Shown: positions 1 to 64,000 of the stretch, one piece after another
Numbering within the stretch: position 1 is the first letter of the stretch
Layout: each line of letters starts with the position of its first letter
Assembly: GCF_025698545.1 (NCBI RefSeq)
Contig: NC_068567.1
Coordinates: 8,556,001-8,620,000, forward strand
Reading direction: 5' to 3'
From: Gossypium raimondii
Lineage: Eukaryota > Streptophyta > Magnoliopsida > Malvales > Malvaceae
DNA length: 64,000 nt
Made by a program: the position numbers and the translations under genes
The notes under the pieces: generated by a model
What the model saw: the letters and a program-made list of their open reading frames with translations, nothing else
Told to the model about the DNA's origin: nothing
Databases searched by the model: none

Positions 1-2179
1 GAAGAACGAAGTAAGAACGACCCTTGAAAGATGAACAAAAAGCAAGAACACTTGAGAGAAAAGTTTGAGTGAATACTCTCAAAATTCTTATTAACAACTG
101 AATGAATTACAATGATGAGAGAGTCCTCTATTTATAGTTGAGGCTCTCCAAAATCAACGGTCTAAATCAAAATACATCAATGGCTACAATTAAAAGCAAT
201 CACAATATCAAATCTCTAAGATTACATAATCGTATCTTCTAAAGGTTTCATTTAATATCTAGGATCACATATCTCAAAAGATCACCTTCCATATTTGCCA
301 AGCATATCTTCAAAAGATTACTTTCCTTATTTGCCAAGCTCCGGAGATGGGCTTTTAATTCCTCCAAGCAATGGACCAGTCCAGTTGGGCCAAATGACCT
401 CCCTCGAATGCAATGGATCGCAAGAATCCGTCATGGTTGCGAGATCCCATGCGCAACCCATGACACTAGTACATGCCACTTAAACAAAAGGAAAAAATAC
501 ATCACCAAAATTTTTTTGTTGGAGTCGAGATCTTTCGGATCTTTGATCGGACCTTGAACTCTAATAACACGTAATACGAAAACAATCAGACATTGAGTAT
601 TTCATACTCAGTGATATTACTATAAATTAAACTATTTAATATTAAAAAATTACAAACATCAACCATAAGCCTTTAAAAAAAATCATTTAAACTAATTATA
701 CATAATTATAAATCACTTCATAAATCTTAAATTCATATATATATATATATTTCATATACTAATTCAATTCATAATTTAATTCATACATTCTTTCTCGTAC
801 TTTTCAATAGTGCCAAATCAATCAATCTCATTTTCAAATTTTCATTTCCATTATTTACCCTATTAACAAGGCTTAGACTCTAACAAATACATGGATTCCA
901 CCCAAATACACCAGAAGATCCAACCTAACACACCCGATCTAGTCTGAACTACAAATCTCCTCATCATATCACAAATCCTATGGCATGCCATTTGTATCCA
1001 ATCTAGTCCGATAAGTTAATAGGGTATTATTTTACTTTTCCAATTTCAAATTCATTTCCACAACAATTTCAAATATTCAATCAAATCAAAACATCTATTA
1101 TTTCAATTCACATATAATTCAATATTCACACATATTCTTACTTAATTTCAAATGTTATTACTTACCTTAATTTAAATATCCCATGATTACAATTTCAATA
1201 TAGCATTTAGTAAATAGTTTAAGTTATAGTAATACAAACCTAGAATACGCGTTTACTCCTCAACAATCTTTTCTTTTCCTTTGGATGCCGATGCCTCATT
1301 TTCCTTGTTAGCTATTTAAATTATAATTAATTTCACTATTGTTTACAACATTAAATTATAAAAATAAAAATAATAATTAAATTTTATTCAATTCCTACTT
1401 ATTCCCAATTTAATTCTAACTAAGCTTACTTACTTTTCTAGCTTAATTCATACTTCTTTTCTACTTAATTTCTTGCCATATTTAACTCAACTATTCAATA
1501 TTCATAATTAAACCCTAATTTAAGACTTCTTATAACTTAATCCCAACTATGTAAAACTTATAGCTCACTTTACAATTTGATCCTTTAATCAATTCTAACT
1601 AAAATTTCTATCAATTAAACCCCTAATTTAACAACTTGTTCAACATGAATCATGTTCAAAAACCTATGAACTTCCATAACCTCCACTTAATTTCAACAAA
1701 ACTTTGTTTTAAAGCTTCTAAAACATCAAAATTAAGAGAAAATGGTTAAATTTAGCTTACCAATTAAACTTGAAGCTTTAAAATCCCAATTTTCCCTTTT
1801 CTTTTCTTTCCCTTTTTCTTCTCCTGTTTTCGTTTTATTCTCTGTTTCTTTTCTGTTCTTTTGTTTCTTTTCTTTTTATTTACTTACTTTACTTTATTTT
1901 ATTTGCTTTATTATTATTTTTAATTACTAAATAATTAATATAATATCAATATAAAATATCTTAAGCTTAAATATTAAGTGAACCAATTGTTTAATAACAT
2001 TTGTACATATTTATTTTATTACACTTGTATAAATTTTATACCATTTATTTGTCAATTATCTTATTTATTTAATAAAATTCTATTTAATAATTTAATATAA
2101 TTATTACAAATGTATATACTTTTATCAATACATTTGTATTAAATCACTACCATACATTTGTCTTTGTTTAACTTATTTC

Positions 2180-2255
<76 letters not shown>

Positions 2256-2608
2256 TTAATATAATTTATTATTTCATATTAAACTGATTATTAATGAAAT
2301 TTTAGTAGAAAATATCACATAAAATTTTCAATCTTACCCAGCTTATGCCGCCTCATACTTATGAATTGGCTTAATTGCCATTTTGATCCTTTATACTTTC
2401 TTTTAATCTATAATTAAACTTTTACCCTTTACTCTATTTAGTCCTTTTTCCTAATTATTCTTAATTAGACTAAATTCACCTAATTAATACCTAATTAAGC
2501 ACTCAACTAAACTCATAATTACTTCTAATAATTATTTATGACTCAGTTTACTAAGATGGAGGCCCGATAATGTACTTTTCCTATGCTCGTGAATTTTGGG
2601 TCATTACA
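1..2608 (-). mobile_element. Gypsy-type LTR-derived sequence
   Basis: No host gene is visible in this AT-rich stretch. The end at 2608 reads GGGTCATTACA, which on the minus strand is TGTAATGACCC, a usual start for gypsy LTRs in this kind of genome. A (TAA)n run lies inside. I could not find the other boundary or a target duplication, and the first 500 bases may belong to a different retroelement. Short ORFs here are not conserved-looking. Confidence 0.4.
2181..2252. repeat. (TAA)24 microsatellite
   Basis: An uninterrupted run of about 24 TAA units lies inside retroelement-derived DNA. It is likely to be length-polymorphic. Confidence 0.95.
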
Positions 2609-3239
2609 TGTAGCTTAATGTAGCTAACCGAGAGTTAATTTGTAAAACTATTAAAAGCTTAAGGACTTACCATGAATGATTATATGTGTTTGTGAACTTA
2701 GTTGATAGATTCAAGAGATTGATAGCTAAATAGGATTATTTTGTAAAGTGACTTTTAGTACATTAAATTAGTAAAATTTCATGAAATTCTTGTGAAAAAT
2801 TAATGAATATGAGCTAAATAGGGACTATATAGAAATCAACTAGCTTGAGTTTTGCTTAAATATGGTTAATTTGTAAGTTTCAGGTTTAGGGACTAAATTG
2901 CATAAAGAGTAAAATATTAGGGGTAATTTTACAAATTTATATTGAAATAGTTATAAGCTTAAGTTTAATTATTTGAGATGTTGGAATCTGTAACACCCTT
3001 TACCCGGTCCGGTCATCGGACCTGAGGAATAAGGTGTTACAAGTAATTACCATACAAATACAAATAATTTACAATTTAAAAGAAGTAAATAATTACTAAA
3101 TAATTACATATGGGCATGCATATGATCATTTTTTTATTTAATTCAAATAAATATTGAGTATAAGGAAACTTAAAAACAATTCAGAAAAGATCAGGGATTG
3201 ATTTGAAACAAAATGAGAAGTTGGGAAAAATCTAAAAAC

Positions 3240-3480
3240 AGGGGACACACGGTCGTGTCCCCAGATCATGTGGAAACGTCTAGCCTGTGTGAGTTTGGAC
3301 ACATGGTCATGTGTGTGAGTCACACGAATGTGTCAATAGTTTACACGACCATATAGGCAGATCGTGTAGCTTATTGACCCCGTGTGCAATAAAACCATTA
3401 AAATTTATAGACCACATGCTTGTGCCGCCAGCCCGTGTGTGGCACACGGCCGTGTGCCAGACCGTGTGCACCTAGAAAAT
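3240..3480. repeat. Cluster of ACACGG/CCGTGT palindromic motifs
   Basis: Repeated short GC-rich motifs such as CACACGGTCGTGTCC and GGCACACGGCCGTGTGCC stand out against AT-rich DNA. A similar cluster occurs near 9650-9900 in the neighbouring LTR. They are self-complementary and could form small hairpins. Confidence 0.7.
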
Positions 3481-4398
3481 TTTGTTCTAAAACATGTAAG
3501 TTATCCATGTGACACTTATACCACAAGCTACCATTTACATCAATTTTAACATATTCAAAAACATTTAATTTAAACTCAAAACATTATTGGAACAATCATC
3601 TTAAGAGTCTAACCAATATGCCACAATTGGCACCTCAAAAGCACAATTTAAAAACTAACTAAATGATCACATTCATTCATGTCAATATACCCTCATTAAT
3701 TTCTCAAGAATTCATTCTACACACGTATACATTCAACTATCATATATTTAAGTATCAAACCAGGACAACCTATCAAAATACCAATCACAACTATTATCAT
3801 CACTCAAAATGCATACTTACATAATCTCAAAAAGACTAACTAAATATAAAATGACCATTTAAAACATTAAACATCCTAGGTACATGCCAAGACCGAAAAG
3901 ATCCATTCACCAACATTGAGTTCAAGATTTGTTCAAGATTTGCCACTGTATGCTGAGTCGACAATCGGATCAATGAATACCTAACCTGAGCACACAATAG
4001 AAAATAAATCATACGATAAGTAAAACCTCATGGCATTTTTATAGTTTGGATATTTAAACATATTACGAAATAGCCAAGTACGCAATTTAAATACCATAAG
4101 AAATATGCAAAGAAACATGTAGCTTTCATATTTTCGGAACTACATTCATCAAATCTCTCTAGAGTTTCTAATATGAAGCATCTCACTTTATTTTCTTTAC
4201 TCAATAAAAATAACCACATATATATCTTATTTCATTCTAACTTTAGTATCGTTCATTATTCAGTGTTAATTTCGATTCCCATTTCTTATCTTCATTTTCC
4301 TTGTTAACGTGATTCGAACTTGGACGTCTACGCGAATCCAACCATCACACCAAATTTGGCACTCAGTGCTTGACGGATAAATTCGTAAATAATGAAAT

Positions 4399-4654
4399 GC
4401 GCCTTGCCCTAGCCACTAAAACCGACAAATGAGTGTGTCAGCACTGGTCGGTATAACCGAAAAATAAATATGCCCTGTGCTAGTTAGTAAAACTGAAAAA
4501 TGAGTGTGCCCAGAACTGGTCGGTATAACCAAAAAGTAAATGCGCCTTGCGTTGGTCGGTAAAACATACAAATGAGTGTGCCTAGCACTGGCCGGTATAA
4601 CCGAAAAATAAATGAGCCCTGCGCTGGCCAGTGAAACCAACAAATGAGTGTTCA
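4399..4654. repeat. 72-bp tandem repeat, 3.5 copies
   Basis: Units run from (G/A)(C/T)GCC(T/C)TG to AATAAAT and repeat about every 72 bp. Each unit is two related halves of about 36 bp, built on GGTAAAACCGACAAATGAGTG and GGTATAACCGAAAAATAAAT. The array is inside the 2989-8205 LTR element. Confidence 0.8.
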
Positions 4655-4975
4655 TTCATTTCAAAACCAATGTTTCAATTTCATTTTAACATTTCACCAA
4701 TTTGTTCCAAAGACTAAATCTCTTAATATACTCACCAAACAAAGTAATATATATATATATATATATATAAGAACAATAATTGAAATAGTTGGGTTATAGA
4801 AACACCAACCTTTGAACATTATAACTGAACATACATACAACATAGTTTATAACATTCACCCACTTTATAATTTCTGACTACAGTATCGATGGACACGCGA
4901 ATAACACTAATATTGTAAGAATCGAATAGTGTTAAAACAACAATATTTGAACAACCTTGAATTACACTCGTTTAT

Positions 4976-6175
4976 TGATACGAGATCAAAGGCCTGACAA
5001 ATGCGTTCCAAACTAAATGGGACCATTCAGGAGTTTGTTACCAAGGCCTTAGATGCATACACGAAAGAACGGGAAAATCAAGATTTCAAATCTTGGGAAT
5101 CTTGGTCCAAGAAACCAAATCTTGCAGCCAAAGCGCATTGGATCTTCGTTACAAGCATCAACGATTCAATTTTGGTAGGAGATGGATCACAATCCCAAAT
5201 TCTTGAAGCCAAGGCCCAATAAAAAAATTCCAAGCCCAATCAAGAAATCCACCCATACTTAGTCGAAAATCAGGCCAAATTGTCAAAGTGGCCCAAGTTG
5301 TAAAGTTTTATATTTATTTATTTATTTATTTTACTTAGTTTAAATTTTTATGTAAATATTCAGTTCAAGAGTCCCAAATAAAGACCCTTGGCCGAATTTC
5401 CATATTAAAATAATTAGAAGTTTTTTTTATTTTAGTTTTCTAATTAGATTAGGAAAACACTTGAGAGGCCTATATAAAGGCTTGGCCGGCCACCTTGTTA
5501 TTCACTTCTCAATTATATCAAAAATTTCAGATTTGTTTAAGTGCAGAATTCTCTTTGAGTTTTTCTCCAAGAATTCTCTCTTGGGTTTTCTTTAGAAGTT
5601 GTTTTAACAATCTTTTGATTGTGGGAGCCATCTTCAGCCTTCTTCTTGCCATTGATATTCTTGGAGGGGAGATTAGAGCCGTTTGAAGGGAGTTGTGAGA
5701 TCTTTCGGGATTTCAAGGCTTCTCAGGACTTATCTTTTAATTTCTTGCTGTCAATTCTTTCTTTATTTCTGCTTGTGCCGAATCTTTATCTAATTTATTT
5801 GCTGTTCTTATTGTGTTTCCAGCCTTTTTTCTATCTTAAAGAATCAGCCAAAAATCCTCAATTTCTAGGGTTCTTGTCGATTCATCCTTACTCTTTTTGG
5901 GTGAAATTAGATTGCCGAAATTTGGGGAAAACTATCTTGGTGTTCAATTGGGCAAAATCGCAATCTCCTTTAGGGTTTCAAGAACCCTTATTAACACTTA
6001 TTTCTATTCTCAATTTGATTCTTTGTTGATTTGGGGATTTTATTTCAGATCTGGAAATTCAAAGTTCTAATCTTTTAATTTTCTATTTCGTTTCAGATCT
6101 GATTGTTTAGGGTTTTCATAGGAGTTTCCTGTGACTTGGCAACTCGATCTTGGTCCGCGCTCAACCCCCGTATCA
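4976..6175 (+). mobile_element. Solo LTR with TTTAT target duplication
   Basis: It starts TGATACGAGATC and ends CCCCCGTATCA, giving inverted TGATACG/CGTATCA ends. TTTAT flanks it on both sides (4971-4975 and 6176-6180). At 1,200 bp with no internal domain between two LTRs, it is a solo LTR left by recombination. It is nested in the element at 2989-8205. ORFs of 60-136 residues inside it match no recognisable gene. Confidence 0.85.
5471..5478 (+). promoter_or_regulatory. TATA box of solo LTR
   Basis: TATATAAA in the context GGCCTATATAAAGGC sits about 500 bp into the solo LTR, the expected place for an LTR promoter that reads rightward. Confidence 0.6.
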
Positions 6176-7794
6176 TTTATCCTTCCCATTGAAATGATAA
6201 TATAACAGAAAAAATCAAGTAAAGCATTAAATCAGCATGAAGTATATCAGATATAACCAACTTTGGGAAAACACTTATTTACCTATAATATCAGCATTAA
6301 AATCGGCATAAACACTTATTTAATCCTAACATTTAATTTAACATAAACATAATAGAAATGTCTACTTGGACAACACTTAAAACATGCTTTGGATGAAATT
6401 TAAAACATATTTTGGACAACATTTAAAACTTACTTTGACAGCATTTGAAACATACTTTTGCTGGCACTTAATGCATATCAAATGTTACAGAGATACAAAC
6501 AGGCTTCTGCTCAATTTCAATCTGATTAATATAAACAAATCAATTCCATATAACTACTTCAAGATAACTCAATTCTTTCTTGGCATCGGACTGTAGCAAT
6601 AAATAACACAAAATATCATAACATACAAAATTTAATAAGCATCAAACTAAGAATTTGCTCACCGTAAACTTCGGGTTATTCAAATCGTAATCATTTAATT
6701 CATATTTTTCGATTTAAACCTTTAATGCCAAAAATATTATATAAATAACAGTTCAAATAGTGAGCAAAGCAATATAATAGAAATGCATCATTAATTAATA
6801 GTGTAAGTCCTATATGAACTTACCAGACAAAAATGGTGACACGCAAAACGCCGAGGACTAATTCGCAAAAAAAAAACTTTTCCTCAACTATCCCCTGATT
6901 ACCTCAAATCTCGATCTATACAATAATTTATTTCGATTTATCAATTTCAAACATGTCAAAACAACCTATTATAATCATATATATTAATTCAAAAAAATTC
7001 AATGATCCCTAAAGTTTTGTATTTTATTCAATTTAGTCATTAAAACCGAAATGGTTATATCTTGCAAATTTGAGAACCAATTTTTAAAAAGATTTCAAAT
7101 ACTTCCCATTACAACCCTCTGCTATCAATAATTATAGAAAATTAATACCAATTCTGAAATATTTTAATTTTTGTCCCTATATTCAAAACTAACAATTAAA
7201 CTTTACAAATTAGTCTCTCTTTTTCTTTTTCCAAATCTAAACTTAAAAAGTTAACCATTTAACACCAAAACTTCAACATTCAACTGAAGTAACATCTTCA
7301 AATTTTAACAATAACAAAAATTACAAGATGGGTCGGCTAGCTTATAATACCGGAATTTCAAAAACATAAAAATTACAAGAAAATAACTAAATTGCACTAA
7401 CCAATTTGAAGCTTGAAAAGTTTAAACCCCATGCGTCCTTCTCCTTTCTTTTTCGAAAAGGCTAGGATGAAAAGAGAATAATCTCTCTCTTCCCATCCAC
7501 TAATATCATCTTTTAATTTCTTTTTGTCTTTTTTGTCTTTTAACAATATTTTTACTAAAGTTTACAAATATAAAATATATAATAAGTCTTAACCAGCCAC
7601 TCGTATATATTCATATATAGTAATTTATTTACTTTATAAGTCCTATATATTAAATTCTAATTGTAATTCTTTAATAATTCTTACTTTAATTACTTACATG
7701 ATTTAGTTCATGTACTCTAATTAAACACTATTTTGACGAAATTAACTATATGAAATTTAATTTATTCCTAACATAGCTCCATAAATATTTAATA

Positions 7795-8205
7795 AAAATA
7801 TTTACGAATCCTATTTAAGGAAATGGGATCCCAATACATGAATTTCCAAAATCAACGACTTTAGAACTGATACACTTGTACTTTTACTAATTGTCCAATT
7901 AGCAAATTTATCCGATTAAAATTTAATATAAAATTATAATTAACTCATAAATATTATTTAATAATATTTACTTGACTCGGTTTATGGAAACGGGATCTCA
8001 AATCGTAATTTTCAACTCCACTCACTTTAGTATCATTACACTTGTACCTTAATTTACTATCAATTAAGCAAAATTATTAGACTAACTTTAATATGTTTCT
8101 ATACTAGTTTCATAAATATTAAATATTAATATCTATGAACACATTTTACAAAAATGACATTTCAGAACTGTAATTTTTTAGACCACTGGAAACTGGATTG
8201 TTACA
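7795..8205. repeat. Triplicated LTR-end segment
   Basis: Three diverged copies run in tandem at roughly 7795-7900, 7965-8060 and 8120-8205. Each has a 'tatgaa/tatgg...gggatc...aatt...ACTTTAG/actg...ACACTTGTAC' type order. The last copy ends at the element boundary TGTTACA. Confidence 0.5.
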
Positions 8206-10152
8206 GAATCGATTAATTGAACGAAATTATTATTTAGATCAAGAAACAAATCAATCGGACACAAACAGTGGAAAAGCTGAAGTAGCGAAATAGTTGTCGG
8301 CATCGTGTTTGTAACTGTTTTTATTTAGGTAAGTTCGCATATTGATTAAGTTGTTAATTGCTATTTTGGAAAAATTGTTTATTAACATCTGTGTTAGGTA
8401 TAGGTTAAGTTGATTGATAAATATAAATTGACGATTTGGATTAAATTAAAATGTTAATTTGAATATTATGATTGAAAATGGGAAAACTTTATGGTTAAGT
8501 AATGGTGATGAACTATTATATAAATGATTACATGGTTTGGATAAGATATGACCCGTTTGAACCTTGTGAGTGCTTAAGATATAAATGACATGTCATTAGG
8601 GTTTATTATAGTTTCGGGTGCTGGTCTCAGATGTCCTACCGATGGTTAAGGTCTTGCATTTGTTGCGGATTCTCCACAACTCGTGTGAGCAACATCGTGT
8701 AGTCTAATATCCCGACCTACAGCTCGTGTGAGCATTTTCCTGCGTATTCAATGTTATGTCATTGTGGTTCATCGGGTATTAAATGATATACAAATGAGTA
8801 AATTGATTTATGTAAAGGACATTTATGAATTGGTTATATGGTATCAAGCATTGAGTGGATTGTGTCATATATTATAGACATGAAATGGACGATTGAATCG
8901 AAATTGTTATTTATTAACATTCTATGATATGATATGGTTTTAAGTTCTTAAATATGTGAACTCACTAACTTGTGAGATTTGTGATGTGTATAGGAATTGA
9001 ATGATCTCATGAGCTTATTAATGAAATTATGCATGAATTGTATAAATTGAGCCTATTTGGTAAGTTTACGTTTATGATTTATACAAGCTTACTAAGCACT
9101 AGTTGCTTACGTTAGTTGTTTTCTTTTTCTTTAAACCATCGAAAATCTCGACCGGTTGTAATCAAGTCGGAGCACACACACTATCCGCCCTTCATCTCGG
9201 TAGAAGTTTTGGTCATTTTGAAGTTGGCTATAAATGGCATGTACTAGGAGCTTTTAAGTTTTGTTGTTATAATGATGTAGTTTAAACTTGGTTTAAGCAT
9301 ACTTGTGATTATATCTTTTGAGTTGGCTTGTAAATGTCCATATGTAGGTTTCTTTAGTATGTGGTAAATTGTTTGTGAATAGAATGGTTGAATTTTGTAT
9401 GTTTGGCATGTGTTTAAGATAAAGACTTGTGATCTTTGAATGTGAATTAGTTTGGTGTATGAAATGTGGTGCCAATGAGGGCATATTGGTTAGTCATTTA
9501 GGTTGAACACTTTGGTATGTTTTAAGCTGGTTTGAATGTGTTTTGAAGGCATCAGAATGGTTGGTTTTGGTTTGGCTTGGCACCCAAGGAATGGGTAATG
9601 TTATGGCTTGTTTTAGAAGTCATTTTAGGTGCACATGACCTGGGACACAGGCTGTCACACGGCTGTGTGCCACACACGGTCACTTCATACAGGCAAGTGG
9701 TTTATTTAATTTTGGTGCAGGTTTGTTCCACACGGTCATAGGTTGATACACGACTATGTGACCCTATTTCGAATAGCACATGGTCTGGCACACGGTCTGC
9801 GACACGACTGTGTGACCCTATTTTTGAACTGTACACAGTTTGCCCACACGGCCATGTTTCTAAGCCACATGATCTGGGCTTTATCACACAGCTGTGTGAC
9901 CCTTGTTTTCAAATTTTTTTTACTATTTTTTGTTTTTTTTCAAATTAGTCCTTGATTGTTTATAAATTGATTTTTAGGTTCCGTGGGCTCGATAAGGCCC
10001 GTAATCATATATATGCTATGATTGATGATTGGTTTTGAATATTTGATATTTAAATTAATAATTGAATGGTTTTATGTTGTTGTTTGATTCGATATGTGTC
10101 GTAATACTCTATAACCCTAATCTGACGACAGAGATGGGTTAGAGGTGTTACA

Positions 10153-11480
10153 AGCGGAGTTGGGTAGGATCTATTCTAATAAATTGAAATCGCATTGCTA
10201 TGCATGAGCGTATGCATACATAAACTGTGAATGCTGAGATATTATTACACCGATGTGTTGATCTAAAAAACTCATACTTTGAATCACTAGATGAGTGTGA
10301 ATGTTATGAGAATTATTATTTTGTATACGACATCTATTGTTTGCACTGATTTTCTTATGATAGGACTCACACTAAACTTCAATAGCTCACCCCACTTAGT
10401 TTTCCATCTTTTTAGATAACTCGCAAGGTTAAGGCATAGACTAGGTATCCAGAAAGTCTTGGCTTGGATTGCCTTTTTCTAAAAATATATTAGATTTACT
10501 ATTTGAATTTTTGGTTATTCAAAAGTTGTATTCTTCTATTTTTGAACTATGGCTTGAGATTTAAGTTTTGGGTTTATATAGAATGCATGAAATTTAAATT
10601 GATTTTAGGATGTTGAAATATGGATTTTAATTATTTATGCATGAAATTTGATTTTTCCTTAAAACTATTTTAGACATCACTTTTTCGTTACATTATCATG
10701 TAAATGAGATTTGAAAAAAAAAAGATATGGACATAAAATTGGAAAACATCTTTTGCTAAGTAAACTTTAAAATCCATCGTTTTTAGGAAATTATATCTTT
10801 TAGTGAAAATGAGATAAAACGCTAGGTTTTTCTTCAAAGGTAGATAAATGCTTTTAAAAGATTGTTTTAAACTCCAGATTTATTTTTTACTTGGCTATCT
10901 TGGTGGCTAATATAGCTTTTCGAATTCGATCGTAACTTCTAGACCAAGTTGGGGAAGTTACAGATGTTATCATATGACATGTGGTAGCATATGATTAGTT
11001 GGACATTCCAACTGTTAGTTTTTAACATTAAAGGATTAAACTGGGAATATCCAATAATGTTAGAGACTAAAATAAGACTAAAAAAAAAAACCTTTAAACA
11101 CCAAAGTGAGAAAAACAATATACCTTGGAGACTAAAGTGTGCATTAAGCCTAAAATTTATTGTTTTAGGTTTATTCTATAGGGAAGGAAAGTTAAAAAGT
11201 AACCTGAAACAAAAAATAAATTATAAAAAATTTGAATTATTAAGGCTTAATCTAGGATTTCATCATTCAACTTTACTCTTTTTTTTTTGTCTAACTTGTT
11301 TTCTACTAAAATTATAAATTTATATTAGTCACATAACAGATTTTAGTATTAAAAAAAAAGTATCAAAACAAAACAAAATATTAGTAATTGATTAATATTT
11401 GACATAAAAAATTTATAAATTAAACATTTATATTATTATGTTTTAAAGTTCTCTAATTTTTGTAACAAAATTTAAGAAAT
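10153..11480. mobile_element. Retroelement remnants, no gene
   Basis: The stretch contains GGGGAAGTTACA ending at 10,962, which on the minus strand resembles another LTR start (TGTAACTTCCCC). No matching end or target duplication was found, and no host gene is visible. The 108-codon ORF at 10,991-11,317 is lysine-rich and resembles no family I know. Confidence 0.35.
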
Positions 11481-13699
11481 AAGTAAAAGGCCATCTCACA
11501 ACGCCGGCCACTGCATGTGGTGGCACTACGGCGGCGGCAACGGCCTGAATCCATGGCCGGATTTGGAGGTTTGAGAGAGAACTTCAAAGTTCTTTGTTTT
11601 TTTTAAAAGAAATGGGGATGAATCTGATTTTTAGGGTTTTTTTTAACATTTATACCCATTAAAAAACGACGTCGTTTCACCTGTGGCTCTCCGCGCTAAA
11701 ACGGCACCGTTTTGCCTTAGACCCACGCGAGACCTGACCCGACCCGCTCCAGGGGGGATCCGCGTGTTTTCGTTCAATGGTATATTTGCAACCCTGGCCC
11801 TTCCGCGTTCATGCCCTTTTCAATTTACTCCCCTTTTTGGTTATTTTCACGTTTTTAAATTCGGCCCCGCAATTTTGTTTGGTTTTCAACCTAGTCCTTG
11901 ACCCACCGACGGCTGAAACGACGGACACGTGTCTGAATTTGGGTTTTATTACCCATCCGGTCCCTTCTATATTCGTGCGCATTATAATTTGGTCCTTTTT
12001 GTGTTTTTCATTTTTTATTTCGACCCTAAAATTTAATTTAGCTTCCAATTTAATCCTCAATCTGTCATTTTAGGTTTTCTTTACTTTTATTATTTATTTT
12101 AATATTATTAATACTATTATATTGCACCCTTATTATTATTATTATTATTATTATTATTTTGTTTATACTCCTTTAATTTTAAAATTCTTGTTATATATTT
12201 ACATATACAAACGCATACTTTTTATAGTATATATGTGTACATATTTTATTTTTATTTTTATTTTTATTTTTATTTTTTTTGTGTGTAAATACATACATTT
12301 TTCTAATACATATACACGTACATATTCTTTTTAAGTTTATTTTAAATATGTATGTGCCTACTTATACATATTATTTGTATTCTATACCTTTTATATATAC
12401 ATATATTTATTTTCATAAATACATATTTTATATTTTTATATTTTCACATAGTTTTTATATATACTTATATATTTTAGATATATATATATACATACTTATG
12501 TTTTACGCTTAAAATACATGGATATGCATATTCTTTTATATACATTCACTTACTTTATAATTTATAACTTAAATATGTTTATATTCATACATGAACATTT
12601 TATCTCTTACTATTTGTATTGTTATTGTTATACTATTTGATATTTATTTATGTATTTATTCATGTATTCGTTATTATTTTTAAGAAATGCTTTAATTTTT
12701 TATTATGTCATATACTTGATTTGTTATTTTATGTATTTTATTTCTTTTTGATTATTGCTTATATTAGTTTTGCTTGTATTATCATTATCATTTTGTTATA
12801 CATATTAATATTTCATTTATTCCTACCATTTTATGTTAGGTTAATTTTATTTAATATGATTTTAAAATAAAGCAAAATCTCGTATTTTAGATTCGAGAAG
12901 ATTGAGCCCTAACGTATTGGGTTTCAATTTTCTTTGTTGAATCTAAATAATCGAGAATGCTCTTTAATCAATAAAATAAAATAAAAAAGCTCATTATCGA
13001 GAATTCAATACGTTGTGTCCTAACGCATTGGATGTGACACGTTGATTTCTCGATATGAAAATTTTTCTAAAAAAATAATAAAGGCAATATTCAATGTTTA
13101 AAATTTTGAGAAATTGTGCCCTAACGTATTGGGTTGCGATTTCTTCATCTGACTTAAACAATTGAATATCCTTTTAAACTTTATTACACGAGTCTTTGTT
13201 TCAAACCAAAGCTTTAAACGACCTCGGAAATTAAGAAAAGATCAAGTCCTAACTTACTGGTCATGATCTCTTTTTTAAATCCGAGAAAACAAAATATCTT
13301 TTAAATAAGCAAATTTTTAGCATTCATTCGCGTGTCGGGAATTCAAGACATTGTGTCCTAACTTACTGGATATGATTCTCTTTCTCGATTAACGTGAAAT
13401 ATGCCCCTTTTCCCAAAAATTTTCAACATTTTAATATAAGGATCGTATTTCTAAAATTCTTCAAAGTTTTCAATTTTCGACATTAAGACATTAACTAATC
13501 AACTAGGTACCAATTTTGGGCGTTACGAGGGTGCTAATCCTTCCTCGTACGTAACCGACTCCCGAGCCCGTTTTTTCTGAATTTCGTGGACCAAACTCGT
13601 TATTTTAATAAAATTAAATTGTTTATTAAAAACAACCTCTTTTACAAGTCATCAAAACCCAAGTCGACCCCGTTTTTCATCAAAAAAATGGTGTCAACA
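11480..13699 (-). mobile_element. LTR-type sequence ending GGTGTCAACA
   Basis: The right end, GGTGTCAACA at about 13,690-13,699, is a TGTTGACACC LTR start on the minus strand. The left limit is approximate. Inside are palindromes AAACGACGTCGTTT (11,664-11,677) and AAAACGGCACCGTTTT (11,698-11,713), a T/AT-rich stretch with (TAT)n and (TTTTA)n runs (12,120-12,520), and a tandem repeat at 12,890-13,390. Confidence 0.45.
12890..13390. repeat. Five diverged ~110-bp repeats with CCTAAC core
   Basis: A core like GTGCCCTAACGTATTGGGTT recurs with CCTAAC at 12908, 13019, 13120, 13248 and 13357 (spacings 111, 101, 128 and 109). Each core is flanked by short inverted sequences (GAGAAATTG.../...GATTTCT), so each unit can fold. 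The last two copies read CCTAACTTACTGG. Confidence 0.75.
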
Positions 13700-14199
13700 A
13701 TAATATTTATATTTTAAAAATAATTTCAAAATATTGTCAAAAGGTTTAATTATGGATAAAAGTATTGTTTATTTCAGATTTTTTTTAAAAATATTCTTTT
13801 TATTTTTTATATTTAGATTTTTCTTATTAGAGGTACAGCCCATTGATGTATTTGCTAAGGATTTGGTGAGAGAAAATGTTTTTGCTTATATTATATATTA
13901 TTTATTTCTTTTAAAAATGGTTACAAGGTTTTTTTTCCTTAAAATTTTGTAATTTGATTTGCTTTCTATTTGGTTTACTCCATCATTGCGTTTAAAATTT
14001 ACTTAGAAAATTAATGCATGCCATCGACCTGTTTTTGTGCCTTGCGTTCCAATGCTATGATGGAGAAATAAAAGATTGAAAGAGATTGACTTTGCTTTCA
14101 CCTGACAGATAATGTGTGGTTTGAGTATATCTGTGAATTATAACCTTTAATTGTATAATAATAATAAGAAGAAGAAGGCTGAATTGTCCATTTCTATAT
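13700..14199. other. Downstream flank of receptor kinase
   Basis: This is AT-rich intergenic DNA next to the 3' end of the receptor kinase gene. It should contain that gene's 3' UTR and poly(A) site on the minus strand, but no specific signal could be fixed. Confidence 0.4.
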
Positions 14200-16734
14200 T
14201 CACTTTGAGCCTAGTAAGGAAGAAGATTCCTTCCCCATTTCCCTCTCTGGTGTTGGAGGCGAAGCTCCTATGTTCATGAATGAAGACGATGAAGAGGGAG
14301 CAGGGTTGGATGCTGCATATGTTGACAGACCACTCACATCACTGTTTACAGTCATGGTTGTTCCACTGCTCAAGCCTTCAGCAACCAGTTTTGGAGCTGG
14401 TGGCCTCTCAATATCGATGACCCCTTCTAACATCTGCACCACTTTTCCCATCATTGGCCTTTGGGATGGTTGTTCCTGTATGCACCAAAAGCTCACCATA
14501 ATTGCCCTTTCGACTTCCTCACTATCAACATCTTTTATTCTTTTATCAACAATGGCCTCAATGTGACCCTTTTCAAACTCCGAATGAGCCCATAGGGAGA
14601 ACTTTTTACCGTCTGTTTCCGGTGAGACCTCGAAGTTCCTTCTTCCACTCACTATTTCTAATAAAACCATCCCATAGCTATAAACATCGCACTTTGAGGT
14701 TATTGGATGATTTGCAAGCCACTCTGGTGCCAAGTATCCTCTAGTCCCTCTGATGCTTGCCAATGACAAGTGCCTATGATCCTTTGGCTTCATAAGCTTT
14801 GCAAGGCCGAAATCCGACACTTTGGCAGTGTAACCTTCATCCAACAGAATGTTTTCTGGTTTTATATCGCAGTGGATTATGCAGTCTCGACATTCCTCAT
14901 GAAGGTAGGTGATTCCCCTACCCGTTCCAAGAGCAATGTTGAATCGATTTTCCCAAGTCAACAATTTTCCGGACTGGTCATTCGACGTAAAAAGGAACTT
15001 GTCAAGTGAACCATTTCTCAAGAATTCATACACTAGTAGCCTGTGACGCCCATCAGAGCAGAACCCCACCAATCTCACCAAATTCAGATGGTGTGTACTG
15101 CTAATAGTTGCAACTTCCATCCTGAATTGCATCTCACCCTGCTCGATTCCCTCGAGTTGTTTCACGGCAACCACCATTCTATTACCCAGTGTTCCTTTGT
15201 AAACAGCCCCAAAACCACCTTCTCCAAGCCTCTCCGAGAACGCCTTTGTAGACTGTTGCAGCTCCTTGTATGAGAACTTCACTGGTGCGCCAGATGCATA
15301 ATCAACAAGTTCGTATTGAGCTGATATACGCATTGATTTTTCGCTACCGCCGTAAAACCAGCACCAAAAACCAGTCACGATTGCAAACAAAGACAAAAGG
15401 ATGACCAAAACCACGACGATAATGACCATCGCATGCAACCGCGAATCGTTATCCTTCCCGGATGTATCCAAGTAAGATGATGGATTAGGAACCGCTTGTC
15501 CACAAACTTTCAAGAAAGAGGTGCTCGGAAGAACCGCACCCTGGTAACCACTAATGAAATCAGTCGTTTTCATATAACAAATCCCACTTCCATCAGCTAC
15601 TAAAGTGGAGCCAATGCAAGAACCACTGACAAGACAATTCATCCTACAAGCTACAGTTCCAACAATGAATGTCTGATCGTTAACCTCTGGAGGATAAGTT
15701 AAGAACTTGGTATGTTCTAATTGCAACATGGTAACATCCCCAGGACAATCCTCAATCTCCACTTTCCTCCTGCATCCTTTTCTACCATCATGTTCATCAA
15801 CAGGATCAAAATTCTGAGATGGACATCCACAAACCGGATTCGAATCTTTGTAACCGCAAACCCCCATGTTGCCGCAGAATCCGTAAACCTGACACTGATC
15901 AGTTACAGCCGCCCATGTCGGGGTTATATTCCCACTGCTCTCACTAGTGCTGTAAATTCTCAAATTACCATCATTATCCATCCTCAAAAACCTAAACACA
16001 TCATCACCTTCACCATAATCAGTACTATATGCCATATTAATCATTCCACGAGCAAACGAAGGATCTAAACCTACCAAAATCCCATTAGACTGCAACATAA
16101 ACCTAGGTGATGTCAAATTCCCATTGATGGATGAGTTGAACCCTAAACTCCAGTATTCAATAGTGCCATTCCAGTTCAAAGTAAGGTTACCTGATCGACC
16201 AAGAGTTAAGGAGTAAGACCCGGAGCGTAAAATCTTACCAACGGTGAAATTCTGTGAAGGAACCAAGGTATCAGTCGGGTTCTGGAACGAGGACCATATT
16301 GGAGCACTTTCATTATTGAGGAGCTGAAAGTTGCCTAAATCATCAATAGACGCATGTGAAACACCTCTGTTAGCAGTAGCAGAGTCCCAAACAACGGCAC
16401 CGGAGCCATTAGTTAAACGGAGGGCTCCATTGGGGAGCAAATTTAAAGTCCCACCAGAGTCGACAACAAGAGAAGCTCCATCACCAGTGCCATTGCTGCC
16501 ATTACTAGCTGACCATACAATAACATCACCGGCATAGTAAGTGATGGCAGCCATAAAAGAAGAGGGAGTAACGGGAACGAAAGAAAGTGAGAAACTGGCA
16601 TTGGGTGACGACCATGATTGGTTTCTATTTGAAGCTTGAAGAGTTGAACCTAAAGGTATGATGGTAGAAGATGAAGAAATGGCGAAGAGACAATGGAGGT
16701 AAAGGAGAAAAAAAGAGAGCTTAGACATTTTCAT
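14200..16734 (-). CDS. G-type lectin S-receptor-like Ser/Thr kinase
   Basis: This intronless gene of 844 residues encodes a plasma-membrane receptor kinase thought to sense extracellular ligands. In order it has a signal peptide (1-22), a bulb-type mannose-binding lectin region (about 25-160), a Cys-rich EGF-like part (281-321), a PAN/apple-like part (330-411), a membrane segment (436-459) and a kinase domain (about 503-775). Visible catalytic features are the glycine loop LGEGGFGAVY (503-512), K525 in VAVK, HCDIKPEN (621-628), DFG (641-643) and GTRGYLAPEW. The residue before the catalytic Asp is Cys, so this is a non-RD kinase, a class often linked to immune receptors. Several Asn-X-Ser/Thr sites lie in the ectodomain. 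The closest relative I recall is Arabidopsis At1g34300. The frame is intact and the start is the first Met before the signal peptide. Confidence 0.95.
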   Translation of the reverse strand: MKMSKLSFFLLYLHCLFAISSSSTIIPLGSTLQASNRNQSWSSPNASFSLSFVPVTPSSFMAAITYYAGDVIVWSASNGSNGTGDGASLVVDSGGTLNLLPNGALRLTNGSGAVVWDSATANRGVSHASIDDLGNFQLLNNESAPIWSSFQNPTDTLVPSQNFTVGKILRSGSYSLTLGRSGNLTLNWNGTIEYWSLGFNSSINGNLTSPRFMLQSNGILVGLDPSFARGMINMAYSTDYGEGDDVFRFLRMDNDGNLRIYSTSESSGNITPTWAAVTDQCQVYGFCGNMGVCGYKDSNPVCGCPSQNFDPVDEHDGRKGCRRKVEIEDCPGDVTMLQLEHTKFLTYPPEVNDQTFIVGTVACRMNCLVSGSCIGSTLVADGSGICYMKTTDFISGYQGAVLPSTSFLKVCGQAVPNPSSYLDTSGKDNDSRLHAMVIIVVVLVILLSLFAIVTGFWCWFYGGSEKSMRISAQYELVDYASGAPVKFSYKELQQSTKAFSERLGEGGFGAVYKGTLGNRMVVAVKQLEGIEQGEMQFRMEVATISSTHHLNLVRLVGFCSDGRHRLLVYEFLRNGSLDKFLFTSNDQSGKLLTWENRFNIALGTGRGITYLHEECRDCIIHCDIKPENILLDEGYTAKVSDFGLAKLMKPKDHRHLSLASIRGTRGYLAPEWLANHPITSKCDVYSYGMVLLEIVSGRRNFEVSPETDGKKFSLWAHSEFEKGHIEAIVDKRIKDVDSEEVERAIMVSFWCIQEQPSQRPMMGKVVQMLEGVIDIERPPAPKLVAEGLSSGTTMTVNSDVSGLSTYAASNPAPSSSSSFMNIGASPPTPEREMGKESSSLLGSK

Positions 16735-17750
16735 TGCAGGGGTTTATTTTCTTTGTTTCATTCTTTTTTAGTCCATTATTGTATTTAAAAGTGACCTGTA
16801 TTTTTCCTTTTGTTACGTGGCAATAATGGAGAACGTAAGGTGTGAAAGAGATGGTTTCCGCCCCATTTCCGTGGCGGAAAGTTAAAAACTCTATCTTCAG
16901 CAAAGAAAAGTATGGGTCGTCACCTTTCATCACGCCACTCATAACAACATTGAAATTAATACACCCTTCACCTTCACCTTCACCTTCACCATCACCATCA
17001 CCATCACCATCACCATGACTTTACATTCCATGACCAAAATATTTTTCTACATTTGTTCAATTACATACTAATCTTTGCTTAAAAGCCTTCTAGAATTAAT
17101 TTTAAAAAAAATCAAAGAATAATTCACCCCTCAACTTTTGAATTCAAATTTTCTTTCAAAAATTGTCTTTTTTCTTTTAGCAATTTATATGATAAACTTA
17201 ACACCACTGAAAGTAAATGTATTACTGATAAGTTATTCGAGTTCAATTCAAAAAAATTCAAGTTCGATTTAGTAATTATCGAGTCAAACTTGATCTTTCA
17301 GTCAAGCCAAATTCAAGTCTCGTAGTACTTGGTTGATCAAGTTTTAATTTTTTATATTATTAAATTACATTTTGACCCTTATATACAAAAAGAGCTTAAG
17401 GTTAAACACAAATAAACTTAATCAAGTCTCGAGTAAGAAAATTAATAGGTAAACTTAATCGAACTTAAACTTAAACTCGAGAGATTTAATTATATCTCAA
17501 AAATAAAATAAAAATTAATGTTGAATTTGAAATAGAATTTAGGTTTACCTATCCCTGAGTACAATTTTCAAATAAGAAAAGGGAGTTCAATATTTGGTTT
17601 GGTTGCCAATTCCATCAAGTTGTGAAGTTTATGGTCAATTATTATTTTTATAGAAACAATCAAATTTTTTAATTGATTGATTACACAGAAAAGTCTTTTT
17701 TTTAATACATTATTAATATATATATGTATATATATATACATATAATACTT
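16735..17750. other. Upstream region of receptor kinase
   Basis: This holds the promoter and 5' UTR of the receptor kinase (minus strand). It contains a hexamer microsatellite. Beyond about 17,220 there is TE-like sequence rich in (T)CGAGTT/CAAGTTCGA motifs, related in style to 55,310-55,720. No gene is visible. Confidence 0.5.
16967..17016. repeat. (TTCACC)n(ATCACC)n microsatellite
   Basis: About four TTCACC units are followed by about five ATCACC units, roughly 235-285 bp upstream of the receptor kinase start codon. On the gene's own strand it reads (GGTGAT)n(GGTGAA)n and could lie in the 5' UTR or core promoter. Confidence 0.85.
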
Positions 17751-17753
17751 TTA

Positions 17754-17890
17754 CACTCTGTTTGGTTCGATGTAATGCGTATAGCATTACGCGTCGAATT
17801 GGTGGGCCCCACCTATTCCAGCATTTGGTTCGTTGGTTTGCCCATTACGCGCCTAATCCATTACGTGCGTATTCCTCATTCCTCCCCGAT
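17754..17890. repeat. 5' terminal and subterminal repeats of Harbinger
   Basis: After the terminal repeat come several copies of a CATTACGCG/CCATTACGTG motif and a second TTTGGTTCG. The 3' end carries the same kind of motif as ATTACGCCTCTATTCC. Such subterminal repeats are likely binding sites for the Myb-like or transposase protein. Confidence 0.65.
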
Positions 17891-19295
17891 TTCTATTCCC
17901 TGCCCAAAGTTCAGAATAGCTTCCGTTTAGAATTCTTGAAATTTCTATGCCCTGTTTTGCCCTCATCTTCTAAGTCGAAATCCACCTCCCGAACTCTCCC
18001 TCCCAACATCAAAGAAGCTGCCAGGTGAGTGACCTCCACCGCTCCCCTTTCACTTTCATTTGATTGTTTTGTCGAACCAAACTCACCTTCTGTTCTTGAA
18101 ATGCAGTGAGTAGGGAAGTCCAAAATGACTTGCTTCATCAAATTTCAACAAGTATCTCCAAAGAAACCCAGAAGAAAACCTTTCCAATTTAATAGGTAAA
18201 TATTGTCTGCCCTAAAATTTTTCTGTGAACGTGTTTTCCCTTTTATGTCTATGATGAGAGATTCATCAAATTAGTTGAATCTCTGTTTACAACCATTTAA
18301 AATTGGCATCTAAGGTTTCTGAAAACTAAAAAATTCGACCAAAGTCACTCCCTTTGTAGCGTTCTGCCCTTCTCTGCTGGAGTTGGTGAGTCGAGTTGCG
18401 GCCTTTAAAAAGAAAAACACTATTGCCCTTTTCACACACGAACACCACCCAATTATCACACCTCTTTTCTTCATCACAATTTATTTCCCCCTTCAATTGA
18501 GCTCCACACTGTCTTTCCCCATTTCATGGATTCCTCTTTGGTTTTCGTTTTCCCTTCAGCTTTATCAAACTTTCGTTTCCCCCTTCAATCGGCACCGCTT
18601 TCTGCCTCCTCAGTTTTATCAAACTTTCTTTTCTAAACATAGTCTTGGAAGAATTTCAACTACCGCTTTTCGAAACGGGGAATTTCATATGAAGATGATG
18701 ACAGTGAAGGACAGAAGGGAGGGCCGGCTGGTTATCTTGCTTGGAAGATATCTTAGTGTCAAGAAGAAAATCTAAATTGATTTCATAACTTAAAATTTAT
18801 GGCAAACTACTTAGAAATAGAAATTTAAGACGCTATCATCATTCATATAGCAAATATGATTTCCTCGTTTGGGTTCTTAAATATATATATATATATATAT
18901 ATGCTAAATTAGCAATGGTTATACCAATAATAACTAAATTGATATAAAGGTTAAATATTATATCCTTTATGTCTAGCTAGGTAGCATTTTTAGACATATT
19001 ATGATATCAAACTTATCAAATATCAATTTGTAAGTGATTCTATAAATTAATAGAGTTATGTTTTGTATGTTTTGTATGTATATGTTACTCTAAGTTGTTG
19101 CCTGCTTTTAATACAACCACAATTGTATTAGTTGACAAAATAATATTGTGATAATTATTTTAATACTAGTTGATTTTAATTTGATTTCTGAATGTAAATT
19201 CTTTTGTATATTAGCTCCCTTGTTAAATTTCTTGCTGCTGGTGTATCTGACCACTGTTGTTCCAATAAATTGATGTTTAATGTGAACTTTTGTAG
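17891..19295. other. 5' part of Harbinger element, function unknown
   Basis: This stretch has no recognisable transposase sequence. It contains a possible exon end CTGCCAG|GTGAGT near 18,022 and pyrimidine-rich, UTR-like sequence at 18,420-18,660 with a repeated TTTATCAAACTTTC. An ORF at 18,383-18,775 matches no family I know. It may be a 5' leader or captured host DNA. Confidence 0.4.
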
Positions 19296-19371
19296 GTATT
19301 GGACTGTTAGCTATCGATTTGCTCCAGACATAAATTGTTTGCAAGCTGAAGCTTTAGTTGCAATTTAAGAG
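19296..19371 (+). pseudogene. CENH3-like exon copy 1 inside transposon
   Basis: A 76-bp segment lies between TTTTGTAG and GAG|GTATTT, so it keeps both splice borders. It reads YRFAPDINCLQAEALVAI and then a TAA stop where copy 2 has CAA (Gln). Plant CENH3 proteins have a matching stretch (...NRWTAEALVALQE...) at the N-helix/alpha-1 region, coded by an exon of about this length. R-W in copy 2 is C-L here, so this copy is degenerate. It is non-functional on its own, because only one exon of the histone fold is present. Confidence 0.65.
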
Positions 19372-19660
19372 GTATTTTATAGTTGCAATTCAAAAGGTTT
19401 TTATAGTTGCAATTCTGGTTTGAATCCAATTTTTCATTATGAAAGCCTATGACTGTTTTGAATTTAGATGGAAGATTGTTTTGAATCTGATATGCAGTCT
19501 ATTGTTCTGAAGTTTGTCTTATTTAGATGAGGGTGAAGTTTGTCTTATTTAGATGATTCTGATCTGCAGTCTAATGTGATTTCTTAGGTCAAATATCTGT
19601 ATGTTGTTTGACATGGCTTGCGTTTGGATGTGTTCTTATTTAAATTTGAATGTGTTCTTA

Positions 19661-19780
19661 TTTAGTGCAGCAAATGACCACTGCTTAAATTATTAGCTTT
19701 GATTAGGTTCTTTTTTGCTCTCTAATTATGAACTATGTGCCAATTTAGAGATCTGAAAACCCTTTGTTTCTTATAATCAT
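19661..19780 (+). repeat. 120-bp direct repeat, copy A
   Basis: Starting TTTAGTGCAGCAAATGACC, this is nearly identical to 20,282-20,401 (two substitutions by eye). The 621-bp offset shows a recent internal duplication within the transposon. Confidence 0.9.
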
Positions 19781-20281
19781 GTAACTATCGTTAAAAATTG
19801 GCATCTAATGTTTCTGAAAACTAGGGCTTAAACTAGTGCAATGTCGGGGTTACAATGTATTATTGTAACTGAACAGTTTATTTGTGTAAAGTTAACAGCC
19901 ATGTCAGCCGACCATTAGCAGTTTATGGTTTTGGACTTAAGAAAAAAGAAACGTTGTAACATTTTAAAATAGGGTAAATTTTTAATAAACTGTTCAGTTT
20001 GTGTGGTTTCTGTAGGTGAACTTAATTCTTTCAGAAGAAGATGATTAGATTGTTCTTTTTTAGTTTTTAGATGCAACATATTGGATTTTGTTGCTTCTTT
20101 ATGTCTATGTATATGTGCATGTACTTGATGATAAATATTTTCTGGCATACTGATTTCTAAACTTAGAGGGTATAAAATATTTTGGTTATAGGTCTTCGAT
20201 GGTTTGAAATGTTATAGGAATCTTCTTCCTTTCATGGTCTATTTTCATTTTAATTTGAAGTGAGACAAAAATAACTTGTCC

Positions 20282-20401
20282 TTTAGTGCAGCAAATGACC
20301 ACTGCTTAAATTATTAGCTTTGATTAGGCTCTTTTTTGCTCTCTAATTATGAACTATGTGCCAATTTAGAGATCTAAAAACCCTTTGTTTCTTATAATCA
20401 T
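20282..20401 (+). repeat. 120-bp direct repeat, copy B
   Basis: This is the second copy of the repeat at 19,661-19,780. It differs at about two positions (AGGCTC for AGGTTC, GATCTAA for GATCTGA). Confidence 0.9.
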
Positions 20402-20869
20402 TTGGTGTGTATGAAAGGAATATTGAAATATTTTATAAAGTATACTCCATGAGGTGGCATGTGCTTTGTATTCAAACTGACCTTTTGTGATTCTTTCTGC
20501 AGCATTGGTTTCTTAGTTGATAATGCTATATATATACCCAAGGAAATATCTTTTTTAAAAAGCTTTTGGGTCATTTTCAATCGTGATTTTCATGATGAAA
20601 AGCATTTAACTTTGTTTCTAATGCTGGAAACACATCTCTTGGCATTTATTTTTCCTTTGACCTGAGTTCTGGAAATGATTCGACATTAGCTTTAAATAGA
20701 AAATGCATATCAAAGTAAACAGGAACTTGAAAATGCACAATTCGGTCTGGAAACACTGATCTAAGCATTTTTTAGTCAGAGCAGGGGATTTCACATTTTT
20801 AGTGTATGAATTATGGACCAATGTTATTCAAATGCAGTATTTTAACCCATGATAGTTCTGCAGCGGTGA

Positions 20870-21052
20870 AATTTACTGTTAATTTTCTAGCTGCAGGTTT
20901 TTGTCATTTATATTAGCTGCAAAAAACCACATTCTAGATAGGCTTAAAGGTTTTAAATAGAAGATTTAAACAAATTTACTGTTAATTTTCTACCTACAGG
21001 TTTTTGTCATTGATATTAGCTGCAGGTTTTTGTCATTGATATTAGCTGTAGT
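20870..21052 (+). repeat. Short direct repeats with TTTTTGTCATTGATATTAGC
   Basis: AAATTTACTGTTAATTTTCT followed by a (G)CAGGTTTTTGTCATT segment occurs at about 20,870 and again at about 20,973. The GGTTTTTGTCATTGATATTAG part is then repeated once more. These are local tandem duplications between the two CENH3-like exon copies. Confidence 0.75.
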
Positions 21053-21233
21053 ATTTTACGGAACCTATAGATATAGAACTCATATTGTTGAATGAATTGC
21101 ATGCTTATGCCCTTGCTATTTGTTCGTTCTTTTCTTTTGCTCGTTCTTTTGCTCGTTCTTTTGCTTAAAATGCGGATGTCTGTCACTAGGTTGATTGGCT
21201 GATTGACTGTGATTTACTGTGATTCCTTTGTAG

Positions 21234-21309
21234 GTATTGGACTGTTACCTACCGATTTGCTCCAGACATAAATCGTTGGCAAGCTGAAGCTCTAGTTGCA
21301 ATTCAAGAG
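21234..21309 (+). pseudogene. CENH3-like exon copy 2 inside transposon
   Basis: This 76-bp open exon is bounded by TTTGTAG and GAG|GTGTTT. It encodes YRFAPDINRWQAEALVAIQE preceded by YWTVT. The RW-(Q/T)-AEALVA(I/L)QE pattern is typical of plant centromeric histone H3 and differs from canonical H3, which has RFQSSAVAALQE at this place. Splice borders and phase (one base, then 25 codons) are intact. The next exon of the histone (AAED...) was not seen downstream; instead the exon tail plus intron start is tandemly repeated. I read it as a captured gene fragment, not a working gene. Confidence 0.7.
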
Positions 21310-22531
21310 GTGTTTTATAGTTGCAATTCAAGAGGTATTTTATAGTTGCAATTCCAGTAAATTGGACTGTTTTTTTATGGTTCACTCTATAGTAATGTTT
21401 TTATAGTTATACTTTGCAAGTGGTGATGTAATTAGTTGATTTTTATTGGTATTGAAAAATTTGAATTTGGGATCGAATTTCATTTCAATAATGGACTTTA
21501 TAGGATAATTTATTGGTATAGGATAATTTTATTGGTATTTTTATATATAGTCACTAATTTACTTATTTTTAATTTCTATTTCAATTTAAATAATGTATTT
21601 AACTTTTAAAAGTAGTGCTAAATTTAAGAACACATTTTTAAACGGCTTTATAATTTATACTACTTTATTAAGTAAAATTGGAAGTTGAATTGGTGAATTG
21701 TTGAATATAAGAAAATTGGGAAAATATAACTTGTTGAATGCTATTGAAATAATTTAAAAGGAAAGGGATTTATATTACAATTTCCCTCCCACTGCTTACT
21801 TTCTTTCCTTATTTAATCTCGCACACCATTTGTAACTTGTAAGTCTACATTGTAATATTATTATTTTTATTTTAAAGTCTACTTGTAAGTCTACATTGTA
21901 ATATCATTTAATAGAGAGTATGTAGTTTTATTTTAATCTAATCATCTTCTTCTTTATTATATTTCATTTAAGATTATATTATCTTATCAAATAATCTAAT
22001 TATATTCAGTATGTAGTTTTAATTAATATACTAAACAAAATTTATAACTTAAATTATATCTTTTTCTGAAATCTAATTACATTAATTAATCCATAATTTT
22101 AAACTATTACCAACTTAAAGGTGAATCATTATTATGATTGATTAAATGAAGGGGTTGAATGCTTGAAAGTGCTTCTAAAAATATGATTGAAAGAAAACAA
22201 ATATTCATTGTTATTATGATTGAAAGTGCTTCTAAAATTCTTTAAAGAAAATGTGGTTTGTTAATGTTAAATTTGTAACATTGTTGTCAAAAAATACGGT
22301 TAAGATTCTAAACTAGTATTGGTCATTTTTCTTTGATAGTGTGATATTGCTTCCTATTGAAGCGACTTGTTTGATTACTTCCTCTCCGGTTCTTCTTTTC
22401 ACGCAATCACTGTAAGTTTTTTAGCAATTAAATTATTTAATTTTAGTTTACTGTTATTGAAATTATGATTGGAGAAATGTGACCATTTTAAATAAATTTG
22501 ACAATATGAAACACATTAATATCTTGCAGTA
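21310..22531. other. AT-rich leader before Harbinger transposase
   Basis: No coding signal is visible. The stretch contains duplicated TCTACATTGTAATAT (about 21,845 and 21,890). It probably includes the transposase promoter and a leader intron ending CTTGCAG at about 22,529. Confidence 0.5.
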
Positions 22532-23906
22532 ATGGCTCGTCTGTCTTTAATTGCACAAAGTGTGAGGCGTAAAAGAATTGGAATTGCATTGACAATATGG
22601 TTGGAAATCTGTAACATTGCGAGTTGGTTTATACTTACATTGGCTTCATACTTATAAACCAAGGATTAGGTCCTATATTTTAGATTTTTATGCACAACGG
22701 GATTATGTGAAAAGGCTTGTACATACTAGTGACGAGACCTGTATTGAACAAGTTAGGATGAATAGATTTGCCTTTTTCAAACTATGTGAGATGTTACAAA
22801 CGTTAGGGGGATTGAAGTCGTCAAGGCACATGCTTGTTGATGAGCAAGTTGCAATGTTTTTACATATCATTTCCCATCACCTTAAAAATTGAGTTATTAA
22901 CCATCACTTTAATAGGTCCGGGGAAACTGTTAGCAGATCATTTCATAGTGTTTTAAGTGCTGTCATACGCTTACAAGATGTGTTATTTAAAAAGCCAGAG
23001 CCAATTACAGCAAATTCTTCAGACACAAGGTGGAAATGGTTTAAGGTATTGGAATAAGTTTTATATATAGCTTGTACATAATTTAGTTGATTTAGATTTA
23101 AATTTAGTATCCTAACTTAAGGTTTTATAACATGTGATATAGAATTGCTTAGGTGCTCTTGATGGAACCCACATCAAGATTAGGGTTCCAAAAGTTGATA
23201 AACCTAGATATCGAACGCGAAAAGGTGACATAGCAACAAATATGCTAGGTGTTTGTACACCTGACATGCAATTTGTTTATGTTCTTCCTGGTTGGGAAGG
23301 TTCTGTTGCTGATGGACGAGTTCTTCGAGATGCCATTAGTAGGAGGCATGGACTAAAAATTCCTCATGGTAAAGTGGATAGTTAGAGGACTTTGAAGTAT
23401 TCATTAAGATCAAAATTTTTTGGGGAATTAATAATTAAAATTTTTTTATAGGTTGTTATTATCTAGTTGATGCTGGATACACAAATTGTGAGGGATTTCT
23501 TTCACCTTTTAGAGGACAACGTTATCATTTGAATGACTGGCGTCAGGGTTATCAGCCAAGTACTCCGCGAGAATTTTTTAATATGAAACATGCCTTAGCA
23601 CGTAATGTTATTGAAAGATGCTTTGGGTTATTAAAAATGAGATGGGGAATACTTAGGAGTCCATCATTCTATCCTGTAAGGGTGCACAATAGGATCATTA
23701 TTGCATGTTGTTTGCTCCATAATTTTATTCGAACCCATATGAGTATTGATCCTATTGAAGCGGAGGTGGGAGAAGGATTACCTAGTAATGTAGTAGATGA
23801 CGATGAACCGAATATCGTCAATATTCATCCATCGGATGCTTGGACTACTTGGAGGATGGAACTAGCCAACCAAATGTTCGATGAATGGCAAGCATCTAGA
23901 AATTAG
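22532..23906 (+). pseudogene. Harbinger DDE transposase (HARBI1/ALP1-like), disrupted
   Basis: Three exons fit: 22,532-23,045, 23,143-23,368 and 23,452-23,906, with GT-AG borders. The N-terminal part begins MARLSLIAQSVRRKRIG. The catalytic core is preserved: [10 protein letters not shown] (first Asp), [15 protein letters not shown] (second Asp) and NVIERCFGLLKMRW (Glu). This is the DDE_Tnp_4 nuclease fold of HARBI1 and plant ALP1-like proteins, which cut and join the transposon ends. Two lesions break it. A frameshift near 22,600-22,620 lies between the ATG frame and the VGLYLHWLHTYKPRI frame. An in-frame TGA at 22,890-22,892 sits where relatives have Arg (CGA to TGA, a CpG-type change). The C-terminal two thirds remain fully open. 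Confidence 0.9.
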
Positions 23907-24181
23907 TTAGGTTTAGGTAGAAAATTAGTTTGAGTTAATTAGTTTATGTTATTTTATGTATATAGTTTGTGAAACTTTGGTGGTGTTTTTGTGTTTTTTT
24001 TATTGTACTAAACTTGTTGAATTATTATTTGATTTCTTTTCATTCATCATGTGTTATAATTTTATACAGTGTTGAGTTTGTGATTCATGATATTGAACTC
24101 AATTTTAATTTTATAAAGTGTTCACCTTTTGATTCATGATATTAAACTTAATTTTAATTTGTTTTTTTTCTTAAGATAATT

Positions 24182-25239
24182 ATGTCAGGTGTTTCAGAAT
24201 CAAATGTTCCTTCTCAATCATCTCGAGGAACCAAAAGGAAATGGGTTCCAGAAGAAGATGCAGCACTGGTTTCCTGCATGGTGGACTTGCACAATGTTGG
24301 GACATTTAACGCTGATACGGGGTTCAAAGCCGGTTACTTAAACGAGTTAGAAAAAATGTTAGAGAATGCTTTACCCAATGCGATGTTGAAGGCAAGACCT
24401 AATATCGAGTCAAGGATTAGGTTATTGAAAAGAGATTGGTCAATAGTGTATGACATGCTTAATGGCCAAAACAATAGCGGTTTTGGTTGGGACGACCATA
24501 GGCAGGTCATTGTTGCTGAAGATGCGGTTTGGGACTCTTATTTAAAGGTAAGAATGAGTTCAACTCTTTATTATCCTATTCTTACCAAACTTATAACTAA
24601 TGTGATTCACTCGTTTTTATAGAGTCATAAAGAAGCCGGTCAGTTCAGACATCGTAGTTTCCCTTACTACGACCAACTTACTGCCATATACGCAAAAGAT
24701 CGAGTGACTAGAAAAGACGCTCAAACAGCCGCTGACATTCTTGAAGAAATAAATGCTGAGGATGTACCTTCTGCAGATATTAATGAAGACAGAAACGACT
24801 ACTATGATTGCGATGCTAATGTCTATTTGGATGACATGGATGTTTCTGCCACGGAGCCGCAAACAGACAAAAACCAAGGGGGTTCCTCATCTTCAAAGAG
24901 GAAAAAAAAAAGAATTCTGATGCAACTGGTTATTTTTCTTCTTCAGTTAATGATGCTGTCATTTTATTGGCTGAAAACATGCGGGCCATTGGCGAACAAA
25001 TTAGTAGGAGTATTGCCTCCGATGTGGTAGTTCACCAAAGGTCAGAAGAATACCAGAGCATCCAAGAAAAAGCGTCAAATTTATATCCAACCTTATGCGA
25101 AATAGAAGGTTTAACTGTGGATGAACGGTTTCGAGCATTGAATAAGATTCCAGATCATCCAAGTCAAATGCACGTTTTCTTTAGTTTACCTTCTGGTGTA
25201 CGGTTGGAATGGGTCAGAAGATTTCTTGCTGACCATTAA
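24182..25239 (+). pseudogene. Harbinger Myb/SANT-like accessory gene, frameshifted
   Basis: Exon 1 is 24,182-24,547 (122 codons, with the Myb/SANT-like motif KRKWVPEEDAALVSCMVDL) and exon 2 is 24,623-25,239. PIF/Harbinger elements encode such a DNA-binding partner that brings the transposase to the ends and nucleus. The second half has an acidic linker, a Lys/Arg-rich nuclear signal (SSSKRKKK) and a C-terminal helix region ending FSLPSGVRLEWVRRFLADH. The frame breaks in the A-run at 24,902-24,911: ten A are present, and one more would restore the downstream frame starting NSDATGYFSSS. Unlike the transposase, only this single lesion is seen. Confidence 0.85.
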
Positions 25240-25855
25240 AATTTATGGTTTTGTTTATGACATTTTCGTAACTTTTTCTGTTTGTGATACCATTAAAATT
25301 TACTAGAATTTCATGAATCTCATTTAACCTTTTGTTAATATTCATTGTTATTATGCTTATGCAAAATATAATTCTAAAGTTATTTATTACTGCTAATATT
25401 TTTTTATTGTAGTTGTTCCACAAATGATATTTTAGCACATTAAATATGTATTGCGTTTAATAATAATAAAGTAGATTATAAATTATAATTTAATAATAAT
25501 TAGTTAAATTATATTTTATATTATTATATATTATGATTTTAGTAAATTCATATAAGAATAAGAATTTTATTAAATTATATATTATTATTAAATTATATTT
25601 AATAATAATTATTTTAAATTATATTTTATAGTGTTATATATTATGATTTTATTAGTAAATTCATATTTAAGAATATTTATTAATCATTTTATTAAATTAT
25701 ATATTTTATTAAATTATATTTTATAACAATTATGTTAAAATATGATTAAATTATTTATTATTTATATTAATAATCTTATTAAAATTTAATAACAATAACA
25801 ATAATCATCTATCTTAAAAAAAATTCTGCTAAGGGTATTCTAGTCATTTTAGCTT
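25240..25855. other. AT-rich tail of Harbinger element
   Basis: This is very AT-rich, with several diverged repeats of AAATTATATTTTATA...TATTATATATTATGATTTTA. No gene is visible. Confidence 0.6.
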
Positions 25856-26008
25856 TTTTCCTTATGCTATTACACCTCTATTCCATTCAACCAAACACAA
25901 GAATACCATTACGCCTCTATTCCATTACATTCAACCAAACAAAAGAATTACCTATTACGCCTCTATTCCATTACGCCTCTATTCCATTACAGCGAACCAA
26001 ACGTGGTG
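25856..26008. repeat. 3' subterminal repeats and terminal repeat of Harbinger
   Basis: A motif close to ATTACGCCTCTATTCCATT occurs about four times, separated by CAACCAAACA(C/A)AAGAAT. The terminal inverted repeat ends AACCAAACGTGGTG. CAACCAAAC itself resembles the terminal repeat, so the end looks like stacked partial copies. Confidence 0.85.
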
Positions 26009-26011
26009 TTA

Positions 26012-28425
26012 GTGTTTACTAGGTTAAGGTTGAGATTTTGGATCCTTAAATATTCAAGTTTGACTCTCGTCATGCACAATTGCAAATGTTTCTTCAGTTT
26101 AGGGGCGAATCTATAAAATTTTTAGAAAGGGTCAAAATTGAATTATAATTTTTGGGATATCAAATATAGATTTTATCATGAATTAATTTATGATTTTATA
26201 ATTTTTAAAAGGACTAAATAGATTTTTTTTTTCATTTTTAGAAGGGTAAAAGCATAATTTTCCCTATATTAATTTATAATGAACTAGAATTAAAATTTTC
26301 TAATTTTAAGTGGCAAGGCCCGACGTACCCATGGATCTATTTCAGTCTCATCATATATGTCATGAATGAGTTTTGTCCGAATCCTTTATATTTTTACCTA
26401 ATTTTTTCTAATTCTTCGTTCTTTTTTATTTTCGATTGATTTTATTTTACGTTGTAGTTACTCAAATATATATTTGTATTAGTACTCTATTTATAATAAT
26501 AAACTTTTCAAAATTATATCTATATTCTACCAAGCGGAATATGATATTAGGGCACAATCAGTAATTTTATATTGAATAGTGGGGATAAAAAATAAATTAA
26601 AAGATTTCAAAATATTAAAACGTAATTATTTTTCTATTTTAATTATAAAAATACAAAACTTATAAAATTTCAAAAACAATACAAAAGGACTTCAGAGTAT
26701 ATTAATTTTGCTGTTGTGGCAGTTAAAATATTTTGACGCCTTCTCTTATTATTATTTTAGTTTATTTTATTTTAATTATTAATTTTAGGGATAAAAGTTA
26801 ATTTTTGAATTTTGATAATTTTTAACTCGGTTCCCAATTTGTCTTAATTTTTTTTCAATTTTGGTCCTTATAATAATCTAGCATTTTGATTATGTCACGT
26901 CATAATTTAATTTTTATTAAAAATATATTATTTTATGCGGCAACATGATATAATATTAGAATATAATCACATAAATTAAAATTTAAAAAATATCTAAACA
27001 AAAAAATCAAAACTAATTTTTAAAAATCATTAACTTTATGGAATAAATGTTAATTTTATGCCATTATCATATTTGAAATGATGGGTTTTATTATAATTTT
27101 GTATCTTATATTACTTTGAAAGTTATAACATTTGTGATGTGTAATGTCCCAACGATGTTTTATTTTATATTTTGATTTGTTAGATGCAGACATTTTTTCT
27201 TCAAGATTTTTTCATTTGTTCTTTGAATTTTCGAATAAATTGATTTTATTCAATTTCGTATCAATATGAAATTTAGTCTTCAATCATTGAGCTTCTACGA
27301 TTTTTATTTTTCCAGCCTATAATGGTGGAAGACGACCTACCTTTGATTATTCTTCTTATATACCTTGTCTTCATTTAATGTATTAACCCAACGCCCAAGA
27401 CATAAATATGTGGCCACATGTTATTATGATTTTCCTTTTTTAAGTTACGGTACTTTGTATGATAAATCGACCAATCAATACATCAATTTAAATTTTGGAT
27501 TTTTGAATTCAGACAAACTTAATTCAATGAGATCTTTCATTCACATTTTTTCCCATCAAGAGCGTTTTATAAATTTCTGGGACTCCCAAATTTGGAGTAA
27601 GATTGAATGTGCCCCTCTTCCGTATATGTACAAATAGAATAACCTATTTATACATAATGGTAAAGGGATCCCCTATGACCATCAATCGTAGAAATAAATA
27701 GAAAAAGGAAGAGATATTTTAATTCTTACAAACTTGATCTTGTTACCCTCGACAACAAACATGTTTGAACCATTTCATCAAGTATGTGTTTGGATAATTC
27801 AAAGTTTTGATAATTAGTTCTCTTTCGGTCAAAAACCAACATCGATGAAGACGTGTGGGTGCACTATTTTGCAGTGAGAATTATAACTTTTCATGAATTT
27901 TCCATTTCTCACTCAACAACGTAACTTTGAGGTTTTTTTTTTTTTGAGGATCAACGAATCAAATGATTTTTTTTCTAATTTTTGCCTCTATTCTCCCTAT
28001 GAATCAAACATTATAAGCATTGAATTGAATTAATTCAATAATTTACTCTAACTAACTAACTAGAATAAATCTAGGAGAGAATCCACACATTTACGTAAGG
28101 TGTGACTAGAACTTGAGATCTCAAAATTCCTCGAGCCTCAAACTTGCAATTGAACCAAGGCCTAAATGGCAAATATTGTTATGAAATTTGGTTTTGATTT
28201 TGAGATAAATAAATTATATTTAAAATTATTTTAGTTTAAATTAATTCAGAATAATAATTTTGTTGAGGGATTTTTTACTCTTCTAAGAGAAGTCTAGAAA
28301 GTGTCGTTATCTAGGACCACAGACCCTTCAACAAGTTCGTATTGCCTTTGATGGAGATTTTATCTCCCAACTCTAACAAAAACTCAAGTGCCTAAATTGG
28401 TAGCCTATTCACAAAGCAAGAGTGT
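26012..28425. other. AT-rich intergenic DNA
   Basis: No convincing gene was found. The ORF at 27,365-27,637 (90 codons) has no recognisable domain. The text has the low-complexity feel of old decayed transposons, such as 'ggtcctta', 'agggtaaaa' and 'attttgacc' strings, but no boundaries could be set. Confidence 0.5.
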
Positions 28426-28754
28426 TGTGTAGAGTTGTGTGACCCGAATCCTATCACTTTTTAAAGAAATAAAATATGGTGGCAAAATAAGGGGATCTGC
28501 GGGGGCAAAAGGCTGAGGGCCGCACAAGTAGAATCCGTATAAAACTACACTTCTTCTATTTGACATTGATTAGAATAGGGTTTTTCCACCTTTAAATATA
28601 TGTAGTTGAAACTCCTCTTGTATTATTTGTTTTTCAACATTAATAAATTTCTTATCCTTTACCTGTGTTTTTTTTCCCCACAAGGTTTCCACATAAAATA
28701 TGTATTCTTTTTTTTGTGATCATTCTATTGCCATTATCGACCTCTATTATAACA
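28426..28754 (+). repeat. 5' LTR of copia element
   Basis: It begins near TGTGTAGAGTTGTGTGACC and ends TATAACA just before the primer-binding site. The start matches the truncated copy at about 31,088. The left boundary is uncertain by a few bases, because no target duplication survives. Confidence 0.75.
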
Positions 28755-28757
28755 AAT

Positions 28758-28769
28758 TGGTATCAGAGC
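28758..28769 (+). other. Primer-binding site (initiator Met-tRNA)
   Basis: TGGTATCAGAGC is the standard complement to the 3' end of plant initiator methionine tRNA, used to prime copia reverse transcription. Confidence 0.9.
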
Positions 28770-28797
28770 TTTTCGGGTTGCTTGTCTCGATCACAAT

Positions 28798-28930
28798 AAT
28801 GGAAATAATGAAGTACGATATTTCGTTGTGGCAGGTAAAGATGCAGACAGTTCCTACACAGATGGATTTGGAGGATGCCCTACTAGGGTTAGATAAGATA
28901 CCTTCGTTGTTGGAACTGTCTTTAAATTAG
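28798..28930 (+). pseudogene. Copia gag N-terminal remnant
   Basis: The reading includes KYDISLWQVKMQTVPTQMDL and EDALLG, the conserved start of copia gag (LWQVKM...). It breaks off after about 40 codons at an internal deletion. Confidence 0.75.
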
Positions 28931-28969
28931 AGTAATTAGTAGGAGTATCAGACCATGTTGATAATGGTA

Positions 28970-30984
28970 AATTTAAAGATTTTTGGGTGTCTTGCGTATG
29001 CTCATGTTGATAATGGTAAATTGGAACCTAGATCTATTAAGTGTGTTTTTCTTGAATATAAGGCTGGTGTTTAAGGGTATAAGTTATGGTGTCCTGAAAA
29101 TAGAAAACTTGTGATTAGCAGAAATGTTGTTTTTGATGAAACTACTGTGCTGTCTAACTTATCTCTTAAAGACTCTTCAAATAAAAACCAATAGAAATCA
29201 AACACACATGTGAAGCAGGAGGAGCTTCAGATTGATCCAGGATCTACAACAGAGTTTAATACTAAGGTTAGTATAGAAACACAGAGAAGAGTTACTTCTT
29301 TACCACAATCAGCATCACAATATTTTATTGCCAAGAACAGACCTAAAAGAGAAATTAAACCTCTAAAAAGGTTCACCGAGGCTGATCTAGTTGCTTATGC
29401 TTTAAATGTGACTAAAGATATAGATGCAAATCAAGAGCCATCTACTTATTCTGAGGCAGTTAGCTGTAAAGATTCAGGAAAGTGAATGATTTCTATGCAA
29501 GAAGAGATGGAATCACTCCATAAGAATAGAATATGGGACTTAGTGAAGCTTCTTAAGGGTAAAAAGGTTGTTCGTTTTAAATGGGTGTTTAAGAAGAAGA
29601 AAAAAGGCTTCAAAAGTTGAAGAACTCAAGTATAAAACAAGGCTAGTTGCAAAAAGTTACAATCAGGTTCCAGGTGTAGACTTCACAGATGTATTTCTCC
29701 AGTTTTTAAGCATAGTTCGATTCGATCCTTACTAGGTATTGTGGTCATATATGATTTGGAGCTTGAGCAGTTAAATATGAAAACAACATTCTTGCATAAA
29801 AAACTTGAGAAAGATATTTACATGCAACAACCGGAGAGCTTTATAGTCTCAGAAAAGTAGGACTATGTTTTCTTGCTGAAAAAGTCCCTTTATGGCTTGA
29901 AACAGTCACCTAGATAGTGATACAAGAGGTTTGATTCATTTATGACTACTTATGATTTCAAAAGAAGCAGCTTTGACAGTTTTGTTTATTTTAAGAAAAA
30001 TTGTGATGGTTCATCTGTATATCTGCTCCTTTATGTTGATGACATGTTCATAACAACCAAAGATAAATGAGAGATAAGAAAAGTCAAAGCCCAGCTTAGT
30101 AAAGAATTTGAGATGATAGATTTGGGAGCAATAAAGAAGATACTCAGGATGGAAATTCTTAGAGATAGAAAAGCATGTAAACTGTACCTAAGTTAGAAAA
30201 GGTACATTGATAAAGTTCTTTGTAGGTTCAATATGCAGAGTGCCAAGGTTGTTAGTACTCCATTAGCAGCCCACTTTAGACTTTCATCGGCTTTGTCTCT
30301 GCAATCAGATAATGAGATTGACTACATATCACGTGTTCCATATTCTAGTGCAGTGAGATCTCTCATGTATGTTATGGTTTCCTTACGTCTAAATTTATCA
30401 TATGCAGTTAGTAGACACATGACAAATCCCGGTAAAGAACACTGGAAAGCAGTTCAATGGATTTTTAGATACTTGCGAAGTACTACTAATGTTTGCTTAC
30501 AGTTTGGAAGAACTAAATATGGATTCATTGGGTATGTTGATTCTGATTTTGTTGAAAACCTTGATAAAAGAAGATCTCTCACACGGTATGTCTTTACTAT
30601 TGGGGGTTGCGCAATCAGTTGGAAAGTCACTTTGCAAACCATAGTTGTTTTGTCTACTTCTGAATTTGAGTACATGATGATTACTGGGGCTTATAAAGAA
30701 GTTATTTAGTTAAAAGGACTCTTTGGTGAACTCAGTAAAGACCTCTAGATCAATACAGTGTTTTTTGATAGTCAGAATGTCATATTCCTTACGAAGGATC
30801 AAATGTTTCCTGAGAGAACAAAGTACGTTGATGTTCGGTATCATTTTGTGCAAGATATTATTGCTCGTGGTGATATTGTTATGAGCAAAGTTAGTACTCA
30901 TGATAATCATATGGATATGATGACTAAGTCACTTACTATAACTAAGTTTAAGCATTGCTTGGACTTGGTTGGTGTTCATTGTTG
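28970..30984 (+). pseudogene. Copia integrase-end, RT and RNase H remnant
   Basis: In order, the remnants are GCLAYAHV and GYKLWCPENRK (integrase C-terminal part), a linker with SASQYFIAKNRPKREIKPLKR, RT pieces YGLKQSPR (stop) WYKRFD and LLLYVDDMFI, and an RNase H-like end with SDFVENLDKRRSLTRYVF. The reading ends [19 protein letters not shown]. Several in-frame stops and shifts interrupt it. The 158-codon RNase H part (30,233-30,709) is the longest surviving open piece. Confidence 0.85.
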
Positions 30985-31374
30985 AAGAATACCCCTTAAA
31001 GGATTTCGTGGAAGAGGTGAAGAACTTGTTCGTTAAGAGTTCATGGTGAAGAACTTATTCGTTGAGAATTTGTGCCAAGGTGGAGATTATTAGAGTTATG
31101 TGACCTGAATTTCATCACTTGTTAAAGAAATAAAATACAATGATAAAACCTATAATTTCCCTATGGATAAGTGTATAATCCCATCACACTGGTTTTGGAG
31201 AAAAGCTGTTAGCATAATTATTCATGTATTAACAAAGTGTTGTTGAGGAAAAAACGAGGACAATGGGGAAAGGAAGGAAGCCAACAGTGAGCTATTTTCA
31301 TGTTTTCAAGAGTACTTCTTACATTCTAAGAGACAAAGCCTATTAGGGAAATTTTGATGCACGTAGTGATGAGG

Positions 31375-31665
31375 GAATGGAATGATAAGCCTTTTTAACC
31401 ATGTACATTTCACCAAATTCTCGTCTAATTCTTTATCATCCATAAATGGCGCAACACCCAAAAAATGATTCTACACAAACTTCATGTCAATGTCACTAGC
31501 TTCAGTTACCACATGCCCATCAACTGGAAGGGCAATTATTAAAGTGACATCTTGTATCCTTATAGCTGCTTCCCCGTAGGGAAAATGGAACTTTTGTGTT
31601 TCCGGCCACCTTTCCAACAAGGTAGAGAGCAACTCTGGTATCATTTTAAAGGTTTCTCTCGTAGA
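31375..31665 (-). pseudogene. Plant mobile domain (PMD) gene fragment
   Basis: The minus strand reads LLERWPETQKFHFPYGEAAI, then RIQDVTLIIALPVDGHVVT, then a stop, then NHFLGVAPFMDDKELDENLV. This matches the plant mobile domain ('aminotransferase-like', as in MAIL1/MAIN), usually ...LVERWRPETHTFHLP.GE.TITLQDV...LGLPVDG... One residue is missing after ERW, and a TAG interrupts it. PMD genes are common cargo of plant transposons. No flanking transposon ends were identified here. Confidence 0.7.
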
Positions 31666-32915
31666 AAAGCTTACATCATTTTGAGCATGAACAACTTGAT
31701 CTATTTGTTATTTAAAATATTACGAAAATCAATTTTTAATCTCACAAAATCAAAAAAAAAAGCATCACAATAAAAAAATAAAAAAAATTGAGTGGAAACT
31801 TTTACCATATTGATGACATGGTGAGCTACATATTCTTCAAACATAACCATTTTTCCTAAAAAATGGTTATGAAAATGACAAGTTATTTGGCAAAGTGGGA
31901 GAGTCTGAGAGTTCGAGTTTTGTGGAAATAAAAGAGAAAGTGATAAAGAATTTATAGGCAAATACCTCTATAATACCTCTATCCCGTAACCGTCGCCGGA
32001 ATAGGTAAGGGGAATTACAAGACCTTTATTTCAATTCAGAACAGTAAAACATTAAATATTTACTAAATATCATCTCAAACATACCAAATTCATTGTCAAT
32101 TTCATATAATAATTCCATATCCAAACATATGTTCATATCTCATTTCAATACCTTATAAAGCATATCAAAAACCTTGTTAAACCATATCAAAATCTTACCA
32201 AATTCACAAGTAACACATACCAAACCAAACATTTCCAACTCAAGCCATATCATATAATTTGATCAAACCCCAAAATTTATACCAACATAAGTGACCATAT
32301 AATTCAATCAATAAACTAGCTTATATATGTCTTATTTACATTATTTACATAAGATCCAAAAGTACCGAATATCGTCTAGATAGTGTGATAGCAAATCTCC
32401 GACCTCGTCCAAAATCGAGCTAGCTTTTGAAATCTATAGGACATAAGAAAAGAACGAAGTAAGCATTAAGCTTAGTAAGCCCATATAATGTAAAATTAAA
32501 CTTATCAATATAGCATAAAGCACTAAAGCAATTAAAACCAACTCATTTGTCCACAAAGCCTGTTCACATATATGACATTCGTTCGTACGTTATTATAACC
32601 TATATTACCATTTCAGTACAATCCAACCAAATTTTTTTTCTTGCCAAATGCATAAGCATATAAAATCATCCATACCATGTAATTCACATAACATTATAGC
32701 AATTCATTTCTATTCGTATAAACTGTAATTCATTCATATAACCAGTAGTTCATCCGTATAAACACATATCTTATTCATATGATCATTAACAGTAATTATG
32801 CCCGTTGAACTTCGTAGAATATTGATAGATACTCGAGTGATACACACTAAGTGTATTTATCGGTAATCCGTCAACCCATTATCCTTTCCGTTCTTTCGAA
32901 CCATGAATGAATAAA

Positions 32916-33072
32916 CTCCTCCTGAGCTGATAAACAGTAGGCTCTATTGAGCTGAAACGGTAAGCTCTGACGAGCTGAACAGTAAGCTCATACAAGCTAA
33001 AACAGTAAGCTCTAATGAGCTGAAAATAGTAGGCTCTTACGAGCTGAAATATCGGTAAGCTCATACGAGCTG
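32916..33072. repeat. ~24-bp tandem repeat, 7 units
   Basis: Units like GAGCTGAAACAGTAAGCTCT repeat seven times with small changes. Each unit contains a small inverted pair, GAGCT/AGCTC. The array lies in the gypsy-type LTR in the same relative setting as the 72-bp array of the 2989-8205 element. Confidence 0.85.
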
Positions 33073-33216
33073 TGGTGAGTCCGCAACAAATGCAGGAGCT
33101 CGACCAAATCGGTAACCCTAGTGACATGTCACTCGTATCTAACAACTTCCTACGGTCCAAACAGGACTCAGTAGCTATTCAAATTCATCATTTAAGCATT
33201 CAATGATCAATAATTC

Positions 33217-33625
33217 AATTTCTCAAATCACATATATATATATATATATATATATCTATTCAATTAAATACATACATTTAAATACTCAATCCGCATACCT
33301 TCTCAAATCACATATATATAATCGATTTAATTAAATACATACATTTAAATACTCAATTCGCATACTTTCTCAAATCATATACATATAATCAATTCAATTA
33401 AATACATACATTTAATTACTCAATTCGCATACTTTCTCAAATTACATACATATAATCGATTTAATTAAATACATACATTTAAATACTCAATTCGCATACT
33501 TTCTCAAATCATATACATACCATCAATTTAATTAAATACATACATTTAATTACTCAATTCGCATACCTTCTCAAATCACATTCATATAATCAATTCAATT
33601 AAACATATACATTTAAATACTATTG
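33217..33625. repeat. 67-bp tandem repeat, 6 copies, paired higher order
   Basis: Units run TTTCTCAAATCA...CAATTCGCATAC, 67 bp each. Copies 2 and 4 share ATCGATTTAATT and TTTAAATACTC. Copies 3 and 5 share ATCAATT and TTTAATTACTC. The first copy carries an expanded (TA)n run. The array therefore amplified partly as a 134-bp dimer. Confidence 0.85.
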
Positions 33626-34684
33626 CAATTGTTTAATAGTTCGATCCTAGCTATACGGACTTACCTCGTATTTGCTCAATACTTTCGTCTACCCGTCTAA
33701 CTTTTGTTTTCCCCGATCAAGTTCCGATATTTGCTTATCTTGATCTATATAATATCAATTCAATATTTTCAGTAATTATTCAATTCAATTTAGCCCAATT
33801 CACAAATATTTGGAAAATTACACATTTGTCCCTATACTTTTAACTACTATGCAATTTAGTCCTTTTCACACAAAATGGCAATTTTACACAATTAAACCAA
33901 AACCCATTATAGACGAATTTCACTTAACCCAATAACAGCCCATATTTTCATTTTATTCACATTTCTAACCACCATATTTCTATCTTTTACAAATTAATCT
34001 CTTTTTTTACATTTTTGTCAAAAATCACTTTATAAAACTTGTATCAATATTCTACCATTAAACATCCAAACAACCAAGCATTAAACAATGGCTTAACTCA
34101 ATATCATCAATAATTTTAGAATTTAAAGCATGGGTTAGCTAGATTGAGCTGCAATGAGCTCAAAAACGTAGAAATCATTAAAAACGAAATAAAAATCGTA
34201 CCTTAATTGAGGATCTAAGCTTGGCCGAATGTAAAAGCCCTAACTTTGGCTTTCTAAGCTTCAAAATCGGTGGAGTAAAGATGAACACTCCAAATTTTGT
34301 TTTGCTTTTACTTTAATTCTTATATTAATAACCATTTTACAAAATTAACCTTTATTATAAACCATAAAAATAATTTCCACTAAGCCCATATTTGTCCACC
34401 CATGCAACTAATGATATACTTACCATGCAAGAACTCATATAATTAATTCCATAATCATTTAAGCCATTTTACTACTAATAGAACTCATATTTTATCTGTT
34501 ATGCGATTTAGTTCTTTTTACCGAATTAACCATTTAATCAGTAAAATTTCTTTACGAAATTTTTACACGATAATTCTTTCATGTTGTAAAACTTATTAAA
34601 ATAATAAAATAAATATTTTTACTCGGTTAAGTGGTCCCGAAACCACAGTTCCGATCAAACTCAAAAACGGGCTGTTACAATCTC

Positions 34685-37557
34685 AACATCCATAGGTGCT
34701 AAATTTTTAGTATTTTTTAACATTAATTTCATTATGAGTTCTTATCATATCTGCTCTTTCTGATACAATGCCTAAAATTACCCATAACCCCTCTGTAACC
34801 CTTAAATAGGAAGGTAATGCGCTTCAGCATACTCGAACCCACGATTTCCTATATTAACAATAATGTAATATCAATGGACGCTAAATGCCTAATAGTAGGT
34901 TGGTGAACAAACAAATAAATATCTTTGCATTAAACAATATGCAAGGCCTTTTTCAATGATTTAATGGAAGATAATATATGAAGTTTTATGTTTGTAAACA
35001 GAAAATTATTCGACTTGAGGATAAGCATTTTAATGCACTATGAATAGGAGTGTTTTGGCTTTTGGATATAAATTTATCCAAATACTTCTCCACAATTATT
35101 TTTTAGGAAACCAATAACATATGTTTATTTCATATTAATAAGTTTCAAGCAAAATTTTAGAGTAATTGATTCTCATATAACATTTATTTTACAATTAAAT
35201 AAATTTGTACTAATCAAATAATTTTTAAGTTTTAATTTAGCACTTAACCTTGAACCTTCTTATTATTTAATATGGTTTGCATGTTTAATTTTAATTTTAT
35301 AAATAGTTTATATTGGTTATGTAAATTATATATTGATATTAAATTATTTAAATATAAGTTAAACTTAATCTTTTTACTTGTTAACATCAGCTAGTCTAAA
35401 ATAGATATTTTAACTTATCATAACACTTTTGATAGTAATGTCGGACACTTCAACTAATAACATCGTCATTGGTGTAAAACAAAAATATAGAATGATTTAA
35501 AATAAATATTGATTATAATTATTAAACATAAATAAATATAAAAATATCAATGTGAAACTCAAACCTTAAACTTCAAATCTGAATCTCAAAACTGAAACCA
35601 AAAACTCTAAAGAGAAATAAAATAATTAATTTCAAGTTCTTCAATAATTTTTTTATTTTACATTGTATCATGAAACTTATACATTAAATATTAATCTAGT
35701 TAATGAAAATCACATCTTTTCACCGTAATTTTGAATGGAACTTCTCAAAAAACTACTTCTCAACTACCACAACGCAATACCAACAAGTAAGGCGGTGATA
35801 AATTTCTACTTCAGAATGTCATAAATAATGATTGGTCTTCGTATGAAATTTAAATTTACTTTAAATTTTCAATTTAAAATTCTAATCCAATCATTATTAT
35901 TGTTGGTAATTTCTGTCAAAATTTATGAACTTATTGTATTTATTTTATATCAATCATATACTGTCATATGAGAACAGCTTAATCAAAACTTTAAGTTGAC
36001 AAATTTTAACAGAAAATACTTACAATTTTAATAATTGAACTGAAATTCTTATATAAAAAAACTTAATCTTTAACTTTTTAAATATAAAGACAAAATGTCA
36101 AATTTTATCAAAACATAAGGACTATAGCATATTTTAACCATTTCTTTTCATCATTTTTGGCTGTGAGTGTCATTAACTATACCACCACTAAAACTATCTA
36201 TTATTACCATACTTAAATTATCTATAATTCTAATTGGAGGATAAAGACAGAACCCACATTCTCATGAACCGATAATAATGTTGATGCAAAAACAACATTA
36301 ATAGTCCATTTGTTTACATGTAAAAAGTTTTATAAAAAATATTTTATGCATTTTTTTGTGTTTGTATCACAAAAATCAGTTTGGTCAACGGAAAATAACT
36401 TACATATCAACGCAAAATAAGTCATTTTTCTCCGGAAAAGCTCTCTATAAGTAATTTTATTTTTATATAAAAATTAAATTAAATCATGTTTAATATTATT
36501 ATATTGATAATAATTTTTATTTTTGTTTTAAAATATTTAAAATTATTAAAACATTAATATAAAATATTATATTCTTCAATATTATTAAACATACCTGTTC
36601 AATTATTTATATTTAGTCATATAATAAATTATTAATATAATTAATATGATTTATTATTTTAATAAATTATTTAATATTTCAATTTTATTTTAATAATTTT
36701 AAATAACATTCTTCACATATTATCAAAAATATTTAATATTAATCTTTTAATAATAAATATTTATTACAATTATAAATATATTAATAATAAATATCTTGTA
36801 GTATAAAGGTTAAAATATGTTATAAATCTATGTACTCTTCACAAATTTATAATTTAGTCTCTGTATTTTTAACTTTAAAAATTTAGTGACTCCACTATTC
36901 GATTTGAAAATCAAATTCAATTGTTTATATTGTTTTCTTTTTTATCAATTTTGTTGATGTCACATTTTAAATAAAAACTCACTTGATAGCCATATAACTA
37001 AAAATGACATTGTAATGAACCCGAATTTAAAAAATATTTTTAATATATGCAAAGTCAATGTAAAATATAAATTTATATATATATAATAAACTTAATTAAA
37101 TAAAGAAAAGATAAGAAAATCTCAAATGTATGTTTTATTGAAAGTAGTTTTATGAAATATTTTAAGAAATCTATGAAAACAACAGAAAATATTTTACATG
37201 ATTCATCCAAACACCGAAAATATTAACTTTTACATGAAAATAAATCATTTTCAGTGAAATAAACAGACCATAATTAAAATATTGATTTTGTAGTTCTATG
37301 CGGAGGTTGAATGTAAAAATAAAAAATTTGAGACAGATGTCTTAGAAAATAATTTCATTGGAACCGTGTAGCTTTTAACTTTTCATTGTGTCAATAACTA
37401 CATTACATGCATACTCTTAATGACAACTAACGACAAAAACTAAAACTACATTGCATTTATCATTTATGCAAGCTGATAAAAGAATCAAGTGCATGTAAGC
37501 TGAACAAAAAATGAATCAAGTAAACGTAAAAACATGAAAAGAGTCTTAATCTTACAT
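34685..37557. other. AT-rich intergenic DNA downstream of GT47 gene
   Basis: No gene is visible. The stretch includes a probable MITE-like element (36,301-37,272) and low-complexity AT sequence. The part next to 37,557 should contain the 3' UTR of the GT47 gene. Confidence 0.5.
36301..37272. mobile_element. Possible hAT/MITE-like element
   Basis: The left end GTCCATTTGTTTACATGTAAAA resembles the reversed right end GGTCTGTTTATTTCACTG, and both continue into related A/T-rich text with TTTACATG. No clear target duplication was found and no coding sequence is present. Confidence 0.35.
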
Positions 37558-38829
37558 TTAGGTGCAATGGCAACGTAAAGGAATTGATGTATTCGCCGGT
37601 TTTCTTTTCCCTCGAACAATGGCTTCCTTAATCGCTGGTAATTTTTGATGAACCTTTCTCCAAATGTGGTTTACGGCACCATCGGGAGGGATTGGTCCAA
37701 TACCATCAGGATGGCCATTATCATACACAAACACAGGCTGAACCTTAGCCATGGTTTGACGGAATTCATTCTTAAGTTTTTCAGAAATGCTTCTAAGATG
37801 AGAAACAAGCCAATTCGGTCTCAATGCATCACTCACTGCTACGAAAACTGAGAATGTAGAGTAATCCACCATCCCTTCAAAGGGAAGCTCAACATTGTCA
37901 CTGACAATCACGGGTATACAAAGGCTTTGGATTGCATCGAAAAGTCGGCATGAAGTGGGAGTATCACCGGCTGGGTGCAAGCAGAACTCAGATGATCTCA
38001 TCCCCTTAATTGACTGCTCTCTTCCAGTGGCATTTGGGAACCCTTCTTCCATGATGACTCCTGGTTCATTAACCAACAAGTCCCATAATTTTTCTCGAAC
38101 CAAGCCACCCTGAAAATTTTAATAACATCACCAACACAGTAAGAGTTCGAGATAAAGCCCAACATGAACCCCTCAACAACTCAAAAAATGAAGCTCAATG
38201 TTGAATTGTATCCATTCAAGAGAGAAAAAAATGTCATCGATCCTTCATTTATAGGGTGATATACTGGCAAACCACATAGTGCAGCTAGATTCAAAGTTGA
38301 GTTGTCTGATACTAACCCGGTGCCTATGTTTAGCTCCCTTAAAATAAAGGAGGGTGTGTCGTTTCTGGTTTTCCGACAGCTGCAACCTAGGAAGCAGATG
38401 GGTATATGGAACAATCACATCTTTAAGCAATGAAACTTGGGTGTGACGTATCGTGTCTGATGAGATTCCACCGGATGATTTTGTATCAAGCCTATACCAC
38501 CCACCAAAATCCACAACTAGTAGAACAGCCGGGGCTATCTCCTCTCTGAAATGCCACATTGCAACAGGGTCTGTCAAAGAATACTTCAAGGTTTAACATA
38601 ACCTGACAACCCAGAAACTAAATCATAAGCTGTAAAGTACGCAAATTAAGTTCCCACTTCCTTCTTTCTTTTGGCACTGATGGTAAAATACCAATAAATG
38701 CAGTATATTCTTAAAAGAACAGCTGATACCAAGGGCTTGACATATTTAAGTATACATGATCCTAAGAAAATAGTTTCAAAGTGAAGAGTTAACAGAAACA
38801 CAGTAAGGAAGGATTCATTTAAAGGAATA

Positions 38830-38864
<35 letters not shown>

Positions 38865-39610
38865 AAAAAGCAACAACTAAACATCCTAAATAACTAGATC
38901 CCAATAGCATTCCGAAAAAGCTAAATGGGGTAAGCAATAAGCAAATGAATTTCAATACACACAAAATTAGGCACATTACCAGTGAGAACAAAAACATGGT
39001 CTCGTCCACCCGATCGTTTCCAAGCATCAGTATTCCTCACAAAATCCAGCACTTTCTTTTGCCTCAAGTAATCCCCATTCCCAGCTTTCTTCTTAAACGC
39101 GCCGCTTCCAGATCCCAACTCCATCTCAGCACTCAGGGTAGCAAAAAAGGGAACAAAAACAACATCAGCCTCGTTAACATCAAAAACCCTTTTAGCAAAA
39201 GAAGCCGTCCTTATTCCTTGAGGGGTTTCCAAGTCACCCATGATCCAGTACTCCGCACTGTATTGCTTGATCAATGGATTCTCGGGATAAGGAGGGTATC
39301 TGGTGGGTTTGGAGAAATGGGTAGTTGAGATCTGATGGTCAGGATCGGAAGGGATCCGAGAATCAGGGTGATTAGAATCCCAGTACTGTTGGAGTAAGCC
39401 ATAGTTGAGGGATCTGGGAAGGTTGGCTACGTAGACCTTGATGGAGTTTTGGGAGGAAAGGAAGGAGGTTTGGGGAAGGGAATTTGTGGGTTCAGTAACA
39501 GGAGAAGTGAAGAAGAAAAAGAAGATGAAGAAAGAAAGGGAAAGAAGGACAGTGAATGTGAGAAACAGAGATTTTGCCGTTTTTGTTGCTGTGCTACCTT
39601 TGATTGCCAT
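37558..39610 (-). CDS. GT47 exostosin-family glycosyltransferase
   Basis: Three exons, 39,610-38,980, 38,570-38,317 and 38,109-37,558, have GT-AG borders and join in frame to 478 residues. The product is a type II Golgi membrane protein: a short basic N-terminus, a signal-anchor (about 14-36, very Phe-rich), then the exostosin domain from KVYVANLPRSLNYGL (residue ~57) onward. Conserved features are EYWIMGDLETP, DADVVFVPFFATLS-like text, KYSLTDPVAM-type second half, and EFCLHPAGDTPTSCRLFDAI plus SLCIPVIVSDNVELPFEGM, the nucleotide-sugar binding part of GT47. It should build plant cell-wall polysaccharide; the donor and acceptor cannot be told from sequence. The nearest locus I recall is Arabidopsis At1g34270 (exostosin family), related to ARAD-type arabinosyltransferases. 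Intron 1 carries a (TA)n run. Confidence 0.92.
38829..38862. repeat. (TA)n microsatellite in GT47 intron 1
   Basis: An AT dinucleotide run of about 30 bp lies within the intron spanning 38,979-38,571. Confidence 0.9.
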
Positions 39611-39916
39611 TTTTATTGGGCTTTTTTGCTTTGCTCTTTAGTTTCCTTCTAAGTTCTGCGTTTCATTCAATTTGAATGTGGAGCTTTGAATGTGAAACCG
39701 ATTAAAATTTGAAGTCGGTGCTTACAAGTTGGAATGGTGAGTGCACCAAAGGGTATTTCGGTCAGACTATGAGTAGTTGCTTGTTTGGAAAGAAAGTCTT
39801 AGGTAGAGACTGGAGACAAGTTTTCCCGGAAAAAAATATATATACTAAAACAAGCAATGATCTTCCCCCACGGGATATGCCTAATTAGGGTCACCTGGAC
39901 TCTCAAATAAAATATT

Positions 39917-40963
39917 GATAAATTACACTGACAATCACTTAACTTTGGGGTAGTTGATAAAACAGTCATCTTAGTTTCATTTTAGTCACTCACTTTTAGA
40001 AAAGTGATATGGCAAATGACAACGTGTTTGGTGTCAAAAAACCTTCTACTAGTCAGTTACCACCAATTTAACAACCCTATCAGTACCAATTTAGAGTTTA
40101 AGAAGAGAAAAAGAAGAAAAAGAAAGAGAAGAGAAAAAAATAGAGATGCCTCCAGTTTTCAAATCAATCCCATACTGCATCTCTGCAATTACTCAGGCAT
40201 GGCTGTAGCAACTTCAAACCAGGATGTTGTTGCTTTAAGGGCCACAGTAATACAAGGAGAAAGCAATTTACCCAAGCTTCTCCTCACTTCTGATCATGAC
40301 AAGTAATGTTCAAATCTTTAAATTTTGAATAAATGACCCAATTTTTGCAAGATTTTCTTTTCTGGGTCTTTTTCAAATTTATTCAACTCCCTTGCTAGTT
40401 CAATCGATGGGTTAATTTTTTTTCTTTTTCACTGATTCAGGTCTGGAAAAAATTTTATCTGTTTTTGTTTTTGGGTGTTTTAGTGAAGCTGAGATTTATC
40501 TATTTAGTGGTTGCATTACATCTTGGAAAGACATGGTGTTTCAATGGTGGAAGGTTACAGGGGAAGAGAGCCAAGAAGAAGAAGAAGAGCAAAGACATGG
40601 TGTTTCAATGGCAAAGAATCAGACCCCGCCAAATTAAGCAAAGAAGACTTTTTTTTTACAGTCTCTTCTTCTTCTCCTCTTCTGTTATTAAGGTTTTTTT
40701 TTTCAATTTCTTCTTAAATTGGGTAGGTTTCCATGTGGACATCCAATGTGGCAAGTTAACAGCCCACATCAGCAGTTAACTTGCCACATCAGCAGTCCCA
40801 TTAAGACACTAACGAAAACTGTTAATCAGTGACTATTTTGTCACTTTTTTATAACGTTAGTGATTGTTTTGTTATTTTTCAAAAGTTAAGTGACTGAAAT
40901 TAAACCTAGGTGACTATTTTGTTAGCTACCCCAATGTGGAGTGGCTGTTAGTGTAATTTACCC
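39917..40963. mobile_element. Mutator-like element with 9-bp duplication
   Basis: TAAAATATT occurs on both sides (39,908-39,916 and 40,964-40,972), a perfect 9-bp target duplication typical of Mutator. The terminal inverted repeats are long, about 90 bp, starting G(GG)TAAATTACACT(G/A)AC and containing TTGGGGTAG. It is 1,047 bp with no transposase, so it is non-autonomous. The interior holds a gene-like segment, and a 15-bp inverted repeat at 40,746-40,760/40,775-40,789. It sits about 0.3 kb upstream of the GT47 start and could affect that promoter. Confidence 0.88.
40201..40495 (+). pseudogene. Gene-like cargo in Mutator element
   Basis: An ATG at 40,201 opens MAVATSNQDVVALRATVIQG and continues ESNLPKLLLTSDHD. 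This is followed by a plausible intron (A|GTAATG...GATTCAG|G), after which the reading is K-SGKNF and soon stops. Codon use and splice-like borders suggest a captured host exon pair. I do not recognise the parent gene. Confidence 0.4.
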
Positions 40964-41163
40964 TAAAATATTTTGAGTTATTTAAACTGATAGTTTTATT
41001 TTGTTATTTTAATTTAATCTGGAACGTAAAATGAAATTTGAGTAACAGTACGAAGAAGTATTGTATTTAAGGGTGGATTGTATTTTGTCTTCTATTAAAA
41101 ATATGTAAATTAATTTTATATAATTTAAATGTGTAAATTATTATTTCCGTGTTTATGCGAACA

Positions 41164-42830
41164 TGTTGAAAATTATTTTTTATGGGTAAATTATAAAAAT
41201 AGTTACCTAACTATGCTTTTCATTCTATTTTTATTATACAACTATCATTTTTCGATTTAGTTACTAAACTTTTAGAAATTAAATATTTTTGTCACTCTAA
41301 GTGATGTTGTTTTTTATTAGTCTAGTAACAAAATTAGCCCTCTAATATTTACACATTCTATTAATATGATCTTAAATATAAAAATTTAATAAATTTAGCC
41401 CTCAATATTTACAAAATCTATCAATTTAGTCCTAACTCTAAAAATTAAAAATATTTTTTTTTTTAAAATCATTTTTAGCCCTGTATAACCTATCAGCTAA
41501 CCTATGTGAAATATTAAAATAAAAAAATAGTACCATCTTTCTAGAGGTTCTCATGGCTTGGATCAGGCCGACTTTAGGCTAGACTCATGCAAGATATCTA
41601 GACCAATTTTTCAAGTTTGGGCCTAACCTGGCCGAAAAATGGGTTTACTTTTTGCTCAAGCTCGACCTAATTGAAGAAAGGTAAACCTAGACCCAGCCCG
41701 ACCATATTTTATTTTTTTAGATTAGTTTTTTATTTAAAAATATTTTCTAAAAAAGTATAATACACTAAATGCACTAAAAAGTGCTAAAATAAAAGTTTTC
41801 TAACATTAAAAATACATTAAAAAGTACTTATATTAAAAAACACTACCATAAATATAATAAATGTTTTATTATATTAAAAAATATATAATAAATATTTTAT
41901 TGTATTAAATACATTTTTTAAAATTTTATATTTTGGGTTGGGTTATTTAGTTGGATAAGGTTTTTTTTAGGCTTTGGGCAATGGGTTTAACTTTTATTGG
42001 GTTAGTGATTTAATATAAATATAAATATATATAATTAATATAATATTTTTTATAACATAATATATTCGGTCTGTGTCAAGCTCGGGCCAAAAAAATTTTG
42101 CCCAAGTCTCAGCCCATATAGAAAATGGGCATAAATTTTACCTAAGTTCATTTTTTTAGCCTCGTATTTTATCAAAATCCTCTCATTTTTCGGGTGGGCC
42201 TTTGGACTTGTGTGGGTGGCCCAACCCATGAGCAGATTTACCTCGTTCAAGTCATTTGTAAAAGAACTCTAAAAAGTTGGGATAAAACACAAAAAATTTT
42301 AAGATCCAAAACAAAATAAAGGCATTAAAAACATTATCTATTTGGATAGTAATGTAATCAACTATTCTAGATAAATTCCAAATCAATTGGTTTGGTATAG
42401 TCTAGTGTGAAGCTTAAATTATAGTAAAAGAAATTGTTGCAAGTGGCTTGAAAAAGGGTAGTTTTTTTCTTATTTTAATATCTCACATGGGTTAGTCGAT
42501 AGGTTATAAAGGCTAAAAATAATTTTTTAAATGTTGTTTTAAATTTTAGAGTTAGAATTAAATTGACAGATGTTGTAAAAATTGAGGGCCAAATTTATTG
42601 ATTGTTTTTAGAATTAGAACTAAAATAAAAAAAAAATTGTAAACATTGAGCACTAAATTTATTACTAGACCAATAAAAAAGCCCACATCAACTAGAGTGA
42701 CTAAAATATTTAATTTCCAAAAATTTAGTGACTAAGTTGAAAAAATTAATAGTTGGGTGATCAAAATTGAACGAAAGGCATAGTTGGGTGACCATTTTTA
42801 CAGTTTACTCATAAAAAATCATTTTCAACA
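41164..42830. mobile_element. Fold-back element with ~370-bp inverted arms
   Basis: The left arm (about 41,164-41,535) and right arm (about 42,462-42,830) are inverted copies of each other. They start TGTTGAAAAT(T/G)ATTTTTTATG and run through GTCACTCTA(A/G)(G/T)TGATG and TTTTTAGCC...TATAACCTATC. No target duplication was found. The ~0.9-kb loop is different DNA with AGCCCGACC, GGCCCAACCC and CTCGGGCC motifs, probably a second nested element. There is no coding sequence. Confidence 0.75.
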
Positions 42831-44491
42831 AATAAAATTTAACCAATGTGCTAACTTGCACGTCTCAAAATGTATAATGGTTAGTTTGTCCATTTTTCAG
42901 TAGAGGGTTCGAAATACAATCCGCCCCTTGAGTAGAAGAACTTTCTAATACTTTTACCAATAAATTTGTTTGAACTAAATTTAAAAAAAAAATTTAATGA
43001 GATCAAATTAAAAACTTTATTGAATAACTAAATTTTAAGTTAAATAATATAATTTTGAGATTATATATATTTGAAAAAATAAAACAAAATAAGAGAAAAT
43101 AAGATATATTAGCATCATAAATTAGATTTAATGATTTACTTATTGGCCACAATTTTATCATTTTGAAAAAAATTAATTTCACATTTCATAACAATTTTAT
43201 TTTTTATAAATTTTATAAAGTTTTGAAAAAAGTAATTATTTTGATTTTTATTTTTTAGGGATGAATTTGTTATTATTTTTAAAATTGATAGAGACATGAG
43301 GATATTTACACCATTTACTTTCTTATCTATTTGGTTTTTCAATTTTAAAATTCCTCTCCACTTAAATTTGAAAATCGAATAATTCATTTGAGTTAATTCG
43401 AATAACTCAATTCAATTAACTCAAATTCTTTTAATCTATGAGTTTTGCTCACCTCATGCTTGGAAATCAATTTTGTTTCACCTAATTGGTTAATTGATTT
43501 TTAGTTCATATATTTATCAAATTTTGAAATTTTAATTTTGACCTAAAGAGTGACTACTAAATTTGTTGAGTTAAATTTTACTATTTTTAGAATTTTTATA
43601 ACAAATATATTGTCACATGTGTAATATAATGTTGTTTTGTTAATTTCATACGATACTACAAAAAAACTCAAATTATTTTAGTTAGTGAATTTCACGATTA
43701 TCATTTACATTAGAACTAAAATTTTAAAATTCAAAAGATATAAAGAATAAAAATAATCAAATTATAAGACTTGGACTAAATCTACAAGTTACATACAGTA
43801 TGAGACTAATAGTAAAATTTGATCTAACATATTTAACTGCCACTTTTTGAGTCAAGATTGAAATTTCAAAATTCAAAAATAAAAACGCTAAATTGACTAA
43901 ATTAAAATCTAGAAATCAAATCTACGACCTCGCATAATATAAAAACTAATAGCAAAATTTAACCTTTCTAAAATCTATTTTTTTAAAATGTTAATGTCAA
44001 TTATTAGTGGTAAATTCTTCGTAATATTAGCTTTTATCTAAACTTTAATATATATATACACGAATCAACCGGACGCCAATTCAATTGAAAATTTATTAAA
44101 ATATTATTTTATATACAAAATAAAAAATATTAATACTGACGATATTTTTATCTTTTCAGGTTTTATGATAAAATAACCATATGATGGGATTTAAACTTGG
44201 GACACATTAATTTTGAATACGGTCACAATTCAATTGACTAATTATCAAAATCTTTTTAAAAAAGAAAAGAAATAAGAAATGATCCCAAATAATGAACATA
44301 TCTTCTTTTTTTTGTTTACATAATGTTTAAACTTACCCGTAACCACTCTTAAACTCATAATAAGAAGATAATACGTTTCAACGCACTTAAACTTACACCC
44401 TCCTACATTTACAATAATATTTTTACCAATAGTTAAGACACCATCAACTATGCATTCTTACATTAATACAAATATATGAAGTATATATGTT
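42831..44491. other. AT-rich intergenic DNA between fold-back element and DMP gene
   Basis: No gene or clear transposon boundary is visible. The last ~100 bases before 44,491 should be the DMP gene's 3' UTR on the minus strand. Confidence 0.5.
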
Positions 44492-45139
44492 TCAAAATCT
44501 AGAGCTCCTAGCTTCACCCTGCAACAAGAATGGATACCCAATTCCCCTTCTCCTCGAAGGAAACACCACAAACAAAACACTCACAACAAACCCAACCACA
44601 AGTGGAACAGTGTTGGTCACTTTTCTCGGAATCCCCGGATAATAGCACGCCACAACATCGCCATGTGACCCTGCAAACGCCAAAAACGCAACCAAAGACA
44701 GCCCTGCATGGAACATATCACACCACCTCAGCCTATAATCCGATGGCACACAAGGTTTCTTCCTTCCAGCATTGAACGTCCAAATTCCACTCAACGTCGC
44801 TACCCCATAATACAACCTTCCTTTGGCTGTTCTAAAGCTGTCCGTGAACGTAAAGAACACACAAGACGCTGCTAAGAACATTAAAAAACAACCCAGCAGC
44901 CATCTGTCGAGGGTGGTGCATTGGCCGTCGTTGCTTAAGAGGGGAGCGAAAATGGTGAAACCGAGAATGGTTGCTGTGGGTAAAAGGACATTGAGCCTTG
45001 CGGTTCCACTGAGGATTGCGTTGATGATGTAAATGAAATTGGTTTCGTCTGCATCGTCTTCTTTAAGGTACTGATAATATTCATTGTTGTTGGTCAGTTG
45101 TAAGGTTTCGGTTAGATCGTGGGTGATCGTGTCTGCCAT
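44492..45139 (-). CDS. DMP family (DUF679) membrane protein
   Basis: This intronless gene of 215 residues matches the usual DMP length. A polar N-terminus of about 35 residues is followed by four hydrophobic segments (about 48-68, 79-100, 143-158 and 178-194). Family landmarks are SGTARLNVLLPTATILGFTI, DRWLLGCF, SCVFFTFTDSFR, GRLYYGVAT and the C-terminal VVFPSRRRGIGYPF. DMPs are small plant membrane proteins of the ER, tonoplast or plasma membrane. Members have roles in senescence-linked membrane remodelling and, for the DMP8/9 branch, in gamete fusion. I cannot place this one in a branch with certainty. No counterpart comes to mind at the matching Arabidopsis position. The start is the first in-frame Met. 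Confidence 0.92.
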   Translation of the reverse strand: MADTITHDLTETLQLTNNNEYYQYLKEDDADETNFIYIINAILSGTARLNVLLPTATILGFTIFAPLLSNDGQCTTLDRWLLGCFLMFLAASCVFFTFTDSFRTAKGRLYYGVATLSGIWTFNAGRKKPCVPSDYRLRWCDMFHAGLSLVAFLAFAGSHGDVVACYYPGIPRKVTNTVPLVVGFVVSVLFVVFPSRRRGIGYPFLLQGEARSSRF

Positions 45140-45183
45140 TTACCAACAACAACAGTTGATAATGTTTGAAAATAATAATTAAG

Positions 45184-45184
<1 letters not shown>

Positions 45185-45215
<31 letters not shown>
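45185..45215. repeat. (TA)n microsatellite near DMP promoter
   Basis: The run lies 46-76 bp upstream of the DMP start codon, so it is in the 5' UTR or core promoter. Confidence 0.9.
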
Positions 45216-45222
<7 letters not shown>

Positions 45223-45329
45223 GTAGGGCAATGTTGGGAAGGAGAATTTGATTCTTTGTTGAAGTTAGGAGGAGAATCAAATTCGTTTCCTATGGTATCG
45301 TTTGTACTTTTCATATTCTTTCCCACGGC

Positions 45330-46770
45330 TTAGGTTTTGTCATTCCTTTAGAGTTTGGCATTTTATAAGTTCTGAGGATTGCGAACGGTGGATGCTTTAA
45401 CCTTATGGTTGATTATTTTCGATAAAAGATTATCAAGAATTGACCCGTATAAACAACGAGATAATAAAAATAGAGAGTAACGAATACAAATATTTTACAT
45501 GAAAAACTCTCCAAGAGGAAAAAATCACGGGCAAAAGAGATATTGGCTCTTCACTAAATGAATAAACAAAGGATAGTACAATCTAGAGAAATCAAACCCC
45601 AAAAACAAAACCATAGCTCAAAACAAAATTCTCTCCATAATTATCACGAAAACTCTCACCAAACTCATACGTGACTACATCTTGTCCCTCACAAAGAAAT
45701 GTCTTTGCTGATTGGCATGTCAAAATAGGGATACAATGACCCCTTTAAATAGACTTAGATTGGAGTTTTAACAATACTAAAATATCCCTGAAATAATCAG
45801 AATCCAACTGAAAAAAGCAACCCTGCTTGAAGTCTAAAATGTGGCTGTCAAATAAGAGAACACGTTGTGATGTCGTGAGCTCTTCTTCAATTGTTCGTTA
45901 CTTGTTGTCTTAAGGACTTACAAACTTTTCGATAAATATGAAGCACATCCCACAAATATTAAATTTACATCCTTGACCAAGAAAAATTATCCTATATTTC
46001 AATTGTCATGTTAGTAATTAAACACATTCGGTTCACCCCAACTAACAGCTACATCACTAATTCTGTCAAAAAAAAAAAAAAGATCAATTCGATAAAAATT
46101 GGAACAATGAAGGGTGAAGTGCTTAAAAAAATAAGGGCCAAAATGAATAATCAGGTAAAATATTAGGGGCTATTTTCAGGATTATGGCTTTTGAAAATGA
46201 TATACAAAATAATCTAAATATTGGATTGGGCAATCTGGTTGGACATTGATATTGAATCAGTGAGTAATAAATGGAGGCTTTGCTAAAATTGAATTTTATT
46301 GGCACAGCAGAGCTGAAAAGACCTGACTATGTTGTTTGCATTCAACAGAGGCAGTGGACCTTTTTAATTTTTTTAATTTCATATTCTAGTCTTCTTATTA
46401 ATATTTATTTATACAAATATGCATATTTTTTATTTTATTTATACAAATATTAGGGATAATATATCTTAAATTTATTTGTTGTTAGTATCTTGTGCAGTGG
46501 ATGCTAAGAAGATAATGTAAGGTAAAAATTAAAGGGAAAAACAAAGAGGAGTGACTAGAAAAAAAAAAGCAGATAAAATTCATTGCTAAAACATTTTGAA
46601 ATTTCACATTCTACTAACTGAAAAAAAAAACACACACTAAAATCTAATACAAGTACCAAAAATGCAAATAAATTCTACTATTTACAAGCATTCTCATAAA
46701 CACTGATCTTTCAATCCAGTCTCCTCAATATTACTAACTAAATTGCAGGGATAAGAGGTGCAAATAAATA
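45330..46770. other. Intergenic DNA between DMP and EPF2 genes
   Basis: No gene is visible. It holds the DMP promoter at the left and the 3' UTR of the EPF2-type gene at the right. The central part is AT-rich, with some retroelement-like text around 45,480-45,760. Confidence 0.5.
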
Positions 46771-47278
46771 TCATTTGGAAGGAACATGGTAGTATTTTCC
46801 TTTACACATGCACTTATAAACAATGGGACAAGACTCAGCCATGGAGCACTTGAAGCTCACCATCACCCTCTTACAGGGAAAACATGTCCCACAGGCGTGT
46901 GTACAGTCAGGCAAGCTCGATCCTGTTGTGTACAACTCCATCCCTCTCCCTTCCTGCATGCATGCATGCATTAACAAATCAACTCATACCCAACCCACGA
47001 TTTAAATTACGAGTTAAACGAGAAACAAACCTCAGGGTTCACTTGTTGTAGCTTTAAATCTCCCAATGTTGTAGCTTTCCCATGGTTGTTTGCTGCACAC
47101 ATGCATGTAGAGAATATAAGCAATGCATGAAATGGCATGGATGATTAGATTTTTGGCACCGAAGATGATTACCATGGTGATGATGAAGGGGCACAAGGAG
47201 GGTTTCGGTGGATAAACAAAGCAGCACGAAAAAGGAAACTAGCAGTAAACCACCAACTCCAAAAGAGAAGTTCTTCAT
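46771..47278 (-). CDS. EPF2: EPF2-type stomatal patterning secreted peptide
   Basis: Three exons, 47,278-47,173, 47,092-47,031 and 46,953-46,771, give 116 residues. A hydrophobic signal peptide starts MKNFSFGVGGLLLVSFFVLL, then comes a His-rich propeptide and the mature Cys-rich end TTGSSLPDCTHACGTCFPCK ... SCPIVYKCMCKGKYYHVP. Eight Cys are present, as in the EPF1/EPF2/EPFL7 branch; the GSSLPDC and KYYHVPS-type ends are closest to EPF2 as I remember it. EPF2 acts outside the cell on ERECTA-family receptors and TMM to limit stomatal lineage entry. I chose the Met at 47,278. An in-frame Met at 47,329 lies almost at the predicted transcription start, given the TATA box at 47,354-47,360. Position beside the NAC and GT47 genes fits the Arabidopsis order and supports EPF2 over EPFL7. 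Confidence 0.85.
46955..46970. repeat. (TGCA)4 at EPF2 intron 2 acceptor
   Basis: TGCATGCATGCATGCA lies directly next to the AG of the intron 2 acceptor. It is self-complementary and contains overlapping CATGCA (RY-type) motifs in place of the usual pyrimidine tract. The intron is only 77 bp. Confidence 0.8.
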
Positions 47279-47353
47279 GTTTATTGCTCGTATGGGATAG
47301 ACATGCAGAAGATGAAAGGAAGATGCCAAGTTTGGTGATGGGGCGAGCAGTGT

Positions 47354-47360
47354 TTATATA
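47354..47360 (-). promoter_or_regulatory. TATA box of EPF2-type gene
   Basis: TATATAA on the minus strand (in CACTTATATAAACAC) lies 76 bp upstream of the chosen start codon. It predicts transcription starting near 47,325-47,330. Confidence 0.6.
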
Positions 47361-47379
47361 AGTGAGAAACAAGGAGGGA

Positions 47380-48995
47380 GGGAATGGTGGTTTTAAATGG
47401 TGAAGGGGGGGTACAGCAGATTCAGATTCACATGATGCACGACTATCTTTTCAAAGGCTTTCACATGATTCCCCAAGTTATATATACCCTCTGTACTACA
47501 AATCTTAAGGCACAGGGGGAACCCAGGAAATTTGTATTGGAGGGATCAAAATAAAAATAAAAAATTTTGGAGGACTAAAGCTAAATTATTTGTATTAAAA
47601 TGGTTTAAATTGAATTATTAATATCCAAAGTGACAGAAAAAATATAATTAAAAAGTTAAACAGGATTATACTGAATAATTAAATTTCAAAGAGACTAAAA
47701 AAGGAGATTATGCACTCTAACCCCTACCAAGGTAGACCTTTTGTGCAGGGCAGGGAACAAAAATTATACGATTTTGAAGGGGTTTAAGGTAACTTAATTT
47801 TAGAAGGGATTAAATTTCATTTATTCTATGTATTAAATTATTAATGAAAAATGGAATTTACCAGGTTAAGACATTTGTCAATCTCTGAATTGGTCCCTGT
47901 TTTAGAATACAAAAAAAAGGGGCTCCATTTTAGTTAGTGTGATAAATGAAAACAAATAAATTTTTTATTTTCAAGAATTGTCATTCAAAGAACATAGCTT
48001 TAATTTTATCATAGAAATTCAGTCTAAAAATTTTATTGAAACTAAGCGTGCAAATCCGTGATTTCTACAGAATTTGGTGACAGAAAATGCCATCAATCTT
48101 TAATATCAATTGAAGAATGCATTTATACAAAACCAACTTACACATTTTTAAAAAAATAAATTTGCAGATGTTTTTAACCATCCTAACAAAGAATAGAATG
48201 CTTTTTTTTTTTGTTCTTTTAGTAACCCTTTCTTTTATATACTTTTTACGTAAATTCTGAAGGAATTGAAGAATAAATTTTACATAAATCCTAGACTAGT
48301 CATAAATCTCTCAAAAATATTAAATTAAAATTAATACATAGAGGCATTCAAACACATGACCTTCAAATTGCAACAATGACAGTGAAGTAATTCTATTAGT
48401 GACAAAGATCACAAGAACTACCAGTCCAGTAAGACAGAAAGCAAAAAATATTACTCCCAGTGTGCAAAAACATTGAAATGGGGTAGTAGGACACATCAGA
48501 AATGAGCGAGTTCACGAGTGTATGTGTGTGTGCGTAGCCCTGCCATAACAGTGAAGTGCAGACCCTTGACTTAAATGAACTATTATTTCCTTCGCTTCTT
48601 CCCTCTACACACACCCACCCATGTTTCCCGTTGGCCCTACAACAAGGTTTCTTTCCTTATTCTTCCTATACATAATTTTCAAGCAAAACTTACATATTTT
48701 GATAAATATAGACAATGAATGAAGATACCATCCCCTTCCGTTCACATTATCAGCGTTGAAATACAGAGGCTTAGACTCGTAAAAATGGAACATTGGACAC
48801 ATAAACAGATTACATATTTAGTTAAGAAAAAGGATCTCTACAAAACGAATAGGGGTTCAACATTCATTGCCTTACTTCATCAGCTATCACTTTCTTCCTT
48901 TACATTCAAAATTAGTTAGATATTAAAACTATGCATATATGTTGTCCATGCAATAATTTCACTTCACTTCACTTCCAACTTATACATATATATAT
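47380..48995. other. Intergenic DNA between EPF2 and NAC genes
   Basis: The left part is the EPF2-type promoter region. 47,520-47,880 has TE-like 'ggagggatcaaaataaa' and 'gggattaaattt' text. 48,400-48,995 is less AT-rich and probably includes the NAC 3' UTR. No separate gene is supported. Confidence 0.5.
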
Positions 48996-51902
48996 TCAGG
49001 AGGAGATAGATCTCCCTAGGACCCTAACTGTTCCTATCAAGAACCATAAGACAGCACACAATGCACCTAAAATAGAAATGAAAAAGAATCCCCTATTCCT
49101 GCTTCTCCTCCTAGCACTAGCAGAACCATTCACTGCAGTATTCATTGCATGTATTCTCAATTTACTAAAGCTAGACATACGCTCCAATGCCCGATTTACC
49201 AATGGACTCTCAGCTGCAGAAGCAGGAGCCGTAGGTATTGAATCCACAAACGACCACAAAGAAGATGAAAACCAGCTTCCACCACCACTGCCATCATTTT
49301 TGTTACCTTGGTCTTGCTTAGGGCCATTGTTTACAAAACCTAAACACGATAAAACAAAAATAACCATGTATAAGCAAAAGTTTACAGTTTAGCAGTATTT
49401 CAGAGTAGTTTTTCCCATGAAAAAAATACAAGTTGAATATTTGCATTCTAATCACTTATAGTGATTATAAATGAAATACTTGTATCACAAGAGCTCTTGA
49501 AGCAGGGTCAAATTCCCTTTTTTTACAGAGACTTTTTGCCATGTCGACTTTGGCATGTCTACCCAACCATCAGTCTCATCAAGAGCTCTGCCAGGATGGG
49601 CTAAGACAGCTTGTGCAAAACAAAAGCATGGCTCAGTGGATAGTAAGATAATAAGTTCGCAAATAAATCCATATTGGTTTCCACACTTGTTCTACCTGAA
49701 GTTGGAGAAGCATTCCCAAGATTTGATCCTGATGGAATGAAAACATCACCATTTTGATCATGTGTCCAAAGTGCACCATTAATCTGATCCATTTGCAGCT
49801 GTTGATTCTGCCCATGGTAATCCACCTGGTCCACACTTGAATGAAGCACCAATTGCTGATCCATTGAGTTTATATTTGGACCAGATTGATAAACCATCTG
49901 GTTCAACATATTACCCCCTGACGCATTCAGTTGAGGCTGCAAATGTTGTTCCATCATATTTGCATTTGCTTGGTTTTGCCACTGCTTATCAATCAGGTTT
50001 AGATTAGAATGGGGCAGATACTGCTGATTCATCAGGCTTATATTAGATTGGGGTTCCAACTGGTAACTTACCTGATTTATCATATTATCATACAAGAATG
50101 GAACTGTTCCTTGATCAATAGACCCCATGTCCTGTAGAAACATGGCTGCATCATGGTACAGGTCAAATTCACTCAGCCCATCCAACTCATTGAACTGCTT
50201 GTTCTCCACAGGTTTCTCGATATTGGAGATCAAAGGTTCAGGACCAAGGAGATCATCAATCTCCAAGAAATCCTCCTCACATAATTGAGGTACCTGATCA
50301 AGGTGGTCGGTGACAGGTGTGACCTCAGGTGCCTCCTGCAACAGCAATTGAGAAATAGGCGACTCTGGAAATTCAAAGCTTGCTTGACCATGGAGAACTG
50401 TAAGTTGCTCAGGAAAGAGGACACCCCTTGGAGAAGGATCCAGCAAAGTACTTTGTGTGTCTTCTGCACTGACAACCTGAGGCAATACATGGCTATGATA
50501 AGCTTGCGGCTGTGGAAGTGCAGGCTCATCAGCAAACTGTCTCATAAACTCCTCAATATCACTCAATGGAGACTCAGATTGAACATTAGCTTTTACATTA
50601 TCATCAGGAATGACCTCATTAGGTGGCTTCACAGGAGTGATTGTATCTAAAGGGATACTAGAATATTCCTCATCATCCCACGCTTCTTCTTTAAATGGAG
50701 CTCCATACTGCTCACCATTTTTAGGGCCAGGTCCACTTTTTTTATACAACTTATAGAGAGCATAATAATCCTGAAATACAAAAGAGAAACACTGAATTAA
50801 TAAACAGCTCATATACAAAATGAAAACAAGAAGCTCGTTAACAAAATTAACTCACTTACATACCTTTACGTTCTGGCACCTCTTTAGTTCCTCTTCATCA
50901 AGGGTGTATTCATGCATCACCCAGTCAGTTCGCTCGCCATTAGGTGCTCGCCCTCTGTAGAAAACTAAAGTTTTCTTGATTCCAACAACTCGAGAATTGC
51001 AAGTAATAGAACGATCCTTTCCCGTTGCCTTCCAATACCCATGTATGGTAGCCCTGTTTGACCTTGCTCCATTAGGGTATTTCCTGTCTCTTGGACAGAA
51101 AAAGAACCACTGTCGATCCCCATTCTTCAGTACCGATTGCCCTGAATAACATTTGTTTAGTTTATTAGAAGACCGATAATACGAACAAACAAAGCGAAAC
51201 CTAAATCTCCTAACCAGCAAACATTATCTACTGATTAACTTTTTTTCAGACAACCAATCCATCAATTAAACAAACAGCATCAAATAGGAGCAAAAACAAA
51301 CCATATCGAAAACTTCATTACCATTGCACAATTATAGTCATCTAATCAATTACTAGCCAAAAAAACTATAACCAAAGGAACAGTCAAATTAATGTGCAAC
51401 CAAAGTCAACGGAACCCAAATATGTCTTAGAATGAATGGATGAAAACTAACAATTAGTATATGAAAGAATCAATAGCCACATATTACTCAAAAAAAAAAA
51501 AGATTGCATAAAGAAAACACAAATCAAATAAGAGATCAAATCAATACGATTCCCTTAAAAGGTAATTTAATCAAAACTTACATGAAGTCAAAGCACCAAA
51601 ACAAACCCTCATATACCCTAAAATAAACTCGTATCAAGAATCAGATAATCAACCATCCCCCCTGGAAAAAAATTCAGGGTTTAAAAGGAAAAAGAAAAAT
51701 TACCAGGTAATTCCTCAGGATCCCTCTTGTAAACATCAGTTTCCCTAATGATATCAAGCTTAAGCCTTTTTTTACAGATCTTCCTCTTTAGATAATAAAG
51801 AACCAGCTCTTCATCAGTTGGGTGAAACCGAAACCCCGGTGGCCACACTTGGTCGTCCCCAAAACCGGAATCAACCGTCACAGCCGTCGCAGTCACCTTC
51901 AT
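48996..51902 (-). CDS. Membrane-tethered NAC transcription factor (ANAC016/017 type)
   Basis: Four exons, 51,902-51,704, 51,141-50,864, 50,770-49,696 and 49,339-48,996, join in frame to 631 residues. The NAC DNA-binding domain spans about 20-185, with [71 protein letters not shown] and [21 protein letters not shown] long acidic, Gln/Asn-rich activation region follows. The C-terminus has a basic stretch ARRRSRNR (about 593-600) then one membrane helix [20 protein letters not shown] (about 601-622). This is the NTL architecture. In Arabidopsis, ANAC017 sits in the ER and is cut free to drive mitochondrial retrograde (AOX) responses. The [13 protein letters not shown] segment also resembles ANAC017. 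It is somewhat longer than the ~560 residues of those proteins. I used the Met before the NAC domain; an upstream in-frame Met at 51,977 would add a hydrophobic leader not expected in the family. Confidence 0.93.
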
Positions 51903-51979
51903 CTCTCTTGATAGTAAAAAAAAGAGACTTTTTTTGGTTTTTTTTTCTACACAAAGAAAAAACAGAAAACTACCCAATC

Positions 51980-54900
51980 AAGAGAGCTAAAAACTGATCA
52001 AAACCCAAACTTCAAAACAAGAAATTTAATCTCACATTATACGAAAAGTTTTTTTTTTTTTTTTAGGAATAGAAGAGAAAAAATCGCAGTCAAAGAAAAA
52101 AAAATTGGTGGAAAAGTAAAGCGGAAGTGAGTGGGTGGATTAGGGAGTTTTATAATAGATTTATTTTAAAAACCGAACCGGTTTGGACCGGTTTTTTCTC
52201 TCTTTCTTTGGTAATAAAATATTTTAAAATCTTAAATTGTTTTGCCTGGAAATTTCCTTCCTTCCTTTTGAAAAATAAGTGTGACCTGCCTCAGTCAAAT
52301 GAATCTAAATATTCAATATTATCATTTCTTAACGTTTCTAAAACAATACATTTATTTTTAAAACAAAATTATAAATTTATTTTAGGAAAAAATTATATTA
52401 TAGATTGGGATTTGAACCAATAGATAAATAAGTCCAAAAGGGAAAATTTGCGGATTAGTCCTTCAAGTCATGTTTGTGGTTGTTTTGGTTAGGTAAGTTC
52501 ATATGAGACTTATTTTATTAATTCATAATATGTTTGTATTATATTGTTTTACTTATAGTTTGAATTGTTATGTAATTATTGTCATTTGGCATTAAATTGA
52601 CTGAATCGTAAAATATAAATTAAATGGCATATATGAATAAATACATGATATCGAATGGATGTGACATTGTTATATAATTGGATAGTATGTTTATGATGAC
52701 GTTACAAGGTTAAAATTGTAAGTGGATTGCTATTTGAAAAGTGAAAACTGTGTATATGGTTGTTGGGATTGTAACGAACTGTATATGTTAAAAATGTCTG
52801 AGTGAATGTATTAAAGAATAGGATACAATTGACATGCCAATAAGGTTATTTGCACGTTGTACGGGATGTATGTGTTGGTACGAAGATATTATTGATTATA
52901 ACAGAATCCAACATTTGTTGCGTATTACCGAATTATACTGGTGCGGTGGAGGGATGTATTGATACTGATTATGTGATGCCTACGGGCTTTTTTCGGTAGA
53001 AAAAGACATCGTTAAGCGATTATATTAAAAAGCACATAATTAACTCATGTAAGATTAATTCTATCCACCAACAATAAATTACACACGGACCGAAATCGGT
53101 GGTTCTTCAAAGGAAGTCAACCTTACGCCACCATTAAACGCACATTTTATTATTTGATCTGCAACTTCGAGAAAAAAATGACTAAAGTATATAGAAATAG
53201 TAACATAGAATTTGACAAATAATTATATTAGATTAAATTAATGAATATTATTTATTAAATTCAATGGATTCACAAATGGTATAAATAAAAAAAATTAAAA
53301 TAAAGTATTTGACAAATAATCATTCAATTTATGATATTAAAATAAATTTTAAACCGTATCAAAATAATTTTAAATATTTTTTGTATTTAATCTTATTTTT
53401 AATTTTAGTAGAATTTTAAAAATAATATTACCTAAAATTATCATAATATTTATTTAATTACACATTAATATCATATTTGTTTTTATATTGTTCATATTTC
53501 ATTTTTAAAGTTATTCATCAGTATAGGTTTTTTCTTTATGTTTTAAACAAAAATAAAGCTTTAAATAAATATTATTTAAAAACAATAACTTGATTAAATT
53601 TATATATAAAACGAATTTAATATAATAACAAAAATAAAAACGGTTTCTTTAAATGTCGTAAATTTTATAGGTGATTTATTATTTTTAACACTTTATTTTT
53701 ATTAACTGAGATAGAGAAATTTTATTAGTATTCAAAATATTTATTGAAACAAAATTTTTTTATTGTTATTGAAAAAATTATTAGTATTTTTTAAGTAGTT
53801 TTAATGTTATTTAATTATTTTTAAATTCTATTAACTATGTTTTTAAACATCTTTAATTATTTTTAAAAATTAATAATTTGTTGGTAGTAAATTGTATATG
53901 GAAAAAATTGTTTAAAAACAATTTTGCTTAAAATTTTAATATTTATAAAATGATTTTACAAATGTTTTTAAAAATTGTTTAAAAATATGTATGGACTAAT
54001 TTTTTAAAAATAATTTAATTATGACTTAAAATTATTAAAATTTTAAATAGTTTTTAAATTTTATTTTATTTGTTAAAATATATTTTTAAAAGAAATTGAT
54101 ATTTTATTTTTAAACAGATTTTTAAATATTTTAAGTAAATTATTTTTTAATAAGTGGATCCACATCTTTTATTAATAATAAAATTATGATGTGTGAATCA
54201 GATAAGACAATAAGATATTTCTTAGTATTGTTAGTGTAGCTTACTTTATATAATATATATTATATTACAAGGTTATAGTTAAATAAGGAAATAAATATCA
54301 TGTATATTAGGAATTAGATTGTATTTTGTTCTTTTTATTTAAAAATTGAGAAAATTAGTCCATGCATGTTAAGTCAAAGAGGAAACTGATCCTTTCTATT
54401 AAAACTTTCATCCAATTCTACTATTAAAAACTAGTATGGCTGACGGAATAACCGAACAATAATACATGTAGTGCCACATGTACCTCTTACTGATGTATAG
54501 GGATCAATTTTTAACAGTAAAAATGGTTGAAATTTTTAACAAAATGATCAATTTGCTCTTTGATCTAACGTAGAATGACTAATTTACCCATTTTTTGAGT
54601 AGAGGAAGTAAAAGGCAATCCAACTCGCAATACAAGGGCCTCCATGATATTTTTAACAGCACATAGACTATAAATTCACATTGACTTGAGAACACTCTCA
54701 TAACTTACACTTACACTTACACTATAAACAAAGTGTCAATTTCTTGGTTGTTAAGTTATTTGGAGTTTCTTTGTTTGAAGCAATTACCGAGAGATGACTT
54801 ATAATTTAAAGTTATTTATATATAATATAAATATATTATATGTTTTATATTACAATGTTTTGGCTAAATAGGAAAATAAAAATTATGTTGACATTATAAT

Positions 54901-56012
54901 TTTCTGACACATGTTAGTCTCCATTTCAAGCCCTTGTACTATTCTTTTCACATTGGCTAGACAACAATATCATATCTCACACTTTTCATTTATATATATA
55001 TTTTATTATATGGTTCCGACTAAATAAAGAAATAAATTTTATGTTCACATTGCAAGTTTTTGACATATGTCCGTCTCCATTCAAGCATTTATACTATAAA
55101 TCTTACATTGACTAGAGAATGTTCATATAACTCATACTTACACTATAAATAAATAAATGTCAATTTCTTCATTATTCACGTAAACTCTTTAGAGTGTATT
55201 CATTTGAATAAATTCATGAGACAAACCTTATAGTTTAAAGTTATGTATACTAATTTGCACTATTATTAATTAAAAGCACATGAATTATTAATTAAAAATT
55301 CAATGTAATCGAGTAGAGCTCTAACAGCTTGAGTTCAAGTTAGACTCGGAATTTGGAGCCCAATATGCAATTCAAGCTTGATGAACGATTTATTTTTAAG
55401 TTGGAGCTCGACTTGATATATAATAGAGTTACTTGAGCTCAAGCTCAATTAACACGTTTACCAATTTTTGTACTTAAGCTTGAACTTGAGCTCAAATTCG
55501 GCTCTAGAATTAAGTTTAGGGTTAATAATATATGTTACGGGTAATATAATAATTTAATAATATAAAAATATAAAAAAAAAAAAAACTAGATAAGACTCAT
55601 GAACCGTTTAAGTCAAGTATTATTAAACTTGAATTCGACTTGTCTGATAGCTCGAGCTGCTCAAGTTCGATCTCAACTTGATAATTACTGAATCTAGTTC
55701 GAATCAAACAACTTACCAGCAACAATGGGGCAATGTCTCACTTACATCCTAGTGTTTCCTACACCTTTCAACTTTTTACGGAAAAAAAAAAAAGGAGAAG
55801 AGGGAAAATGCCATTGGAAAGAAATTTGAACAAAAATCAAAGAATTTGATAAAAACAAAGAAAACGCTTGCAATGGAGCAAAAGGCTTTTGTAACTAAGC
55901 TCAAGAACCCCCAATGACATGATCAACACCATCGTATTTAACTCCTTCCTAAGAGTGACAATTTGAAAGATAATGTAAATTTGGAGGCATGGCAAAGATA
56001 AATTCATATAAA
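51980..56012. other. Intergenic DNA upstream of NAC gene, TE remnants
   Basis: The first ~200 bases are the NAC promoter/5' UTR with TTCTCTTTTC-type tracts. 52,440-53,150 resembles gypsy LTR text (GTTAGGTAAGTTCATATGA, ACATTTGTTGCGTATTACC) like that at 8330 and 8650. 54,700-55,200 has two or three diverged repeats with TTACACTATAAA(T/C)AAA...TGTCAATTTCTT. 55,310-55,720 is rich in CTCGAGCT/TTGAGCTCAAG motifs. No gene is supported. Confidence 0.5.
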
Positions 56013-56020
56013 TTAGTTTT

Positions 56021-57223
56021 GGGTAAACTACTAGTTCGTCACTCAACTTTTAGGATGTTTTTATTTTAGTCTCTCAAGTGTTGAATCTCTAATGGTGATT
56101 AATTGTACATATTATGTTTACGCTTTCGTTGCGATCACCTAATTTCTAGGCCGCTTTTATTTTGACCACTCAATATATATATTATTGATAAGGGTAAAAA
56201 AACATTAAGGGTTAAAGTAACTAAAACAATATATTTAAAAATTGTCAAATTGTACTTAGTTATCTCATTGTCAAAATTCTAAATTTATTTTTCTTTCAAT
56301 ATTGAAATTTTAAATTTCAAACCATCAAAATCAATTAAATAAATTGTTAACTTTTATCACTCAATAACATCAATTGATTTGTTACTATAATATTAAAATT
56401 AATTCAGTTAATTAATTTAATCCCTTTCTAAATTTTAAAATTTTATTTTATTTTTCCAAATTTTCCTTAACTAAATCAGCTTAAATAACTCATATTTAAT
56501 AATTGTCTATGAAACTTAAACTCTTTTGATTATATAGTCTCGAATTTAACATGCTAAACTAAAACAAAGAAAAAATCCTTGAAATTAATTAAATTAATTG
56601 TTTATTCAATGATTGGGTAAAAAGTGATGAAAATATTTTGGATTTTGTTTGACATGAAAGATATAATTAATTAATTTAATTAATTGTAAAGATTCCTCTT
56701 TGCTTTTAGCTTAGGTATAATCTAAAAAATTTGAGTTTCAGAGATAATTATTAAAGATAAGTTGATTTTAACTTGAAAACATAAAATAAAATTTTATAAT
56801 ATCAATATTATAATAACAAATCAACTGACATTATTAAGGGATAATTTTTTGAATATTTTATTTAATTGATTTTTATGTTTTGAAATTTAAAATTTCAATA
56901 TTGAAAAAATAAAACTTTCTGTAGGGGTAAACAATCACAATTTGACAAATTTTTAATGCATTATTTCAGTTACTACTACCTTTTACTTTAATCCTTAATC
57001 TTTAATTTTTTTACCTCAATCAATACTTAAAAATATTTTTTGAGCAACCAAAATGAAAGCAACCTAGAAGTTAGGTGCAAGCATAATGTAACGTGTATAA
57101 TCAACCGAAATTAGAGATTTAGTGCTTGAATGATTAAAATGACTTGTATAATCAACTTAACGTTTGTATAACTAAAATAAAAACATCTTAAAATTTAAGT
57201 GACAAAATTGCAATGACTTACAG
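56021..57223. mobile_element. 1.2-kb near-perfectly folded inverted-repeat element
   Basis: TTAGTTTT flanks both ends (56,013-56,020 and 57,224-57,231), a likely 8-9 bp target duplication. The left half and reversed right half match along almost their whole length, for example TGTTTTTATTTTAGT near the ends, AAAATTGTCAAATTG, TCAATATTGAAATTTTAAAT, ATCAATTAAATAAA and AATTAATTAAATTAATT next to the centre. The non-paired loop is only about 60 bp (56,605-56,665). There is no coding sequence. The termini (GGGTAAACTA.. / TGTAAGTCATT..) and duplication length suggest a Mutator-like fold-back element. Confidence 0.8.
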
Positions 57224-57231
57224 TTAGTTTT

Positions 57232-58768
57232 CAAGGATCTCGGAAGCATTCATATTTATTTAAGTTCAGTTTCCATAGTTTTGTAATCAAACCAGGTTTC
57301 TAGTTCTCAGTTCAATCTTCAATTTAGTTTCAATCAAATAAATATTGAAAATTCATAAAAAAAATATTTATGAAAATTGATTCAACCTTCAAGCCAAGTA
57401 ACTTTTTTTATTGCGATTTAATGAGTTCAAAGTGATTCACTCATAAATCAAATTAACTCTTTTATTCAAATCAATATATTAATTAATTTTTTCTTTAATC
57501 TGTTCAACCCAGTTCCAACAACTCTCTTTTTTTAGTACATGCATTATAAGATTGCGTGTTGCATTTGTGGTTGCTATATATCCAATTTGACGCATGTCCA
57601 AAAGTCAGTGTCCTTCTTGATGTTGACATCATTTATATGTATTCTTTTTATCAATAGTCAAATGTTAAAAATATTAATTAGCAAAAGACCTTATAAATAA
57701 TGGCATTGTTGGAATGTATGCTTTAAAATTAAAAAAAATGTTGGGTTAAAATAATAATTTTAACATCATTTATTGTTGAATAAAATGTTAAGTTATATTA
57801 TATAAAATATCCACACATTCAAGTTATATAAAGTAGACTGAGGGAATGAGTTTTACGTTTATAAACAATTATTTGATACATTAAAGGTAGAAAATTTTAA
57901 TTCCACAAGGTATTTTTAAGTTATATTTAAAAATTAAATATATATATGAATAAGATATGTGACAAAATCTCAATTCGTTTGCTTGTGGAATAGAAAAACT
58001 TCCCACGTGTACCAAATAATTAGCTTATTTCATGTGAATATCATTGAAATTGATTACATGATAAACATCAACATTTTCCCCATCAATAGCATGCATGACC
58101 ATTAGGACTTTGACTTTTGAGCCTGAATGTAACGTATTGTTATTCGTGGAAGGGATAAGCTGAAGCTATACTAATGTATGCTCAGTAAAGGCACATGATG
58201 TTGAGATAGACAATCTCGGTGAGCATGCACGTACCACATGTATGCATGCACAGGCGTGTGGGTGTGAGAGGCAAAATACCTGTTGGGGTGGCTTATAATT
58301 TGCACAAAAAACGGTCAAGAAGAAACATTCTTAGATTTGAAATGCTGCAGAAAATTAGAATTTCTGAATATTTCTTTGGACTATTAAATATTTTAACTTA
58401 AAAGGAACAGACCAAAGGATAACCTGACCCTGTTGACTATTTCAATGGTTATGGAGCCAAGGTAAATCTATTAAGATAATGATCAATTGAAGACGTTGAG
58501 TACACATGCATCTAAACACGAGCGTGTATATGCATACATGCACGCTTATTCGATAAAATAACTCAATAGGAAAAGCTATATAACGACCAAAATTCACTCA
58601 TCTGTAAAATAAGATATTCCCTGACACAAGTACAGACAACTAAAACTATAAAGTCTCCACTCATTTCATTAATACACGTACAAAACTTCCATGTGAACTG
58701 GGAAGGGTACCTGAGTTGACAATGCAGGGCTTCAACTCCACATGATTAGCCAAAATGCTTTTCCATTT
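57232..58768. other. Intergenic DNA downstream of pseudouridine synthase
   Basis: No gene is supported. 58,200-58,560 contains several TGCATGCA/ACATGCA-type strings. The right-hand part should contain the 3' UTR of the synthase gene on the minus strand. Confidence 0.5.
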
Positions 58769-61700
58769 TCATCTTCTTGAATTCAGTTTGCCACGTCGTT
58801 CTTCGTATGATGCTGGAAACAATTAGTTAGGTTTAGGTCAAAATTAACTAGCAAAAGTTGAAGAAAAACATACAGAATGCAAGTTGCATTCTATAAAGCG
58901 TAAAGAAGGCAAGTACAAATACAGACTACCACAATCTCTTGAAAATGCATGGGAGTTATCGGTTGCTAATTGCTGAAAGCTTAAATCAATTTTACTATTC
59001 GACACCCCAAAATTTGGTTCAGTTAATACTTTGGAGTCAGTCACAACACATCTACCATAAAAAACCTCAAATAATTAAGCCATCAAATTTCTATATTCTA
59101 CTCCTCGTTACAGAACTGACCGTCAAGCATTTATTTTCAAATGTAAGGAAAGACCAAAGGCAGATAAAAAGAATAGAGGGCCACCCAAAGCTATCAACGA
59201 AGAGATTGTATTTAAGATTATAGAGACTCCTACAGTAGAAGCCATTCATTTCTTCCAAAACAGACATTTCTTTAATGACTAACATGTCTACTACAGGGAT
59301 AATTGCCTTTCTAATAAAACAGTTTTCAACATGGAAAGTGTCTCAGCATGCCTATGGGTGCGAACCCTCGGGCATTGATCGAACTTTTCGTAATGAGCAT
59401 CATGCACATCTCGAATTTCTAGATGAGGCACAATTTGAACTGTCATCATCTACAAGCAAACTTTTGAAAATTCCTACAAAAGTTTCACTTTGTTGGTAAT
59501 AAATGCATCAAATGACATCTTTCTAAACATCCTGATGGATATGAACAATGACAGGGTAACTTCATTTTCTAGCAGTGATGGGCATTTTTAATGAAAGCTC
59601 AAAGTGTAGCAGCACTTACGCTCAGTTGGCCGAGACAAGAGAGAAATATGGGAAGTGACCTTCTTGATTGTTCCATCATTCAATAAGCTCTGGTCTGAAA
59701 AAAGTCAAAGCTCTTTCAGCAAGATATATCAACACAGACAAATAGAAAAGTAAGACCTAGATAGAGATGATATGGTAGAACTTGGTTTCTGCACCTTTTG
59801 CTAAAGGCAAGCAACTCAGAGCAGCTTCTTGAAAAATTGCAGACTGAAGCAGGTATGCTCGACCCTCATTTTCCAAGTGTATACGAAGTGCTTGCCCAGA
59901 ATCTACAAATAAAACCGCAGGATAGTTCAAATATTTCAAACATAAATGGTTGCCTAGCAAATGTGCAAGTGATGTATGGATGCAATTTGCAAACATTCTT
60001 CTTTTCTTCTAGGTCACAGCAAATTGTAGCATAGAAATCAATATCCTATATTCAGCGTGAGTCAAAGAAATGAGGTGCTTTGTTTTGTGTATCATGCACC
60101 TGAGGAGCAAATAAACTTGACATCTTCGAATTCACAGGATTGAAGGATCAATGGAGTCTCTGGAGCCATGGCATACTGAGGTTTTCTCGGTGTCTTCTCA
60201 ATGTCCAGTAATATATCTATCACCTACACAAAATTGATTGATAGGTCACTTGATGTGAATACAACTCAAGCCAAAAGGTTAAGATGCATGCATAACACTC
60301 TAGAAAGATGTAAAAAATAAACAAATAAGCATATTTATTAGGGTTCGGCATCAGGTATCATGCTGGTCAATTTCAGGAAAAAGGACCGGCTTGATGGAAG
60401 GCTATTTAGTTCCAGTGTCTGTTTAATTCCACCTCTGACCTAGCAAAGCAATTTATCAAAGACTGAAAACAAAGAGTTGAAGAGAATAACTGTCACGCAC
60501 ATCAACTGATTCAAGACCTTGGCCTATCATAAATAGCACAGCAACCATGCACCGCACCTGATGCCACAGGAAGGCACTACCTTTAACTTTAATAGCACAA
60601 AGCTGACCGCCTTCAAAGCTGCAAGTAGTAACAGACGATTATCCACTTCTTCATACATATTCATGGCACTTTAAAATTGACACTTAGAATCTACCATTCT
60701 GCCTAATAAATAAGCATATATAATCTCACTTGAATCAACCAGAACAAATAGATAGTCACCTCATATTAGAAGAAGAAATTTCAAACTGTGTAATACGACG
60801 CCTGTAGTTGTGTACATTTGCTGCATCCATCTTACAAAAGTTTCTGAAGTCATGTTCTCCAAGAAATTTCTTTCCTGCATTCTCCATAGCCTGGAGATAC
60901 ATAAAAATATTGCATTACCGTCTCATATTTCTGGTGAGAACCCATAAAGTCAATAGATGGTCAGAACTCAGGATCCATGTAAAAAAGTTACTTACGGAGA
61001 GATTCAAATTTCCTCTCCAAAAGAAGTACTTATATTCTCTAGCCAAACAACTAAACCTGCAGTGACAGACAATATTGCATCATCTTAACCCATAAGTAGA
61101 TAACTAATACAACCAGTTCAAAAAGAAAATTTTAATGATAACACTGAGCCAATAGTTCTGGATGCTATAAATCCATCAAGGATGAATTAGATTTTAAATA
61201 TCCTCTGTAAACTAAATCATCTTCAAAATGTAAAAAAGTAATGAACTTTTTAAAATTTTAGAAAGACCTTGCACTGAAATCAATTGAAACAGGACTCCAT
61301 CCTAAAATTCGAATATCACTTGGAAGGACTCGGTTCAGTACTCTGACATAATCAATTTCTCCTTCTGACAAAAAATCAAAAAGTAACAGCATAAGTTACA
61401 ATCAAAGATGCATTTTGTTCCTTTAAACTTCATTGTCATTGTGTTCACAATTTTTTAAACGAAGCTGAAGCTAATAAATTGCTAAAACCATTTAGAAAAT
61501 GCATCGTGCTGTTCTTCATGTCTGCTTGGTTTTTCTTGAAGAGACCAAGCTCGCATACCTTCTAACTTTGAAGTTTGAAATAAGTTCCAGTAAGATGGGG
61601 AAAGGCTTATTAATCATCAGATGATGTGCTATCCAGATTAGGCAATCACTCACCAACATATAATACCGATCTGATTATCAGGCAAGCAGAAACTAAAGAA

Positions 61701-63620
61701 TTATTCAAACTTAGTTTCTAATCTCAATCAGAAATTTTATTTCCTGAAGCTTGTGAGTTTTCTACCAGCTTGCCCTTATTATGCATGTGCATCATACCCT
61801 ACATTACTGAAATTACTCGGGAGAATTTGACAGCACAAGTGAGAATATGTGGATGGTTATGGTATCAGAACTTTATTACTCCATAATTTAGCCCTCTCAT
61901 TGACCAGAAGTATTTTACATACAAGGATTTTATTCCATCTCAGCACTACTTTGTCCCACATTTTTCCTTCTAGTTTCCCCAAATGTTTAACCAGTTCTCT
62001 CTATGAACAAGAGAGACTGGTTAAGACATTTGGTGACAAATTAAAAACTCAAAGCTCTTTAAACAGTTTGATTTATCCTCAAACCAAAATTGTTCATCCT
62101 AAAATTCTATATGTTGCTAGCCTTTTTAGTTAAAATAAAATCTTTTCACGTTCAGTTGCAAATTTGTAATAGGACCCAGAAAATAATAGAATTCAAGGAT
62201 ATGGAACAAGAAAAATCCATGAATCACCAATATCAAATGATAATTACAGATAAAGCTTTTCCTAGAACTTAGAGTCTCCAGGATAGATATAGAATAAGTG
62301 GCTAACCAATTTGTGCCTCAGGAATTAATTCTCCTGAAATTTTGTGGTTTCCATCAGTTTCTTTGAGGTTTGACCTTAAAAACAATGCAATCACCTGCAC
62401 CAAGCATTTTCCATGTTCTTAGCATTCAAATGGTTAAACGGTAAACCATGGTTCAAAATCACAGTTAGATTAAAAGAAGTTCTTCTAGTGATCAACTTAC
62501 TTGGCCAACAGAGGACACCCCCTTATCTGTTCTGCCACACCTTGAGTACTGTGATTCCTTCTTGTCACCAACTAAAAGCCTTGTTTTCTCAAGTGCTTTG
62601 AAAATTTCAGACTGTATGAACACTAGAATTATGAAAGTACATCCAAGAAAGAAACTAACAGAATCATTCAACAAAAACAATTGTATAAGGCACATCTGAT
62701 ACAAGGTCAAGTATACTATGAGTTAATTTCTGTTTTTCTCAAGAAATTTTTTTTTAAAGATTCAAATAAATCTTGGACTTGTCATTCATCATCTGTAAAT
62801 TTCAAAAAGACATTTAAGAACCATACCTCAACAGTGGGATCCATTTGTGCTTCTGAAGCAAAACCATAAAACCTGTCATATAGCACCTGGAACTATAAGG
62901 CTTTGTTGCTTTCTATAGTCTTTACAATTTATAAATTTTAATTTCTTTTTAAAATATCATGGGTTATAGAATCAAATGAGAAAATGGAGAAGACTTTTAA
63001 GGAAAAGAAAAGAGTCCCCAGTGATCCAAAAATTAAATCTCACTTAGCCTACAGAGGCTATGTATCAGAAGGGCTTAGTTTTCATACTATCTTAAATTAA
63101 CCTTTGGTTGCTATTTAATAAAAATCTTACATAATGAAACTGAGGCCATGTTGATCCTAGAAGATACTCGGTCCAAGATTCGAAGTCTCAATCTTGTCAA
63201 AATGCCAGCAGGTGATAAACCTAAGTAGCAATATTTACTAAAGAAATACATACTATGTAGGGGACCTAAGTCTAGATGTTTTTACAGTTCTTGAACGAAT
63301 GCTGCCCTAGTAAGAAGGTAAAGCATAAAATCATCACTGTGGGTGACCATGTCTGGTTGGTATGAAGGCTGAACTAAGTTACATGAAATAACAGTGCAGC
63401 TAATAAAACTAGTTCTTCTACCATAAATACACGATTGCTATTTTCTATTATCCTTTTCCTCTCCTTTGACAATAAACTTGTAACAGAAGAGGAAATCTGC
63501 TATTGACAGCAAGCAACATTACAACGGATTATGGTTAAATTGCATACCTCTGACCAAAATACATGACTTTTAAAGCAACATATCTCTTGGAATGGTGAGT
63601 CATAATTTTCAAATCATAAC
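58769..63620 (-). CDS. tRNA pseudouridine synthase, PUS3/DEG1 (TruA) type, 5' partial
   Basis: Twelve exons are visible: 63,620-63,548, 62,872-62,827, 62,611-62,501, 62,394-62,307, 61,364-61,268, 61,056-60,996, 60,890-60,760, 60,618-60,501, 60,223-60,100, 59,902-59,795, 59,694-59,620 and 58,812-58,769. All have GT-AG borders and join in one frame (357 residues to the stop). The first exon starts inside a codon, so one or more 5' exons lie beyond 64,000. Landmarks are KRYVALKVMYFGQRFYGFAS, SRCGRTDKGVSSVGQ with the catalytic Asp, LPSDIRILGW, FSCLAREYKYFFWRG, GEHDFRNFCK, GSAFLWHQVRCMVAVLFMIG and a C-terminus ending GKLNSRR. This is the TruA fold; the YFGQRFYGFA and CKMD parts point to the eukaryotic PUS3/DEG1 group that makes pseudouridine 38/39 in the tRNA anticodon arm. 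The Arabidopsis locus I recall is At1g34150. Confidence 0.9.
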
Positions 63621-64000
63621 CTGTTAAGAAAGAGAGATGATAGAATTTGATACATGAGAAGATTTCTAATGAAAATGTCATACTTCTTAAGAAAATATGC
63701 AAGGTTAAGCAAAAGAAAATTACATAATCAAGGAAACTTTTTAATAGGATAGTGGCGTAATATACTTCATAGTTAAAATGGTGCAATTGAAGAGGAGGTG
63801 AGTAACTATTGCTCTATAGCAGACTAGCTATGCAGCATTTTCATGAAATATGGCGTGCTAATGCAGCATGTCTCCAATTTCATATCTCAGGAATCAAACT
63901 GATGATGATTGGCAAGCAAAAGTAAAGGAACTATGGCATATATATTTGCAATAATCACATATGGATCTGTGAATATAAGATCTCGGACATGTACAGTTTT
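63621..64000 (-). other. Intron of pseudouridine synthase gene at window edge
   Basis: TTCTTAACAG ends the intron just before the first visible exon. No coding sequence of the family was found between here and the window edge, so the N-terminal exon is further right. Confidence 0.6.

Follow-up and report, generated by a model that had tools for sequence, protein, structure and literature searches.

A piece of the centromeric histone gene CENH3 inside PIF/Harbinger transposons of Gossypium raimondii

In Gossypium raimondii, a PIF/Harbinger transposon has very probably taken up genomic DNA of the host's own CENH3 gene, and this cargo appears to have spread as a passenger, been trimmed and reshuffled, and drifted neutrally. 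We came upon it in a window of 64,000 nucleotides – the whole stretch of DNA analysed here, corresponding to bases 8,556,001–8,620,000 of contig C3 – and followed it through a genome of 750.8 Mb in 281 contigs. Capture of host exons by PIF elements is already known; the unusual part is CENH3 as the donor. The initial annotation of the window pictured a single odd element, a picture that gives way to one of at least 60 transposon copies of the same exon.

The element in the window spans positions 17,754–26,008 (8,255 bp), and its ends can be read directly: TTA target-site duplications lie on the left (17,751–17,753) and right (26,009–26,011) flanks, and the terminal inverted repeats (TIRs) are related to one another. 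The 5′ repeat, CACTCTGTTTGGTTCGATGTAATG (17,754–17,777, plus strand), resembles the termini of six other loci (L023, L024, L025, L027, L028 and L036), and the 3′ repeat (25,985–26,008) reads CACCACGTTTGGTTCGCTGTAATG on the minus strand. Between them, all on the plus strand, come a long 5′ region holding the captured sequence (17,778–22,532), a PIF/Harbinger transposase gene remnant of three exon-like blocks (22,533–23,908) and a second open reading frame (ORF) with a Myb/SANT-like domain (24,183–25,239). In profile searches, the transposase matched DDE_Tnp_4 (E 1e-12) and Plant_tran (E 1.7e-5) at 23,439–23,906, and the second ORF matched PF12776 (E 3.4e-12) at 24,158–24,622. TIRs with a TTA duplication, a Harbinger-type DDE transposase and a Myb/SANT second ORF together place the element in PIF/Harbinger, as had been proposed. 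It is not autonomous – a property that membership does not require – since the first transposase block has a frame change and a stop and the 3′ part of the second ORF has frame changes; in each of the nine exon-bearing relatives examined, transposase and second ORF likewise show at least one break or absent block. With host exon and intron sequence inside its TIRs, a donor gene elsewhere in the genome and a transposase sequence that is present but broken, the element also has the features of Pack-TYPE (transduplicating), non-autonomous transposons.

The surroundings of the cargo are themselves repetitive: a 120-bp unit occurs at 19,661–19,780 and again, with 98% identity, at 20,282–20,401 (both plus strand). 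No Rfam family was found at gathering scores in window positions 17,000–27,000. Adjoining the insertion, on the minus strand at 14,200–16,743, is an open frame of 847 residues with B_lectin, S_locus_glycop and kinase domains, that is, a lectin receptor kinase; further along, at 29,195–30,709 (plus strand), lie frames that we take to be remnants of copia-type retrotransposons.

Two 76-bp segments with splice borders, the feature that first drew attention to the element, were found at 19,297–19,372 and 21,235–21,310 (plus strand), flanked by AG and GT, within the long 5′ region and in the same orientation as the transposase. Their translations are those originally given: copy 1 reads YWTVSYRFAPDINCLQAEALVAI*E, with a stop at the penultimate codon and the RW pair gone (NCLQ vs SRWQ in the host), and copy 2 reads YWTVTYRFAPDINRWQAEALVAIQE and is open in the FAPDINRWQAEALVAIQE frame. 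Ahead of copy 1, the end of CENH3 intron 4 is retained at 19,269–19,296 (plus strand), as seen both by blastn to the donor gene and by alignment. Each copy continues into a plus-strand tandem repeat made of the exon end and the donor GT, with a period of 24–25 at 19,355–19,415 for copy 1 and of 25 at 21,293–21,354 for copy 2.

The donor gene, L019, was located by a protein search of the same genome at C7:31,558,000–31,566,500 on the minus strand (positions within it are counted below on its reverse complement). It is intact, with seven exons encoding 153 residues, the C-terminus GGMGQPW and a Histone domain (PF00125, E 6e-32). Its exon borders at coding nucleotides 99 and 136/137 coincide with the splice-variant positions of cotton CenH3 in the available text of PMC4308911, where the gene has seven exons and a coding length of 492 bp, vs 459 in the present gene model. 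A second CENH3 locus, L020 (C8:3,742,000–3,750,500), is decayed and has a stop in exon 5; at about 3.4 kb from this exon there is an end of a Harbinger element belonging to the same family. On the contig of the working gene, and about 255 kb from it, is an exon-5-bearing Harbinger copy, L072 (C7:31,303,000–31,309,000).

The lack of a match of the genome's own CENH3 gene across the exon and its intron edges had been named beforehand as what would refute a CENH3 origin, but the gene does match: copy 1, taken together with 28 bases of its intron edge, aligns to exon 5 of L019 over 105 bp (87.6% identity, E 2e-29, blastn), and copy 2 aligns over 85 bp (90.6%, E 1e-26). This nucleotide match of 88–91%, including the intron edge for copy 1, points to CENH3 rather than canonical H3; the latter is ruled out as the origin, as the donor exon and intron edge belong to CENH3. 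The 25-residue peptide alone had no match among Pfam families or PDB chains. What the window holds is exon 5 only (25 codons), without a complete histone fold, and so not a CENH3 gene.

A search of other Harbinger copies for the same cargo had been suggested, and 58 more exon copies were aligned from across the genome. The source searches, in three of which the best 40 of 117, 68 and 85 candidates were scored, gave at least 60 transposon exon copies – the window's two included – which were aligned with L019 and L020. The exon measures 76 nt in 49 copies, 75 in eight, 74 in two and 77 in one, and its start is of the host type in two (L021 and L030) and of another type in the remaining 58. The start of CENH3 intron 5 is retained in 31 of the 60; the other 29 are of a repeat type, in which the intron-5 side has been exchanged and the exon with its borders left in place. 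Among 18 longer loci (L021–L038), six have clean paired TIRs with TTA/TAA around the exon (L023, L024, L025, L027, L028 and L036), although L024, L027, L028 and L036 also show weaker terminal pairings; L026 has only a doubtful pair, its better ends being flanked by TTG on both sides. The other 11 lack paired TTA/TAA ends, showing one end, a non-canonical duplication or a fetched stretch that is too short. Approached from the transposase, 13 of the best 40 of 541 candidate copies have an exon copy in the same orientation up to 7 kb upstream, and the other 27 have none of the 53 listed exon places nearby.

The segments had been described as captured and duplicated; capture stands, and a simple local duplication falls, since the two copies belong to two subfamilies. 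They share 92% identity across 114 bp; with the exon of L003, copy 1 reaches 97%, and with those of L002, L004 and L005, copy 2 reaches 96–97%. In a tree drawn without branch-support values, copy 1 falls beside L023 and copy 2 beside L022 and L024, in separate parts of the repeat-type clade. On either side of 18,626–19,786, the window is matched by L022 and L024, both of which are without copy 1; L023 matches 17,753–20,728 and then from 23,973 onwards, without copy 2. The window type, with both copies, has the look of a composite joining two subfamilies, and the types of L022, L024 and L023 may have been derived from it by deletion.

The cargo's own sequence identifies the captured material as genomic DNA and not mRNA, because those 31 copies keep the start of intron 5 and because longer, intron-bearing pieces are present in four elements; with introns in the cargo, an origin from processed mRNA is ruled out. 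In these four – L021, L030, L070 and L071 – the CENH3 sequence falls within the part of the gene that starts at the end of intron 2 and reaches into intron 5. In L021 and L030 it covers gene positions 3,245–3,485 and 3,594–4,341, introns included, and in L070 and L071 positions 3,174–3,589 and 3,594–3,835, without exon 5. A stretch of other sequence lies between the CENH3 pieces: 584–585 bp in L021 and L030, and 259 bp in L070 and L071, the others being 96–97% like that of L030. The stretch in L030 shows a 93% match to the 5′ leader of a gene of the HPAT family (C6:56,885,897–56,886,448, within locus L079 at C6:56,885,200–56,887,200; PF23452). Because this HPAT-leader stretch sits between their CENH3 pieces, the four elements are, judged by their sequence, mosaics of two host genes. 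The full 584 bp of the leader stretch also occurs at C7:1,394,746 and C9:10,834,108, and parts of it at further places.

The longer pieces also bear on the number and age of captures. Over gene positions 3,594–4,341, the K2P distance to the host is 0.033 for L030 and 0.045 for L021; for intron sequence, it is 0.032 in L030, 0.047 in L021 and 0.059 in L072. At a rate of a few times 1e-9 substitutions per site and year, these distances would correspond to some millions of years. In the longer elements, sites in exons 3–4 tend to differ from the host more often than the intron 4-to-intron 5 part does, with 10/89 vs 24/747 differences in L030 and 10/156 vs 12/242 in L070. The K2P of 0.13–0.26 across exon 3–exon 4, at first sight a sign of an older capture, is partly due to a stretch of CENH3 intron 3 that has been replaced in L021, L030, L070 and L071 alike; a somewhat higher divergence of the exon sites persists nonetheless, a hint of either two captures or partial conversion. 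The short-sequence tree, for which L020 was chosen as the root, places the host among the transposon copies, beside L021 and L030 – a placement with which more than one CENH3 capture would be compatible.

Together, these observations suggest the following course of events. The 5′ region of a PIF/Harbinger element very probably acquired a CENH3 piece that starts at the end of intron 2, reaches intron 5 and spans about 1.2 kb with introns included, presumably in a single main capture and through either faulty excision and repair or template switching. The fragment then multiplied as a passenger whenever transposase moved the element. Later trimming and reshuffling, in what was presumably this order, would have left the longer fragments (L021, L030, L070 and L071), exon 5 with its intron ends, and exon 5 with the 25-nt donor-end repeat, and the window's element would be a composite joining exon copies from two of the resulting subfamilies. 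The cargo itself would have had no function.

This account has to be weighed against others, concerning both the source of the cargo and what it does. The decayed C8 locus, with a related Harbinger end not far from its exon 5, offers itself as a donor in place of the working gene, yet the window copies match L020 at only 78–80%, against 88–91% for L019, and over the exon core all 60 copies are nearer to L019 (mean 92.0% vs 81.2%). Descent from the pseudogene is thus exceedingly improbable – identity rules L020 out as donor, the tree being uninformative here because it is rooted on that locus. About as hard to credit is the idea that the exon encodes a CENH3-derived peptide used by the element, and with it the coding value that the initial annotation had implied. 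The 63-nt core is indeed open in the CENH3 frame in 45 of the 60 copies. However, alignment of the window exon with that of the host shows GTATTGGACTG in place of the host's GTAAGAGCTA and 76 nt in place of 75, a frame-shifting length found in 49 of 60 copies; in the host's phase, each of the window copies runs into a stop, as do 49 of the 54 copies that can be tested; and a 25-residue piece makes no complete histone fold. Changes counted on the tree over the 63-nt core of the 60 copies numbered 115, of which 77 were non-synonymous, 30 synonymous and eight stops, against neutral expectations of 79.5, 24.1 and 11.4. The exon cargo thus fits the expectation for neutral drift, and a maintained CENH3 peptide is unlikely because the host exon has 75 nt where most copies have 76 and because the substitutions are neutral in pattern.

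Two further readings grant the cargo an effect at the level of RNA. The exon might be retained because it is spliced into the 5′ leader of the element, or it might enter chimeric transcripts with genes near insertions: the donor GT is kept in 60/60 copies and the acceptor AG in 57/60, exon and transposase point the same way both in the window and in 13 matched transposase–exon pairs, and in the 29 repeat-type copies exon and borders stayed while the intron-5 side changed. Yet in the 30 copies with a clearly host-like intron 5, exon diversity (0.057; 107/1,886 cells) is not below that of intron 5 (0.038; 39/1,028) or the intron 4 end (0.030; 18/600), and kept borders are weak evidence among related copies; near-universal splice borders fit youth as well as use, and we regard retention for splicing as improbable. 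Slightly less so, though still doubtful, is an action on CENH3 through small RNAs, in which methylated copies would yield 21–24-nt RNAs matching exon 5 and introns 3–5 that damp or methylate the donor, or the host would spare the elements since silencing them would harm CENH3. In a k-mer scan of 266 bases around each exon, which left out exons 3–4 of L070 and L071, at least one of the 60 copies perfectly matched 33 of the 442 CENH3 coding 21-mers, 27 of the 439 coding 24-mers and 541 of the 2,636 gene-span 21-mers; 34 copies had at least one perfect coding 21-mer, and the window alone had eight of the coding 21-mers and two of the coding 24-mers. Captured fragments in maize are described as siRNA sources in conflict with the donor gene in the available text of the review PMC13317346, which also covers capture mechanisms. 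Against this stands the host CENH3 gene itself, which is intact, so that any effect must be tolerated. Small-RNA effects are thus possible as far as the matches go; passive spread of neutrally drifting CENH3 DNA is the reading that we prefer.

Several known systems resemble this passenger cargo in part. In grapevine, the Pifvine-3 elements (PMC2528002) belong to the PIF superfamily, have mostly TTA/TAA duplications and carry long 5′ regions, of up to 3.5 kb, with host exons and introns, some common to several copies; CENH3 is not named among their cargo in the available text, whereas here a single small exon recurs in dozens of elements, reshuffled into subfamilies. In G. raimondii itself, PIF/Harbinger capture of MIR482/2118d is reported in PMC12030055, likewise with spread of a host gene in Gossypium, although the cargo there is a microRNA gene and here a piece of a histone gene. 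Pack-PIF elements, present in maize and rice (PMC8903248), share with the window's element coding DNA captured between PIF TIRs, TTA/TAA duplications and non-autonomy, but the latter retains a broken transposase and second ORF alongside its cargo. The ULP-carrying MULEs known as KAONASHI (PMC13317346, PMC2528002) are also multi-copy DNA transposons with a host gene piece – in their case a whole protease domain described as conserved, in contrast to 76 nt under neutral drift. The two partners also meet at the CENH3 loci of rice and other grasses, with Harbinger fragments in their spacers (PMC8603533): Harbinger sequence and CENH3 lie side by side, as here, but there transposon pieces sit beside CENH3, whereas here CENH3 pieces sit inside the transposon. 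The same source mentions truncated CENH3 fragments in soybean, and in its available text neither case is described as transposon capture. CENH3 as transposon cargo was not found in the literature searched, which consisted mostly of titles and the starts of abstracts and lay outside supplements and subscription journals.

CENH3 is essential, and a target of haploid-induction breeding. If perfect 21–24-nt matches to its exon 5 and introns are present in dozens of transposons, any guide RNA, hairpin, probe or primer designed on these parts of the gene would hit many other sites, and dispersed exon copies may lead annotation pipelines to false CENH3 gene calls. More speculatively – and we think it unlikely – the transposon family could form a dispersed reservoir of CENH3-matching sequence that couples its silencing to CENH3 expression via small RNAs; the captured exon would then partly protect the element in a conflict within the genome. 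The family would in any event provide a natural test case for the effect, sparing or harmful, that siRNAs derived from captured fragments have on a donor gene that is essential.
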